From Hymenobacter chitinivorans DSM 11115 (GTDB taxonomy: Bacteria; Bacteroidota; Bacteroidia; Cytophagales; Hymenobacteraceae): a stretch of DNA of 64,000 nt. The notes below the pieces were generated by a model. It was not told where the DNA came from and did not search any database. It worked only from the letters and a program-made list of their open reading frames with translations. The position numbers were made by a program, and so were the translations under genes. Positions 1 to 64,000 of the stretch are shown piece after piece. The stretch lies in NCBI RefSeq assembly GCF_002797555.1, contig NZ_PGFA01000001.1:1116001-1180000 (forward strand). The letters are read 5' to 3'. Positions within the stretch are counted from its first letter, which is position 1. Each line of letters starts with the position of its first letter.

Positions 1-1
1 C

Positions 2-850
2 TTCGTGATGAGCAACACCCGCCAGGGCTACAACTACAACGCCACCTTCACGCTCACCAAGCGCGTGGCCGACAAGCTGGAGGCCTACGCGGGCTACAGC
101 TACGGCCAGAGCAAGGACATCGTGAACGGGGTGCGGGTGTCGCCGGCGGCCAATTACGAGTGGAACCAGGCCCTGGTGGCCAACTCGCCGGCTTTGGCGT
201 ATTCCAACTTCGACCTGCGCCACAAGTTTATCGGCAACCTGTACTACACGCTCAAGGTGCGGGAGCGGGCCAGCCTCAGCGCCAGCCTGATTTACATTGC
301 CCGCTCGGGTAGCCCGTATTCCTACGTGTACGAGGGCGACGTAAACCGCGACGGGTCGGCTAAGAACGACGTGCTGTTTGTGCCCGCCTCCAGCGCCGAT
401 ATTACCCTGGCCAACATTACCGGGCCCGGCGGGGCCGTGCTCGTGTCGGCTCAGCAGCAGTACGAGCAGCTGGCCGCCTACATTGCCAACGACCCTTACC
501 TGGCGAGCCGGCGCGGGCGCTACGCCGAGCGCAACGCCGCCCGCACGCCCTGGACCCAGCAGCTGGATTTGCGCCTAACGGCCAAGCTGCCGCTCACCGC
601 CAGCGGGGCCCAGCGCCTGGAAGTCACCTTCGACGTCATCAACCTGGGCAACTTGCTGCGCAACAGCTGGGGCCGGCAGTACTTCGTGCCCAACATTAAT
701 AACTCCGGCTACGCCCTGCTCGACTTCGTGCGCATCGAGAATAACCGGCCGGTGTACCAGTTCAAGAACCCCGCCGGCACGCCCTGGCAAACCGACCCCA
801 TCAGCTCCCGCTGGCAGGGCCAGCTGGGGCTGCGCTACTCGTTTAACTAA
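2..850 (+). CDS. TonB-dependent receptor, Oar-like (C-terminal part only)
   Basis: The frame is open from the left edge to the TAA at 848-850, so the signal peptide, plug and most of the barrel lie outside the window. The visible residues read as alternating outer-membrane strands, including YAGYSYGQSKD and SNFDLRHKFIGNLYY, a strand pattern typical of Oar-like receptors that carry an N-terminal carboxypeptidase-regulatory domain. The protein ends LGLRYSFN, a normal barrel end. It would sit in the outer membrane; no ligand can be inferred. A long inverted-repeat element with a terminator-like hairpin follows. Assignment to an outer-membrane receptor is firm, the subfamily less so. Confidence 0.85.
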   Translation, partial: FVMSNTRQGYNYNATFTLTKRVADKLEAYAGYSYGQSKDIVNGVRVSPAANYEWNQALVANSPALAYSNFDLRHKFIGNLYYTLKVRERASLSASLIYIARSGSPYSYVYEGDVNRDGSAKNDVLFVPASSADITLANITGPGGAVLVSAQQQYEQLAAYIANDPYLASRRGRYAERNAARTPWTQQLDLRLTAKLPLTASGAQRLEVTFDVINLGNLLRNSWGRQYFVPNINNSGYALLDFVRIENNRPVYQFKNPAGTPWQTDPISSRWQGQLGLRYSFN

Positions 851-890
851 GGTATTCCGCTGACCAAGGTATTCCGCATCCAGGTTATTT

Positions 891-1057
891 CGGCTGTCCT
901 CCTGAGCTTTTGCGAAGGACCTTCCTCGCCTGAGTGACAAACCCGATTCAACGCTCAAAGCCCTTTACCAACTGCTGGTAGAGGGCTTTTTACATTGGTA
1001 TAACCCGCAGTGGGGTAGGCGAGGAAGATCCTTCGCAAAAGCTCAGGAGGACAGCCG
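891..1057. repeat. Long inverted-repeat element, copy A
   Basis: Arms 891-930 and 1018-1057 are reverse complements over about 40 bases with one mismatch (GGACC against GATCC). The arms contain CTCCTGAGC and GCGAAGGACC. Between them lies a second hairpin at 957-990. The same plan recurs at 16801-17077 and 34422-34598. It lies between the convergent receptor and dehydrogenase genes and fills most of the 851-1096 gap, where no gene is visible. Confidence 0.85.
957..990 (+). terminator. Hairpin with T-run inside repeat copy A
   Basis: AAAGCCCTTTACCA pairs imperfectly with TGGTAGAGGGCTTT and is followed by TTTTTA on the plus strand, the form of an intrinsic terminator for the receptor gene. The AAAGCCC/GGGCTTT core is shared with the other copies of the element. 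Confidence 0.6.
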
Positions 1058-1096
1058 ACTTTTTACAAATGCCTCTAAGGGCTGCGGGCTTCAATC

Positions 1097-1993
1097 TTAC
1101 TCGTAAAAATGCCGCATCCGCCGGATGGTGCGCAGCACTATCCAGTCACCGAGGGCGGGCAGCCAGGTGTGGACCAGCACGATGAGCCGGCCCAGGGCCG
1201 AAATAACGGTACGCTGCCGCCGCCGCCGGATGTGACTCAGGATGATGGCCGCCACCTCGGCCTGCGACTTTTGCCAGCGCGGCGGGCGGTGGGCAATGGG
1301 CACGGGTTGGCCGGCCGCGTCGAGCACGCGCTTTTCCGGGTCGTTCTGGGTGAAGCCGATGTGGACCACGCCGAAGTGAATACCGGTTTCGGCCAGCTCC
1401 AGGCGCAGGGTGTGGGCCAGGTTGGCAATGGCCGCTTTGCCGGCGCAGTAGGCCGAGCCGCTGGGCATACCGTTCAGAGCCGAAATCGAGGAAATAAACG
1501 TGACGCAACCCTGGCTCTGCACCAAATGGGGCAGGGCGGCTTTGAGCGGGTACACCGAGCCGTAGACGTTGCTGTCGAGCACCTGGCGGAACACCTCGGG
1601 CTGCATGGCGGCGAAGTAGGCGCGCTGGGAAATGCTGGCGTTGGTAATCAGGATGTCGAGGCGGCCGAATGCCTGGATGGCCGTGTCAACCAGCACTTCG
1701 CAGGCCGCGTAGTCGGTGACGTCGGCCACGCAGCTGGCCACGGCCAGGCCGGCCGCTTCAAACTCCTGGCGGGTGGCGGCCAGGCGCTCGGCATTGCGGC
1801 CGTTGAGCACCACGGCGGCGCCCTGCTGGCCCAGGCGCCGGGCCGTTTCGCGCCCAATACCCGATTCGGAGCCCGTGACAATGGCCACTTGGCCCGCGAA
1901 TACGCCGGGGGCGCCCGGCCGGGGCAGTCCGGCGGCAGCTGGGGGGGCGGAAGTAGCCGGAGCGGTGGCGGCGGCAGGGGCGGAATCAGACAT
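1097..1993 (-). CDS. Short-chain dehydrogenase/reductase (SDR)
   Basis: 298 residues. A Rossmann nucleotide-binding motif TGSESGIG lies near residue 40, the NxS motif of the family appears as ITNAS, the catalytic Ser region is SSISALNG and the Tyr/Lys pair is YCAGKAA. These make a classical NAD(P)-dependent oxidoreductase acting in the cytosol; the substrate cannot be read from sequence. The first 35 or so residues are Ala/Pro-rich and low complexity. The ATG at 1993 overlaps the stop of the upstream epimerase gene by 8 bp, so I place the start there rather than at longer upstream options. It is the last gene of a minus-strand operon with a glycosyltransferase and an epimerase, which hints at sugar, lipid or pigment modification. 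Confidence 0.85.
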   Translation of the reverse strand: MSDSAPAAATAPATSAPPAAAGLPRPGAPGVFAGQVAIVTGSESGIGRETARRLGQQGAAVVLNGRNAERLAATRQEFEAAGLAVASCVADVTDYAACEVLVDTAIQAFGRLDILITNASISQRAYFAAMQPEVFRQVLDSNVYGSVYPLKAALPHLVQSQGCVTFISSISALNGMPSGSAYCAGKAAIANLAHTLRLELAETGIHFGVVHIGFTQNDPEKRVLDAAGQPVPIAHRPPRWQKSQAEVAAIILSHIRRRRQRTVISALGRLIVLVHTWLPALGDWIVLRTIRRMRHFYE

Positions 1994-2984
1994 AGTGGTG
2001 GGCTTTAAACCAGGCCAGGGCTTCGGCCACGGCCGTTTCCAGGTTTGTCTGGGGTAAGTGCAGTTCGGTGCGGGCTTTCTGCACCGAGAAATAATGCCCG
2101 TCGTTGGCCACGGCTGCCATGGCCGCGTTGAGCTGAGCCGGGCGGCGGGTGAGGCGGGTCTGCAGGTCGCAGAAGTGGCCGTAGAGGGTAGCCAGGCCGG
2201 CCGGAATGGGCCAGCGCGGCGGGGCCACGCCCAGCACCCGACTGATTCGGGCAAAGGCGTCCCGGTAGCTCAGGTTTTCATTGCCCAGAATGTAGGATTC
2301 GCCCACCCGGCCCCGGGTCAGGGCATTCACCGTAGCCACGGCCACGTCCCGCACGTGCACGTAGTTTTTGCCGCCCGGTGGGTAGCCCGGCAGCTTGCCC
2401 CGGTAGAGCTCCAGCAGCAGGGCGTTGGACGTGGGCTTGGCGTCGCCGGGGCCGAGCATGAAGGTGGGGTGGACCAGTACGGCCGGCAGCTGTTCCTGGG
2501 TTACTGCTTGCAGCACCAGCTTGGTGGCGGCCCATTTGCTGTCCATGTAGTCGAGGCCGTAGCGGCGGCCGGCAAAGGGCCGGGTTTCGTCGCCGGGCCG
2601 CTGCCGGGAGCCAAAGCCGAAAACGTTGGCCGTGCCCACGTACACGAAGCGGCCCACGCCGGCTTGCCGGGCCAGGTGCAGCACATTCTGGGTGCCCGTC
2701 AGGTTGGCGGCCCACACGGCCGGGTTCCGGGCCGGATTAACCTGGGCCAGGGCCGCGGCGTGGAGTATGGCCCCGCAGCCTTCTGCACAGCCCGTCAGCG
2801 TGGCAAGCTGGGTAACGTCGCCTTCCCAGACCTCGATGGGCAAGGATGAAAGCGCCGGCAACGGCGAGGAAGCTGCCGCGCCACGCACCAGGGCCCGCAC
2901 CGGGTAGCCCTGCCGCAGGAGCTGCTCCACGAGGTGGCGGCCCAAAAAGCCGCCGGCGCCGGTTACCAGAACTCGGGGCAGCAT
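1986..2984 (-). CDS. NAD-dependent epimerase/dehydratase family protein
   Basis: 332 residues of the extended SDR type. The N-terminus carries VTGAGGFLGRHL, the TGxxGxxG dinucleotide site, and YMDSK supplies the Tyr-x3-Lys pair near residue 145. Relatives act on nucleotide sugars, sterol-like substrates or aldehydes; which one is unknown here. Its ATG overlaps the glycosyltransferase stop as ATGA at 2982-2986, and its own stop overlaps the next SDR start, so the three genes are probably translated as a coupled unit. Confidence 0.85.
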   Translation of the reverse strand: MLPRVLVTGAGGFLGRHLVEQLLRQGYPVRALVRGAAASSPLPALSSLPIEVWEGDVTQLATLTGCAEGCGAILHAAALAQVNPARNPAVWAANLTGTQNVLHLARQAGVGRFVYVGTANVFGFGSRQRPGDETRPFAGRRYGLDYMDSKWAATKLVLQAVTQEQLPAVLVHPTFMLGPGDAKPTSNALLLELYRGKLPGYPPGGKNYVHVRDVAVATVNALTRGRVGESYILGNENLSYRDAFARISRVLGVAPPRWPIPAGLATLYGHFCDLQTRLTRRPAQLNAAMAAVANDGHYFSVQKARTELHLPQTNLETAVAEALAWFKAHHYV

Positions 2985-3676
2985 CAGCGGTAGTTGAGCA
3001 TGGCCTTGTAGGTGCGGGCAATGCGGGTGGGGGCCACGTTGAGGAAAAACAGCGAAAAGGCCGTCAGATTGGCTAGTTGCACCCGCAGCCAGCTGTTGGT
3101 TTCGTACTTGCGGGCCGACACCACCACGTCCTGGGGCACAATCAGGAAGCGGGCCTGCCGCCGGATGCGCCGGATGATGTCGAAGTCCTCCATGATGCAG
3201 TAGTGCTCATCGAAGCCCTGCAGCTGATCAAACAGCGCGCGGGTGATAAACAGGGTCTGGTCGCCGCCCCGGCTCATAATGCCCTGGAAGCGGGTGCCGT
3301 AGCTGTTGAGGCGCAGCAGCGGGTGGCGGGAGTCGAACCGGAACCGGTAGCAGCCGGCCTCGTAGCCCTCGGTCACGGCTTGCCGGATGGTGGCCACGTA
3401 GTCGGGATGAATGCCCACGTCGGCGTGCACGAAGTAGAGAATCTCGCCCGTGGCGTGGTGGGCGCCGTGGTTCATCTGGGCGGCCCGGCCCGGCTTGGGG
3501 GCGGTAAGTACCGTGGCCCCGGCCTGCCGGGCCAGCTCGGCGGTGCCGTCGGGGCTGGCGGCATCCACTACCAGCACTTCCACCGCCCCGGCGGGAGCGT
3601 ATTGGCGCAGCTGCCCGATTACGCGGCCAATGTTGGCCGCTTCGTTGCAGGTGGGAATGATGACGCTGAGAACCAT
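2984..3676 (-). CDS. Family 2 glycosyltransferase, TIGR04283-like
   Basis: 230 residues of the GT-A fold: LSVIIPTCNEAANIG at the N-terminus, VVDAASPDGT for the nucleotide-sugar site, a metal-binding HADV in place of DxD, and a conserved GGDQTLF/EDFDIIRR acceptor region. The short length and motif set match the TIGR04283 group of glycosyltransferases, which has been linked by name to arsenosugar or selenodomain contexts; I see no arsenic genes here, so that role is not supported locally. It is the first gene of the tightly coupled GT/epimerase/SDR operon. A C-terminal hydrophobic stretch (LTAFSLFFLNV) may bind the membrane. Confidence 0.8.
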   Translation of the reverse strand: MVLSVIIPTCNEAANIGRVIGQLRQYAPAGAVEVLVVDAASPDGTAELARQAGATVLTAPKPGRAAQMNHGAHHATGEILYFVHADVGIHPDYVATIRQAVTEGYEAGCYRFRFDSRHPLLRLNSYGTRFQGIMSRGGDQTLFITRALFDQLQGFDEHYCIMEDFDIIRRIRRQARFLIVPQDVVVSARKYETNSWLRVQLANLTAFSLFFLNVAPTRIARTYKAMLNYR

Positions 3677-3739
3677 GGGGGAGGGGAGGAGGGAGCGGAA
3701 GGAACGGTATTTAGGTAAGCAGTTTACGAAGATTTTCGG

Positions 3740-4873
3740 CTAAAAAGCCTCGCCGATGGTCAGGTAGAAGCCACTTGATTCGTGGCCCAGGGCGTAGTCG
3801 AGGCGGAGGTTGAGCTGGTCGCGCCGGTTGAGCACGAAGCGCAGTCCGCCCCCGTACGCCGCTTTCGGGCTGTCAAGGCGCAGCAGGGCCCCGGAGTCGC
3901 CCAGAGCGCCCACGCCGCCGAAGGCCACCGCGCCCAGCCGCCGGTACGCGGCCAGCCGCAGCTCGGCCTGCACCAGGCCCGCGTGCTGGTCGCGGTAGCG
4001 GCCCTCGTAGTAGCCGCGCAGGCGCCGGGTGCCGCCCAGCAACGACAACGCATTAAATGGCGCCGTGCCAGCCGTGAAACTAGCGAAGTAGTTCAACGCC
4101 AGGATGGCGCGCGGGTGCAGCCGGTGGTACGACGACACGTCGGCCACGTAGCGACTGAAGCGGGTGGTGGGCCCGTCGGGGGCCGTGGCCCGGTTGCGGT
4201 GCAGGTAGGTCAGGTCGGCCACCACGCCTTTGCTGGGAAAGAAAACCTTGTCGCGCGAGTCGAAAAACAACCCCAGGCCGCCCCCGCGCAGGCGGCTGCC
4301 CCGGCCCCCGGGCACGGTGCCGCTGCCCAGCAGCCCGCCGGCGGCCGTGCTGGTCACGTCGTACTCCTCGTACTGGTAGCGCAGGCCGGCGTAAAGCTTG
4401 CCCCGGCGCAATGCCGGCCCTACCCGCCGAAACGCGTTGAGGCGCACCCGGGGGAAATTGACGCCGTACAGCTCCCGGGGTACTTCCTGCTGGCCCACGC
4501 CGTAGAAATAATAGTTGTAGCGGTAGTAGCCGGCCTCGCCGTAGGCGTAGTAGGTATTGCGGGCGTAAAAGAGCTGAAACGGCACATACAGCAGCAGCTG
4601 GCGGTTTTGGGTGTAGGCCGCGCCCAGCGTGAGCTGCGAGGGCCGGGCCTCGGCAAAGGCGGAATCCCGCCGAAACCGCAGCGTGGCCGTCAGGGCGGCC
4701 CCGTAGGCCAGGCGGGTTTCGGGGGTGTAGTACACCAGCGGCAGCGGAATCAACGTCAGGCGCCGCCGCGGCAGACTGTCGGGTGGGGCCAGCGCGGTGG
4801 CACCGAGCAGGGCGGCGGTGAGAAGCAGCATCAGAACGAGTAATTTGCCAACCCTACGAAGTGCGGTGGGCAT
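3740..4873 (-). CDS. BamA/TamA-family outer membrane barrel protein
   Basis: 377 residues with a signal peptide (hydrophobic core LLVLMLLLTAALLGA) and a barrel of alternating strands ending in Phe (LTIGEAF). The central motifs GLGLFFDSRD and LGGTRRLRGYYEGRYRD match the surface-antigen (D15) barrel signature. No POTRA domains are present, so it is a barrel-only member rather than BamA itself. It probably sits in the outer membrane in export or surface assembly. It is 63 bp upstream of the glycosyltransferase on the same strand and could be cotranscribed. Confidence 0.8.
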   Translation of the reverse strand: MPTALRRVGKLLVLMLLLTAALLGATALAPPDSLPRRRLTLIPLPLVYYTPETRLAYGAALTATLRFRRDSAFAEARPSQLTLGAAYTQNRQLLLYVPFQLFYARNTYYAYGEAGYYRYNYYFYGVGQQEVPRELYGVNFPRVRLNAFRRVGPALRRGKLYAGLRYQYEEYDVTSTAAGGLLGSGTVPGGRGSRLRGGGLGLFFDSRDKVFFPSKGVVADLTYLHRNRATAPDGPTTRFSRYVADVSSYHRLHPRAILALNYFASFTAGTAPFNALSLLGGTRRLRGYYEGRYRDQHAGLVQAELRLAAYRRLGAVAFGGVGALGDSGALLRLDSPKAAYGGGLRFVLNRRDQLNLRLDYALGHESSGFYLTIGEAF

Positions 4874-4939
4874 AGAGTTTGCCCCGCGCCAATCTTTCCC
4901 CCGGCCCGGCCCCGTATATGCCGGCTAACGCCCCTCCTC

Positions 4940-5737
4940 ATGAGCTTCTCCCGCCTGCCCCGCCTGCTGACCACCGCCGCCCTGGCCGCCCTTGTCGGCG
5001 GCGCCGCTCCCTTGCCCGCCCGGGCCGCTGCCGCCGCCAAAGTCGCCCCGGCAGCGGCTACCGTTGACCACGGCGCCTTCGATAAGCTGCTGAAAAAGTA
5101 CGTCACCGAAAAGGGCCTGGTCAACTACAAAGCCTGGAAGGCCGACCAGGGCCCGCTCAACCAGTACCTGGCCCAGCTGAGCAAGAATCCGCCGGCGGCC
5201 GGCGCCAGTAAGGCCGAGCAGATGGCCTTCTGGATCAACGCCTACAACGCCTACACCATCCGCCTGATTCTGGACCACTACCCGCTGCAAAGCATCAAGG
5301 ATATCGGCACCAAAATCCAGATTCCGTTCGTGACCACGCCCTGGGCCGCGAAGTTTTTCAGCATCGGGGGCGAGAAGATGAGCCTCGACAACATCGAGCA
5401 CGGCATCCTGCGCAAGAAGTACAACGACCCGCGCATTCACTTCGCCCTGGTCTGCGCCTCTATTTCCTGCCCCCGCCTGCGCACCGAGGCCTACACCGCC
5501 GCCAAGCTCGACGACCAGCTCGACGACCAGGGCCGGGACTTTCTGAACAACCCGGCCAAAAACAAGCCCGGCAAAACCAGCGCCCAGCTCTCCAAGTACT
5601 TCGACTGGTACAAGGGCGACTGGTCGGAAAACGGGCAGTCGGTGACGAGCTGGGTAAACAAGTACGCCACCACCAAGCTCGATAAAAACGCCGCCATCAG
5701 CTTTCTGGACTACAACTGGCAGCTCAATGAGCAGTAA
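4940..5737 (+). CDS. Secreted DUF547 domain protein
   Basis: 265 residues. A signal peptide is evident (LLTTAALAALVGG, then PARA-A). The DUF547 core is clear: AFWINAYNAYTI near residue 95, then FALVCASISCPRL with two conserved cysteines. The family is of unknown biochemical function and occurs widely in bacteria and plants. The start at 4940 gives a good signal peptide. It is followed 42 bp downstream by another exported protein on the same strand. The gap to the divergent barrel gene is only 66 bp, so the two promoters must be close or overlapping. Confidence 0.85.
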   Translation: MSFSRLPRLLTTAALAALVGGAAPLPARAAAAAKVAPAAATVDHGAFDKLLKKYVTEKGLVNYKAWKADQGPLNQYLAQLSKNPPAAGASKAEQMAFWINAYNAYTIRLILDHYPLQSIKDIGTKIQIPFVTTPWAAKFFSIGGEKMSLDNIEHGILRKKYNDPRIHFALVCASISCPRLRTEAYTAAKLDDQLDDQGRDFLNNPAKNKPGKTSAQLSKYFDWYKGDWSENGQSVTSWVNKYATTKLDKNAAISFLDYNWQLNEQ

Positions 5738-5779
5738 GCGGGCCGCCGGGCGCGGTGGGGCCGGAGCGGGGCCCCGGCC

Positions 5780-6412
5780 ATGAGCCGGCTCCGCTCTGCC
5801 GGACTGGGCGCCGCTTTGCTGCTGGCCCTGCCACGCCTAGTTTCGGCCCAAACGCGGCCGGCCCCAGCCGAAATCCGGCGCTACGCCATTGAGGTGGCCG
5901 GTCTGCGCGTGGGCTCCATGACGGCCACCCGCCAGCCCGGCCCCGACCCCGCCGCCGACGTCGTAGCCACCCTGGTCAGCGACGTGCAGGTCGATTTTCT
6001 CTTCTACCACCTCAAGATCTACTACAAGGTCGTCAACCGCAGCCGCCGGGGCCAGTTGCTGCTCTCCACCGTGGAAGCCCACACCAACCAGGGCAACTTC
6101 GCCTCCCGCGCCGAGTGGAAAGGCGACCATTACGACATCGTGGCCGACCAGTACAAGCACCACTACCAGGCCACCGAGCGGCAGCCGATTACCTGCACCG
6201 TCACGGACCTGTTCTTCAGTGAGCCCCCCGGCATCAGCCGCGCCTACGCCGAGTACTTCGGCGACTTTTTCACCCTGGTCCGCCCCGCCGCCGGCCAGCT
6301 CAAGGCCACCCGGGCCGGCCGCGAAGACGAGTACCGCTACGCCAACGGCCAGCTAACCACCATCATCAAGAAAAACCCCCTCAAGAACTTCATCATCCGC
6401 CTAGAGCCGTAA
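5780..6412 (+). CDS. Secreted DUF6134-like protein
   Basis: 210 residues with a signal peptide ending VSAQ. The mature part is mostly beta: YAIEVAGLRVGSMTA, then DFLFYHLKIYYKV and a C-terminal IIKKNPLKNFIIRL. This fits the Bacteroidota DUF6134 family, unknown in function and probably periplasmic. It likely forms an operon with the DUF547 gene. A heptanucleotide array starts 3 bp after its stop codon. Confidence 0.7.
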   Translation: MSRLRSAGLGAALLLALPRLVSAQTRPAPAEIRRYAIEVAGLRVGSMTATRQPGPDPAADVVATLVSDVQVDFLFYHLKIYYKVVNRSRRGQLLLSTVEAHTNQGNFASRAEWKGDHYDIVADQYKHHYQATERQPITCTVTDLFFSEPPGISRAYAEYFGDFFTLVRPAAGQLKATRAGREDEYRYANGQLTTIIKKNPLKNFIIRLEP

Positions 6413-6414
6413 GC

Positions 6415-6486
6415 AGTTGTTAGTTGTTAGTTGTTAGTTGTTAGTTGTTAGTTGTTAGTTGTTAGTTGTTAGTTGTTAGTTGTTAG
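6415..6486. repeat. Heptanucleotide tandem array AGTTGTT x10
   Basis: Ten consecutive perfect AGTTGTT units begin at 6415 and are followed by AG. Degraded GTTAA-rich DNA continues to the start of the FAD enzyme at 6542. The same unit, less perfect, lies at both ends of repeat element C (16801-17077). Confidence 0.95.
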
Positions 6487-6541
6487 GTTTAGAGTCGGAA
6501 TGCGGGCTTTGGATTGTTAACTGTTAAATGATAATTGTTAA

Positions 6542-7984
6542 ATGAAATACGATGCCGTGGTGGTGGGTTCGGGGCCCAATGGATTGGCGGCGGCCATCGT
6601 GCTGCAACAGGCCGGGCTGCAAGTATTGCTGCTCGAAGGCAAAGACGAGCTGGGCGGCGGCCTGCGCACGGCCGAGCTGACGCTGCCCGGCTTCCGGCAC
6701 GACATCTGTTCGGCCATTCACCCGCTGGCGGCCGCCTCGCCCTACCTCCAAACCCTGCCCCTGGCCCAGTACGGCCTGGAGTATATCACGCCGCCGGTGG
6801 CCGCTGCTCACCCCTTCGACAACGGCACGGCCGCTACGGTGGTCAATTCCCTGGACGCTACGGCCCGCAGTCTGGGCCCCGATGCGCGGGCCTACGAGCA
6901 GCTTATGCGGCCTTTGGTGGCCCAGTGGCCCGGCATTGCCCCCGACGTGCTGGCCCCGCTGCAGCTGCCCCGCCACCCGCTCGACATGGCCCAGTTTGGC
7001 CTCTCGGCCCTGCAGCCGGCCACGCTGCTGGCCCGGCGGTTTCAGACCATGGAAGCCCGGGGTTTGTTTGCCGGCATGGCCGCCCACGCCATTCAGCCCC
7101 TGGAAAACCTGACGACCTCCGCCATTGGCCTGGTGCTGCTCATTGCCGCCCACCGCCAGGGCTGGCCCCTGCCCAAAGGCGGCTCCCAAAGCATTGCCGA
7201 CGCCCTGGTAGCCCACTTCCGGGCCCTGGGTGGCCACGTCCAAACCGGCACCATGGTCAAGTCCCTGAGTGAGCTGCCCGAGGCCCGCGCCGTGCTCTTC
7301 GACGTGACGCCCGCCCAGATCCTGCGCATTGCCGGCCACAGCTTGTCGGCCGTGTACCAGTGGCAGCTGCGGCGCTACCGCTACGGCATGGGCGTGTTTA
7401 AGGTCGACTGGGCCCTGGCCGCGCCCATTCCCTTCACCGCCCCCGAATGCGCCGATACGGCCACGGTGCATTTGGGCAATACCCTGGAAGAAATTGCGGC
7501 CGGCGAAAAAGCCACCAGCCGGGGCCAGCACCCCGAGCGGCCCTTCGTGCTGCTGGCCCAGCAAAGCCGCTTCGACCCCACCCGCGCCCCGGCCGGCCAG
7601 CACACGGCCTGGGCCTACTGCCACGTGCCCCACGGCTCCCGCCAGGACATGACCCAGGCCATTGAGCAGCAGGTCGAGCGGTTTGCGCCCGGCTTCCGGG
7701 ACCGAATCCTGGGCCGCCACACCTTCGACACGGCCCAAATGGAGGCCTACAACCCCAACTACGTGGGCGGCGACATCAACGGCGGCCGGCTCGACATCGG
7801 CCAGCTCTTTACCCGGCCGGCCCTGCGCGCCTCGCCCTACCGCACCTCCCGCCGCGGCCTCTACCTGTGCTCCTCGGCCACCCCGCCCGGCGGCGGCGTG
7901 CACGGCATGTGCGGCTACCACGCCGCCAGCCGGGCCCTGCGCGACATTTTCGGGCTCCAGCCCCCGCCCCTGCACCGCGGCTAA
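6542..7984 (+). CDS. Phytoene desaturase-like FAD-dependent oxidoreductase
   Basis: 480 residues. The N-terminus has the FAD-binding dinucleotide site VVVGSGPNGLAAA followed by the LLLEGKDELGGG segment, and the C-terminus has the second family motif around LYLCSSATPPGGGVHGMCGYHAA. These mark the phytoene desaturase/NAD(P)-FAD oxidoreductase superfamily. Many Bacteroidota copies outside a carotenoid cluster are of unknown substrate, and no crtB or crtY is nearby, so pigment synthesis is possible but not shown. The TAACTGTTAAATG region and heptanucleotide array just upstream may hold or modulate its promoter. Confidence 0.8.
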   Translation: MKYDAVVVGSGPNGLAAAIVLQQAGLQVLLLEGKDELGGGLRTAELTLPGFRHDICSAIHPLAAASPYLQTLPLAQYGLEYITPPVAAAHPFDNGTAATVVNSLDATARSLGPDARAYEQLMRPLVAQWPGIAPDVLAPLQLPRHPLDMAQFGLSALQPATLLARRFQTMEARGLFAGMAAHAIQPLENLTTSAIGLVLLIAAHRQGWPLPKGGSQSIADALVAHFRALGGHVQTGTMVKSLSELPEARAVLFDVTPAQILRIAGHSLSAVYQWQLRRYRYGMGVFKVDWALAAPIPFTAPECADTATVHLGNTLEEIAAGEKATSRGQHPERPFVLLAQQSRFDPTRAPAGQHTAWAYCHVPHGSRQDMTQAIEQQVERFAPGFRDRILGRHTFDTAQMEAYNPNYVGGDINGGRLDIGQLFTRPALRASPYRTSRRGLYLCSSATPPGGGVHGMCGYHAASRALRDIFGLQPPPLHRG

Positions 7985-8008
7985 GCGCCCGTGGGGTAGG
8001 GGCTGCCA

Positions 8009-8281
8009 ACCCCAACGGAGAACCGCCTCCCCTTGAGGGAAAGGATTTTTACCTTGACGGAGAAGCTTTCTACCTTGACGGAGGACCTTCCAACCCCAAC
8101 GGAGAAGCTACCAACCCCAGCGGAGAAGGTTCCAACCCCGACGGAGATGCTTTCCACCCCGACGGAGATGCTTCCGACCCCGGCGGAGCAGGTTCCAACA
8201 ACGACGGCGAAGCTTTCTACCCTGACGGAGAAGGTTTCGACCCCGACGGAGCAACTTTCTACCTTGACGGAGGACTGATTT
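8009..8281. repeat. 21-bp minisatellite, 13 units in strict register
   Basis: Thirteen degenerate 21-bp units run from 8009 to 8281 with no length change. Each starts like ACCTTGACGGAG or ACCCCGACGGAG. Two plus-strand frames are open: one (TTG at 8033 to 8278) encodes a seven-residue repeat T-x-T-E-x-[LV]-[SP], the other a repeat rich in P-D-G. No ATG or clear promoter supports either, so I list it as a repeat and not as a gene. It lies between the FAD enzyme and the TIGR04222 gene. Confidence 0.85.
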
Positions 8282-8402
8282 TCCTGCCCCCTTCAGCCGC
8301 ACAATCTATCGGCCGGCGGCTCAGGGGAAAGGAGGTGGGGAAGTGCAGCCGGTTTTATACCTTGGGGGCATTCTTCCTGACTCGCGTTTAGCCTCCGCCG
8401 CT

Positions 8403-9842
8403 ATGCATCCCGACTCGACCCACGCGAATCACTCGGAATTATGGTCCCGGCTCGACGCCCTGGACCTCGACGCGGCCACCCCGCTGTCCTTCACCCACCG
8501 CCTCGCCCGCGACAATGCCTGGCCCCCGGATTTTGCCCGGCGCGTGGTGCTCGAATACAAGAAGTTCGTGTTTCTGGCCGCCACCTGCAACCACCCCGTC
8601 ACGCCCTCCGACGAAGTCGACCAGGCCTGGCACCTGCACCTGGTCTACACCCGCTCGTACTGGGACGAGCTCTGCGGGCAGGTGCTGGGCTTCCCTTTGC
8701 ACCACGGTCCCACCCAGGGCGGCGCCGCCGAGGGCCACAAGTTCCGGGACTGGTACGCCAAAACCCTGCAGGCCTACTACGCCGCCTTCGGCTCCGTACC
8801 CCCCGCCGACATCTGGCCCCCGGCGGCCGTCCGCTTCGGGGAGGCGCCCCACTTCCGGCGCGTCAATCTGCGGCGGCACTGGCTGCTGCCCCGGCCCCAG
8901 TGGCCGCACCTGGGCCGTAAGCAGGCCTGGCTCCTGATCCTGGCGGCCCTGGTGCTAGTCGGCTGCACGGCCCGCCTGCCCCTGAACCCGCTGAACTGGT
9001 ACGGGCAGGAGTTTCTGGCTTTATACTGGCTCTTGTGCCTGACCGTGCTGCCCCTGGTCCTGTGGTGGCGGCACCGGGGCCGGGGCCCCGCAGAAGCTTC
9101 GGCCAACGCCCGGCCCTCCACTTACGAAGTAGTGCGCTTGGCCGCCCACGGTGAGCGGCTGCCCGACAGCGCCCTGGCGGCCCTGGCCCACGCGGGTAAG
9201 CTGGAGCTGCTGCCCGACCAGCAAGTGCGCCGCCCCCTCAACGCCCCGCCGCCCACCGATGCCTACGAGCTGGCCGTCTGGAGCCTGGTGCCCCCCGAAG
9301 GCACCACCCTCGACGCGGTGCGGCGCCGGGCCAGCCAGCCCACAATTGAAGCAGTGCAGGCCCTCGATGCCGGCCTCGAAGCCCAGGGCTGGCTGCTGCC
9401 CGAAGCGGAGCGGGCCCGTCTCAATAAGCCGGTTATCCTGGCCCTAGTGCTGTTGGGCCTGTTTGGCTTGGCCAAGGTTGTCGTTGGCCTGGCCCGGGAG
9501 CGGCCCGTGGGCTTCCTGGTGGCCACGCTACTAGGGCTGGTGGTAGTGGCCGTTTACTGCTACCACCAGCGGGCCTGGGCTACCGGCCGCGGGGCCCGGG
9601 TGCTGCGCGAGGCCACGGCCGTGGTGGGCGAAGAGCAGCATAGCGAGTCCGTTTCTGCCGAGTACGTGGCCCTGAGCGTGGCTTTATTCGGGGTGCAGAG
9701 CCTCAACGGGTTGGGTCTGAATCACCTGGCCATCCTGTTGGTGCCGCCCAGCCAGGGTGGCGACTCCAGCGGCGGTGATTCCGGCAGCAGCGACGGAGGC
9801 TCGGGCTGCGGCGGGGGCTGCGGCGGCTGCGGCGGCGACTAA
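8403..9842 (+). CDS. TIGR04222-type membrane protein with Gly/Cys-rich tail
   Basis: 479 residues. The N-terminal part contains SDEVDQAWHLHLVYTRSY, a motif of glycine-rich-domain (GRDP/DUF1399-like) proteins. Membrane segments follow at roughly 180-200 and 205-225 and again near 345-385. The tail is Gly/Ser/Cys only, ending GCGGGCGGCGGD, characteristic of TIGR04222 proteins. Function is unknown. I prefer the ATG at 8403; a GTG at 8343 preceded by AAAGGAGGT would add 20 residues and cannot be excluded, although Bacteroidota rarely depend on Shine-Dalgarno sites. Confidence 0.75.
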   Translation: MHPDSTHANHSELWSRLDALDLDAATPLSFTHRLARDNAWPPDFARRVVLEYKKFVFLAATCNHPVTPSDEVDQAWHLHLVYTRSYWDELCGQVLGFPLHHGPTQGGAAEGHKFRDWYAKTLQAYYAAFGSVPPADIWPPAAVRFGEAPHFRRVNLRRHWLLPRPQWPHLGRKQAWLLILAALVLVGCTARLPLNPLNWYGQEFLALYWLLCLTVLPLVLWWRHRGRGPAEASANARPSTYEVVRLAAHGERLPDSALAALAHAGKLELLPDQQVRRPLNAPPPTDAYELAVWSLVPPEGTTLDAVRRRASQPTIEAVQALDAGLEAQGWLLPEAERARLNKPVILALVLLGLFGLAKVVVGLARERPVGFLVATLLGLVVVAVYCYHQRAWATGRGARVLREATAVVGEEQHSESVSAEYVALSVALFGVQSLNGLGLNHLAILLVPPSQGGDSSGGDSGSSDGGSGCGGGCGGCGGD

Positions 9843-9866
9843 TCTTTGCACCACTACCCGGACCCT

Positions 9867-10712
9867 ATGCAGTGGATTACCCGCGAAAAACCCAAGATTG
9901 ACCGCCTGGCCTGCCCTTGGCTGATCCGGCGCTTTATTGATGCCCAGGCCGAAATTCTCTACGTGCCGGCCGCCGAGGTGCTGCCCACGGCCGCCCGCAC
10001 CGGCGCCATTCCCTTCGACGTGCCCGGCGTGGAATTCTCCCACCACGGCCCCGAGTGCACCTTCGACTACTTCCTCAAAAAGTACGAGCTGCAGGACCCG
10101 GCCCTGCACGCGCTGGCGCCCATCATCCGCGGCGCCGATACCGACAACCACGCCCTGGCCCAGCAGGCCGCCGGACTCTGGGCAATTTCGGCGGGCTTGG
10201 CCTATAACATTGACGACGACCAGCAGCTCTTGCAGCAGGGTATGGTGCTCTACGATGCCCTCTATAGCTGGGCCCGGCACCTGCAGCACCAGCCCCACAC
10301 CCAGCAGCCCGAGGAGTTGCTGCTGGCCCAGGTGTACGCCGCCTACCTGGAGAAAAGCCGGGGCCGCAGCTCGCCCGCCCCGGCCTGGACCAGCCAGCTG
10401 CGGGAGCTGATTCAGGACCACCTCGACACCAACCTGAGTTTGCGCCTGACCGAAATGGCCGACGTGCTGCACGTCAACCCCACCTACCTGTCCCGGGAGT
10501 TTGCCCGCTACTTCGACAACCTTTCTTTTGGTGAGTACATCCGCAAGCTGCGCATTGAAAAGGCCCTGGGGCTGCTGGATTCCACGACCTATCCGCTGGC
10601 CGAAATTGCCTACCTCACCGGCTTTTCCGACCAGAGCCACTTCACCCGCATCTTCAAGCAGCACACCGGTCAGAGCCCGTCGGCCTACCGCAAAAAGTGG
10701 CGCCCCACGTAA
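9867..10712 (+). CDS. Chromate-responsive regulator: ChrB-like domain fused to AraC HTH
   Basis: 281 residues. Residues 1-135 match the ChrB/chromate-resistance domain: WITREKPKIDRLACPWLIRR at the very N-terminus, then GVEFSHHGPECTFDYF and IIRGADTDN. Residues 180-281 are an AraC-type double helix-turn-helix (LRLTEMADVLHVNPTYLSREF, then LAEIAYLTGFSDQSHFTRIF). The inference is a one-component regulator whose ChrB-like part senses chromate or its effect and whose AraC part controls the chrA gene 103 bp downstream. I start at the ATG at 9867; a TTG at 9846 gives seven more residues. The preceding gap is only 24 bp and includes TAATCTTTG, near the Bacteroidota -7 box. Confidence 0.85.
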   Translation: MQWITREKPKIDRLACPWLIRRFIDAQAEILYVPAAEVLPTAARTGAIPFDVPGVEFSHHGPECTFDYFLKKYELQDPALHALAPIIRGADTDNHALAQQAAGLWAISAGLAYNIDDDQQLLQQGMVLYDALYSWARHLQHQPHTQQPEELLLAQVYAAYLEKSRGRSSPAPAWTSQLRELIQDHLDTNLSLRLTEMADVLHVNPTYLSREFARYFDNLSFGEYIRKLRIEKALGLLDSTTYPLAEIAYLTGFSDQSHFTRIFKQHTGQSPSAYRKKWRPT

Positions 10713-10815
10713 AGATTCTTCCAAGGGAAAATTCCGTTCTATTTTTCCTCGGCGGCCGGCCGTAGCATTGCGGTTCGTAGCTTTCTTCTCGTAATCCCGC
10801 AACCCGCTGCCAGCC

Positions 10816-12153
10816 ATGCCCCAGCTCCTGCCGCCCGTTTCCAAGCCCCGTTTTGGCGAGGCCCTGCGCTTCTGGCTGAAGCTGGGTTTCATCAGTTTCG
10901 GCGGCCCGGCCGGCCAGATTGCCATCATGCACACGGTGCTGGTCGAGGAAAAGCGCTGGATTTCGGACGCCAAGTTTCTGCACGCCCTCAACTACTGCAT
11001 GCTGCTGCCCGGTCCCGAGGCTCAGCAATTGGCCACCTACATCGGGTGGCTGCTGCACGGCCGCCGGGGTGGCTTGGCGGCCGGCGTGTTGTTTGTGCTG
11101 CCTTCGGTGTTTATTCTGCTGGCTCTGAGCCTGCTCTACGTTACGGTGGGCACGCTGCCGGCCCTGCAGGGCGTATTTGCGGGCCTCAAGCCCGCCGTGG
11201 TGGCCATTATTCTGCTGGCTCTGGTCAAGATTGGGCAGAAGTCCTTGCTGGGGCCGCTGCACTACGCCGTGGCGGCGGCCAGCTTCGTCGGTATTTTCTG
11301 GCTGAATATTCCCTTTCCGCTGCTCATCGTGGGCGCAGCCCTGGTGGCGCTGCTGGTGCAGCGGTTCTTCCCGGCCCCGGCCGCCACGGCCGCCGCCCAG
11401 GCCCGGGCCGAGCTGGCCGAGGAAGGCTACTTCCTGACCACCCGCTCGGTAGTGTCCGGCACGGGCTTCAGCGCCCGGCGCCTGGTGGGGCAACTGCTGC
11501 TGACGCTGGGACTCTGGGCGCTACCACTGCTGGTGCTGGCTTTCACCGGGCCCGACTTACCGTTCTGGCAGCACCTGAGCGGGTTTTTCACCAAGGCCGC
11601 CCTGGTCACCTTCGGCGGGGCCTACGCCGTGCTGCCCTACGTGGCCCAGGTGAGCGTGGCTCAGCTGCACTGGCTTACCCAGGGGCAGATGCTCGACGGC
11701 CTGGCCCTGGGTGAAACCACCCCTGGGCCCCTGATTATGGTGCTGGCCTTCGTGGGCTTCATGGGCGGCTACACCCACTTCGGCGGCTCCTTGGCCCTGG
11801 CCGCCCTGGGGTTGCTGCTGACGACTTACTACACTTTTTTGCCCTGCTTTTTCTTTATCCTGGCCGGGGCGCCCATCATTGAGCGCACCCAGCACAACGC
11901 CCGCCTTAAGGCCGTGCTCAGCATTATCACCGCCGCCGTAGTGGGCGTGGTCCTGAACCTGGCCGTGTACCTGGGCCAGGCCGTGCTGTGGCCTGCTGCC
12001 GGGCCCGGCCTGCACTTGCACTGGCCGAGTCTGGTGTGGCTGCTGGTGTCTTTGCTGGCCCTGTACCGCTTCAAGCTCAACATGATTCTCTGGATTGGCA
12101 TCAGCGCCGCCATCGGCCTGCTGTATTACGCCCTGCTGCCTTTCCGGGGCTAA
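10816..12153 (+). CDS. chrA: Chromate efflux transporter ChrA
   Basis: 445 residues, the full length of the two-domain CHR family. The first half begins with FGEALRFWLKLGFISFGGPAGQIA, a signature of ChrA, followed by MLLPGPEAQQLA; the second half repeats it as FFTKAALVTFGGAYAVLPYVA and LGETTPGPLIM. About ten to twelve membrane helices are visible. Known members export chromate from the cytoplasm and give resistance. Its placement directly after a ChrB-AraC fusion and before a DUF1259 gene makes a coherent chromate-resistance operon. Confidence 0.92.
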   Translation: MPQLLPPVSKPRFGEALRFWLKLGFISFGGPAGQIAIMHTVLVEEKRWISDAKFLHALNYCMLLPGPEAQQLATYIGWLLHGRRGGLAAGVLFVLPSVFILLALSLLYVTVGTLPALQGVFAGLKPAVVAIILLALVKIGQKSLLGPLHYAVAAASFVGIFWLNIPFPLLIVGAALVALLVQRFFPAPAATAAAQARAELAEEGYFLTTRSVVSGTGFSARRLVGQLLLTLGLWALPLLVLAFTGPDLPFWQHLSGFFTKAALVTFGGAYAVLPYVAQVSVAQLHWLTQGQMLDGLALGETTPGPLIMVLAFVGFMGGYTHFGGSLALAALGLLLTTYYTFLPCFFFILAGAPIIERTQHNARLKAVLSIITAAVVGVVLNLAVYLGQAVLWPAAGPGLHLHWPSLVWLLVSLLALYRFKLNMILWIGISAAIGLLYYALLPFRG

Positions 12154-12166
12154 CCCACCGACTCCG

Positions 12167-13195
12167 ATGACTGACCCCAACTTCCAGTTTTCCCGCCGCC
12201 GCTGGCTCAGAACTACGGCCCTGGCTACGGTGCCGGTGCTGCTGGGCCCCTGGGCCGCCCCGGCGGGAGTAGCCCCGCGGGCCGCGGCCAAAACGCCCCC
12301 GCTGCGTGCGGCCGATATCAACGCCATTGAGGCGGCGTTGGGCAAGAAAGGCAGCTACGTCGAGGCCCAGGCCACGCACACCACGGCCCTGCCCCGCAAC
12401 GACTTAAAGGTGAGTATCAAAGGCGAGGCCGTCCCGATTTCCTTCGGCTTCGGCGGCTGGGTAGCCATCAAGCACACGCTGGACGGCACAACGGCCATGC
12501 TGATGAGCGACACGGTGCTGCTGCAAGAGGAAGTGGCGCCGCTCATGGACGCGGCCCACGCCAACGGGCTGGAAATCGGGGCCGTGCACAACCACTTTTT
12601 CTACGAGGAGCCCCGCATCGTCTACATGCACCTGCACGGCATGGGCACGCCGGCCGAGCTGGCCCGCAAGTTTGCCGCTACCCTGAAAAACTCCCGGCTG
12701 CTGCCCGCCAACCAGCCCGCTCCGGCCCCGGCCGGCGGCGCGGCCACCACTGCCCCGCCCAGCGCCGCCCCAGCTACGGCCAAAGAGCAGTTCGAGCTGC
12801 CCGCCCTGGATAAAGTCGTCGGCGCGACGGGCGTCGTGAACGGGCCAACCTACAAGTACACTATCGGCCGGGCCGACTTGCAGGTGCTCATGATGAACAC
12901 CGACATGACGGCCGCCATGGGGCTGAATTCCTGGGCTGCCTTGGCCGGCCAGCAGGCCCACGCCCACATTGCCGGCGACATTGCCATGCTGGAGCCCGAA
13001 GTCAACCCGGTGATTCGGGCGCTGCGGGCCCACGGACTGGAAGTCGTGGCCGTGCACAACCACATGCTCTTCGACCAGCCCCGGATGGTGTTTTTGCACT
13101 ACTACGGCCGGGGCCCGGCCGCACAGCTGGTCGCCGGCTTCCGCGCCGCCCTCGACCAGCTCGGCCCGGGCCAGTCTGAGCACATGAAGCATTAG
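12167..13195 (+). CDS. Exported DUF1259 protein with two tandem domains (chromate operon)
   Basis: 342 residues. The N-terminus SRRRWLRTTALATVP resembles a twin-arginine signal followed by a hydrophobic segment. Two DUF1259 copies follow: one ends AHANGLEIGAVHNHFF with MHLHGMG, the other RAHGLEVVAVHNHMLF with LHYYGRG, separated by a Pro/Ala-rich linker around residue 190. The His-rich VHNHxxF motifs could bind metal. DUF1259 proteins of unknown function often accompany chrA. The gene starts 13 bp after the chrA stop and so belongs to the operon. A perfect palindromic terminator follows. Confidence 0.85.
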   Translation: MTDPNFQFSRRRWLRTTALATVPVLLGPWAAPAGVAPRAAAKTPPLRAADINAIEAALGKKGSYVEAQATHTTALPRNDLKVSIKGEAVPISFGFGGWVAIKHTLDGTTAMLMSDTVLLQEEVAPLMDAAHANGLEIGAVHNHFFYEEPRIVYMHLHGMGTPAELARKFAATLKNSRLLPANQPAPAPAGGAATTAPPSAAPATAKEQFELPALDKVVGATGVVNGPTYKYTIGRADLQVLMMNTDMTAAMGLNSWAALAGQQAHAHIAGDIAMLEPEVNPVIRALRAHGLEVVAVHNHMLFDQPRMVFLHYYGRGPAAQLVAGFRAALDQLGPGQSEHMKH

Positions 13196-13223
13196 GCGCG
13201 GCGTAAACCGCCCTGAAAAAACG

Positions 13224-13261
13224 AAACGGGCCCTTTCCGCCGCGGCGGAAAGGGCCCGTTT
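13224..13261. terminator. Perfect 38-bp palindrome, bidirectional terminator
   Basis: The 19-base arms starting AAACGGGCCC are exact reverse complements with no spacer, followed by TTTC on the plus strand and preceded by a run of A at 13215-13221 that serves as a U-tract on the minus strand. It lies between the convergent DUF1259 and YciF-like genes and probably stops both. Confidence 0.85.
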
Positions 13262-13279
13262 TTCTTCACTCAACCCCGG

Positions 13280-13774
13280 TTACTCGGCCTTGGCGTTGAG
13301 GTAGTTCTTGGCCAGGTCGTTGAGCTTGGTGTCGGTCAGCTGCTCTTCGTCCAGGGTTTGCTGCAGCAGCTCGGCGGCGTCGGTGTGGCCCAGGCGCTGG
13401 GCAAAGTGGGCCGCCGTGCCGTAGCCCGATATTTCGTAGTGCTCGATGCGCTGGGCCGCCGCAATCAGGGCCGCGTCCATTACCTCCTCGGTGGCATTTT
13501 CCGACATGGTTTCCTGACCTTCGGCAATGAGACCTTCCATGGCCTTGCAGGTGTGCCCGCTCAGGTCGAGGTCCAGGGCCTTGCCAATCTTTTCGAGGCG
13601 GGCCACCTGGTTTTCCGTTTCGCGCAGGTGCTTCTCGAAGCCGCGCCGCAGCCGCCCGTCCTTGGCCGTTTCGGCCATCAGGGGCAGAGCTTTGACCAGC
13701 TGCTTCTCGGCGCTGTAAAGGTCTTTGAGCTGCATTTCAAACAGGTCGTCGAGCGTTTCCAGTTTATCGAACAT
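13280..13774 (-). CDS. YciE/YciF-like ferritin-fold protein (DUF892)
   Basis: 164 residues. The four-helix DUF892 pattern is clear: LFEMQLKDLYSAEKQLVKALP at the N-terminus, HLRETENQVARLEKI, then RIEHYEISGYGTAAHFA and a final helix with DEEQLTDTKLNDLA. The spaced Glu and His residues suit a ferritin-like di-metal site. Members are stress-associated proteins of uncertain function, often induced with osmotic or general stress genes. Stand-alone gene, convergent with the chromate operon. Confidence 0.88.
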   Translation of the reverse strand: MFDKLETLDDLFEMQLKDLYSAEKQLVKALPLMAETAKDGRLRRGFEKHLRETENQVARLEKIGKALDLDLSGHTCKAMEGLIAEGQETMSENATEEVMDAALIAAAQRIEHYEISGYGTAAHFAQRLGHTDAAELLQQTLDEEQLTDTKLNDLAKNYLNAKAE

Positions 13775-14057
13775 AAGACAATGGGTGAGAAGGGTGAAAA
13801 ATTGCTTGGCTCTACTACCCTACGAAAGTGCCCCCGGAGCGTTCCGGACGAGCTTTTAGCGTCAAATGCCTAAGCTTAACCGTACCGGGCGCCACCGGCC
13901 GCGCCCGAAAACTTCGGCGGGTCTGGCTTGTCTTACAGGGCAACATCGGCCGCGGGCCCGCGGTAAAAGACGACCAACCGCCTGCCGCCCGCTGGTCCGC
14001 CGCGGCGCTGCTTTCCCACTCTCTTTATTGACTACTGACTACTCCCTTCCGACTACC

Positions 14058-15083
14058 ATGGAATACCGCCAACTAGGGGCCTCGGGCCTGCGCATCCCCG
14101 TGCTGAGTTTTGGTACCGCCACCTTCGGGGGCGGCAACGAGTTTTTCAAAGCCTGGGGCAGCACCCAGGTCGATGAAGCCCGCCACCTGATTGATATCTG
14201 CCTCGAAGCCGGCGTCAACCTCTTCGACACGGCCAACGGCTACTCCGACGGGGCCGCCGAAACCATCCTGGGCCAAACCCTGGCCGGCCGCCGCCACGAG
14301 GTGCTGATTTCCACCAAAGCCACTTTCCCCACCGGCCCCGGGGCCAACGACTACGGCTCCTCCCGCCACCACCTCATCCGGGCCTGCGACGACAGTCTGC
14401 GCCGCCTCGGCACCGACTACATCGACATCTACCACATGCACGGCTTCGACGCCCACACGCCCGTCGACGAAACCCTGCGCACCCTCGATACCCTGATTCA
14501 GAGCGGCAAGGTGCGCTACATTGCCTGCTCCAACTTCTCGGGCTGGCATTTGATGAAGTCCTTGTCGGTATCGGAGCGGCACGGCTGGGCGCGCTACGTG
14601 GGCCACCAGGCCTATTATTCCCTGGCCGCCCGCGAGTTTGAGTGGGAGCTGCTGCCCCTGGGCCTCGACCAGGGCGTGGGCACCATCGTCTGGAGCCCGT
14701 TGTCGGCCGGCTTGCTCTCGGGCAAGTTTCGGCGGGGCCAGCCCGTGCCCGAAAGCAGCCGCCTGGCCCAGGGTGGGGGCCAGGGCCCGCAGGTGCCCGA
14801 CGAGCTGCTGTTCCGCATCGTGGATGCCCTGGACGAAGTGGCGGCTGAAACCGGCAAAACCGTGGCCCAAGTAGCGTTAAACTGGCTTTTGCAGCGCCCC
14901 ACAGTGGTCAACATCGTGGTGGGGGCCCGCAACGAGGAGCAGCTACGCCAGAACCTGGCCGCCGTGGGCTGGAACCTCACCCCCGAGCAAGTTGCCCGCC
15001 TCGACGCCGCCAGCGCCACCGAGCCGATTTACCCCTACTGGCACCAGCGCCGCTTCCCGATGCTGGGCCACACCGGGATTTAA
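14058..15083 (+). CDS. Aldo/keto reductase
   Basis: 341 residues forming a typical AKR TIM barrel. NLFDTANGYSDGAAE contains the catalytic Asp and Tyr, ISTKATFP the catalytic Lys, and IYHMHGFD the His region. The C-terminal VNIVVGARNEEQLRQNL is the NADPH-binding part. It would reduce aldehydes or ketones in the cytosol using NADPH; the substrate is unknown. I start at the ATG at 14058 because the sequence from there (MEYRQLGASGLRIP) is the usual AKR N-terminus; a longer frame upstream is Arg/Pro-rich and unlike the family. Confidence 0.9.
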   Translation: MEYRQLGASGLRIPVLSFGTATFGGGNEFFKAWGSTQVDEARHLIDICLEAGVNLFDTANGYSDGAAETILGQTLAGRRHEVLISTKATFPTGPGANDYGSSRHHLIRACDDSLRRLGTDYIDIYHMHGFDAHTPVDETLRTLDTLIQSGKVRYIACSNFSGWHLMKSLSVSERHGWARYVGHQAYYSLAAREFEWELLPLGLDQGVGTIVWSPLSAGLLSGKFRRGQPVPESSRLAQGGGQGPQVPDELLFRIVDALDEVAAETGKTVAQVALNWLLQRPTVVNIVVGARNEEQLRQNLAAVGWNLTPEQVARLDAASATEPIYPYWHQRRFPMLGHTGI

Positions 15084-15211
15084 GGTGCTCAAGTGCTAAT
15101 GTGGTGGAATGTGAGAACTGTGTGGAATGTGTCATTGCGAGGCGCAGCCGTGGCACCCGAAGGACAGCGCAGCTAATCCGTCCTCTGCGCAGATAGTCCC
15201 ATCCTTTAACT

Positions 15212-15249
15212 AGAAAGCCCTTTCCCGTACCAACGGGAAAGGGCTTTCT
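15212..15249 (+). terminator. Hairpin after the aldo/keto reductase
   Basis: AGAAAGCCCTTTCCCGT and its exact complement are separated by ACCA. The AAAGCCCTTT core is the same as in the long repeat elements, and the preceding DNA at 15121-15170 (GTCATTGCGAGGC, CGAAGGACAG) may be a decayed copy of their arm. There is no clean T-run after the stem. Confidence 0.6.
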
Positions 15250-15353
15250 GCGTGCAAGAATCGTGGTTTGCATAAGCAGGAGAGGCTTTCAAAAAGCGAA
15301 GCCGCCGAGCTACGCCAGCTTCATTTTACCAGTTAATTTGTTGCTGACTTTAT

Positions 15354-15475
15354 GTATACAAACCAGTTTAATAGCACTGATTGTATACTCTAATTAGGTA
15401 TGATGTTTTTTATATCATAGATAAATGTATACCTCCCATTGGTATACATTAGCGGTTTATGCTTCAATTGTATAC
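15354..15475. promoter_or_regulatory. AT-rich island with five GTATAC palindromes
   Basis: GTATAC occurs at 15354, 15383, 15427, 15442 and 15470, mostly in the context TTGTATAC or its complement. A small hairpin TATGAT-N9-ATCATA lies at 15399-15419. The line 15361-15420 has 44 A/T of 60, against very GC-rich surroundings. The island lies between the aldo/keto reductase and the HipA-like gene and contains no gene. Likely reading: operator array and promoter for the HipA-like/DUF3037 pair. The direct sequence facts are certain; the function is inference. Confidence 0.65.
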
Positions 15476-15633
15476 CTGTTCATTATTGGTTAGTACCAAC
15501 AATCAAAGCGGCCTGGGGCAGCTTTCCAGCTGGCACTTTACTCGCATACGGTGGCCGCGGAGGCTGTTTGGCCCGTAAACTGCCCCGATTCCCTTTTCTT
15601 TGTCGGGCCTAAGTCCGCTCCACTGTCTGCTCT

Positions 15634-16434
15634 ATGTCCGAAACCATTGCCCCGCTCCGCACCGTGGACGTGACGCGCTACGTCACGCCACTGCGCGAGG
15701 GCGGCTCTTTGCCGGCCCTCGTCGAGGCCGACGATACCTTTATGTACGTGGTCAAGTTCCGGGGCGCGGGCCAGGGCATCAAGGCCCTGATTGCCGAGCT
15801 GGTCGTGGGTGAAATAGCCCGGGTGCTGGGCTTACGCGTGCCCGAACTGGTGTTCTGTGAGCTCGACGTAGCCTTTGGCCGCTCCGAGCCCGACGAGGAA
15901 ATCCAGGACCTCTTGCAAGCCAGCACCGGCCAAAACCTGGGCTTGCACTACCTCAGCGGCGCCATCACCTTCGATTCGCTGGTCACGACCATCGAGCCGC
16001 GGCTGGCCTCGCAAATCGTGTGGCTCGATGCCCTGACCCTGAACGTGGACCGCACCGCCCGCAACACTAACCTGCTGATGTGGCACAAGGAGTTGTGGCT
16101 CATCGACCACGGCGCGGCCCTCTACGTGCACCACGCCGGCCCGGGCTGGGCCACGCCGCGCCCCCGGCCGTTTCCGCAGGTAAAAGACCACGTGCTGCTG
16201 CCCCAGGCCGCCGAGCTGCGGGCCGTGGATGCCGAGTACCGCCCCCGGCTCACGACCCAGGTGCTGCACGATATTCTGGCCCTGGTGCCCGACGCCTGGC
16301 TGGAAGAGGCTGCCGCCGGCGATGCTACGGCCGCAGAGCAGCGCGCCAATTACGTCGGCTTTCTGGCCCACCGCCTGGCCGCATCCGAAACCTTTGTTCA
16401 GGAAGCCGAAGATGCCCGAAAAGCACTTGTTTGA
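15634..16434 (+). CDS. HipA-like kinase domain protein
   Basis: 266 residues, shorter than classical HipA (about 440). The kinase core is visible: YVVKFRGAGQGIK with a likely nucleotide-binding Lys, ALTLNVDRTARNTNLLM giving the catalytic Asp139 and Asn144, and LWLIDHGAAL giving the metal-binding Asp158. This matches the stand-alone HipA_2 type rather than HipBA; there is no HipB-like antitoxin beside it. Classical HipA phosphorylates a tRNA synthetase and causes growth arrest, but the target of this group is unknown. It overlaps the next gene by 23 bp, so the two are made together. The AT-rich GTATAC region lies upstream. Confidence 0.8.
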   Translation: MSETIAPLRTVDVTRYVTPLREGGSLPALVEADDTFMYVVKFRGAGQGIKALIAELVVGEIARVLGLRVPELVFCELDVAFGRSEPDEEIQDLLQASTGQNLGLHYLSGAITFDSLVTTIEPRLASQIVWLDALTLNVDRTARNTNLLMWHKELWLIDHGAALYVHHAGPGWATPRPRPFPQVKDHVLLPQAAELRAVDAEYRPRLTTQVLHDILALVPDAWLEEAAAGDATAAEQRANYVGFLAHRLAASETFVQEAEDARKALV

Positions 16435-16798
16435 GTACGCCGTGCTGCGCGTAGTGCCCCGCGTGGAGCGCGAAGAGTTTCTGAACGTCGGCGTGATTCT
16501 CTACTGCCGGGCCCAGGGCTTTCTGCAAACCCGCTGCCACCTGCCCGAAGCCCGCCTGCAAGCCTTTACCGGCGCCGAGCTGGACTTCGACGAGCTGCGT
16601 CAGCGCCTGCAGGCCTTCGAGAAAATCTGCCGGGGCAAGCCCGAAGGCGGCACCATCGGCCGTCTGGCCCTGGCCGAGCGGTTCCGCTGGCTCACGGCCA
16701 CCCGTAGCACCATCGTCCAAACCTCGCCCACCCACCCCGGCCTCTGCGAAAACGCCGCCGCTACGCTAGAGCAGCTCTACCAGCAGCTGGTGGGGTGA
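16412..16798 (+). CDS. DUF3037 protein, partner of the HipA-like kinase
   Basis: 128 residues from the ATG at 16412, inside the end of the kinase gene. The start MPEKHLFEYAVLRVVPRVER followed by EFLNVGVILYC is the DUF3037 signature. No membrane segment or signal peptide is visible; it should be cytosolic. DUF3037 proteins are commonly found next to HipA_2-type kinases (recollection of the families), which suggests a two-protein module, but whether it is an antitoxin, substrate or scaffold is unknown. It is followed by repeat element C. Confidence 0.8.
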   Translation: MPEKHLFEYAVLRVVPRVEREEFLNVGVILYCRAQGFLQTRCHLPEARLQAFTGAELDFDELRQRLQAFEKICRGKPEGGTIGRLALAERFRWLTATRSTIVQTSPTHPGLCENAAATLEQLYQQLVG

Positions 16799-16800
16799 TT

Positions 16801-25976: not shown

Positions 25977-26645
25977 ATGGCTACTATTCCGGGTCCCGTT
26001 CAGATTGCCCTGCTCGACGACCACGCCCTGTTTCGCCAGGGTTTGCGCTATATTCTGCAGTCCTGGCCCTACGTCGAAGCCGTGGTGGAGGCGGCCACCT
26101 TTGCCGAGTTGCTGGTCCAGTGCCGGCAGCGCCTGCCCGACGTGCTGCTGCTGGATCTGCAGATGCCGGAAGTAGACGGGGCCGAGGCCACCCGTCTGCT
26201 GCTGGCCGAGTTTCCGGAGTTGAAAATCATCGTGCTGTCGATGTTTTCGGCCGATAAGTTCATTACCCAGATGATCAAGCTCGGCGTGCGCAGCTACCTG
26301 CCCAAGGACTCCGACCAGGAGTTGCTGCGCGAGGCCATCGAGGCGGTACTGCTTACGGGCCACCATTTCACGCCCAATATCTCGCGGGCCCTGATGCGGG
26401 CCGTGCAGCAGCCCACCCGCCAAACGCCCACCACGCTGCCCCACCTCGTGCAGCTTACCCCGCGGGAGCTGGAAGTGCTGCACCGCATCTGCCAGGGCCG
26501 CAAAGCCGCCGAAATTGCTGAGGAGCTGTTCTTGAGCCGGCGCACCGTGGAAGGCCACCGCCAAAACCTGCTGGAAAAAACCGGCGCCCCCAACTCCGCC
26601 GGCCTGGTGGTATACGCCGCTCAGCACGGCCTGCTGCCCGAGTAA
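25977..26645 (+). CDS. NarL/FixJ-type response regulator
   Basis: 222 residues. The receiver domain has the acidic pair LLDDHALFRQG, phosphoacceptor Asp60 in LLLDLQMPEVDG, and Lys in YLPKDSD. A LuxR-type helix-turn-helix starts at LTPRELEVLHRICQG with AEIAEELFLSRRTVEGHR. It is a DNA-binding transcription factor that should be phosphorylated by the adjacent HisKA_3 kinase. I choose the ATG at 25977, which gives a normal receiver start; upstream codons in frame lack family similarity. Confidence 0.92.
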   Translation: MATIPGPVQIALLDDHALFRQGLRYILQSWPYVEAVVEAATFAELLVQCRQRLPDVLLLDLQMPEVDGAEATRLLLAEFPELKIIVLSMFSADKFITQMIKLGVRSYLPKDSDQELLREAIEAVLLTGHHFTPNISRALMRAVQQPTRQTPTTLPHLVQLTPRELEVLHRICQGRKAAEIAEELFLSRRTVEGHRQNLLEKTGAPNSAGLVVYAAQHGLLPE

Positions 26646-26696
26646 ATGGGCCGGAGGCAGGTGAAACGCTTGTCTAAATAACTGGCTGTAAACTAA

Positions 26697-26789
26697 AACG
26701 TCATGTCGACCAGCGGGAGACATCTCGCGTGCCATAGTAACCTGATTACTACGGCACGCGAGATGTCTCGCTAGGCTCGACATGACGTT
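26697..26789. repeat. 93-bp inverted repeat between convergent genes
   Basis: AACGTCATGTCGA at 26697 pairs with TCGACATGACGTT ending at 26789, and GAGACATCTCGCGTGCC pairs with GGCACGCGAGATGTCTC; a short AGTAACCTGATTACT loop region lies in the middle. It separates the response regulator from the convergent M3 peptidase and may act as a terminator for both. It is unrelated in sequence to the other repeat family. Confidence 0.85.
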
Positions 26790-26812
26790 CTGGTGGGTCC
26801 TAGGCTGAAAAG

Positions 26813-29038
26813 CTAGCTTTTCTTGGCTGGTGCTTTTTTGGCCGGGGCCGGCTTGGCCGCCGTTTTCAGCGGGAAGCCGCGCTCCTTCATCAGGGCGTCA
26901 ATTTTCGGGTCGCGGCCCCGGAACTTGCGGTAGCCGTCGGCCGGGTCGATGGTGTTGCCCACGGAAAAGACGTTGTCAGTGAGACGCTTGGCCACGGCTT
27001 TGTCGTAGGGGCCACCGGCTTCGGTGAAGGCCGAGTAGGCATCCGAGGCCAGCACCACCGACCACAAATAGCTGTAGTAGCCGGCCGAGTAGCCATCCGA
27101 GGAAAACACGTGGGAGAACTGCGGGGTGCGGTGGCGCATCACGATTTCGCGGGGCATACCCAGCTGGGCCAGGGTTTCGCGCTCAAACTTGTCGGCGTCA
27201 ATCTTCTGGGAGCCGGCCAGGTGCAGCTTCATGTCGATGAGGGCGCTGGCCAGGAACTCGGTGGTTTCGAAGCCCTGGTTGAAGGTCGAAGCCTTCTCAA
27301 TCCTGTCGACGAGGGCCTGGGGAATCGGCTTGCCGGTCTGGTAGTGCAGGGCAAAGCGGTTGAGCACCTGGGGCGTGGGCAGCCAGTTTTCGAGCAGCTG
27401 GGACGGGAACTCCACGTAGTCGCGCACCACGCTGGTGCCCGAGAGGGTGGGGTAGGTCACGTTCGACGACAGGCCGTGCAAGGCGTGGCCGAACTCGTGG
27501 AACAGGGTGGTGGCGTCGGTCCAGGAAATGAGCGTGGGCTCCCCGTCCTTGCCCTTCACGAAGTTCGAGTTGTTCGACACGATGGTCGTCACCTCGCCGT
27601 TCATGCGCTCCTGGTTGCGGTAGGCATTCATCCAGGCCCCCGAGCGTTTGCCGGGCCGGGCGTAGGGGTCGAAGTACCACAGGCCGATGTGCTTGCCCGA
27701 GGTCTTGTCCTTGATTTCCCACACTTTCACGTCGGAGTGGTACACGGGCACGTTGGTTACGGGCGCGAACGAGAAGTTGAACAGCTCGCCGGCCACCCAG
27801 AACATGCCTTCCCGCATTTTATCCAGCTGCAGGTACTGCTTCACTTCGTTCTGGTCGAGGTCGTAGCGCTGCTTACGCACTTTCTCGGCGTAGTAGCGGT
27901 AGTCCCAGGGCTCGATTTTGAAGTCGGCGCCGGCGCCTTCCTTGCGGGCCAGGGCCTGCATGTCGGCTACTTCCTCCTTCACCCGGGCCACGGCCGGCGT
28001 CCAAACCTGCTCCATGAGCTGCATGGCCGCTTCGGGCGTTTTGGCCATCGTGTTATCGAGGCGCCAGTGGGCGTGGGTTTTGTAGCCCAGCAGCTGGGCC
28101 CGCTCGGCCCGCAGCTGCAGAATCTCGCTGATAATGGCGTTGTTGTCGTGGGTTCCGCCGTTGTCGCCGCGGTTGTAGAACATGCGCCAGGCCTTCTCGC
28201 GCAGCTTGCGCTGGTCGGAGTAGGTCAAAAAGGGCTCGATGCTGGAGCGGGTGTTGGTGATGACCCCGGCGGCGCCCGAAATCTTGCGGCTGGTGGCGGA
28301 AGCCGCGGCGTTGTCGCGCAGGGAAGTGGGCAGGCCGGCCAGGTCGGCGGGCGTTTTGAGCACCAGCACCGAGTCGGTTTCGTCGGCCAGCACGTTTTGG
28401 CTAAAGCGGGTAAAGAGGCCGGCCAGCTGCTGATTGATGGCCGAGAGGCGGGTTTTGGCTTTGGCGTCGAGCTTGGCCCCGGCGCGCACGAAGCTGTTGT
28501 AGTGCACCCAGGTCAGGCGCTGCTGCTCGGGGGTGAGCTTTTTCTTGTCGGGCGAGTTGTACACGGCCTCGATACGCTTGAACAGGGCCTCGTTCTGGCT
28601 GATCTGGTCGCGGAAGGCGGCCATGCGCGGCGACATTTCCCGCTCGATGGCCTGCACGTCGGGGTTGCTCAAAGTGCCGGCCCAGATGCCGTAGATGGTC
28701 TGGACCTCGTCGAGGCGCTGGCCGGCCCGTTCCAGGGCGGCAATGGTATTCTCGAACGTGGGGGCCTCTTTGGAGCTGGCAATGGCCTGGATTTCGGCCA
28801 GGTTCTGGGCCATGCCGGCTTCCAGGGCCGGCTTGAACTGCGAAACCTGCACCTTGTCGAAGGGGGGCACGCCGCCGTAGGGGCCTTCCCAGGCCATGAG
28901 CAGCGGGTTGGCTACTGCCGCCGAAGCGGAGGCCGGAGTTTGGGCAACGCTGGAAGTGGGATACACGAAGGCAGCCAGGCTGAGAGTGAGAAAGGTATTG
29001 GCCAGCAAAAACTTGCTGGACGGGGACATTTTGGACAT
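26813..29038 (-). CDS. M3-family metallopeptidase (peptidyl-dipeptidase Dcp-like)
   Basis: 741 residues from the ATG at 29038. A signal peptide is present (FLLANTFLTLSLAAF, then SSVAQ), so it acts outside the cytoplasm, probably in the periplasm. The zinc site HEFGH lies near residue 514 in TLFHEFGHALHGLSS, with the downstream third-ligand helix ENW. Length and layout fit Dcp/oligopeptidase-A relatives that remove dipeptides or trim oligopeptides. An unusual Lys/Ala/Pro-rich tail ends the protein (PAPAKKAPAKKS). Stand-alone gene. Confidence 0.9.
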   Translation of the reverse strand: MSKMSPSSKFLLANTFLTLSLAAFVYPTSSVAQTPASASAAVANPLLMAWEGPYGGVPPFDKVQVSQFKPALEAGMAQNLAEIQAIASSKEAPTFENTIAALERAGQRLDEVQTIYGIWAGTLSNPDVQAIEREMSPRMAAFRDQISQNEALFKRIEAVYNSPDKKKLTPEQQRLTWVHYNSFVRAGAKLDAKAKTRLSAINQQLAGLFTRFSQNVLADETDSVLVLKTPADLAGLPTSLRDNAAASATSRKISGAAGVITNTRSSIEPFLTYSDQRKLREKAWRMFYNRGDNGGTHDNNAIISEILQLRAERAQLLGYKTHAHWRLDNTMAKTPEAAMQLMEQVWTPAVARVKEEVADMQALARKEGAGADFKIEPWDYRYYAEKVRKQRYDLDQNEVKQYLQLDKMREGMFWVAGELFNFSFAPVTNVPVYHSDVKVWEIKDKTSGKHIGLWYFDPYARPGKRSGAWMNAYRNQERMNGEVTTIVSNNSNFVKGKDGEPTLISWTDATTLFHEFGHALHGLSSNVTYPTLSGTSVVRDYVEFPSQLLENWLPTPQVLNRFALHYQTGKPIPQALVDRIEKASTFNQGFETTEFLASALIDMKLHLAGSQKIDADKFERETLAQLGMPREIVMRHRTPQFSHVFSSDGYSAGYYSYLWSVVLASDAYSAFTEAGGPYDKAVAKRLTDNVFSVGNTIDPADGYRKFRGRDPKIDALMKERGFPLKTAAKPAPAKKAPAKKS

Positions 29039-29216
29039 AAGCAAAAAGCCGGTCGGAGGATGATTGGAAGTCTGAAGATAACACGGAAAAATGGCTTGGG
29101 TTGCGTAGCAGGCCGGGTGGAGCCGCTGGGGCCGGGCCGACCGCCGAAGCTTCACCCCCGGCTGCCGCCCACCCCCGGAGAGTCGGGCCGCCGCGGTTCC
29201 GGCAAACGAAATAGCG

Positions 29217-29224
29217 TAGCTTTG
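29217..29224 (+). promoter_or_regulatory. Candidate -7 box TAGCTTTG
   Basis: TAGCTTTG matches the Bacteroidota -7 consensus TAnnTTTG exactly and lies 33 bp before the ATG of a small ORF at 29258. No good -33 element is visible. Confidence 0.45.
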
Positions 29225-29257
29225 GCGGGGCGCGGCCAGAGAATACCCACTTTAGCT

Positions 29258-29389
29258 ATGCCACAAAAATTACGAGGTCTGGTCAGCAACCCAATCGTCA
29301 GGCAAGTGCCCGGGAAGCTTCTCCTCAACTTTGCGACGTTCTTTGGCGGCTTGTGTATGGCTTCCATCGACAAGCTGGCCCCCAAATGA
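29258..29389 (+). CDS. Small protein, 43 residues
   Basis: Starts MPQKLRGLVSNPIV and ends MASIDKLAPK, with a hydrophobic middle LLLNFATFFGGLC. It has a -7-like box 33 bp upstream, and its stop overlaps the next small ORF as AAATGA. No family is recognised. The promoter, the ATGA overlap and the non-repetitive composition argue for a real gene, but it is short and no homologue was checked. Confidence 0.5.
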   Translation: MPQKLRGLVSNPIVRQVPGKLLLNFATFFGGLCMASIDKLAPK

Positions 29390-29505
29390 CCGTAAAAGTC
29401 GACTGGCTCAGGACAACAATTGCCTTGGCGCTGGCTGCTTACGCCACGGCCGCTCAACTACTCCGGGCAAACGAGGCCAGGAAGAAACCGGAAAGTGGCC
29501 AGTAG
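29386..29505 (+). CDS. Small single-span membrane protein, 39 residues
   Basis: Starts at the ATG inside the stop of the previous ORF (ATGACC). The sequence MTVKVDWLRTTIALALAAY contains one hydrophobic helix flanked by Lys/Arg, and the tail is RANEARKKPESGQ. It is likely coupled to the 43-residue ORF as a two-gene unit. Function unknown; confidence rests on the overlap and the clean helix. Confidence 0.45.
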   Translation: MTVKVDWLRTTIALALAAYATAAQLLRANEARKKPESGQ

Positions 29506-29574
29506 CAGGGCCCGGCAACGCAAAGAGCCGGTCCGATAGGCCCGATGTGGCGACCCTTGCCGACCTTTGCCCGC

Positions 29575-30897
29575 ATGCACACCCTCGAACAGCTGCGCGC
29601 CGGCCAGCTAGCCGGCGCCACCCGCCTCGACCTGGCCGCTGGCCTCACGGAATTTCCCCGCGAAATATTCGACCTGGCCGACACGCTGGAAATTCTAAAC
29701 CTGACCGGCAACCAGCTTTCCACATTGCCCACCGACCTGGGCCGCCTGCGCAAGCTGCGCATCCTGTTTTGCTCCGATAACCGCTTCACCGAAGTGCCAG
29801 CCGTGCTGGGTCAGTGCCCGGAGCTGAGCATGGTAGGCTTCAAGGCCAACCAGATTCACACCCTGCCCGGCGCAGCCCTGCCGCCCAAGCTCCGCTGGCT
29901 GATTCTGACCGACAACCAGCTGCGGGAACTGCCGCCGGAAATCGGGCAGTGCACCGAGCTGCAGAAGCTGATGCTGGCCGGTAACCAACTCACGGCTTTG
30001 CCCGACACGCTGCGTTACTGCACCCGTTTGGAGCTGCTGCGCCTGGCGGCCAACCGCCTGCCGGGCCTGCCTGCCTGGCTGCTGGAGCTGCCCCGGCTGA
30101 GCTGGCTGGCCTACGCCGGCAACCCGTTCTGCGACGCAGCCCAGGCCCGGGCCGAAGTTCAGCACCCCATCCGGGAAATTGCCTGGGCCGAGCTGGAAGT
30201 AGGCCGGCTGCTGGGTGAAGGGGCCTCGGGCGTAATTTCCCAGGCCCGCTGGCAGCCCGGGTCCGCGCCGGCCCGGGAAGTGGCCGTGAAGGTATTCAAG
30301 GGCGCAGTGACCAGTGACGGGCTGCCCCACAGCGAAATGGTGGCCTGCATCAGCGCCGGGGCCCACCCCAGCCTGACTACGGTAGAAGGCAAAATTGCGG
30401 ATCACCCAACCGGAGCCGAAGGCCTGGTACTGGCGCTGATTGAGCCCGAGTTCCGGATTCTGGCCGGTCCGCCCAGCTTCGAGACCTGCACCCGCGACGT
30501 GTACGCACCTGGCATCCGCTTCGGCTGGGAAACTGTCCTGCGCATTGCCCGGGGCATTGCTGCCGCCGCTACTCACCTGCACCAGCGCGGCATTCTGCAC
30601 GGCGACCTGTACGCCCACAATATCCTAACGACCCCTGCCGGCGAAGCTCTTCTCAGCGACTTCGGGGCCGCCAGCTTCTTCGATTCCGCCACGGCTTCGG
30701 CCCCCGCGTTGCAGCGCCTGGAAGTGCGGGCCTTTGGCTGTTTGCTGGCAGAGCTGCTGGCTCATTGCGAGACTGCCGAGCCGCTTACCGAGGCTTTGCA
30801 AGCGCTACGGCATCTGCAGCAGCGGTGTGCTAGTCCGCAGGTGGCAGCCCGGCCGCTGTTTGCCGAAATTCAGCGGGAGCTGGCGGCGTTGGAGTAG
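29575..30897 (+). CDS. Leucine-rich-repeat protein kinase
   Basis: 440 residues. The N-terminal half (about 15-190) is a run of leucine-rich repeats, e.g. LEILNLTGNQLSTLPTDLG and LRWLILTDNQLRELPPEIG. The C-terminal half is a Ser/Thr kinase: glycine loop LLGEGASG (about 210), VAVKVFK (Lys near 240), HGDLYAHNIL as the catalytic loop (HGD instead of HRD) and DFG at 362. Such LRR-kinases are scattered in bacteria, function unknown. No signal peptide or membrane helix, so it should be cytosolic. I start at the ATG at 29575; an ATG at 29545 adds ten unconvincing residues. Confidence 0.85.
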   Translation: MHTLEQLRAGQLAGATRLDLAAGLTEFPREIFDLADTLEILNLTGNQLSTLPTDLGRLRKLRILFCSDNRFTEVPAVLGQCPELSMVGFKANQIHTLPGAALPPKLRWLILTDNQLRELPPEIGQCTELQKLMLAGNQLTALPDTLRYCTRLELLRLAANRLPGLPAWLLELPRLSWLAYAGNPFCDAAQARAEVQHPIREIAWAELEVGRLLGEGASGVISQARWQPGSAPAREVAVKVFKGAVTSDGLPHSEMVACISAGAHPSLTTVEGKIADHPTGAEGLVLALIEPEFRILAGPPSFETCTRDVYAPGIRFGWETVLRIARGIAAAATHLHQRGILHGDLYAHNILTTPAGEALLSDFGAASFFDSATASAPALQRLEVRAFGCLLAELLAHCETAEPLTEALQALRHLQQRCASPQVAARPLFAEIQRELAALE

Positions 30898-30959
30898 AGC
30901 AGGAGCCCTTGCGGGCAAAATGCTCCGGTTGGCCTTGACTTTCCGCGGCCGGCTTGCCT

Positions 30960-30967
30960 TATCTTTG
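30960..30967 (+). promoter_or_regulatory. Candidate promoter TTGAC-N20-TATCTTTG
   Basis: TATCTTTG matches the TAnnTTTG -7 consensus, and TTGAC at 30935-30939 sits at a suitable -33 distance. The ATG of the next gene at 30973 is only 5 bp after the box, implying a leaderless or nearly leaderless transcript. Confidence 0.6.
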
Positions 30968-30972
30968 TGTTT

Positions 30973-31266
30973 ATGAATGCTCCCCTGTTTCACATCGGCC
31001 AGCCGGTGGTCTGCACCAACGACGACTTCACTTTGCTGCTGGTCCAGAACCCGGCCATCCAGACGCCCAAGCGCGGGCCCATCTACACCGTGCGCAGCCT
31101 CTTCGACACCCACCGCGGGTTTGGCATCACGCTCGAGGAAATCAACAACGCGGGCGTGGCGCCGGGCTTTCCGGAGGCCAACTTCCACGAGAGCCGCTTT
31201 GCCGCCGTGCCCCCGGTGGAAGAGCTGGATCTGGCCGAGCTCATGGCCGAGGAAGTAACGGCGTAA
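30973..31266 (+). CDS. Small conserved-looking protein, unknown
   Basis: 97 residues, MNAPLFHIGQPVVCTNDDF at the start, then GPIYTVRSLFDTHRGFGITLEEI and an acidic C-terminus (VEELDLAELMAEE). The N-terminal half looks like a small beta barrel (SH3-like). No signal peptide. A strong promoter motif lies immediately upstream and the reading frame is the only long one here, which supports a real cytosolic protein of unknown role. Confidence 0.65.
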   Translation: MNAPLFHIGQPVVCTNDDFTLLLVQNPAIQTPKRGPIYTVRSLFDTHRGFGITLEEINNAGVAPGFPEANFHESRFAAVPPVEELDLAELMAEEVTA

Positions 31267-31354
31267 AGCTGGGCCGGGAGCCCGGCCGTGGGAACAATCA
31301 GCAGGCTGGTATGCGTATAGAATAGGCCCGCGCAGCAAACCAGCGGTTGATTGT

Positions 31355-31489
31355 ATGAAGATTCCCGGCTTGAAAATGCGTCCTCCCCGGGACGGTTCTC
31401 CCCAAGACAACTACAGCAAATGGGGCTGGTACGCCATGGCAGTTATAGCCCTGATCTGGATTGTTTATAACCTGATGGACGGCAAATAA
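31355..31489 (+). CDS. Small single-span membrane protein, 44 residues
   Basis: MKIPGLKMRPPRDGSPQDN is a polar cytosolic-type N-terminus, followed by one helix WYAMAVIALIWIVYNLM and a short DGK tail. The composition and the clean membrane helix are typical of genuine small membrane proteins. Function unknown. It lies 88 bp after the 97-residue ORF. Confidence 0.55.
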   Translation: MKIPGLKMRPPRDGSPQDNYSKWGWYAMAVIALIWIVYNLMDGK

Positions 31490-31811
31490 GCGGCCCGGCC
31501 CACTTGCTGCCTCCTGCTACCCGCCCGGCCGTGGCGCGAAAAGTCGTGCAACCCGCCCGGGAGGCCCGGCTTTTTTGCTTTGCGGCCACCCGCAACCAGG
31601 GCTCGGGAAATTATTTTTAGTTGCGCTGTAACCTTCCGCCCGGGCCGCAGTGTCTCCGCCCACTACTGCCCGCCTTCACTGCCGCCCAACCCTGAGCGGG
31701 ACCCGGCCTTGTACTACCTGCTGTCCCCGCCTGCACCGCGCCGATTTTCGGCTGCCGGGCTCCGCCTGGCCCTTGCTGTTCGCGCCCTTATTCTGCCAAA
31801 ACCCTTTAGTT
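31490..31811. other. Intergenic region, 322 bp
   Basis: A short stem CCGGG-AGG-CCCGG followed by TTTTTT at 31557-31576 may terminate the small upstream gene. AATTATTTTTAGTTG around 31609 may be part of a promoter for the next gene. An open frame across it in the downstream gene's register lacks coding character. No gene seen. Confidence 0.5.
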
Positions 31812-34370
31812 ATGCCCTGTACTGCTACACTGCGCCGTCTGCTGCTCGGTTTGTGCGTTCTGCTCACCCTTCCGGCCCGGGCCCAGACCACTCCGGGCGC
31901 CACGCCCATAGCGGCCACGGCCGCGCCCAAAAAGCAGCTCCAGGCCCAGCGCATCACCGAAGTCATCAAGCTCGACGGGGTGCTGGACGAGGCCGTGTGG
32001 CAGCAGGCCCCGGTGGCTACCGATTTTGTGCAGCAGCGGCCTAACCCCGGCGTGCCCGAGCGCCACAAAACCGAGGTGCGGGTCCTCTACGACGATGCCA
32101 ACCTCTACGTGGGAGCCATCATGCACGACATTTCGCCCGACTCCATTCTGCGGGAAATGACGGCCCGGGACCAGTTTGGCAACTCCGACCTGTTCAGCAT
32201 TTTCCTCGACACCTACCACGACCAGCTCAACGGCTATAACTTCACCGTGACGCCCGCCGGCGTGCAGCTCGACGCCCGCTACTCGCCCGCCGGGGGCGAG
32301 GACTTCAACTGGAACGCCGTCTGGGATGCCCGCACCACCCAGCGCGGCACCGACTGGGTGGCCGAAATGCGGATTCCCTACTCGGCCATCCGCTTCAGCA
32401 AGGCGCCCGAGCAGCTCTGGGGGCTCAACTTTGCCCGGCAGCGCAAGCGCGACAACGCCCAATACTTCTGGAACGAAGTCAAACCCGCCGTCAATGGCTT
32501 CGTGAACCAGTGGGGCGAGCTGCGCGGCATCCGGGACGTGCAGCCCCCGCTGCGCTTGTCTTTGACGCCCTACATTTCGGGCTACGTAAACCACAACCCC
32601 TTGAATGCCGAGGGCACGCGCCGCACCACGACCAGCTTCAACGGCGGGGCCGACATTAAGTGGGGCATCAACGAGAGCTTCACCCTGGACGCCACCTTGG
32701 TGCCCGACTTCGGGCAGGTGCAGAGCGACAACCAGGTGCTGAACTTGTCCCCGTTTGAGGTGCAGTTTGCCGAAAACCGGCAGTTCTTTACCGAGGGCAC
32801 CGAGCTCTTCAGCAAAGGCAACCTGTTCTACTCCCGCCGGGTGGGGGCCACGCCCATCGGCTTCTATGACGTAGAGGCCGGCGCCAACGAGAAAATCGTG
32901 CGCAACCCCGCGGAAAGCCAGCTGCTGAACGCCACCAAGGTATCGGGCCGCACGAGCAAGGGGCTGGGCGTGGGCGTGTTCAACGCCGTGTCCAGGGAGA
33001 TGCACGCCACCATTCGCAACACCGAGACGGGGCAGGAGCGGGAAGTAATGACCCAGCCGCTGAGCAACTACAGCATTGCCGTGCTCGACCAAAGCCTGAA
33101 AAACAACTCCTACGTCTCGCTCATCAACACCAACGTAACCCGGGCCGGCCGCACCTACGACGCCAACGTGACGGGCGGCCTGTTTCGCTTCAACGACCAG
33201 AAAAACGCTTACGCCCTCGACGGCAGCGTGGTGTACTCGCGGCGGCGCGGGCAGGGGTTTGGCAACGATGAGCCCATCAACGACCAGGACGGCTACAAGT
33301 ACACGGTGGGCGTGGGCAAAATCAGCGGCAACTTCACCTGGGACCTGAACCACCGCATCGAGTCGGACTCCTACAACCCCAACGACCTGGGCATTCTGTT
33401 CGGCAACAACAATATTACCCAGTCGGCCAGCGTGGCGTACCGCAAGTACCAGCCGTTCTGGAAAGTGAACAACATGGCCTTTTTCGGGCAGATTGGCCAT
33501 TCGCTGCTCTACAAACCGACGCGTTACCAGAGCCTGTATTTCTACAACGGCTTCAACACGACCTTTACCAAGAGCTTTCTGCAAATCGGCTACGACCTGC
33601 AGTACAACGCCAAAACCCACGACTTTTTCGAGCCCCGGACCGAGCGGCTGGGCGAGTACTTCGTGCGGGTGCCGGCCTACACCGATTTTGTAGCTTTCGT
33701 CAATTCTGACACCCGCAAGCAGTTTTCCTACGGCCTCAATGCCGGCGTGCAGTACTACGCCCAGGATGGCGGGCAGCCTGGGCGGCCGCGGCGCACCCGC
33801 TACAGCTTCGGGGCCTACCCGCGCTACCGCGTCAACAACCACCTGACCTTCCGCTACAGCCTCGACTGGAGCCAGAACCACAACCAGATTGGCTACGTCA
33901 ACGGCGGGCTGAGTGACGATGAGCCGCTGGACCAGCCGTTTCGGGGCCAGATTCTGCTGGGCCGCCGCGACGTGAGCACCGTCTCCAACGTGCTGTCGGT
34001 GGCTTACACGTTCACCAACCGCATGTCGTTTACGCTGCGCACCCGGCACTACACCAGCACCGTGCGCTACCAGGATTTCACCACCCTGCAGCCCGGCGGC
34101 CCGGAAACGCCGGCTGATTACCAGCGCCGCCGCGACAACACCTACAACGCCTTCAACGTGGACGCGGTGTATTCCTGGTGGTTTGCGCCCGGCTCCCAGA
34201 TCAGCGTGGTCTGGAAAAATGCCAACAGCCCCAACATCCAGGCCAACGAGTTTACCCCGCTTTACTTCCGCAACCTGACCAACACCATCAACACGCCCCA
34301 CAATAATTCCCTCTCGGTGAAGGTGCTGTATTATCTGGATTACCTGGCCTTCCGCAAGCGCCGAGCTTAG
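31812..34370 (+). CDS. DUF5916 outer-membrane protein with carbohydrate-binding-like domain
   Basis: 852 residues from the ATG at 31812, which gives a signal peptide (LLLGLCVLLTLPARAQ). Residues about 45-230 form a CBM9-like sandwich (ITEVIKLDGVLDEAVWQQA). The rest is the DUF5916 barrel: ENRQFFTEGTELFS, then long alternating strands to the end (LYYLDYLAFRKRRA). Family members are Bacteroidota outer-membrane proteins of unknown function. The longer frame upstream of 31812 is not coding-like. An octanucleotide array and repeat element D follow immediately. Confidence 0.88.
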   Translation: MPCTATLRRLLLGLCVLLTLPARAQTTPGATPIAATAAPKKQLQAQRITEVIKLDGVLDEAVWQQAPVATDFVQQRPNPGVPERHKTEVRVLYDDANLYVGAIMHDISPDSILREMTARDQFGNSDLFSIFLDTYHDQLNGYNFTVTPAGVQLDARYSPAGGEDFNWNAVWDARTTQRGTDWVAEMRIPYSAIRFSKAPEQLWGLNFARQRKRDNAQYFWNEVKPAVNGFVNQWGELRGIRDVQPPLRLSLTPYISGYVNHNPLNAEGTRRTTTSFNGGADIKWGINESFTLDATLVPDFGQVQSDNQVLNLSPFEVQFAENRQFFTEGTELFSKGNLFYSRRVGATPIGFYDVEAGANEKIVRNPAESQLLNATKVSGRTSKGLGVGVFNAVSREMHATIRNTETGQEREVMTQPLSNYSIAVLDQSLKNNSYVSLINTNVTRAGRTYDANVTGGLFRFNDQKNAYALDGSVVYSRRRGQGFGNDEPINDQDGYKYTVGVGKISGNFTWDLNHRIESDSYNPNDLGILFGNNNITQSASVAYRKYQPFWKVNNMAFFGQIGHSLLYKPTRYQSLYFYNGFNTTFTKSFLQIGYDLQYNAKTHDFFEPRTERLGEYFVRVPAYTDFVAFVNSDTRKQFSYGLNAGVQYYAQDGGQPGRPRRTRYSFGAYPRYRVNNHLTFRYSLDWSQNHNQIGYVNGGLSDDEPLDQPFRGQILLGRRDVSTVSNVLSVAYTFTNRMSFTLRTRHYTSTVRYQDFTTLQPGGPETPADYQRRRDNTYNAFNVDAVYSWWFAPGSQISVVWKNANSPNIQANEFTPLYFRNLTNTINTPHNNSLSVKVLYYLDYLAFRKRRA

Positions 34371-34372
34371 GA

Positions 34373-34400
34373 TGAATGAGTGAATGAGTGAATGAGTGAG
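34373..34400. repeat. Octanucleotide array TGAATGAG x3.5
   Basis: Three exact TGAATGAG units and a half start 3 bp after the DUF5916 stop codon. They directly precede inverted-repeat element D, much as heptanucleotide units border element C. Confidence 0.85.
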
Positions 34401-34421
34401 TTGTGCGGGCGTCCTTCAATG

Positions 34422-34598
34422 TCACCTGTCATCCCGAACGGAGCAAAGCGGAGTGAAGGACCTGCCTCCCCTTGGCGACAAGCCCGAGTAAATGAGTAAA
34501 GCCCTTTGCTGCGTGTTGGTAAAGGGCTTTACTCATTGGGTCAATCTTCGGTGAGCTAGGGGAGGAAGGTCTTTCACTGCGTTCAGGATGACAGGTGA
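34422..34598. repeat. Long inverted-repeat element, copy D
   Basis: TCACCTGTCATCC at 34422 pairs with GGATGACAGGTGA ending at 34598; inside, TGAAGGACCTGCCTCCCC pairs imperfectly with GGGGAGGAAGGTCTTTCA. The centre is an extended hairpin AATGAGTAAAGCCCTTT / AAAGGGCTTTACTCATT at 34491-34537. It lies between the DUF5916 and MFS genes, which run in the same direction, so here it may act as an internal terminator. Confidence 0.85.
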
Positions 34599-34650
34599 GG
34601 ACTAGACGGACTACATAAAAGCAACTGAAACGGGCATCGGTGCAGTTGGC

Positions 34651-34658
34651 TACCTTTG
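34651..34658 (+). promoter_or_regulatory. Candidate -7 box TACCTTTG for the MFS gene
   Basis: Exact match to TAnnTTTG, 58 bp before the TTG start of the MFS gene and just after repeat element D. No clear -33 box is visible. Confidence 0.45.
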
Positions 34659-34716
34659 AACTCCCATCCGCCCTGGGTACCCGCTCCGCTGGTGCCACCC
34701 ACTACCCACCCGTTTC

Positions 34717-35904
34717 TTGGAACCTGCCCCCCGCCAGCCCCGCCCCTGGATTCTGCCCGTTCTTGTTTTCGCCCAGTTTGCCGGCACCTCGCTCTGGTTT
34801 GCCGGCAACAGCGTGCTGCCCGACTTACTCCGTCGCCCGGGCCTGCAGGGCGCTAGTCTGGGCGGGGTGGTGTCGGCGGTGCAGCTGGGCTTTATTGCCG
34901 GCACGCTGGTCTTTGCCCTGCTCACGCTGGCCGACCGGGTGCCGCCGGCCCGTCTGTTTCTGCTCAGCGCCCTGCTCGGTAGCCTGACCAACCTGGGCTT
35001 GCTCTGGCCCGAATTATCCGCGGCGGGGCTGCTGGGGCTGCGCTTTGCCACGGGTTTGTGTTTGGCCGGAATTTACCCGGTGGGCATGAAAATAGCGGCC
35101 GACTACTACGCCGGGGGGCTGGGCAAGGCGCTGGGGTTTCTGGTGGGGGCGCTGGTGCTGGGCACGGCCTTGCCCCACGGTCTGCGCTGGCTCGGAACCG
35201 GGCTGCCCTGGGCGGCGGTGGTGCTGGCCACCTCGGGCCTGGCCGCGGGTGGTGGAATCCTGCTCTGGCTGCTGGTGCCCAACGGTCCGTTTCGGCGGCC
35301 CGGCAGCCGGCTGGAGCCCGGGGCCGTGCGCGGTATCTGGCAGCACCCGCCGTTTCGGGCCGCGGCCCTGGGCTACTTCGGGCATATGTGGGAGCTTTAC
35401 ACGTTCTGGGCCTTCGTGCCGCTGCTGCTGACCGTGTATCGACAATTACACCCTGGGCCAGCTGAGCTGCCGGCTGGCTTGGCCTTTGGGGTCATTGCCA
35501 GCGGAGCCCTGGCCTGCGTGGGCAGTGGCTATTTGGCCCAGCGCTGGGGTTCCCTGCGGCCCGCCCGGCTGGCATTGTGGGTGTCCGGCGCGTGCTGCGT
35601 GCTGAGCCCGGTGCTGCTCCAGTTGCCGCCGTTTCTCTTTATAGCCGCTGTGCTGGTCTGGGGCCTGGCCGTGGTGGCCGATTCGCCGCAGTTTTCGGCT
35701 CTGGTGGCCCAGCAGGCCCCGACGGCCATCAAGGGCACGGCCCTCACGCTGGTCACCTGCCTGGGCTTTGCCCTGACCATTGTGAGCCTGCAACTATTTG
35801 GGGCCTTGCAAAGCGTGGTGGCTGGGCAATATCTGTTTCTGCTGCTGGCTCCGGGGCCGGTGCTGGGGCTGTGGGCTACGCGCAAAACAGCTGCCTCCGC
35901 CTAG
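34717..35904 (+). CDS. MFS transporter
   Basis: 395 residues with about twelve hydrophobic helices. N-terminal segments VLVFAQFAGTSLWFAGNSVLP, and FATGLCLAGIYPVGMKIAADYY in helix 4-5, are typical of major-facilitator transporters. The substrate is not identifiable. There is no ATG in the first part of the frame: the in-frame stop upstream is at 34657, so the start must be a rare codon, most likely TTG at 34717. It is convergent with the NTF2-fold genes, 7 bp from the nearest stop. Confidence 0.85.
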   Translation: MEPAPRQPRPWILPVLVFAQFAGTSLWFAGNSVLPDLLRRPGLQGASLGGVVSAVQLGFIAGTLVFALLTLADRVPPARLFLLSALLGSLTNLGLLWPELSAAGLLGLRFATGLCLAGIYPVGMKIAADYYAGGLGKALGFLVGALVLGTALPHGLRWLGTGLPWAAVVLATSGLAAGGGILLWLLVPNGPFRRPGSRLEPGAVRGIWQHPPFRAAALGYFGHMWELYTFWAFVPLLLTVYRQLHPGPAELPAGLAFGVIASGALACVGSGYLAQRWGSLRPARLALWVSGACCVLSPVLLQLPPFLFIAAVLVWGLAVVADSPQFSALVAQQAPTAIKGTALTLVTCLGFALTIVSLQLFGALQSVVAGQYLFLLLAPGPVLGLWATRKTAASA

Positions 35905-35911
35905 AAACTAC

Positions 35912-36289
35912 TTATTGGCCGTGGCTGACCTTGGCAACCTGGTAAGTGGCCGCGTTGAGTAGGACAACGAAGGTGCCCCCCTCGTAGCCCCAGGGCAAGG
36001 TGCCGCTGATGCACCAGTAGCCGTCCACCAAGTAGGCTTCGTACGGTCGTTGCGCAATAATATTCTTCCGGCCAAACTCCCGAAACGCCACTTTTTCGGC
36101 TACGGCAAGCGCCGTGGCCGTGTCGGGCGCTGCGGCCGAGGCACCGGCCAGCTTCGGCAGTCGGGCTTGAGCTACGCGCTGCCGGGCCACCTCCTCGCCG
36201 AGCACGAGGCGGCCCCGAAAACGTTGGGCGGGAGCCGGGAAGGCGACTAGGCTAAATAAGGCTACTGCCAGCGCGAGAGAATTGGTCAT
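35912..36289 (-). CDS. Exported NTF2-fold immunity-like protein
   Basis: 125 residues from the ATG at 36289, with a signal peptide (LALAVALFSLVAFPAPAQ). The C-terminal part matches the NTF2-fold immunity family: EFGRKNIIAQRPYEAYLVDGYW, then GTLPWGYEGGTF and a final VSHGQ. In polymorphic toxin systems such proteins neutralise a toxin, but no toxin gene is nearby. An ATG at 36313 overlapping the upstream stop (ATGA) is an alternative start. It has a damaged paralog directly upstream. The signal peptide is unusual for a cytosolic-type immunity fold. Confidence 0.75.
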   Translation of the reverse strand: MTNSLALAVALFSLVAFPAPAQRFRGRLVLGEEVARQRVAQARLPKLAGASAAAPDTATALAVAEKVAFREFGRKNIIAQRPYEAYLVDGYWCISGTLPWGYEGGTFVVLLNAATYQVAKVSHGQ

Positions 36290-36309
36290 GAGAGTAATTA
36301 TGCCGGCGC

Positions 36310-36687
36310 TCATTTGCCGTGCGTTACTTGGAGTACTTGGCTGTCCTTGGCATTCAGAATAATTTCGAAAACGCCGCCGTCACAGCCATTCGGTAACGTG
36401 CCGCTGACGTACCAGAACCCATCAATCAGGTAGGCCTCGTAAGGCCGCTGCCGAACGATGTTGTCCTTGCCGTAAATTCGGAACAGCAGGGGCTCGACTA
36501 CCGTAACGGCCGTGGCTTGGTCGGGAAGCAGTACTGCTTGCAAGCCGGGCTTTGTGCGCAATACGGCCTACACATGCTTCCGGGCCGCCGCTTCTCCGGC
36601 TACCGAGCGGCCCTGGAAGCTTTGGGCCGAGGAAGTGAAGGGCGCCAGCAAGAGCAAAGCAGCCAGAGGAGCAAAGTATATGGTCAT
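36310..36687 (-). pseudogene. NTF2-fold immunity-like paralog interrupted by TAG
   Basis: Reading on the minus strand from the ATG at 36687 gives a signal peptide (MTIYFAPLAALLLL...SSAQ) and GRSVAGEAAARKHV, then an in-frame TAG at 36568-36570, then AVLRTKPGLQAV and the full family domain (IYGKDNIVRQRPYEAYLIDGFW, GTLPNGCDGG, VTHGK). It aligns along its length with the neighbour at 35912-36289, in which a nearby Gln (CAG) occupies the equivalent stretch, so a C-to-T nonsense change is likely. Translation could restart at TTG 36561 without the signal peptide. Pseudogene is the simplest call; a sequencing error is possible. Confidence 0.75.
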
Positions 36688-36808
36688 GTATGCGAGAGCA
36701 ACAGCTAATAGTAGCGCGAACTGTCTAGCGGGCCCGAACGACAGTCGTTGATTCAGCGTAGGCTGCGCGAACTACAACCGGAGGTCGGCGCAGCTAAAGT
36801 ACGCGCTA

Positions 36809-38512
36809 CTACTGCGGCTTACGGTAAAAATACTCCTGCGCACCCTGCTCACCTTGCTGGCGGCGCTGGGCTTCCTGGGCGCGCAGCTCTACCCGCCGGA
36901 TTTTGCCGCTGATGGTCTTGGGCAGCTCCGGCACAAACTCCAGAATCCGGGGCATCTTGTAGGGTGACAGCTGGGTGCGGCAGTAAGCAAACAGCTCGGC
37001 GGCCAAGCCTTCCCCGGCCGCCGAATCGGGGTGCAGAATGATGTAGGCTTTGATTTCGTGACCTTTGATGGGATGGGGGGAGCCCACCACGGCGGCTTCC
37101 ACCACGGCCGGATGCTCTACCAGGGCGCTTTCCACTTCGAAAGGGCCCACGCGGTAGTCCGAGGACTTGATAACGTCGTCGTCGCGGCCTACGAACCAGA
37201 GGTAGCCGTCGGGGGTGCGGTAGGCTTTGTCGCCGGTGTAGTAGAGGCCGTGGCGAAACACGCTGGCCCCGCGCTCCGGCTCCCCGAAGTACTCCTTGAA
37301 AATGCCGTTGGGCCGGCCCGTATCCAGGCGCACGGCAATGTGACCCTCCTCGGTGTCGGGCAGCACGCGGCCTTCGTCGTCGGCAATAACCACCTCGTAG
37401 AGAAACGAAGGCTGGCCCATGGAGCCCAGCTGCACCCGGCGGCCGGGCAAATTATACACCATGGCCGTGCTTTCGGTTTGCCCGTACCCGTCCCGAATCA
37501 GCCGGCCGGTGCCGCGCTGCCAGGCCTCAATTACCTCCGGATTCAGCGGCTCGCCGGCGCTGACGCACTCCCGGAAGTGAAACTGGTACTGGGTCAGATC
37601 TTCCAGAATGAGCAGGCGCAGCACCGTGGGCGGGGCGCAGAACGTGGTGACGCCGTACTCGGCCAGGGCCCGCAGCAGGGGCGGGGCGGCGAATTTGCCG
37701 GTTTGGCGGTACACGAGCAACGTGGCGCCCACGCTCAGGGGCGCGAAAAAGCTGCTCCAGGCAAACTTGGCCCAGCCGGCCTGGGAGATGTTGCAGTGAA
37801 TATCCGAGGAGTTAACCCCAATCCAGGCGGCGGTGCTCAGGTGGCCCACCGGGTAGGAAAAGTGGGTGTGGGTCACAATTTTGGGCAGGCCCGTAGTGCC
37901 CGAGGTGAAGAACAAAAACAGCGGGTCGTCGGCGCGGGTGGGGGCCGGCTCGGCGGCGGCCACCGCCGCATCAGCGGCCGGGAAGCTCACCCAGCCGGGG
38001 CGCTGGTCGGGGCCGACCAACATCTTCAACTGGATTTTCTGGCCGTGCAGCGCTTCGGCCTGGTCAATTTTTTCGGCATTTTCGGCGTCGGCAATGACTA
38101 CGGTGGGCAGCAACCGGCTGAAGCGGTAGGCCAGGTCGGGCACGGCCATGATGGTGGCCGTCGGAATCAGGACTTGCCCGCCCTTGATGCCGGCCAGGTA
38201 AGTCAGCCACAGCTCGGGCACCACCGGCACCATCAGCAGCACGGCCTGCCCGGCTTGGACCTGCTGCCCGCGCCAGAAACCCAGCAGGCGGTTGGCTTGG
38301 GCACTGAGCTCGGCGTAAGTGAAGCGCTGCTCCGTGCCGTCGTCCCCGACCAGCACCAGGGCTTCCTTATCGGGCGTGCGGGCCGCGTGCAGGCCTTCGA
38401 AAATGTCGGTGGTCCAGTTGAAAAACTCGGGCTTGGGCACGGGCAGCCGAGCCAATTCGTCGTAGTGGCCGGCCTCCGTGAGGCGCTGAAACTGCTGGAA
38501 GTAGTCTTGCAT
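36809..38512 (-). CDS. AMP-forming acyl-CoA synthetase, medium-chain/ACSM-like
   Basis: 567 residues from the ATG at 38512. The adenylation-enzyme motifs are all present: LFFTSGTTGLPKIV (P-loop), RDGYGQTESTAM, YYTGDKAYRTPDGYLWFVGR, the hinge region around VGRDDDVIKSSDYRVGP, and the C-terminal catalytic Lys in PKTISGKIRR. AGWAKFAWSSFFAPLSVGA is typical of the acetyl/medium-chain branch. It activates a carboxylic acid to its CoA thioester in the cytosol; chain length is not determined. Single gene, 121 bp after the broken immunity paralog on the same strand. Confidence 0.88.
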   Translation of the reverse strand: MQDYFQQFQRLTEAGHYDELARLPVPKPEFFNWTTDIFEGLHAARTPDKEALVLVGDDGTEQRFTYAELSAQANRLLGFWRGQQVQAGQAVLLMVPVVPELWLTYLAGIKGGQVLIPTATIMAVPDLAYRFSRLLPTVVIADAENAEKIDQAEALHGQKIQLKMLVGPDQRPGWVSFPAADAAVAAAEPAPTRADDPLFLFFTSGTTGLPKIVTHTHFSYPVGHLSTAAWIGVNSSDIHCNISQAGWAKFAWSSFFAPLSVGATLLVYRQTGKFAAPPLLRALAEYGVTTFCAPPTVLRLLILEDLTQYQFHFRECVSAGEPLNPEVIEAWQRGTGRLIRDGYGQTESTAMVYNLPGRRVQLGSMGQPSFLYEVVIADDEGRVLPDTEEGHIAVRLDTGRPNGIFKEYFGEPERGASVFRHGLYYTGDKAYRTPDGYLWFVGRDDDVIKSSDYRVGPFEVESALVEHPAVVEAAVVGSPHPIKGHEIKAYIILHPDSAAGEGLAAELFAYCRTQLSPYKMPRILEFVPELPKTISGKIRRVELRAQEAQRRQQGEQGAQEYFYRKPQ

Positions 38513-38819
38513 GGGGTGGGCAGAAGAGGCGGGACAGAAGGGGACATACGGCGGCCGCACCGCCCGAGGCCGAAACCCGGGCGGCCGAATTCACGGCGCG
38601 CCGCGGTGCTGGTGCAAGAAAAGAAAAGCCTGGAATCTGGCCGGGCCCCGGCGCGGCGGCCGGTCGTTTTTGGGCTTTTAACCACAGAGCCGAAACGCCG
38701 GGCACCGGCGTCTACCTGCAGCCCTGGCTCTACACCGGCTTTCCGTGCCCCCGCCGCCCGAGGCCCGTGACTTTAGGCCGGGTTCCGGGGAGTGTGGCGC
38801 AAACCCGGCCCCGAACCCG

Positions 38820-38827
38820 TATACTTG
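38820..38827 (+). promoter_or_regulatory. Candidate -7 box TATACTTG with very short leader
   Basis: One mismatch to TAnnTTTG; the ATG of the next gene at 38832 is only 4 bp downstream, as in the 30960 promoter. Confidence 0.4.
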
Positions 38828-38831
38828 CCCC

Positions 38832-39164
38832 ATGAGCCTCGACCCCGCCACCTTCTTTCACCACGCCGCCGACGAGGAGAAAACCACCGTTTACACCCAG
38901 ACGCCCGACGGCGACCTGGAGCCCCACGACGCGCTGCTCATTGCCCAGACCCACCGCCAGCGCCTGTTCGTGACCCTGGAAACGCGCCGCCGCTACGTGA
39001 CCTACACCTTCCTAGACGACTCCTCGGACGAGGTCGAGCTGGACTTCGTGCAGGATTACGAAGAGGTGGAAGACCTGCTGGAAGACGCCGGCCTTTTCGG
39101 CCGCCACGACGGGGAAGTGGGGATTCTCTACCACAACCTGCTGTTCCTGCTCATGAACCCGTAA
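38832..39164 (+). CDS. Small acidic protein, unknown
   Basis: 110 residues, strongly acidic (DDSSDEVELDFVQDYEEVEDLLEDA) with a beta-like middle (RRRYVTYTFLDD). No signal peptide. It starts MSLDPATFFHHAADEEK directly after a -7-like box and ends 26 bp before the msrB start on the same strand, so it may be cotranscribed with it. I do not recognise the family. Confidence 0.65.
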   Translation: MSLDPATFFHHAADEEKTTVYTQTPDGDLEPHDALLIAQTHRQRLFVTLETRRRYVTYTFLDDSSDEVELDFVQDYEEVEDLLEDAGLFGRHDGEVGILYHNLLFLLMNP

Positions 39165-39190
39165 GCGGCCCGCGGCCGTTTGCCCCGAGT

Positions 39191-39646
39191 ATGCTGCGCT
39201 GGATTGACATTCTGACTTTTGCCAAGTACGGCAACCCCGAACCGCTCCGGCGGGTGGAAAAAACCGCGCCGGAGTGGGCCGCCCAGCTCACGCCCGCCCA
39301 GTTTCGGGTGCTGCGGGAGCACCACACCGAGCCGCCCTACCGCAACGCCTACTGCCGCAGCTACGAGCCCGGCTGCTACGAGTGCGCCGGCTGCCACAGC
39401 CCGCTGTTCGATTCCAGCACGAAGTACTACGCCATATCCGGCTGGCCCAGCTTTACCCAGCCGGTGGCCCGGCAGGCCATCAGCTACCACTTCGACGACA
39501 CGTACAACATGCAGCGGGTGGAAGTACGCTGCAACGGGTGCGGCGGTCACCTGGGCCACGTCTTCCCCGACGGGCCCGCCCCGGCCGGGCTGCGCTACTG
39601 CATCAACTCCGAGAGCTTGGTGCGGGTGGGTGAACCGGCGGCTTAA
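39191..39646 (+). CDS. msrB: Peptide-methionine (R)-S-oxide reductase MsrB
   Basis: 151 residues. Zinc cysteines at 65 and 68 (CYECAGC) and 114 and 117 (CNGCGGHLGHVF), SGWPSF, and the catalytic Cys137 in RYCINSESL are all present. It reduces methionine-R-sulfoxide in oxidised proteins. No signal peptide, so cytosolic. The start at 39191 is an ATG after CCCCGAGT. Its stop codon overlaps the stop of the convergent lipoprotein gene by four bases. Confidence 0.93.
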   Translation: MLRWIDILTFAKYGNPEPLRRVEKTAPEWAAQLTPAQFRVLREHHTEPPYRNAYCRSYEPGCYECAGCHSPLFDSSTKYYAISGWPSFTQPVARQAISYHFDDTYNMQRVEVRCNGCGGHLGHVFPDGPAPAGLRYCINSESLVRVGEPAA

Positions 39647-40476
39647 TCGAAGGGCGCTACCGACAGGATTTTGTAGGCGCCCCGCTTTTTGGCAATGACC
39701 AGCTTCATGTTGGCGGCGCAGTACACGGTGGAAGCGGCCACGAACCCGCGGGTTTTTCCGTCGGCCGTTTGCACTAGGAGCCAGTCGTCGGTTTGGGCCG
39801 GTAAGGTGGAATCGGAGGCGGCTACCAGCAGGGGATACCGCAGCGCCGCCCGAACCGGACTTTGCGCACCAGGCCGTGCGTGCACTTCGACCCGGCCGGT
39901 TAGCCCGACGTAGGTTGAGTAGGGGTCCACGTCTTCATCGGCCTGGATATTTTTCCAGTACCGGGTCGACTGGAAGTAGGGAAAGGCGTAGCTCGGGGCG
40001 TGGGGCGCCAGCTCCTGGTCGGGGTCATCCGGGGCGCCGCCCAGCTGCAGGGCCCGGCGGATGCCGCCGTAGCCGTTGGTGTCCGGGTCGTTCAGGTAGG
40101 CCGCGAATTCCTTTTTGCCGTGCACCCCGCCCCCGTAGGAAATAACGATGTTGTCGTCGGCCGCGGCCAGTAACTGCTCGCGCTGCCGCCGCTGCGCGTA
40201 GCCCATTAGCTGCCGGACAAACGCTGCCAGGGCCGGATCGGCGGCCGTTACGTCGGCCGGCGGCTCGAGGGAAACGGCGGCCGCCGCGGCGGCGGCGGGC
40301 GTTGAATCCAGGGGGACCTGCGCGGCGGTAGGCGGGGTGGCGGGCGTTGAATCCGGGGTGGCCGCAGGCAACGTGGATGAGTGCGGCGGCGCGGGCGTAG
40401 TGGCGGGCGGCGAATCCGGCTGGCAGGCCGTTACGAGCAAAACGCCCCACCCCAAGAATTTTACGGAAAGATGCAT
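39643..40476 (-). CDS. Lipoprotein with SH3-like C-terminal domain
   Basis: 277 residues. The N-terminus ends in a lipobox, LLVTACQ, so it should be a lipid-anchored exported protein. A Pro/Thr/Ala-rich linker (about 20-75) follows. The C-terminal part contains VEVHARPGAQSPVRAAL and WLLVQTADGKTRGFV, a pattern of bacterial SH3 domains. No catalytic motif. It is convergent with msrB and overlaps its stop. Confidence 0.75.
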   Translation of the reverse strand: MHLSVKFLGWGVLLVTACQPDSPPATTPAPPHSSTLPAATPDSTPATPPTAAQVPLDSTPAAAAAAAVSLEPPADVTAADPALAAFVRQLMGYAQRRQREQLLAAADDNIVISYGGGVHGKKEFAAYLNDPDTNGYGGIRRALQLGGAPDDPDQELAPHAPSYAFPYFQSTRYWKNIQADEDVDPYSTYVGLTGRVEVHARPGAQSPVRAALRYPLLVAASDSTLPAQTDDWLLVQTADGKTRGFVAASTVYCAANMKLVIAKKRGAYKILSVAPFD

Positions 40477-40558
40477 GGCGAAATATAGCGGCTTAGCGGC
40501 AGCGGCAAGCTGCCCCGGCCGCTAAGCCGCCGGTTGCCCAGCGTTGACCGTCTGACCG

Positions 40559-41851
40559 TTACCCCTCTTCCCGAATGCACTGCTGCAGGGCGTCCGTAAA
40601 CTGGTCGATTTCCTGCACCGTGTTGAAATAACCCAACGAAATGCGCAGCACTCCCTTCAAACCCAACGACTTCATCAGGGGCTGGGCGCTGAGCTCTCCG
40701 GCCCGCAGGGCAATGCCGGTGTGCTCGTTAAACCAGCTTTCGGCCTTTGTGGCCTCGATGCCCTCCAGCGTAAAAGACACCAGCGGCTCTTTTTCCGGGG
40801 CCGTGCCGACGATGCGCACCCGCTCCAGGGGCTCCAACTGTTCCTGGGCGTAGTGCAGCAGGCTTTCCTCGTACTGCTGGATTTTGGCGCGGCCAATGCC
40901 GTTGAGGTAGTCGATGACGGCCCCGAAGCCGATGATTTCCACAAAAGCCGGGGTGCCGCCCTCGAAGCGCTTGGGCGGGTCCTGAAACGTGGACTCGGTG
41001 GTGGAAACGCGGCGCGCGATGCTGACTTTGTCCACCATTTCCTCGCCCAGCTGGTAGGGCGGTAATTTTTTGAGCCACTTCTGCCGACCGTACAGCACGC
41101 CCACGCCGCTGGGGCCGCCCATCTTGTGGGCCGAGAAGGTATAGAAGTCGCAGCCCAGCTCCCGCATATCCACCGGCATGTGGGGCGCGGCCTGGGCCCC
41201 GTCCACGAACACGGCAATGTTGCCCCTCTTGTGGGCCAGGGCCACAATTTGCTGGATGGGGTTGATGGTGCCCAGCACGTGGGAAGAGTGCTCCACGGCA
41301 ATCAGGCGGGTTTTGTCGGTAATGGCGTCGGCCAGCTGGTTGAGGTCAATTTCGCCCGAGCCGGTGATGGGCAGCACTTTCAGCAGGGCCTTGGTTTGGT
41401 GGCAGGCCAGCTCCCAGGGCAGGTAGTTGGAGTGGTGGGCCATCATGGTCACGATAACCTCGTCGCCTTCCTGCAGCAGGGCCCGTTCGAAGCCGGTAGC
41501 CACCAGGTTGATGCCCTCGGTGCAGCCCCGCACGAAGACGATTTCCTCCTTGGACGCGTTGAGCAAATCGGCCACCTGCTGGCGGGTGTGCTCCAGCTGC
41601 CCGGTAATGGCCTGGCTCATCGGGTGTTTCTCGTGGGGCTTGGCGTACTGCTCCAAGTAAAGCTGCTGGATTCGCTCGACCAGCACCCGGGGCTTGTGGC
41701 AGGAGGCGGCCGTGTCCAGGTACATCAGCGGCTGCCCGTTGACCTGCTGCTGCAGGGCCGGAAAGTCGCGGCGAATTTGGTCGAGGGGGTAGCCCTGGGC
41801 GAGAATTTGCTGTACGGTATCCAGGGTGGCGGAAGCGTGGGTGGTGGGCAT
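40559..41851 (-). CDS. SufS-like class-V PLP enzyme lacking the usual catalytic Cys
   Basis: 430 residues from the ATG at 41851. It has the full SufS/CsdA layout: MYLDTAASCHKP, EIVFVRGCTEGINLVA, MAHHSNYLPWE, AVEHSSHVLGTINPI, VDGAQAAPHMPVD and the PLP lysine in FSAHKMGGPSGVGVLYG (Lys243). At the site where SufS has the persulfide cysteine in RxGHHCxQP, this protein reads RAGELSAQPLM, with Ser388 in place of Cys. A normal desulfurase mechanism is therefore doubtful. No suf genes adjoin it. It may act as a different aminotransferase-V enzyme. Divergent from the UvrA-like gene. Confidence 0.8.
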   Translation of the reverse strand: MPTTHASATLDTVQQILAQGYPLDQIRRDFPALQQQVNGQPLMYLDTAASCHKPRVLVERIQQLYLEQYAKPHEKHPMSQAITGQLEHTRQQVADLLNASKEEIVFVRGCTEGINLVATGFERALLQEGDEVIVTMMAHHSNYLPWELACHQTKALLKVLPITGSGEIDLNQLADAITDKTRLIAVEHSSHVLGTINPIQQIVALAHKRGNIAVFVDGAQAAPHMPVDMRELGCDFYTFSAHKMGGPSGVGVLYGRQKWLKKLPPYQLGEEMVDKVSIARRVSTTESTFQDPPKRFEGGTPAFVEIIGFGAVIDYLNGIGRAKIQQYEESLLHYAQEQLEPLERVRIVGTAPEKEPLVSFTLEGIEATKAESWFNEHTGIALRAGELSAQPLMKSLGLKGVLRISLGYFNTVQEIDQFTDALQQCIREEG

Positions 41852-42099
41852 GGGCAAGGGCGTTTGGTAGCGGAAAGCAGCGTGGAACTACAGGCTGGTT
41901 TATACGTGAGCTTCCGCCAGCTCAAGGGCCGGATAACTACTCAATTCGCTCCGTACAAGCCCGCATTGGGGCTGAATTAATCCGGAGAGAAAAACCGCAG
42001 AATAGGCGCACCGCTGAGTTTTTTTGCCTCGGTTTCGGATGCCGGACCGCCGCTTGCGTATTTAATGGCTCCATATCCACGCACCGCCTTTCCCGCTGC

Positions 42100-44649
42100 A
42101 TGACCACCACCCCGCCCATTCCTCCCGTTTCCTCTTCCCCTGATTTTACCGGCTTCGTGCGCGTGCGCGGCGCCCGGGAACACAACCTCAAAAACGTCGA
42201 CGTCGATATTCCCCGCGACGCGCTGGTGGTCTTTACTGGCGTCTCGGGCTCGGGCAAGTCGAGTCTGGCCTTTGGCACGCTCTACGCCGAGGCCCAGCGC
42301 CGCTACCTCGAATCCGTGTCGCCCTACGCCCGGCGGCTGTTTCACCAGATGGCCGTGCCCGAAGTGGATAGCATCGACGGGCTGCCGCCGGCCGTAGCCT
42401 TGCAGCAGCAGCGCGGCACGCCCACCACCCGCTCGTCGGTGGGCTCGGTCACGACGCTGTCGAACCTGCTGCGCATGCTGTATTCGCGGGCCGGCGACTA
42501 TCCCGCGGGCCAGGGCATTGTCTACGCCGAAGGGTTTTCGCCCAACACGCCCGAGGGCGCCTGCCCGCAGTGCCACGGGCTGGGCCGGATTTACGAAGTG
42601 ACGGAGCAAACCATGGTGCCCGACCCCACGCTCACCATCCGGGAACGGGCCATTGCGGCCTGGCCCCAGGCCTGGGGCGGGCAAAACCAGCGCGACATCC
42701 TCGTAACCCTGGGCTACGACGTGGACACGCCCTGGCAGGATTTGCCCCAGAAAGACCGGGACTGGATTCTCTTTACCGACGAGCAGCCGGTGGTGCCGGT
42801 GTACCCCGGCTACTCGCCCCAGGAAACGCAGCGGGCCCTCAAGCGCAAGGAGCCGCCAAACTACATGGGCACCTTTACTGGGGTGAAGCGCCACGTGCTC
42901 CACACCTTTGCCACGACCCAAAGCCCGCTGATGAAAAAGCGGGCCTTGCAGTACATGCTCAGCACCGAGTGCCCCACCTGCCAGGGCAAGCGCCTGCGCC
43001 CCGAGTCGCTGGCCGTCAAATTCGCCGGCCTCGATATTGCCGATATGGCCCGGCTGCCGCTCAAGCGGGTGGCGGCGTTGCTCAAACCCTACGCCGACGG
43101 CACTGCCGCGGGCCGCAAAAAGCACGACGCGGCCCACCCCGAGCAAACCATCGTGGCCCAGCGCATTGCCGAAGACCTCTGCGCCCGCCTCACCGTGCTG
43201 CTCGACCTGGGACTGGGCTACTTAGCCTTGGAACGCAGCACGCCCACCTTGTCGCCGGGTGAATTGCAGCGCCTGCGCCTGGCTACCCAGCTGTACTCCA
43301 ACCTCTTCGGCGTGGTTTACGTGCTGGATGAGCCCTCGGCCGGCCTGCACCCTTCCGATACCGAAGCCCTGCTCAACGCCCTGCACACCTTGAAAAAGGC
43401 TGGCAACTCCCTCTTCGTGGTGGAGCACAACCTGGACGTGGTGCGCCAGGCCGACTGGCTCGTGGATGTGGGCCCGGCCGCCGGGGAGCAGGGCGGGGAG
43501 GTGCTCTACAGCGGCGTGCCGAGTGGTTTGGCCCAGGTCGAGTCATCCCAAACCAAGCGTTATCTATTCAATGAAACTGCCGCCGAAGTCCGCGTCCCGC
43601 GCCAACCCAGCGGCTGGCTCAAGCTGCAGGGCGTCACGCGCAACAACCTCAGCAACCTGGCCGTGGAGTTTCCGCTGGGCGTGTTTACCACCGTCACGGG
43701 CGTATCGGGCTCGGGCAAGTCGAGCCTGGTGAGCCAGGTGCTGGTGGAGCTGGTGGCGGAAAGCCTGGGCCAAACCGTGGACGCCGAGGAAGAAGAAACC
43801 GACCCGCTGGAGCAGGCCGCCCCGACCCAGACCGGGGGCCGGATTGTGGCCGGCATGGAGCAGATCAAGCGCCTGGTGCGCGTGGACCAGAAGCCCATCG
43901 GCCGCACGCCCCGCTCGAATATGGCCACCTACACCGGCCTGTTCGACCACGTGCGCAAGCTGTTTGCGGCCACACCCGCGGCCAAGAAGCGGCGCTACGA
44001 CGCCGGCCGGTTTTCCTTTAACGTGGCGAAGGGCCGCTGCGAGAACTGCCAGGGCGAAGGCTTCGTGATGGTAGAGCTGCTGTTCTTGCCCAGCGTGTAC
44101 GCGCCCTGTCCGGTGTGCCAGGGGGCCCGCTACAACGCCAAAACCCTGGAAATAACTTACCGGGATAAGAACGTGGCCGAGGTGTTGGGCCTGACCGTGG
44201 ACGATGCCTGGGCCTTTTTCGCCGACGAGCCCACGATTCACCGGGCCCTGACGGTGCTCCGGGAAGTGGGTCTGGGCTACCTGCGCCTGGGCCAGCCCGC
44301 CACTGAGCTCAGCGGGGGCGAGGCCCAGCGTATCAAGCTGGCCACCGAGCTGCAGCGGGCCCAGCGCGGCAACTCGCTCTACATCCTCGACGAGCCCACC
44401 ACCGGCCTGCACCCCTCCGACGTGGAAAAGCTCCTTACCCAGCTCGACGGCCTGGTCGAAGCCGGCAACACGGTCATCGTCGTGGAGCACGACATGCGCG
44501 TGGTGGCCGGCTCCGACTGGGTCCTGGACATTGGGCCCGGGGCCGGCGACGAAGGCGGCCGGATTGTGGCTCAGGGTCCGCCCGCGGCCGTGGCCAAGGT
44601 CCGGGAAAGCCGCACGGCCCCCTATCTGAAGCGGTTTCAGGGGCGGTAA
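42100..44649 (+). CDS. UvrA-like ABC ATPase (UvrA paralog)
   Basis: 849 residues, shorter than canonical UvrA (about 940). Two Walker A motifs [10 protein letters not shown] occur near residues 47 and 540. The signature is LSPGELQRL in the first cassette (LSGGE is usual) and [10 protein letters not shown] in the second. Zinc cysteine pairs CPQC, CPTC, CENC and CPVC are visible, and [11 protein letters not shown] and [11 protein letters not shown] are the Walker B regions. It binds DNA in nucleotide-excision repair or, as in many UvrA paralogs, has a separate resistance-type role. No uvrB or uvrC lies nearby. Confidence 0.88.
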
Positions 44650-44842
44650 AAGTGAAGAGTGGCCGCTAGGGAGTAGGTGGTCGTTCTAAAAGTCGGGCGC
44701 TGGCGCAGGTAGAATTCTTACTGCTAAGCAGTTAGCCGGCGGGTAGGGCGGGCCTGAAAGTCTGGGTGCATGCAAAAGTGGGGTGGTGCCCAGACGGGCT
44801 GCCGCTACTTTGGGGCCTTGCTCACCCTTCCTGACTGCTCTG

Positions 44843-45454
44843 ATGCTGCGCTATTTGCCCCTTACCCTCGTTTATTGCCGGCTGCTGCTGGGCTTGGTCG
44901 TGCTCGGCCTCTGCGGCGGGGCTGCTGCCACAACGGCGCTGCGCCAGCTGCTGGCCGCGCTGGTGGTTCTGGGCCTGGTTTCCGATATTTTCGACGGCAT
45001 CATTGCCCGGCGCCTGGGCGTGGCTACTCCCGCGCTGCGCCGCCTCGATTCGAGCGTGGATACCCTGTTCTGGCTCTGCGTGCTGGCGGGCGTGGTGCTG
45101 CTCTGCCCGCGCTTTTTGCCCGAGCACGCCCTGTGGATCAGCGTGGTGCTGGCCCTGGAGGCACTGACGTACGTGGTAAGCTACCTGCGCTTCCGCAAGG
45201 AAATTGCCCTGCACACGCTCAGCGCCAAGCTCTGGACCCTGGTGCTGACGGCCCTGCTGCTGGAGCTGATCCTGAGTGGCCACACCAGCTGGCTGTTCGG
45301 GGCCTGCGTGGGCCTGGGCGTGCTGAGCCGGCTCGAAATCATCGGTATCTTGTGTACCCTGCGCACCTGGGCCACCGACGTGCCTTCGCTCTACCACGCC
45401 TGGCAGGTGCGCCGCGGCCGGCCCCTGCGGCGGCATCCGCTCTTCAACGGCTAA
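44843..45454 (+). CDS. CDP-alcohol phosphatidyltransferase family protein
   Basis: 203 residues with several membrane helices. The CDP-alcohol motif is present at residues 48-73: D48-x2-D51-G-x2-A-R, x8, then Leu65 where Gly is canonical, x3-D69-x3-D73. Members transfer a phosphatidyl group to an alcohol, making phospholipid headgroups such as phosphatidylglycerol or phosphatidylserine. The start at 44843 is an ATG. A candidate -7 box lies about 30 bp upstream (TACTTTGG). The next gene is a lipid-type methyltransferase. Confidence 0.82.
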   Translation: MLRYLPLTLVYCRLLLGLVVLGLCGGAAATTALRQLLAALVVLGLVSDIFDGIIARRLGVATPALRRLDSSVDTLFWLCVLAGVVLLCPRFLPEHALWISVVLALEALTYVVSYLRFRKEIALHTLSAKLWTLVLTALLLELILSGHTSWLFGACVGLGVLSRLEIIGILCTLRTWATDVPSLYHAWQVRRGRPLRRHPLFNG

Positions 45455-45552
45455 GGCCCGGCGAAGCTCAGTCAGCCACAGCCCTAGCCCCCGCCGTGGC
45501 CGTACAACGGCCGTCAGGCCGGTTCAGGCCTCGTTCCAACCGCTTTTGTGCT

Positions 45553-46137
45553 ATGCTGCCGCCCTTTATTGAAGAGTTTTTTCGCAACCCCGCCACCGTG
45601 GGCTCCCTGGTGCCCAGCTCCCGCGAGCTGACCGAGCAGGTCATGGCGCCCATCGACTTTGCCACGGCCCGCTGCATCGTGGAGTACGGGCCCGGTACGG
45701 GCGTTTTTACCGACATCCTCATGGCCCGGCGCCGCCCCGGAACGGCCATTGTACTTATCGAAGTCAGCCGCCGGTTTTGCCAGCTGCTGCAGGAGCGCTA
45801 CGCCGCCCACCCCCACGTGCACGTCATCCACGGTTCGGCCGATAAAACGGGGGAATATCTGCGGCCCTTGGGCATCGGGCAGGTCGACTACGTGGTGTGC
45901 GGGCTGCCGTTTCGGTCGTTGTCGCGCCGCCTGGGCTGGCGCATTCTGGAGCACACCCGGGCTTTGCTCCAGCCCGCCGGCAAGCTCGTGCTGTTTCAAT
46001 ACACGTTGCAGAACGTCCGGCTGTTCGAGCGGTTTTTTCGGCCTTTGCAGCAGGAGCGGGTACTACTCAACCTGCCCCCGGCCTACGTGCTGACCTACGC
46101 GCCCAAGCCCGAAGCGGCCCCCGAAACCGTGGCCTAG
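45553..46137 (+). CDS. SAM-dependent methyltransferase, PmtA-like
   Basis: 194 residues. The SAM site is IVEYGPGTGVFTDILM (motif I), followed by LIEVSRRFCQLLQERY and VDYVVCGLPFRSLSRR, the arrangement of phospholipid N-methyltransferases of the PmtA type and of rRNA adenine dimethylases. The N-terminal FIEEFFRNPATVGSLVPSS favours the PmtA branch. Following a CDP-alcohol phosphatidyltransferase gene by 98 bp, it probably modifies a phospholipid headgroup, possibly ethanolamine. Its stop overlaps that of the convergent SulP gene. Confidence 0.75.
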   Translation: MLPPFIEEFFRNPATVGSLVPSSRELTEQVMAPIDFATARCIVEYGPGTGVFTDILMARRRPGTAIVLIEVSRRFCQLLQERYAAHPHVHVIHGSADKTGEYLRPLGIGQVDYVVCGLPFRSLSRRLGWRILEHTRALLQPAGKLVLFQYTLQNVRLFERFFRPLQQERVLLNLPPAYVLTYAPKPEAAPETVA

Positions 46138-47672
46138 CCCGCGCTGGTGGCCACCCGGTACTCGGGGTCTTCCAGAATGTTGACCTCAATCAGGGCGCCG
46201 GCGTTGCGCAGCAGCTGCCGGCAGTCGGGGCTGAGGTGGCGCAGGTGCAGGGTTTTGCCCAGGCGCTGGTACCGCTCGGTGAGCTTGTGCAGGGCGTCGA
46301 TGCCCGACATGTCGGCCACGCGGCTGTCGCGGAAATCAAGGACGACGGTGGCCGGGTCCTGCTGCACGTCGAACTTCTCGGTAAAGGCCTGTACCGAGCC
46401 AAAGAACAGCGGACCGTAGAGCTCGTAATGTTTCACGCCGGCGTCGTCCAGGTACTTGCGGGCCCGGATGCGCTTGGCGTTTTCCCAGGCAAAGGCCAGC
46501 GCCGACACCACCACGCCCAGCAGCACGGCCAGGGCCAGGTTCTGGGAAATGGCCGTTACCAGGGTCACGAGCAGCATCACCAGCACGTCGGTGCGCGGCA
46601 TGCGGCGCAGAATCCGCAGGCTGGCCCATTCGAAAGTGCCAATAACAACCATGAACATCACGCCCACCAGGGCCGCCAGCGGCAGCCGCTCAATGATGGG
46701 CGCGCCCACCACCACGAACAAGGCCAGGGCTACGGCCGCCACCACACCCGACAGCCGCCCCCGCCCCCGCGACTCCAGGTTGACCATTGTTTGCCCGATC
46801 ATGGCGCAGCCGCCCATGCCGCCACTCAGGCCGGAGGCAATGTTGGCCAGGCCCTGGGCCACGCAGTCCTGGTTGCCCCGGCCCCGGGTATCGGTCATTT
46901 CATCCACTACGGTCAGCGTCAGCAGGCTTTCGGTCAGGCCCACCAGGGCCATAATCAGGGCGTAGGGAAATACCAGCGCCAGCGTGGCCCCGGTAAGCGG
47001 CACCTGGGGCCAGTGCAGCTGGGGCAGGCCGCCGGCAATGGAGGCAATATCCCCCACGGACTTGGTGTCGAGCCCACCCCCGATAACCAGGGCCGAGACT
47101 ACCACAATGGCGGCCAGCGAAGCCGGCACGGCCTTGGTAAGCTTGGGCAGAAAGTACACTATGGCCATCGTCAGGGCTACCAGGCCCAGCATCAGTAGCA
47201 GGGGTGGGCCTGTCAGCCAACGGCTGGTGCCGGGGGCCTTAAACTGTTCGAGCTGAGCCATAAAGATAATCAGGGCCAGGCCGTTGACGAAGCCATACAC
47301 CACCGGCTGGGGCACGAGGCGGATAAACTTGCCGAAGCGCAGCAAGCCAATGATTACCTGCAGCAGGCCCATCAGCAGCACGGCCGCAAACAGGTACTCG
47401 GCCCCGTGCTGCACCACCAGGCTCACGATGACCACCGCCACCGAGCCGGCCGCGCCGGAAATCATGCCGGGCCGGCCGCCGAAAAGGCTGGTGATAAGGC
47501 AAATGACGAAAGCCGAGCCGATGCCGACCAGCGGGCTGATATGGGCCAGCAACGCAAAAGCCACCACTTCGGGCACCAGGGCCAGAGCCGTGGTCAGGCC
47601 GGCCAGAATTTCATTTTTGGGATTAACTCCATACTGCGCCAGGTACGACCGCAGTGAGAAAGTAGCAAGCAT
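46134..47672 (-). CDS. SulP-family anion transporter with STAS domain
   Basis: 512 residues. The membrane part starts AGLTTALALVPEVVAFALLA, the SulP signature, with about twelve further helices. The STAS domain (about 425-512) carries VVLDFRDSRVADMSGIDALHKL. Relatives carry sulfate, bicarbonate or other anions; the length and N-terminus resemble short bacterial SulP proteins. The substrate is not determined. Single gene on the minus strand. Confidence 0.88.
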   Translation of the reverse strand: MLATFSLRSYLAQYGVNPKNEILAGLTTALALVPEVVAFALLAHISPLVGIGSAFVICLITSLFGGRPGMISGAAGSVAVVIVSLVVQHGAEYLFAAVLLMGLLQVIIGLLRFGKFIRLVPQPVVYGFVNGLALIIFMAQLEQFKAPGTSRWLTGPPLLLMLGLVALTMAIVYFLPKLTKAVPASLAAIVVVSALVIGGGLDTKSVGDIASIAGGLPQLHWPQVPLTGATLALVFPYALIMALVGLTESLLTLTVVDEMTDTRGRGNQDCVAQGLANIASGLSGGMGGCAMIGQTMVNLESRGRGRLSGVVAAVALALFVVVGAPIIERLPLAALVGVMFMVVIGTFEWASLRILRRMPRTDVLVMLLVTLVTAISQNLALAVLLGVVVSALAFAWENAKRIRARKYLDDAGVKHYELYGPLFFGSVQAFTEKFDVQQDPATVVLDFRDSRVADMSGIDALHKLTERYQRLGKTLHLRHLSPDCRQLLRNAGALIEVNILEDPEYRVATSAG

Positions 47673-47869
47673 AAGCAGCTGAGTAAGAGGCCAAAGAAAA
47701 GCCGCGCACTCTCGGTTGAAAGCGGCGGCACGGAGGAAGCGGGCCAGTACTCAGGGTGGGGTGAGCGTAAAAGCAGCAGTGGAGCAGTACGGCATAAGGC
47801 CGCGCAAAAGTACGCAGCCCGGACCAAACGGCTGGTAAGCGGGCCACCTCAGCCGGGGCGGCAAACCAA

Positions 47870-47915
47870 GGTCCCGGCCGGTATTGCTCAGTAGAAAGCA
47901 ATACCGGCCGGGACC
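47870..47915 (-). terminator. Strong hairpin after the T9SS cargo gene
   Basis: GGTCCCGGCCGGTATTGCT and AGCAATACCGGCCGGGACC are exact complements with an eight-base loop. It begins just past the stop of the minus-strand gene at 47949. The minus-strand sequence after the stem has only a weak T-rich stretch (TTGGTTTG). Confidence 0.75.
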
Positions 47916-47948
47916 AGCTCAACCCCCGGAACGCCGCGCGAGCCGGCT

Positions 47949-49175
47949 TTATTCGACCTGCACCCGCACGGTGCTACGCAGTCCGGCCGGGGTGGTAGCT
48001 TCCACCAGGTAGAGGCCGGCGCTTAGGCCTTGCAGCACCGGCGTGGGCTGGCCCGAAACGGCCGCCGCAGTGGCCATCTGCCGCCCCAGCAGGTCACGGA
48101 CCACCACTTGCAGGGCCTGCCGCTCCCCGGGCAATACCAGCGTCAGCTGGCCGGCCGTGGTGGGGTTGGGGTAGGCCTGCAGGGCCCCGGCGCGGGCCTG
48201 GGCCGGGCGCACCCCGGTAATGGTGCTCAGGTTGTCTTCGCCCGAAAACCAGATGCTAAACCAGTTGCGCAGCGTGCTGAAAGTAGCGTCGGTGTGGTAG
48301 AGCAGCAGAGCCGGCTGGGACGAATTTTCGCGGTAGAAAGCCGTCTGGTACACGTCCTGACGCTGGCCTTGCTCCATCTGCAGGGCCTGCAGCACCGCGG
48401 CCGGAGCGGGCTGGCCCTGAAGGTAAGCACTGTCAATTTCCTGGCGGTGAGTGCGCACCATCAAGGCCGGGAAAGCCGCGCTGCCGCCTGTCGGCTTGGG
48501 CAGCTGCAGGGTGCCGTAGCCCACCACCTCGTCGGTTTGGATGACCGTGTAGTGCACCAGGCGTACCCGGACTGCGTTCAGGCCCAGCTCCCGCAGCGTA
48601 ATTTCCGGAAACATCCGCTCGTAGGCACTGCTCCGGCTGTTGGTGGTGGCCGTCAGGGGCAGGGGAGTGCGGTAATTGTAGTCGGTTTCCGTTTGGGCCG
48701 GTACCCGCAGAAAGTTGCCGGGGGTGCCATTCGTGCTCGGCAGGGCAAATTGCTGCTCATCAAAAGTTTGACCCAGCAGGCGCCGGCCATCGGCCCTGAC
48801 GTCCTCGTAAACCTCGCCCGTAAAACTGTGCCACAGGCCGTGCTGCGGCAGGGCCAACCGCTCGGGAGTGGTGGTGGCCAGGGCGTAGCGGCGCTGCGCC
48901 GTCGGGAAGGGGCCGGCGGCCGGCGGCGCCTGGTAGGTTTGCTCCAACGCGGCCGAGTCGGCCGTCAGGCTGCTGTAGTCCCACACGCGGCCCGCGCCGG
49001 GCTGCGGCAACACGAAGCCCGGGTGCGAAACGCCGTGCGCGGGCCGATACCGGTCTACCGCCGTGGGGCTGGCCGGGAAGTTGGCGGGCGTGAGCGTGAT
49101 GGAGCCCGTTTGGGCCGTGGCCGTCAGGCCGTTCAATAAGGCTCCGAGCAGGGCCAAGGGTAGTAAATACTTCAT
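47949..49175 (-). CDS. Secreted protein with T9SS type-A sorting domain
   Basis: 408 residues. A signal peptide (YLLPLALLGALLNGLTATAQ) and, at the C-terminus, the type-A sorting domain: ALQAYPNPTTAGQLTL, VVRDLLGRQM, LSAGLYLVEATTPAG. Such tails direct export by the type IX system and are usually removed or exchanged at the surface. The middle has no recognised enzymatic motif. The gene indicates that the organism carries a T9SS. Confidence 0.85.
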   Translation of the reverse strand: MKYLLPLALLGALLNGLTATAQTGSITLTPANFPASPTAVDRYRPAHGVSHPGFVLPQPGAGRVWDYSSLTADSAALEQTYQAPPAAGPFPTAQRRYALATTTPERLALPQHGLWHSFTGEVYEDVRADGRRLLGQTFDEQQFALPSTNGTPGNFLRVPAQTETDYNYRTPLPLTATTNSRSSAYERMFPEITLRELGLNAVRVRLVHYTVIQTDEVVGYGTLQLPKPTGGSAAFPALMVRTHRQEIDSAYLQGQPAPAAVLQALQMEQGQRQDVYQTAFYRENSSQPALLLYHTDATFSTLRNWFSIWFSGEDNLSTITGVRPAQARAGALQAYPNPTTAGQLTLVLPGERQALQVVVRDLLGRQMATAAAVSGQPTPVLQGLSAGLYLVEATTPAGLRSTVRVQVE

Positions 49176-49326
49176 CGAAAGAAATGAATAAGGCGAAAAT
49201 CAATAAGTGCCGACTCCGCATCGGCCCACGGCCCGATGACCGTTCGGCCGGCGCCGGCGTTGCGTGGGCTGGCAACTTTATTTATGGTGGGGCAAAGTGG
49301 CCGGGGCTCGGTTGATGTAGAGCCCC

Positions 49327-50184
49327 TTAATCGAAGATGATGGTTTTGTTGTGGTGCACGAAGACCTGCTCGGCAAAAACCAGCTGCAGGGAGCGGGCCA
49401 GCACGATTTTCTCCACGTCGCGCCCGGCCTGGGCCATTTCGCTGGCGCTCTGGGTGTGGTCAATCGGGATGACGCTCTGGGCAATGATGGGGCCCTGGTC
49501 GAGCTGCTCGTTCACGAAGTGGGCCGTGGCCCCGATGATTTTTACGCCCCGGGCGTACGCCTGCGCATACGGGCTGGCCCCCACGAAGGCGGGCAAGAAG
49601 GAGTGGTGAATGTTGATGAGCCGGTTGGCGTAGTGGGCCACAAACTCCGACGACAAAATCCGCATGTACTTGGCCAGCACCACAAACTCGGGCTGGTAGC
49701 CGGCCAGCACGGCCAGCACTTCCTGCTCGTGGGCCTCGCGGGTTTGGCCCTCGTGGCTGACGTGGTGAAACGGCAACCCAAACTGCCGGGTGATGTCGCC
49801 TAGCTTGGGGTAGTTGCTGATGACGGCCAGCACCCGGGCGTTGAGCTCCCCGAAGGCGTGGCGCACCAGCAGCTCGCTCAGGCAGTGGTGCTCCTTGGTG
49901 GCCATGAGCACAATGTTTTTGGGCCGGTTGTCGGACAGGCGGATGTCGGCCGCGGCGGGCAGGGCCTGGCGCAGCTCCCCCGTCAGGGTCTCGGCCTCGA
50001 AGGGCCCGGCAAACTCGGTGCGCATGAAAAACGTGTTGTCGGCCCGCTCCACAAACTCCCCGTTGCGGATAATATTGAGGCCGTGGGCAAACAGCACCCC
50101 GGTGATTTTGAACACCAGGCCGGGCTCGTCGGAGCAGCGGATCAGCAGGATGTGGGACGCGGGCAAAGCAGCGGGTACGGACAC
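49327..50184 (-). CDS. purU: Formyltetrahydrofolate deformylase PurU
   Basis: 285 residues. An N-terminal ACT domain (ILLIRCSDEPGLVFKITGVL) is followed by a formyltransferase fold with the catalytic Asn/His region INIHHSFLPAF and GATAHFVNEQLDQGPII containing the catalytic Asp. It hydrolyses 10-formyl-THF to formate and THF, feeding purine synthesis and one-carbon balance. The start codon is GTG at 50184; no ATG is available in the right place. Stand-alone. Confidence 0.92.
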   Translation of the reverse strand: MSVPAALPASHILLIRCSDEPGLVFKITGVLFAHGLNIIRNGEFVERADNTFFMRTEFAGPFEAETLTGELRQALPAAADIRLSDNRPKNIVLMATKEHHCLSELLVRHAFGELNARVLAVISNYPKLGDITRQFGLPFHHVSHEGQTREAHEQEVLAVLAGYQPEFVVLAKYMRILSSEFVAHYANRLINIHHSFLPAFVGASPYAQAYARGVKIIGATAHFVNEQLDQGPIIAQSVIPIDHTQSASEMAQAGRDVEKIVLARSLQLVFAEQVFVHHNKTIIFD

Positions 50185-50429
50185 GGCAGAAAAAGTTAGG
50201 CCAAGGCGGAAGCCGTAAATGTACTGGTCGGGACCAGGTTTGCCTTGGGCAGCAGCGGCCCGCCCGCCCAGATACGACTCCTCGGGCAGCTAACGGAGCT
50301 TTTCAGTGGGCGGTTGTGGAAGACCAAAACCGGTCCCCGGGCCGCGGGAATTGGCCGCCTGGGCTGAAACTGCTAACTTCAAAGTGGAGTATAGACCGGC
50401 ACGTGACGAGTCGGCCGGCTTACCCGTAC

Positions 50430-50437
50430 TACCTTAG
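50430..50437 (+). promoter_or_regulatory. Candidate -7 box TACCTTAG
   Basis: One mismatch to TAnnTTTG, 9 bp before the ATG of the RsbQ-like gene. The short spacing repeats the pattern seen at 30960 and 38820. No clear -33 element. Confidence 0.4.
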
Positions 50438-50446
50438 CTGCCCCGT

Positions 50447-51268
50447 ATGGATGTTTTAAGGCGCAACAATGTCACCGTTTCCGGAGCTGGAACTCAGGCC
50501 ATGGTGCTGGTGCACGGCTTCGGCTGCGACCAGCACATGTGGCGTCTGGTGGCCCCGGCTTTCGAGGCCCACTACCGCGTGGTGCTGCTCGACCTGGTAG
50601 GAGCGGGGCAGTCGGAGCTGGCGGCCTACGAGCCGGCCCACTACAACACGCTGGCGGCCCACGCCGCCGATGTGCTGCAGGTGCTGGCAACTCTGAACCT
50701 GCACGACGTGGTATTCGTGGGCCACTCGGTCAGCGCCATGATTGGCGTGCTGGCCGCCATTGCGGAGCCGGCCCGCATTGGTCGGCTGGTGCTGGTGGCA
50801 CCCTCGCCGCGCTACCTCAACGACGCGGGCTACACCGGCGGCTTCGAGCCGGCCGACATCGACGAGCTGCTGCAGGCCATGGACAGCAACTACCTGGGCT
50901 GGTCGGGAGCCATTACGCCCGTTATTATGGGCCACCCCGAGCGGCCCGAGCTCAGCGCCGAGCTCAACAACAGCTTCTGCCGTACCGACCCCACCATTGC
51001 CCGCCACTTCGCCCGGGTCACGTTTCTGGCCGACAACCGGGCTGACCTGCCCCTGGTCAGCACCCCGGCCCTGATTCTGCAGTGCGCCCACGATGCGCTG
51101 GCGCCCCTGGCCGTGGGCTACTACCTGCAGCAGCATCTGCCCGCTGCCGAGCTGGTCATCCTCGACACCTCGGGCCACTGCCCCCACCTGAGTGCGCCCC
51201 AGGCTACTGTGGCCGCCATGTTTCACTTTCTGGGCCTTGCTGCCCCGCCGCCCGATGAGCGCCGCTGA
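50447..51268 (+). CDS. RsbQ-like alpha/beta hydrolase
   Basis: 273 residues. The triad is Ser94 (VGHSVSAMIG), Asp216 (QCAHDALAP) and His244 (TSGHCPHLSAP), with the oxyanion motif VLVHGFGCD. Spacing and flanking sequence (HYRVVLLDLVGAGQSE) match Bacillus RsbQ and the related plant strigolactone/karrikin receptor hydrolases. In Bacillus, RsbQ works with the PAS-domain phosphatase RsbP in energy-stress signalling. Here the gene overlaps, by 14 bp, a PAS-domain histidine kinase, so a similar sensing partnership is the natural inference. Confidence 0.85.
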   Translation: MDVLRRNNVTVSGAGTQAMVLVHGFGCDQHMWRLVAPAFEAHYRVVLLDLVGAGQSELAAYEPAHYNTLAAHAADVLQVLATLNLHDVVFVGHSVSAMIGVLAAIAEPARIGRLVLVAPSPRYLNDAGYTGGFEPADIDELLQAMDSNYLGWSGAITPVIMGHPERPELSAELNNSFCRTDPTIARHFARVTFLADNRADLPLVSTPALILQCAHDALAPLAVGYYLQQHLPAAELVILDTSGHCPHLSAPQATVAAMFHFLGLAAPPPDERR

Positions 51269-52424
51269 GGAAGAAGAGCTGCCGGCCCTCGACCTGCGGC
51301 TCACGGCCGAAAACCTGGAAGACTTGTACGAACAGGCGCCCTGCGGCTACTGCTCCTGCCTGCCCGACGGAACCCTGGTCAAGACCAACCAGACGCTGCT
51401 GAGCTGGCTGGGCTACGCCCGCGAACAGCTGGTAGCCCGCCGTTGCCTACAGGAATTATTTACCGTGGGCGGAAGGCTGCACTACGAGTCGTTTTGTGCC
51501 CCGCTGCTGCTGCTGCAGGGGCAAGTACGTGAAATCAGCTACCAGCTGCGGCGGGCCGACGGCACCACGCTGCCGGTGCTGCTCAATGCCCAGCTGCTGC
51601 GCGACGCGGATGGGCAGCCCCTGCTCATCCGGGCCACGCTGTTCGACATTACCGAGCGCCGCAAGTACGAGCAGGAGCTGCTGCGGGCCCGCGCCGAAGC
51701 CGATGCCCACCGGGCTTTGCTCACGGCTAAGAATGAGCAGCTTACCCGCATCAACGGGGAGCTCGACAACTTCGTCTATACCGCCTCCCACGACCTCAAG
51801 CAGCCGGCCAGCAACATGCAGGGCCTGTTTGAGGAACTCAAGCGCACGGCCACCTTTCACGACCCCGAAGCGGCGCCCATGCTGGCCATGTTCGACGACG
51901 CCCTGCGCCAGATTCTGGGCACCATCGAGGGTATGACCGAAGTGGTGCAGCTCCAGCGCCAGCTCGACCAGGTGCCCCGGGAAAAGATTGCGCTGCAGGC
52001 TATTACCGAGGAAATAATCCGCAACCTGCAGCCCCTGCAGGCCGCTGCCGTCGACTTTAGCCTCGATTTTCGGGCCGTGCCCCACCTGCGGATGCCGCGC
52101 CCGGCCCTGCACAGTCTGCTCTACAATCTGCTCAGCAACGCCGTTAAGTACGCCCTGCCCGGGCGCCGGCCCCAGGTGTGGGTCCGCTCGGCCCCGGCCG
52201 CCGGCGGCCTGGTGCTGACCGTGCGCGACAATGGCCGGGGTATCGACTTGCAGCGCCACGGGCAGGATTTATTTCAGCTGTTTCGCCGCTTTCACCCCGA
52301 GGTGCCCGGTTCCGGCGTGGGGTTGTACTTGGTCAACCGGCTGGTGCGCCAGGCCAATGGCCACCTCGAAGTGGCAAGCGTGGTCAACGAAGGCACTACG
52401 TTCCGGATTTTTTTGCCTTCGTAA
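51255..52424 (+). CDS. PAS-domain sensor histidine kinase, partner of RsbQ-like protein
   Basis: 389 residues from the ATG at 51255, inside the end of the hydrolase gene. A PAS domain (about 20-135; YEQAPCGYCSCLPDG, TLFDITERRKYE) leads via a coiled coil to the H-box YTASHDLKQPASN with His179, then NLLSNAVKYA (N box), VRDNGRGID (G1) and GSGVGLYLV (G2). There is no membrane segment, so it is cytosolic. No response regulator gene adjoins it; its output partner is elsewhere or not linked. Confidence 0.9.
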   Translation: MSAAEEEELPALDLRLTAENLEDLYEQAPCGYCSCLPDGTLVKTNQTLLSWLGYAREQLVARRCLQELFTVGGRLHYESFCAPLLLLQGQVREISYQLRRADGTTLPVLLNAQLLRDADGQPLLIRATLFDITERRKYEQELLRARAEADAHRALLTAKNEQLTRINGELDNFVYTASHDLKQPASNMQGLFEELKRTATFHDPEAAPMLAMFDDALRQILGTIEGMTEVVQLQRQLDQVPREKIALQAITEEIIRNLQPLQAAAVDFSLDFRAVPHLRMPRPALHSLLYNLLSNAVKYALPGRRPQVWVRSAPAAGGLVLTVRDNGRGIDLQRHGQDLFQLFRRFHPEVPGSGVGLYLVNRLVRQANGHLEVASVVNEGTTFRIFLPS

Positions 52425-52518
52425 GTAAGCAGTAAGCGCCGGGTTACGGCACTAGGCGTCACTTCCGGCTGGGCCCCAGGGCTACCGGGTGAAGCAAGCC
52501 GGGCCGCTGCGGGCTTGC

Positions 52519-53493
52519 TTACAGCTGGTTTAGGGCGTCGACCAGGGCCGCGGCCGTGGTTTCCTGGAGCACCGGCGTTATGACCAGGCCGGCCTGCACC
52601 GTGGCATCCTGGCGGCCGTAGTACAGCTTACTATCCACGGTGCGGATAACGACAATGCTTAGGGGCATCGTTTGGGGAATACCGGGCATCTCAAAATCGT
52701 TGGGGCCCTTAAAATTGCAAATGCGCACGGCCCCGTTGATGGTGCGGAACACGGCAAACACCATCGTGTTGGTAGCCGGGTCAATGTTGAGGCCCGGCAC
52801 CGTGACCTTCACGGTGGTCGTGGGGTTGGGGTTGGTGTAGAACTTGTCGCAGTTGAGCCAGTTCAGGCCCGCGTTGTAGAGCGTACTGCTCACCGTGACG
52901 AGGTTGCTGTTGCCCCCGTTCAACGGCCGCGACGAGGCGCCCGTGTCCCGGTTGAGCGTCCACTCGAAGCAGGTGGAGGTCGTGCCGCCGCCCCAGCCGC
53001 CCACAAACAGGCTCATGGAGTCGCGGGAGGCCGTGGCGGGCGTCGGGACCTGCAGAACCAGCTTGGCACCCGGGGTCATGCGCACGGCCGTATCCTTGGC
53101 TGCCCGCAGGTACACTTCCCCCGCCGATTCGAGCAGCTGGCCGCCGGCAATGGTGGGCATGTTGCTGAGCACCATGTCGGCCCGGCTGAATACTTCGCGA
53201 AAGGCCAGCTCCAGGGGCGCCGTCACAGGCTGCCCGTACTTGGTAAAGGCGTTAGCCGGAATCGTAATGCGGGTGCCCTTCAGGCTGGTAAACGAGTTGA
53301 CGCGGCTCGGGTCGTAGGTCAGCGTCTGGACCGGGGCCCCAAGCTGGGCCGTTAGGGCGCTGATCGTGGGTGGAAGCGTCACGACGGGGCCGGGCGTTTT
53401 GCCGTCTTCACAGATAACCACGCCGGAGTCGAACTGGCAGGCGGGCAGCGCCAGCAATAAAGCCCCAAGGGCGAAAAGCAGAAATTTATTCAT
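52519..53493 (-). CDS. Lipoprotein of unknown function, sigma-factor operon
   Basis: 324 residues from the ATG at 53493, with a lipobox LLALPAC. The mature protein is beta-rich with no recognised family: GTRITIPANAFTKYGQPV and FREVFSRADMVLS are notable and similar in feel to exported Bacteroidota adhesion or carbohydrate proteins. It follows the membrane-spanning barrel gene by 43 bp on the same strand, so it probably belongs to the ECF operon. A hairpin (AAGCAAGCC/GGCTTGCTT) at 52492-52520 overlaps its stop. Confidence 0.65.
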   Translation of the reverse strand: MNKFLLFALGALLLALPACQFDSGVVICEDGKTPGPVVTLPPTISALTAQLGAPVQTLTYDPSRVNSFTSLKGTRITIPANAFTKYGQPVTAPLELAFREVFSRADMVLSNMPTIAGGQLLESAGEVYLRAAKDTAVRMTPGAKLVLQVPTPATASRDSMSLFVGGWGGGTTSTCFEWTLNRDTGASSRPLNGGNSNLVTVSSTLYNAGLNWLNCDKFYTNPNPTTTVKVTVPGLNIDPATNTMVFAVFRTINGAVRICNFKGPNDFEMPGIPQTMPLSIVVIRTVDSKLYYGRQDATVQAGLVITPVLQETTAAALVDALNQL

Positions 53494-53536
53494 GGGAAGG
53501 AAAGTCGGGAAGGGAAAAGAAGAAAAGGCTGGCGGC

Positions 53537-55264
53537 TTAGTGCTTGCGCGGGTCCAGGTCCCAGCTGTAGCCGGCCTGCACACCCAGGCTCCAGGGCCGG
53601 CGCGGGGCCCGGCCACTAGCGGCCGTCGACAGAGAGTTAAGGAAAATCTGACCCTGGGGCCTAATGGTAAACCACTGGCCCAGGGCAAACTGGTAGCTGG
53701 CAAACGCGCCGCCGGTGAGCATCACGCTGGTCCGGTTGAAGGGCTGAGTACGGGCGGAGCTGCTCCACTGCACCTGCTGGCAGTTGCAGGCCGAGCCCTC
53801 CGTTGTTTTGGCATCGGCCAGCAGGGCCACCGTGCCGCCGCCCTGCACGCCGTAGCGCCAGCGTGGGTTGCCGGCCAGCGTCAGTTGGGCCTGCAGCGGA
53901 ATGGTCAGGAAACGGTACACGTCCCGGAACTCCTTGCGCACCAGGGTCCGGGTAACCGAGTCCGGGGCCGTTTTCTGCAATTGGTAATTCAGGCTGGTGG
54001 CGTATTCGGAATAGCCCAGGCCCACACTCACGGCCAGCTGCCGCGACAGGGAGTAGGTGGCCGAGGCCTGCCCGCTAAAGCCCACATCCGGCCGTTCCAG
54101 GCGTTCGAGCTGGGAAGCTGAGCCGCCCAGAGCCCGGTACGTCAGCCCCGAACCCAGCAGCAGCTGGGCGCTCCAGTTGCGCAGGCTGATTTCCTGCCGG
54201 GTCGGGCGGCGGCGCGGGGCACGCTTCACGGCTTCTACTTCCGGCTCGGGTGTGTCAGCCACCCGGGGGCGCACCACCAGCAGGGCCAGCGGCGCATTAC
54301 TGACCTTAGCCTGCCGGGCCCGGGCGCGCCGGGTTGCGGCGGCACTTTCGGGGCGGACTAAGCTTGGGTAGCTCCCCAATTCGGCGGCGGCCAAGGCCGG
54401 CGTGGTCGAAGTCGGCCGGCCGCTGGTAGTCCGGCTCAGCCCCAGCCGGCGGCTGCCCGCGCCGGCGGCTACCGTGCGGCTCGGGTCGAGCGAGGCGGGG
54501 CGGGCCAGTTCCGAGGTACGCCGGCGGGTCGGAAGAGCCGCGGCGCGAGTCGCCGTAGCGGCCAAGAGCTGCTTCGAAAGCCGGGCATGGCGGCGGGAGC
54601 TACGTCGGGTGGCCGTAATGGTGGTAGTGGCCGAGGCCGACTCGAAAGCCGCCGTAGCCGAAGCAGCTGTAGCCGTGGTTTCTTCCTCGGGCTGGGCCGG
54701 GGCCGAAGATTCCGCGGAGCGGCGGGAAGCCCCAATCCGGGCCGACCGTTTGCCGCGGGTGTCAACGCTGGCCAATACGGCCTGCTTAGCCGCTGCCGCC
54801 GCCGGCCCGTTTCGGGCGCTGCTGATGGCGCCGGCCGCCGGGGCGGCCGGTTTGCCTTTTGCCCAAGACGAATTGCCGCGGCCAGTGCCGTTGTCAGGCT
54901 GGGTCGTAACGCTGGCCCGGGGCTCCGCGGGTGCGGGTGCGGGTGCCGCGCCGTTGGGCTGGCCGACTGCTCGGCTCCCGGTGGCTCCGGCAGAGCGGCC
55001 GGAAGTTTGGCCGGCCTCCGCTACGGGCGCCGGGGACGAAGTCCCGGGTCCGAACACGGCGGGGCCCCACTGCCGGGTGCCCACCGTTATGCCCACTAGT
55101 AGGGCGCCCACCAGCAGCAGCCACAGCACGGGCCGCAGGCGGCGCTTGCGCACCGGCACCTGCTCCCGGATGCCGCGCCACACCGTTTCGGGCGGGGCGC
55201 TGCCGTAGCCCTGGAGCTTCTGGCGCAGGTCGTGGTAGAATTGTTCTGAGTCGTGGTCGGTCAT
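53537..55264 (-). CDS. Anti-sigma-like N-terminus fused to outer-membrane barrel
   Basis: 575 residues. Residues 1-44 (MTDHDSEQFYHDLRQKLQGY) look cytosolic, residues 45-62 are a single membrane helix (VLWLLLVGALLVGITVGT), residues about 63-350 are a long Ala/Pro/Thr/Ser/Arg-rich linker, and from about 360 to the end the sequence is an outer-membrane beta-barrel (WSAQLLLGSGLTYRAL ... SLGVQAGYSWDLDP). The gene overlaps the ECF sigma gene as ATGA at 55261-55264. The inference is an anti-sigma-type protein that spans the inner membrane and reaches the outer membrane. I know similar Bacteroidota proteins by layout, not by studied function. Confidence 0.7.
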   Translation of the reverse strand: MTDHDSEQFYHDLRQKLQGYGSAPPETVWRGIREQVPVRKRRLRPVLWLLLVGALLVGITVGTRQWGPAVFGPGTSSPAPVAEAGQTSGRSAGATGSRAVGQPNGAAPAPAPAEPRASVTTQPDNGTGRGNSSWAKGKPAAPAAGAISSARNGPAAAAAKQAVLASVDTRGKRSARIGASRRSAESSAPAQPEEETTATAASATAAFESASATTTITATRRSSRRHARLSKQLLAATATRAAALPTRRRTSELARPASLDPSRTVAAGAGSRRLGLSRTTSGRPTSTTPALAAAELGSYPSLVRPESAAATRRARARQAKVSNAPLALLVVRPRVADTPEPEVEAVKRAPRRRPTRQEISLRNWSAQLLLGSGLTYRALGGSASQLERLERPDVGFSGQASATYSLSRQLAVSVGLGYSEYATSLNYQLQKTAPDSVTRTLVRKEFRDVYRFLTIPLQAQLTLAGNPRWRYGVQGGGTVALLADAKTTEGSACNCQQVQWSSSARTQPFNRTSVMLTGGAFASYQFALGQWFTIRPQGQIFLNSLSTAASGRAPRRPWSLGVQAGYSWDLDPRKH

Positions 55265-55812
55265 GATGCTAAAGGAGTCTGAGCCTGCTGGTGCAGGCGT
55301 TCTTCCAGCAGGCGGCGGGCCCGGGAGAGCTGCGACTTGCTGGTGCCTTCCGAAATGCCCAGCAGCTCGCCGATTTCGGCGTGCGTGTAGCCTTCGATGG
55401 CGTAGAGGTTGAGAACCGTGCGGTACCCCAGGGGCAGGGCGTTCATCTGCCGCAGCACATCATCGGCCGAAAGCTGGTCGAAGGGGGTGCCGTCGGGGTG
55501 CTGCACGTGGGCCGCTTCCTCGGCGTCGAGGTGCAGGCCCCGCTGCTGGTGCTGCTGCCACAGGTTCAGCGAGGTGGTCACGGCAATGCGCCGGGCCCAG
55601 GCCTCAAACGGGCCCTGGTTGCGGAATTGGTCGAGCCGGGTAAAAATCTTGACGAAGGTGAGCTGCAGCGCATCTTCGGCCTCGGCCCGGGACGGACAGT
55701 AACGCAAGCACACGCCCATGAGCTGATAGCCTAACCGCTCGTAGAGAAGTCGTTGCGCGGCGGGCCGGCCCCGGCGGCAGCTATCTACGAGGGAGTCAAT
55801 TGATTCGGCCAT
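55261..55812 (-). CDS. ECF-type RNA polymerase sigma factor
   Basis: 183 residues. Region 2 is GVCLRYCPSRAEAEDALQLTFVKIF and region 4 is YRTVLNLYAIEGYTHAEIGELLGISEGTSKSQLSRAR, the latter a sigma-type helix-turn-helix. No other domain. It should control its own operon and perhaps envelope genes, with the overlapping downstream protein as the likely membrane regulator. The start at 55812 is an ATG. Confidence 0.92.
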   Translation of the reverse strand: MAESIDSLVDSCRRGRPAAQRLLYERLGYQLMGVCLRYCPSRAEAEDALQLTFVKIFTRLDQFRNQGPFEAWARRIAVTTSLNLWQQHQQRGLHLDAEEAAHVQHPDGTPFDQLSADDVLRQMNALPLGYRTVLNLYAIEGYTHAEIGELLGISEGTSKSQLSRARRLLEERLHQQAQTPLAS

Positions 55813-56000
55813 AGGCAGGGCAGAAGATAAGCGGGTAGAAATAGAATCAGCTAGCGTTCTGCCCCCATGACCGGCGGCCGGTGGGGAAGGGTTGCGTGGG
55901 CGGTGAATTTATTTGCGCCGGGTGGGCGGCCTGGCAATCCGGTTCTAAAAAACCGCAATTTCGGCCGTACTTCCGCTACCGTGCCTTCGGGTTCTTCTTT

Positions 56001-56008
56001 TACCTTTA
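56001..56008 (+). promoter_or_regulatory. Candidate -7 box TACCTTTA
   Basis: One mismatch to TAnnTTTG, 57 bp before the PhzF start at 56065. It lies inside a longer frame beginning at 55867 and supports the shorter gene start. Confidence 0.4.
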
Positions 56009-56064
56009 GCGCCTACTTCCTCACTCCTTCAAACTGCCGGGCGCGGGCAACGCGCCCCTCCGCC

Positions 56065-56862
56065 ATGCTGCTTCCCATTTATCAAATCGACGCCTTTACC
56101 GACCGGGTGTTTGCCGGCAACCCCGCCGCCGTATGCCCGCTCACCGAATGGCTGCCGGCCGACACCATGCAGGCCATTGCCGCCGAAAACAACCTGGCCG
56201 AAACCGCCTACTTCGTACCCCGCGGCGGCGCCGACTACGAAATCCGCTGGTTTACGCCCACGGCCGAAATTGACCTCTGCGGGCACGCCACCCTGGCCTC
56301 GGCCCACGTGCTGTTTCGCCACCTCAATTTCCAGGGTGAGGAAATAACCTTCCACTCCAAAAGTGGCCCGCTGCGGGTGCGCCACGCCGCCGACGGCCGC
56401 TTCACCCTCGACTTTCCCTCGCGGCCCCCGCAGCCCCTGGCCGCGCACCCCACCGGCCTGCTCGACGCGCTGCGGGCCACCCCGCTGGAAGTGCTGGCCT
56501 CCCGCGACTTAGTCGTGCTCTTCAACTCCGAAGCCGATGTGCTGGCCCTGCACCCGGATATGGCCAAAGTAGCCGCCCTGGAATACATCGGCGTCATTGC
56601 CACCGCGCCCGGCACCAACGGCATCGACTTCGTGTCGCGCTTTTTCGGCCCCCGGGTGGGCGTGCCCGAAGACCCGGTGACCGGCTCGGCCCACGCCTCT
56701 TTGATTCCGTTCTGGGCCGCGCGCCTGGGCAAAACCGAGCTGCGCGCCCGGCAGGTGTCGGCCCGGGGCGGCGACCTGTGGTGCGAGCTGCGCGGCGACC
56801 GGGCCCTGATGAGCGGCTACGCGGTGACGTATCTGAAGGGCGAAATTGAGCTGGGCGCCTAA
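56065..56862 (+). CDS. PhzF-family isomerase/epimerase-like protein
   Basis: 265 residues. The PhzF features are MLLPIYQIDAFTDRVFAGNPAAV at the start, the catalytic Glu in NNLAETAYFVP, EIRWFTPTAEIDLCGHATLASAH, and a late GVPEDPVTGSAHASL. PhzF enzymes are diaminopimelate-epimerase-fold isomerases; only some act in phenazine synthesis and no other phz genes are present. It starts a tight operon with a DoxX-like protein, a DUF2071 protein, a methyltransferase and a membrane protein. Confidence 0.88.
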   Translation: MLLPIYQIDAFTDRVFAGNPAAVCPLTEWLPADTMQAIAAENNLAETAYFVPRGGADYEIRWFTPTAEIDLCGHATLASAHVLFRHLNFQGEEITFHSKSGPLRVRHAADGRFTLDFPSRPPQPLAAHPTGLLDALRATPLEVLASRDLVVLFNSEADVLALHPDMAKVAALEYIGVIATAPGTNGIDFVSRFFGPRVGVPEDPVTGSAHASLIPFWAARLGKTELRARQVSARGGDLWCELRGDRALMSGYAVTYLKGEIELGA

Positions 56863-57254
56863 TGCCGGGCGGGGAGGTGATGCGGACGGGGCTGCGCTTC
56901 GGTATTGCGGCCGTGTGGCTGGCTAACGGGCTGCTGTGCAAGGTGCTGCACCTGGTGCCCCGGCACGAAGCCATTGTGGCCCGCATCCTCGGGCCGCGGT
57001 TTGCCGCGCCCCTCACGGTGCTTATCGGGGTGGCCGAAATCGTCATGGCCGGCTGGGTGCTGAGCCGGTACCGGGAGCGGCTCAGCGTGGGCCTGCAGAT
57101 TGCGCTGGTGCTGGGCATGAACGTGCTGGAGTTTCTGCTGGCCCGGGACTTACTGCTCTGGCAGCAGCTCAATATCGTCTTTGCCGGCCTGTTTGCGCTG
57201 CTGCTGTATTACTACGGCTTCCGGCTGCCGGCCGCTCCTGCTTCGGCCCGCTGA
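56862..57254 (+). CDS. DoxX-like small membrane protein
   Basis: 130 residues with four hydrophobic helices: FGIAAVWLANGLLCKVLH, PLTVLIGVAEIVMAGWVL, IALVLGMNVLEFLLARD and IVFAGLFALLLYYYGF. The pattern suits the DoxX-like family of quinone- or membrane-associated proteins of uncertain function. The ATG at 56862 shares a base with the PhzF stop (TAATG); an ATG at 56880 gives a more usual N-terminus (MRTGLRFG). Confidence 0.7.
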   Translation: MPGGEVMRTGLRFGIAAVWLANGLLCKVLHLVPRHEAIVARILGPRFAAPLTVLIGVAEIVMAGWVLSRYRERLSVGLQIALVLGMNVLEFLLARDLLLWQQLNIVFAGLFALLLYYYGFRLPAAPASAR

Positions 57255-57255
57255 T

Positions 57256-57996
57256 ATGGCCTTACTCGCCCATCATCCCTTCGGCGTGGAAGCCCGCCTG
57301 ACCCGCACCACGGTGCTCACCTACGCCGTGCCTGCCGCCGCGCTGCAGCGCCTGATTCCCGAGTGCCTCACCCTGGATACCCTCGACGATACCTGGGGCT
57401 TCGTGGCCGTGGCCCTGGTCCAGACCCGGGAGCTGCGGCCCGCCGGCCTGCCGGCCTGGCTGGGGCACAGCTTTTTCCTGATTGGCTACCGGGTATTTGT
57501 GCGCTACACCACCCGGGCCGGCAAGCGCCTGCGCGGGTTGTATATCCTCCAGTCCCAAACCGACAAAGTGAAAATGCAGTGGCTGGGCAACCTGTTTACC
57601 AGCTACGGGTACAGCACCATCGACATCCGGCAGGCCGCCGCCGAAGGGCAGTTGCACTTTGATTCTACCAAGGCGAACCTGGCCATTGCCGTCGAATTGC
57701 TGGCGGCCGACGAGCCTGCCCTGCCGGCCGGCTCCCCGTTTTCGAGCTGGCAGCAGGCGCGGCGGTTTGCGGGCCCGCTGCCCTTCACGTTCTCCTATGA
57801 CCAGGCCCGGCGGCAGGTGGTCATTGTGGAAGGAGTGCGCGAAGCCTGGCAGCCCCAGCCCGTGCGGGTGCTGGCCGCGGAGGTCGGCTTTATCCAAGAG
57901 CTGGGCCTGAGCGGCTGCCGGCTGGCCAGCGCCTTTACCATGACCGACATTCCCTACCGCTGGCAAAAGGGGCGTACCGAGCCCTGGCCCGCATGA
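57256..57996 (+). CDS. DUF2071-like (YqjF) protein
   Basis: 246 residues, no signal peptide. VAVALVQTRELRPAGLP, GYRVFVRYTTRAGKRLRGLYIL and AEVGFIQELGLSGCRLASAF are typical of DUF2071/YqjF proteins, which have an acetoacetate-decarboxylase-like beta fold and no assigned reaction. It begins one base after the DoxX-like stop and overlaps the following methyltransferase start as ATGA at 57993-57996. Confidence 0.75.
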   Translation: MALLAHHPFGVEARLTRTTVLTYAVPAAALQRLIPECLTLDTLDDTWGFVAVALVQTRELRPAGLPAWLGHSFFLIGYRVFVRYTTRAGKRLRGLYILQSQTDKVKMQWLGNLFTSYGYSTIDIRQAAAEGQLHFDSTKANLAIAVELLAADEPALPAGSPFSSWQQARRFAGPLPFTFSYDQARRQVVIVEGVREAWQPQPVRVLAAEVGFIQELGLSGCRLASAFTMTDIPYRWQKGRTEPWPA

Positions 57997-58745
57997 GAAG
58001 GCCGCTGGAAGGAGTCTGGAACGTGGTGCGCTTCAACTGGCACTTTTACGTGGGTGCCGGGGGCAGCCTGCTGGTTTTGGCCGCCGTGGCGGGCTTCGCC
58101 CCCGCGGCCTGGCGGCCTTACCTGCTGGGGTTGCTGGCCCTGGGCGCGGCGCCGGTGCTCATCTCGCTGCTGGTGTCGTACTACGTCTACGACGTGTCGG
58201 AGCTCTACCGGCTGGGCTGGCTGCCCATTGACCCCGCCAGCCGGGGGCGCCTGGTCAACATCCACGCCGGCTTCGACGAAACCAGTGGCCTGCTGCAGCA
58301 GCGGTTTGCCCGGGCCCAGCTGCGGGTATTCGACTTTTACGACCCCCAGCTGCACCGGGAAGTTTCCATTAAGCGGGCCCGGGCGGCGTATCCGCCGTTT
58401 CCGGGCACCGTGGCCGTGCAGCCCGGGGCCCTGCCGCTGCCCGCCGCCAGCACCGACTACGCCCTGCTGCTGCTCTCGGCCCACGAAATCAGGCAGCAGC
58501 GGGAGCGGGTTGCTTTCTTTGCCGAAGTGCGCCGCACCCTAACGCCCCAGGGCCGCATTATCGTCGTCGAGCACCTGCGCGACCCGGCCAATTTCCTGGC
58601 CTACACCATCGGTTTTTTCCATTTCTACTCCCGCGCTACCTGGCGGCGGGTGTTTCGGGCGGCGGGCCTGGAAGTGGTGCAGGAACAAAAAATAACGCCC
58701 TTCGTCTCGGCCTTTACGCTTCAGGTTTATGGAAACGCAACTTAG
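57993..58745 (+). CDS. Membrane-anchored class I methyltransferase
   Basis: 250 residues. The N-terminus has two hydrophobic segments (SLLVLAAVAGFAP, LLGLLALGAAPVLISLL). The rest resembles a SAM-dependent methyltransferase: LRVFDFYDPQ in place of the usual motif I, DYALLLLSAHEIRQQ, and GRIIVVEHLRDPANFL, with FHFYSRATWRRVFRAAGL near the end. The usual glycine-rich SAM loop is not clear, so activity is less certain than fold. It sits in the PhzF/DUF2071 operon, overlapping both neighbours. Confidence 0.65.
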   Translation: MRRPLEGVWNVVRFNWHFYVGAGGSLLVLAAVAGFAPAAWRPYLLGLLALGAAPVLISLLVSYYVYDVSELYRLGWLPIDPASRGRLVNIHAGFDETSGLLQQRFARAQLRVFDFYDPQLHREVSIKRARAAYPPFPGTVAVQPGALPLPAASTDYALLLLSAHEIRQQRERVAFFAEVRRTLTPQGRIIVVEHLRDPANFLAYTIGFFHFYSRATWRRVFRAAGLEVVQEQKITPFVSAFTLQVYGNAT

Positions 58746-59124
58746 GATTGTTGGGGCCCTGCTGGTGGGGTTGGCGCTGCTGCACGCCGGCTTTCCGCGC
58801 TACTTCAACTGGGCCGGGGAGTTGCAACCGCTACGCCTCATCAACCGGCAGATGGTGTACGTGCACACCTTGTTCATTGCCCTAACCGTGCTGCTCATGG
58901 GCCTGCTGTGCCTGAGCAGCGCCGCCGACTTGGTGCACACCCATTTGGGCCGGGTGGTGGCGCTGGGGCTGGGTTTGTTCTGGCTGGTGCGGCTCGTGGT
59001 GCAGCTGGTCGGCTACTCGGCCGAGCTGTGGCGGGGCAAACGGTTTGAAACGACGGTACACGCGGCCTTTATCGTGCTCTGGAGCTACCTGACGGGTGTT
59101 TTTTTACTGGTGTTCTGGCGGTAA
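58729..59124 (+). CDS. Four-helix membrane protein, unknown
   Basis: 131 residues with about four membrane helices (IVGALLVGLALLHAG, VYVHTLFIALTVLLMG, VVALGLGLFWLVRLVVQL, AAFIVLWSYLTGVFLLVF). No family recognised. It overlaps the upstream methyltransferase gene by 17 bp and is the last gene of the operon beginning with PhzF. Confidence 0.7.
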   Translation: METQLRIVGALLVGLALLHAGFPRYFNWAGELQPLRLINRQMVYVHTLFIALTVLLMGLLCLSSAADLVHTHLGRVVALGLGLFWLVRLVVQLVGYSAELWRGKRFETTVHAAFIVLWSYLTGVFLLVFWR

Positions 59125-59174
59125 TTTCTAGCTTTAAGCTACCCGTTGCTTCCTCATCCTATTCCCCGCTCTTT

Positions 59175-60236
59175 ATGCGTTACCCCAGTAGCAAGCTCCT
59201 CGTAGTGCTTCTTTTGGCCGGCCTCACTGCCACGGCCCAGGCCCAGGCGCCCGACGAAGTCAAGGCCCTTATTAAGCAAGGTGTTACGCTCTACGACGAA
59301 GGCAAGTACGACGAGGCCGTGCTGCGCTACAAACAGGCCCTGAAGCTGGCCCCGGATGATTTTACGGCCCAGTACGAGCTGGCCATGACCTACGGCTCCC
59401 TGGGCCGCAACGAGGAAGTGGTGGAGCTTTGCCAGCGGCTGCTGAAAGGTGAGCCGGCCGACCCCAACGTGTACATCACCTACGGCACGGCCCTCGACGA
59501 TTTGAAAAAGCCCCAGGAAGCCATCCGTATCTATCAAACCGGCCTCAAGAAGTTTCCCGACAATGGCCTGCTCTACTACAACCTGGGCGTAACCCAGGCC
59601 GGGGTGCAGCGCTACGAGGAAGCCACCGAAAGTATGCAGCTGGCCGTGCGCAAAAACCCGCGTCACGCCAGCGCCCACCGCACCCTGGCCCTGCTCACGG
59701 CCCAGAGCAACCGGGTGCCGGCCGTCTTTGCCTGCGTGCGGTTTTTGCAATTGGAGCCGCGTAGCCCGCGCGCCACCGGCGGCCTGGAGCTGCTGGATAA
59801 GCTCATGGGTAAGGGCGTGCGCAAAACCGGCGACAAAGCGGTGACCCTGAGCATGACCCCGGATATGCTCAAGCAGGTGAACGGCAAGAAAAACCAGCCC
59901 GACAACTTCGGGCAGGCCGATATGCTGCTCACCATGGCCTCGGCCCACGACTACGACGACAAGAACAAGGATAAGTCGGCGACGGTGCGGCTGGCCGAAA
60001 AGCTGACTTCCCTGTGCCAGAGCCTGGAAGAGCAGAAGGAGGCCAGCCACCCGGGCTTTGCCTGGAACTACTACGTGCCCTACTTCCTCACCCTGAAAAA
60101 GGCCGGCTACCTGCCCACGCTCACCTACCTCATCCAGGCCGCCCGCCCCGGCCAGCCCGAGGCCCAGCAGTGGCTCGACCAACACCCGAGCGAGGTCAAG
60201 GAATTCCAGGAATGGTCGGAAGCTTATAAATGGTGA
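59175..60236 (+). CDS. Exported tetratricopeptide-repeat protein
   Basis: 353 residues. A signal peptide ends ATAQAQ. TPR helices follow: GVTLYDEGKYDEAVLRYKQALKLAPDD, YELAMTYGSLGRNEEVVEL, YITYGTALDDLKKPQEAIRIY, LYYNLGVTQAGVQRYEEATES. The C-terminal third is helical with KNKDKSATVRLAEK and lacks repeats. TPR proteins are scaffolds; partner unknown. Its start is 50 bp after the preceding operon. Confidence 0.85.
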   Translation: MRYPSSKLLVVLLLAGLTATAQAQAPDEVKALIKQGVTLYDEGKYDEAVLRYKQALKLAPDDFTAQYELAMTYGSLGRNEEVVELCQRLLKGEPADPNVYITYGTALDDLKKPQEAIRIYQTGLKKFPDNGLLYYNLGVTQAGVQRYEEATESMQLAVRKNPRHASAHRTLALLTAQSNRVPAVFACVRFLQLEPRSPRATGGLELLDKLMGKGVRKTGDKAVTLSMTPDMLKQVNGKKNQPDNFGQADMLLTMASAHDYDDKNKDKSATVRLAEKLTSLCQSLEEQKEASHPGFAWNYYVPYFLTLKKAGYLPTLTYLIQAARPGQPEAQQWLDQHPSEVKEFQEWSEAYKW

Positions 60237-60356
60237 GGTGGCGAGGTGGTGAAACTGTGAAATGGTGAGCTTGACGTTTTGTCCTTGTGAGGCGTAAGCC
60301 GAAGCCAGGATACCGAAGCAGCAAAAGGCTTGACTGCTTACTGCCGGCGTACAGGC

Positions 60357-61094
60357 CTACTCCAGCTTTCGAAACTGCTTGCCGGTCCAGAGGTAGAAAG
60401 TCGGGGCCGGATACATGGAGTTTACCACAAAAGTGCTGGAATAGCCTTCGTCCGTAAGATGATCCGTGATGAGCAGCCGGCTGTTGAGGCGGTACTCCAG
60501 GCCTAAGGCCGTTTCCGGCACGTCGTAGATGCGGCCGGTGTGCTGGTCGACCAGCGCCGACATCTGGCAGGAACTGCCGCAGCCCCACGTAACAAGGCGG
60601 TAGTGACCCGCAAAGTTGGCGGGCTCCTTGGCGCCCTCCGTTATCCGGGTGATGTACAGCCTGGCCTGCGGGTTGGTTGTAAAGTCGGGCCGCCGGTGTG
60701 GGCCACGGCCCGGCGAGGCGGGAAAATCCGCAAACGCGTGGCGGTAAGTGAAGCGCTGAGTCAGCTCGAACTCGCCGCGCAAGGCCGTGTCGCCCAGCAC
60801 GTAGAGGGCCTCATTCTGAAAGAGAATGGCAGCCCCGGGCCGCGGAGGCGGGTCTGGTTGGCCTTTCCTAACAATGGTGGCGTAATGCTGTGCCGGACCA
60901 GTCAGCTCGTAGGTGCTGTCTTTGTAAAGGGTTGCGTTGGGTGCCGGTACTGGCGGCCGAGGGCGCGGCGGCGTAGCGGTTGGCGCAGTGGTCGGCGTAA
61001 TAGTCGGCGTAGTGTTCTTGGATTCACAGCCCAAGAGTACACCAGCGCAAAGAGCTGCAAGTATGGATAGCGTGGCCTGATAAGCTGCCGGCAT
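60357..61094 (-). CDS. Lipoprotein, unknown
   Basis: 245 residues with a lipobox LLGCES and a Thr/Pro-rich linker after it. The mature part has the recurrent motif ANFAGHYRLVTWGCGSSCQM, seen in a family of bacterial exported proteins that I recall as unnamed, and an RLYITRITEGAKEP segment before it. Possibly cell-envelope anchored. Convergent with the TPR gene. The 60237-60356 gap holds a short imperfect GTGAGGTGG-type repeat and no gene. Confidence 0.65.
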   Translation of the reverse strand: MPAAYQATLSILAALCAGVLLGCESKNTTPTITPTTAPTATPPRPRPPVPAPNATLYKDSTYELTGPAQHYATIVRKGQPDPPPRPGAAILFQNEALYVLGDTALRGEFELTQRFTYRHAFADFPASPGRGPHRRPDFTTNPQARLYITRITEGAKEPANFAGHYRLVTWGCGSSCQMSALVDQHTGRIYDVPETALGLEYRLNSRLLITDHLTDEGYSSTFVVNSMYPAPTFYLWTGKQFRKLE

Positions 61095-61458
61095 TTGTAG
61101 TATGAGCTTTTTTTAAGGGTTGTAAAAAAGCATAGATAAAGTCTTTTTTCGGAATAGCCGCCCGCTGCCTGAGTTCCTGCCCCGCACCACTGCATAGCCG
61201 ATACCAGCGGTCCTGGGCAGCGTATTCCGCAGCTCTCGAGCACTCAAGCCGGTAGGGCCAGGCGAGTAGAGCTTACTCTTTCCGAATTTACTTCGCTCTG
61301 CGCACGGGAAGCTAACTTGGTCTTTCCCGCTATATCTTAACGCTCCGTAGCCATCCGCTTGATAGGAACTCAGGGAGCTACCCCTCGCCCCGGCGGGGGG
61401 CAGTAAGGCCGAGCCCACAAGGGCACAGTTAAATACGCTTACTGCAAAGTAGATTACG
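61095..61458. other. Intergenic region, 364 bp
   Basis: This lies between the divergent lipoprotein and hydrolase genes. A minus-strand frame of 101 codons (61113-61418) crosses it but has no coding character, start signal or domain. Nothing else convincing was seen; promoters for both genes should be here. Confidence 0.5.
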
Positions 61459-62517
61459 ATGTCCAGATATCCGCTTCTGACCTACAGCACTGCCATCAGC
61501 TTAGGGCTGCTTTCCTTGGGAAGCGCTGCGCAAACGGCTCCGCCGCGGGCTCCTGTGCAGCGGGCAGATTTTATCGTAAGCGGCCCGGCGCACCGCCCAC
61601 TAGCCGTCCGGCGGGTGGCGCGGCCGGCCGCCCCGGGGCGAGTCGTGGTCCTGGTGCACGGCGGGGGCCCGGGCGGACTAGCCTCGTTCGATTTGGACGT
61701 ACCCGGTGGCTCCCTGGCTGCCGATTTGGCGCAGCGCGGCTTTATCGTGTATGTGCTCAATGTCCGGGGGTGGGGCGGGTCCCCGGACCCCGTGGTGCCG
61801 TCGGTCACCAGCCAGCCAGTCAACGGGAGCTGCCGCCAGGCCAGTCAGGATATTCATCGGGTGGTCCAGACTATCCGGCGGCGGGAGGGAGTGGCCCAGG
61901 TGGTGCTATTTGGCTGGGCCACGGGTGGGCACTGGGGCGGCTACTATGCCACGCATCACCGGCGCCGGGTGAGCCACTTCATCAGCTTAAACTCGCTCTA
62001 CGGGGTGCGGGCACCCTGGGGCCTACGCGCCGCCTTTGCCGATCCGCACGACTCTACCCGCTACAACAAAGCACTGGGCCCCTGGCGCAGTGCCACGGCC
62101 ACGTCACTCACCAGCGCTTGGGAACAGTCTATTCCGGTGGCCGATAAAAACCAGTGGCGCGACTCGGCAGTGCAGCGGGCCTATGGGCAAACAGCCCTCC
62201 GGGCCGACAGCGGGGCCCTGCAGCGCCAGCCGCCCACGATGCGGGTGCCTGGGGGCTACCGGGAAGAAGCCTTCTATCAGTCCCTGGGGCGGCCGTACTG
62301 GCTGGCTCGGCGGCTGCGGCTGCCGGTGCTGGCCCTGCGGGGCGAGCTGGATTTCTGGTCTCGCCCCGCCGACCTGACGGCCCTGGCGGCCGAGCTGCCG
62401 GCTGGTTTTCCGCACAAGACCGTTACCCTGCCCCAGGCTACCCACTTCGTTTTTCTGGACCGACCGGAGCGGGGTAGGGCGCAGATGCTAACCGAAATTG
62501 AGGCCTTTTTACGGTAG
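61459..62517 (+). CDS. Exported alpha/beta-hydrolase-fold protein with Ala at nucleophile
   Basis: 352 residues. The N-terminus resembles a signal peptide (ISLGLLSLGSAAQ). The fold is clear: VVVLVHGGGPGG (oxyanion), VYVLNVRGWGGSPDP, and a late GELDFWSRP and THFVFLDRPE for the acid and histidine. At the nucleophile elbow the sequence is VVLFGWATGGHWGG, where GxSxG is expected, so Ala154 stands in place of Ser. It may be inactive as a hydrolase. Single gene. Confidence 0.8.
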   Translation: MSRYPLLTYSTAISLGLLSLGSAAQTAPPRAPVQRADFIVSGPAHRPLAVRRVARPAAPGRVVVLVHGGGPGGLASFDLDVPGGSLAADLAQRGFIVYVLNVRGWGGSPDPVVPSVTSQPVNGSCRQASQDIHRVVQTIRRREGVAQVVLFGWATGGHWGGYYATHHRRRVSHFISLNSLYGVRAPWGLRAAFADPHDSTRYNKALGPWRSATATSLTSAWEQSIPVADKNQWRDSAVQRAYGQTALRADSGALQRQPPTMRVPGGYREEAFYQSLGRPYWLARRLRLPVLALRGELDFWSRPADLTALAAELPAGFPHKTVTLPQATHFVFLDRPERGRAQMLTEIEAFLR

Positions 62518-62596
62518 GAAAAGAGCTGCTGAAAATATTTTTTAAGAAGATATCGGGCCGGGCGTATTCTCAGAACAACGGCGCCGCCGCTTAACT

Positions 62597-63229
62597 CTAT
62601 TTCGCCTTGGCCTTGGCCGGGGCTTTTTTCGTGCCCGAGGCGCTGGCCATCCGGTCGGGGTTGTCGGTGAGGAACTTGTCCCAGCTCTTGGTGCCGGCTT
62701 TCACGTTGTTGCCCTTCTGGTAGTGGTGGCACAGGGCCACGGCCAGCGCGTCGGTGGCGTCCAGAAACTTGGGGGCTTCCTCGATGGGGGGCAGCTTCAG
62801 GGTTTGGCGCAGCATCTTGGCCACCTGCTCCTTGCTGGCCGAGCCCGAGCCCGTCACGGCCTGCTTGACCTTGGTGGGGGCATATTCCACGTAGGGAATC
62901 TGGCGGGACAGGCAGGCGGCAATGGCCACGCCCTGGGCCCGACCCAGCTTGAGCATGCTCTGCACGTTGACGCCGAAAAACGGGGCTTCGATGGCCAGCT
63001 CGTCGGGCAAAAACTCGTCGATGAGCTCCAGCATCCGCTCGAAGATCTTCTTGAGCTTGAGGGCGTGGTTGTTGCCAATCTTCTTCATGTCGATGACGTC
63101 GTAGCGCAGCACCGTCACGCGGGAGCCCTGCACCTCAATCACGGCGTAGCCCATAATCTGGGTGCCGGGGTCGACGCCCATGATAATTTTGGGGAGAAGG
63201 TCCTGGGAAGCGGCGTGGGGCAGAAGCAT
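62597..63229 (-). CDS. ruvC: Holliday junction resolvase RuvC
   Basis: 210 residues. The acidic catalytic residues are in IIMGVDPGTQIMGYA (Asp20), LAIEAPFFGVNVQS (Glu) and LDATDALAVALCHHYQ (Asp pair). RuvC cuts Holliday junctions in recombinational repair. The C-terminus carries an extra Ala/Lys/Pro tail (TKKAPAKAKAK), similar in character to the tail of the M3 peptidase. The start at 63229 is an ATG; ruvA and ruvB are not in the window. Confidence 0.92.
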   Translation of the reverse strand: MLLPHAASQDLLPKIIMGVDPGTQIMGYAVIEVQGSRVTVLRYDVIDMKKIGNNHALKLKKIFERMLELIDEFLPDELAIEAPFFGVNVQSMLKLGRAQGVAIAACLSRQIPYVEYAPTKVKQAVTGSGSASKEQVAKMLRQTLKLPPIEEAPKFLDATDALAVALCHHYQKGNNVKAGTKSWDKFLTDNPDRMASASGTKKAPAKAKAK

Positions 63230-63321
63230 AGGTAGGAGAGGAGGCGAAGACGGAACAAGAGCAGCAGGGCCGTTGCTGTTTTCATCGGTAACTTGCCGAA
63301 ACTAATCACCACGCCGCCGTT

Positions 63322-64000
63322 TTGCCCCCGCCCAACTTACAAAACTACGTCCAAAACCCGGAACCACCGGCACCTTCCCGGCGCCGGCTGCTGGTTATTG
63401 GTGGCAAGCTGCTCATTACGGCCCTCACCCTGGGGCTGCTCTACAACTCGGTGTACGCCGACGGGGCCACGGCCGCGGCCTGGCGCAAGCTGCTTAGCAC
63501 CACGCTCAGCGGCTCGGGCCGGGGACCGGTGCTGGCCGCCCTGGCCCTGGTGCCCGTCAATTGGGGCCTGGAAGCCTGGAAGTGGTGGCGCCTGGCCCGG
63601 CACCTGGAGCCCGTCTCGTTCCGGCGCTGCTTCCGGGCGGTGCTCGTGGGCCTCACTCTGGGCTTCGTGACTCCCAACCGGGTGGGCGACTACGCCGGCC
63701 GCATCATCGAGCTCAAAAGCCGCCGCCTCGATGCGCTGGGCGCGGTGTTTCTGGGCCGCTACTGCCAATTGGTGGCTACGGTGGTGGCCGGCACGGGGGG
63801 CCTGCTCTACTTTCTGCTCACGTTTTACCTGAAGGGCTACCCCTCCGCCGGTCTGGGCCTAGTGGTGGCTACCCTCCTGATTAACGCCGGGGTGATTCTG
63901 CCGCTCTACCGCTCCCGCCTGCTGCTCACGGCCCTGACGGTGGTTCGGCCCCTGCGGCGGTTCCGGCGGTTTCTGGCCGTGATGCCCACCTACCCGGCCC
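63322..64000 (+). CDS. LPG-synthase-type membrane protein (N-terminal part)
   Basis: Open from TTG at 63322 to the right edge; about 226 codons are visible. After a polar start (PPPNLQNYVQNPEPP) the protein has several membrane helices. GLTLGFVTPNRVGDYAGRI is the motif of the lysylphosphatidylglycerol synthase transmembrane region family, followed by LGRYCQLVATVVAGTGGLLYF. Members are inner-membrane proteins linked to lipid modification or flipping. No ATG precedes the TTG in frame (a stop lies at 63289), so the start codon is unusual. Confidence 0.75.
   Translation, partial: MPPPNLQNYVQNPEPPAPSRRRLLVIGGKLLITALTLGLLYNSVYADGATAAAWRKLLSTTLSGSGRGPVLAALALVPVNWGLEAWKWWRLARHLEPVSFRRCFRAVLVGLTLGFVTPNRVGDYAGRIIELKSRRLDALGAVFLGRYCQLVATVVAGTGGLLYFLLTFYLKGYPSAGLGLVVATLLINAGVILPLYRSRLLLTALTVVRPLRRFRRFLAVMPTYPA

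What the first reader, a model, noticed from the sequence alone, without database searches (positions are those of the whole stretch)
15354..16798. HipA-like kinase/DUF3037 pair behind an AT-rich GTATAC array
Five GTATAC palindromes within 122 bp lie in a sharply AT-rich island in otherwise GC-rich DNA, directly in front of a HipA_2-type kinase overlapping a DUF3037 gene. There is no HipB antitoxin. The base composition suggests acquired DNA or a special regulatory site, and the kinase-DUF3037 module has no assigned function that I know of. It could be a toxin/antitoxin-like or phage-defence module.
Basis: partly seen in the sequence, partly recalled or inferred. Interest (0 to 1): 0.65.

Follow-up and report, generated by a model that had tools for sequence, protein, structure and literature searches.

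The report
Core kinase gene pair, borrowed switch array
A kinase gene pair that looked like a mobile toxin or virus-defence module is a standard gene pair of this bacterial genus, and the repeated DNA motif in front of it belongs to a separate family of DNA-binding proteins that seem to have scattered their own landing sites around the genome.

Summary
In detail: five exact GTATAC sites plus one decayed site lie in 122 bp of AT-rich DNA, before a HipA_2 kinase gene that overlaps a DUF3037 gene by 23 nt, with no HipB. Pair and array are two separate things. (1) The pair is not accessory DNA. The kinase is in 119 of 120 genomes of the genus (DUF3037 beside it in all 32 loci read), and similar overlapping pairs recur in other families. 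The PADLOC candidate defence pair PDC-M66 (published as DS-6/HipAD) is a sister form; one full copy was seen as an extra in another genome of the genus. (2) The array is one of at least five in this genome, at unrelated genes. The same inverted-dyad layout stands before most close members of an expanded family of XRE-type HTH proteins, with a core that differs by paralogue (GTATACC, GTTTACC, TTCTACC, GCCTACC and others). In orthologous arrays cores are kept while spacers diverge, and at one shared locus the core differs between species. I read the array as operators of the genome's own HTH protein. It stands before the kinase in 3 of 32 genomes examined. No binding or regulation is shown; all is sequence evidence.

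The parts
15212..15249 (.). GC-rich hairpin (AGAAAGCCCTTTCCCGT-ACCA-ACGGGAAAGGGCTTTCT), probable terminator of the upstream gene
   Evidence: sequence; role is inference
15354..15475 (.). array of GTATAC sites (15354, 15383, 15427, 15442, 15470 exact; 15398 GTATGA decayed), spacing 29/15/29/15/28; read as operator dyads for an XRE-type HTH protein
   Evidence: against G015: cores 31 of 36 identical, spacers 30 of 86, no gaps (Fisher p 2.7e-7)
15427..15447 (.). best-kept dyad: GTATACC-TCCCATT-GGTATAC
   Evidence: in 49 sites of 21 array loci T stands before GTATAC in 36 and C after it in 36
15572..15602 (+). probable core promoter of the pair (CCCGTAAACTGCC...TTTTCTTTG), kept in close relatives without the array
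   Evidence: assignment as promoter is inference
15634..16434 (+). HipA_2 kinase, 266 aa
   Evidence: PF20613 E 8e-15; glycine loop, catalytic N-x-D-R-T/S..N-x-N and I-D-H/N-G motifs in 73 of 73 rows, lysine motif in 72 of 73 (8 of the 73 rows repeat a gene already counted)
16412..16798 (+). DUF3037 protein, 128 aa, no C-terminal extension, overlaps the kinase gene by 23 nt
   Evidence: PF11236 E 6e-48; the same 23-nt overlap in 21 of 33 pairs from other families

Best explanation
Two separate things stand side by side. (a) The HipA_2-DUF3037 pair is an old, mostly vertically inherited core module of this genus and of many other Bacteroidota: a small HipA-type kinase, probably translationally coupled to a one-domain DUF3037 partner that most likely binds it and keeps it in check. 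(b) The GTATAC array is a multi-operator site. Each dyad GTATACC-N5..7-GGTATAC would be bound by a dimer of the genome's own XRE-type HTH protein (G000:C4:403799-404410). Dyads repeat every 43-44 bp, about four helical turns, so the bound dimers face the same side and can act together. The HTH gene has degenerate sites of the same type before itself (self-control), and further arrays lie upstream of a handful of other genes. In this species and two others of those examined, an array stands 135-300 bp upstream of the kinase gene and probably tunes its transcription. Shown: sequence anatomy, conservation, co-occurrence. Inferred: binding, control, antitoxin role.
For: Core status: 119 of 120 genomes of the genus, 114 of 114 good ones; an unnamed genus of another family, 88 of 150, 85 of 124 good ones; the kinase tree needs 17 changes of family label against a least of 15, shuffled mean 30.9. 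Array: same kind of array at unrelated genes. TACC-N3..8-GGTA together with GGTA-N24..32-TACC within 260 bp upstream: 24 of 30 close HTH relatives, 0 of 21 far ones, 11 of 244 other genes; 9 of those 11 lie in loci fetched for an array or HTH gene, the other 2 are the arrays at argS. Eight genomes judged by eye to hold arrays all have a close HTH protein (16 of 120 have one; cut-off and judgement made after seeing both lists, so the p of 1.5e-8 is only a guide). Arrays abut HTH genes in G005, G014, G022, G039, G046, G065, G117. Core word goes with recognition-helix letters: GCCTACC with GFVTH in 5 of 5 (two of the words read by eye). A second core, TTCTACC, repeats the pattern in the own genome: at its HTH gene plus two distant loci, reversed control 0 in 120 genomes.
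Against: No binding or expression data. The array is upstream of the pair in only 3 of 32 genomes examined and is missing in G014, whose kinase is 94% identical. Dyad gaps vary by 1-2 bp, and one own array has spacing 24/29, which a rigid dimer would not readily accept. The own HTH gene has a weak array by test: 7-mer score 3, shuffles as high in 6 of 60; dyad pattern 0 short, 1 long. For G015 the 7-mer score fails (51 of 60), though the dyad pattern is there. G014 has a GTTTACC array at argS, but among its HTH genes that I read none has that core, and its HTH gene next to a GTATAC array is broken. Kinase identity to G014 (94%) exceeds ArgS identity (87%), so exchange within the genus is possible. 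The kinase is missing from 39 of 124 good genomes of the second genus.
Confidence: 0.62

Rival explanations
1. The arrays are selfish or passively spreading palindromic repeats (like REP/BIME elements); the HTH genes merely carry them and the array before the kinase does nothing.
For: Recently made arrays are near-identical tandem hairpins (own C1:3181857-3182026; G065 C36, C55, C70). An array-bearing stretch is present or absent between close relatives (550 against 95 bp before the kinase). Positions are scattered.
Against: Cores are kept and spacers lost in an orthologous array (31 of 36 against 30 of 86), which calls for selection on the cores. The transposase family known for REP elements (Y1, PF01797; the link to REP is recalled) gives no hit at E <= 0.001 in G014, G015, G039, G046, which have arrays; it does hit in G000, G005, G022, G065.
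Confidence: 0.22
2. The pair is a phage-defence system of the PDC-M66/DS-6/HipAD type, with the array as its own control region.
For: Both proteins hit the PADLOC models. A related pair protects E. coli against phage Bas51; there the kinase is needed and loss of DUF3037 is toxic (PMC12548924, passages). DS-6 needs a predicted catalytic residue of its kinase (PMC13092281, passages).
Against: Hits are weak (76 and 41 bits, the second model covered over 3-128 of 281), while an extra copy in another genome of the genus scores 363 and 366 bits over nearly full length. The kinase is core, not patchy, and DUF3037 lacks the C-terminal part. The array does not travel with the pair.
Confidence: 0.2
3. 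The array is a CRISPR-like or other guide array with short repeats and variable spacers.
For: Regular repeat/spacer spacing, spacers that differ strongly between orthologous arrays.
Against: Repeats are only 6-7 bp; spacers within an array can be near-copies of each other (G065); arrays are tied to HTH genes. No cas or other effector search was made.
Confidence: 0.04

Closest known systems
PDC-M66 / DS-6 / HipAD (HipA-like kinase + DUF3037)
   Same: HipA_2 kinase gene followed by a DUF3037 gene, no HipB
   Different: Here DUF3037 is 128 aa with no C-terminal extension (283 aa in the extra copy L317), the genes overlap by 23 nt (4 nt in L317), and the kinase is core in the genus rather than patchy
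HipBA and HipBST toxin-antitoxin kinases (mBio 2021 survey, PMC8262856, passages read)
   Same: HipA-type kinase core; as in HipBST the presumed inhibitor is not HipB
   Different: No adjacent HTH gene. That survey does not name DUF3037 (0 occurrences) or Bacteroidetes (0 in the main text)
XRE-type autoregulators with operator dyads before their own gene
   Same: HTH_31/HTH_3 type domain, inverted dyads upstream of the gene; the higher-order XRE binding reported in PMC12204516 (search listing only) is a possible parallel
   Different: Long arrays, many paralogues per genome, different cores among them, and extra arrays far from the gene
Bacteroidetes LexA-like regulators (PMC8565304, passages read)
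   Same: Operators that diverge together with the regulator
   Different: CTAA-N5-TTAG or GGA-N5-TCC sites of an SOS regulon; other cores, and no arrays are mentioned in the passages read
REP/BIME elements with Y1 (RAYT) transposases (recalled)
   Same: Intergenic arrays of alternating palindromes
   Different: Four array-bearing genomes have no Y1 hit; the linked gene is an HTH protein

Membership tests
PDC-M66 / DS-6 / HipAD | HipA_2 kinase with intact catalytic motifs | tested here: met
   three motifs in 73 of 73 rows, the lysine motif in 72 of 73 (8 rows are repeats)
PDC-M66 / DS-6 / HipAD | DUF3037 gene directly downstream | tested here: met
PDC-M66 / DS-6 / HipAD | second protein goes on after DUF3037 (PADLOC model of 281 positions; DUF1829 in DS-6) | tested here: not met
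   128 aa; matches 3-128 of 281; extra copy L317 matches 1-279 of 281
PDC-M66 / DS-6 / HipAD | patchy, accessory distribution | tested here: not met
   119 of 120 genomes of the genus
PDC-M66 / DS-6 / HipAD | protects against phage | not testable with these tools
   needs plating assays
HipBA | adjacent HipB antitoxin gene | tested here: not met
   ORF list of 12000-20000, ORFs of 80 aa or more
HipBST | partner has the HipS / HipA N-subdomain fold | tested here: inconclusive
   DUF3037 model pLDDT 66.9 from 2 sequences; no significant Foldseek match, best VIA Z 3.0
XRE-type autoregulated operator system | HTH domain of the XRE kind in the linked protein | tested here: met
   HTH_31 and HTH_3 above cut-off for P0005, just below for P0004
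XRE-type autoregulated operator system | inverted dyads upstream of the HTH gene itself | tested here: met
   24 of 30 close relatives; the own GTATACC-type gene is weak: 0 short, 1 long, score 3
XRE-type autoregulated operator system | protein binds the dyads | not testable with these tools
   needs binding assay
REP/BIME with RAYT | Y1 transposase in array-bearing genomes | tested here: not met
   none at E <= 0.001 in G014, G015, G039, G046; present in G000, G005, G022, G065

The most novel reading that the evidence does not exclude
Hymenobacter carries an expanded family of XRE-type HTH proteins, many of which have evolved their own operator word (NNNTACC dyads) in an array before their own gene and have spread copies of that array to distant intergenic sites. 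Regulator and word change together, so that at one conserved place (upstream of argS) the word differs between species. The core HipA_2-DUF3037 kinase has been drawn into such a network in at least two separate branches of the genus.
Probability: 0.45. Interest if true: 0.78.

Novelty: new variant of a known kind. Interest (0 to 1): 0.6.

Why it matters
If true, it gives a natural series of regulator-operator pairs with many cores in one genus, good material for how DNA-recognition words change and how operator arrays spread. It also separates a core, probably housekeeping HipA_2-DUF3037 kinase from its defence sister HipAD (the same PADLOC models match both, with very different scores), and asks what such a kinase does in ordinary cells.

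Tried and rejected
Array as part of the kinase module: rejected. REP/Y1 transposase as the arrays' partner: not borne out. Conserved neighbours of the pair: none in 3 or more of 40 loci apart from the two genes (ORFs of 90 aa or more, E 1e-8). Sequence relatives with a solved structure: none significant for either protein. Fold of DUF3037: modest model, no meaningful match; a HipS-like fold was not seen, which excludes nothing. Fold of the kinase: model too poor to use (pLDDT 39.6). DUF3037 in viral contigs: none confirmed. Papers: DUF3037 in 3 papers, one of them a plant paper, PDC-M66 in 1, HipAD in 13, 1 relevant, GTATAC with Bacteroidetes in 37, 20 listed, none relevant by title or start of abstract, Hymenobacter with palindromic in 9, none on these arrays by title, other term sets. 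I saw no description of the HTH family or the arrays; only these searches support that.

Dropped rows and choices made late: (35 of 120 genomes with a match) I set aside by eye matches of two repeated coding-like words (GGTACACxCGCCAGG..., GGTCCACGGCC...) and single odd matches before counting 8 array genomes, and I did so after seeing the HTH hits; G015 has arrays but no match to that pattern. The 16 genomes with a close HTH protein are those with a best E under 1e-25, a break chosen by eye. In one search at most 25 candidates per genome were scored, so counts are lower bounds. In one search a few high 7-mers are low-complexity (AAAAAAA, ATATATA). In one search the tree had 43 kinases: 10 of the 30 genus loci and 33 from elsewhere. 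would miss arrays with other cores.

Full report
Observation. Five exact GTATAC sites lie in 15354-15475 in DNA of GC 0.34. A decayed site at 15398 makes the spacing 29, 15, 29, 15, 28. The kinase and DUF3037 assignments are right and the genes overlap by 23 nt.

The pair is core. A search of 120 genomes of the genus with the kinase finds it in 119, and in 114 of 114 good assemblies, nearly always once. In all 32 genus loci that I read (30, one, one of G065) DUF3037 follows the kinase. DUF3037 of this kind is in 69 of 395 genomes drawn from the phylum, 33 of 170 genera. In an unnamed genus of another family the kinase is in 88 of 150 genomes (85 of 124 good ones), so it is not universal there. 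In 33 pairs from other families the overlap is 23 nt in 21, other short overlaps or gaps in 12, and DUF3037 is 119-148 aa, mostly 127. No other gene is shared by 3 or more of 40 loci, which include 6 loci with extra copies. The kinase tree of 43 sequences needs 17 changes of family label, least possible 15, shuffled mean 30.9. Against strict vertical descent: kinase identity to G014 is 94% but ArgS identity only 87%. Catalytic motifs are intact.

Relation to defence systems. The window proteins hit the PADLOC candidates PDC-M66A and M66B at 76 and 41 bits, the second only over 3-128 of 281. An extra pair in another genome of the same genus (L317: 272 and 283 aa) hits them at 363 and 366 bits over nearly full length. 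Weak extra kinase hits occur in 6 genomes (G047, G053, G055, G084, G089, G095); only L317, of G055, was run against PADLOC. So the true PDC-M66 form looks like a rare extra in this genus and the window pair like its core sister. In the literature, the retron-Sda1 operon's kinase is needed for defence against Bas51 and loss of DUF3037 is toxic (PMC12548924, passages); DS-6, also called HipAD, needs a predicted catalytic residue of its kinase and has DUF1829 on the second protein (PMC13092281, passages). By analogy DUF3037 here most likely restrains the kinase; that is inference.

The array is a dispersed family. Arrays of like spacing (13-15, 24, 28-30 bp, or their sums) lie at four other places of the own genome: C1:114027, C1:3214768, C3:391615 and C4:213504, near different genes. 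In the genus, exact GTATAC triplets occur in 11 of 120 genomes, not all of them true arrays; reversed control triplets occur in 5. Some array places are shared between species: at a CDF-like transporter gene (own, G005, G015), at argS (own, G015, G039), near an HTH gene (G005, G014, G039) (gene names by eye except ArgS and HTH). Where an array is orthologous, cores stay and spacers go: before the kinase, own against G015, 31 of 36 core letters and 30 of 86 spacer letters agree without a gap (p 2.7e-7). At argS four species (own, G015, G039, G005) have GTATACC cores, while G046 and G014 have GTTTACC cores in the same place and G036 has no such array.

The array before the kinase is optional. 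Of 32 upstream stretches examined for these words, 3 have it: own, G015 (partly decayed) and G065. G014 has 95 bp between the upstream gene and the kinase, the own genome 550 bp, and the promoter-like stretch near the gene remains. In G065 one of four exact GTATAC arrays stands directly upstream of the pair.

The partner protein. Arrays abut genes of an XRE-type HTH protein in G005, G014 (broken gene) and G022, G065, and by coordinates in G039, G046, G117. The family is in 56 of 120 genomes, often in many copies; 13 matches in the own genome. Upstream of 51 distinct members I asked for a 7-mer and its reverse complement at least 4 times in 260 bp: 33 of 51, against 17 of 129 control genes, 9 of those being array places and 2 of these 9 HTH genes themselves. 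A stricter dyad pattern gives 24 of 30 close members (46% identity or more), 0 of 21 far ones, 11 of 244 controls. Far members seem by eye to have other palindromes, which I did not test further. Core words differ by member: GTATACC, GTTTACC, TTCTACC, GCCTACC, GTCTACC, CCCTACC, GTTACC. Recognition-helix letters go with the word, for example GFVTH with GCCTACC in 5 of 5, from G022, G036, G015, G059, G065; this is not corrected for kinship, and other words are less clear-cut. The eight genomes judged by eye to have arrays all hold a close HTH member, present in 16 of 120 (p 1.5e-8; kinship not corrected, classes set after the fact).

Generality. A search with the TCTACC word finds, in the own genome, the array before its HTH gene at C4:403485-403654 and two distant arrays at C1:3181857-3182026 and C2:770160-770253, plus a GTCTACC array at C6:82480; the reversed control is 0 in all 120 genomes. 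In the freshest arrays the long interval is itself, by eye, a hairpin with a stem of about 14 bp, which suggests how arrays start before decaying to their cores.

Mechanism. I propose that dimers of the HTH protein sit on the short dyads, 43-44 bp apart, and act together to control the HTH gene and the genes next to dispersed arrays, the kinase pair among them here. Binding, cooperativity and the sense of control are not shown. Weak points are the variable dyad gap, the weak array before the own HTH gene, and the GTTTACC array of G014 without a known partner.

Noticed in passing
window 16799-17080: Long imperfect inverted repeat behind DUF3037 (arms with TTAGTTGTTAGTTGTT... and TCTGTCATCCTGAGC); a like TCATCCTGAGC/GAAGGACCT stretch is seen near argS in several genomes.
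   Followed up: partly
L317 (G055), also hits in G047, G053, G084, G089, G095: Extra HipA_2 kinases in a few genomes of the genus; L317 is a full-length PDC-M66 pair in a genome that also has the core kinase.
   Followed up: partly
L440, G014:C1:1464327-1464939: HTH gene next to a GTATAC array is broken by stops in G014, which also lacks the array before the kinase.
   Followed up: no
L433, G000:C6:82479-82542: GTAGAC-core array in the own genome that matches the word upstream of another own HTH gene (C1:1097133, L428).
   Followed up: partly
L130, Peribacillus glennii, 4865-4970: AT-rich GTATAC cluster with spacing 44, 13, 29, 13, as in Hymenobacter arrays, in a distant phylum.
   Followed up: no
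L167, L171, L180, L201, L209, L213, L214, L216: Several viral contigs share a GTATAC cluster with spacing 18, 15, 29.
   Followed up: no
L246, G099:C305: Seven GTATAC sites 41-42 bp apart in a tandem repeat, between two genes.
   Followed up: no
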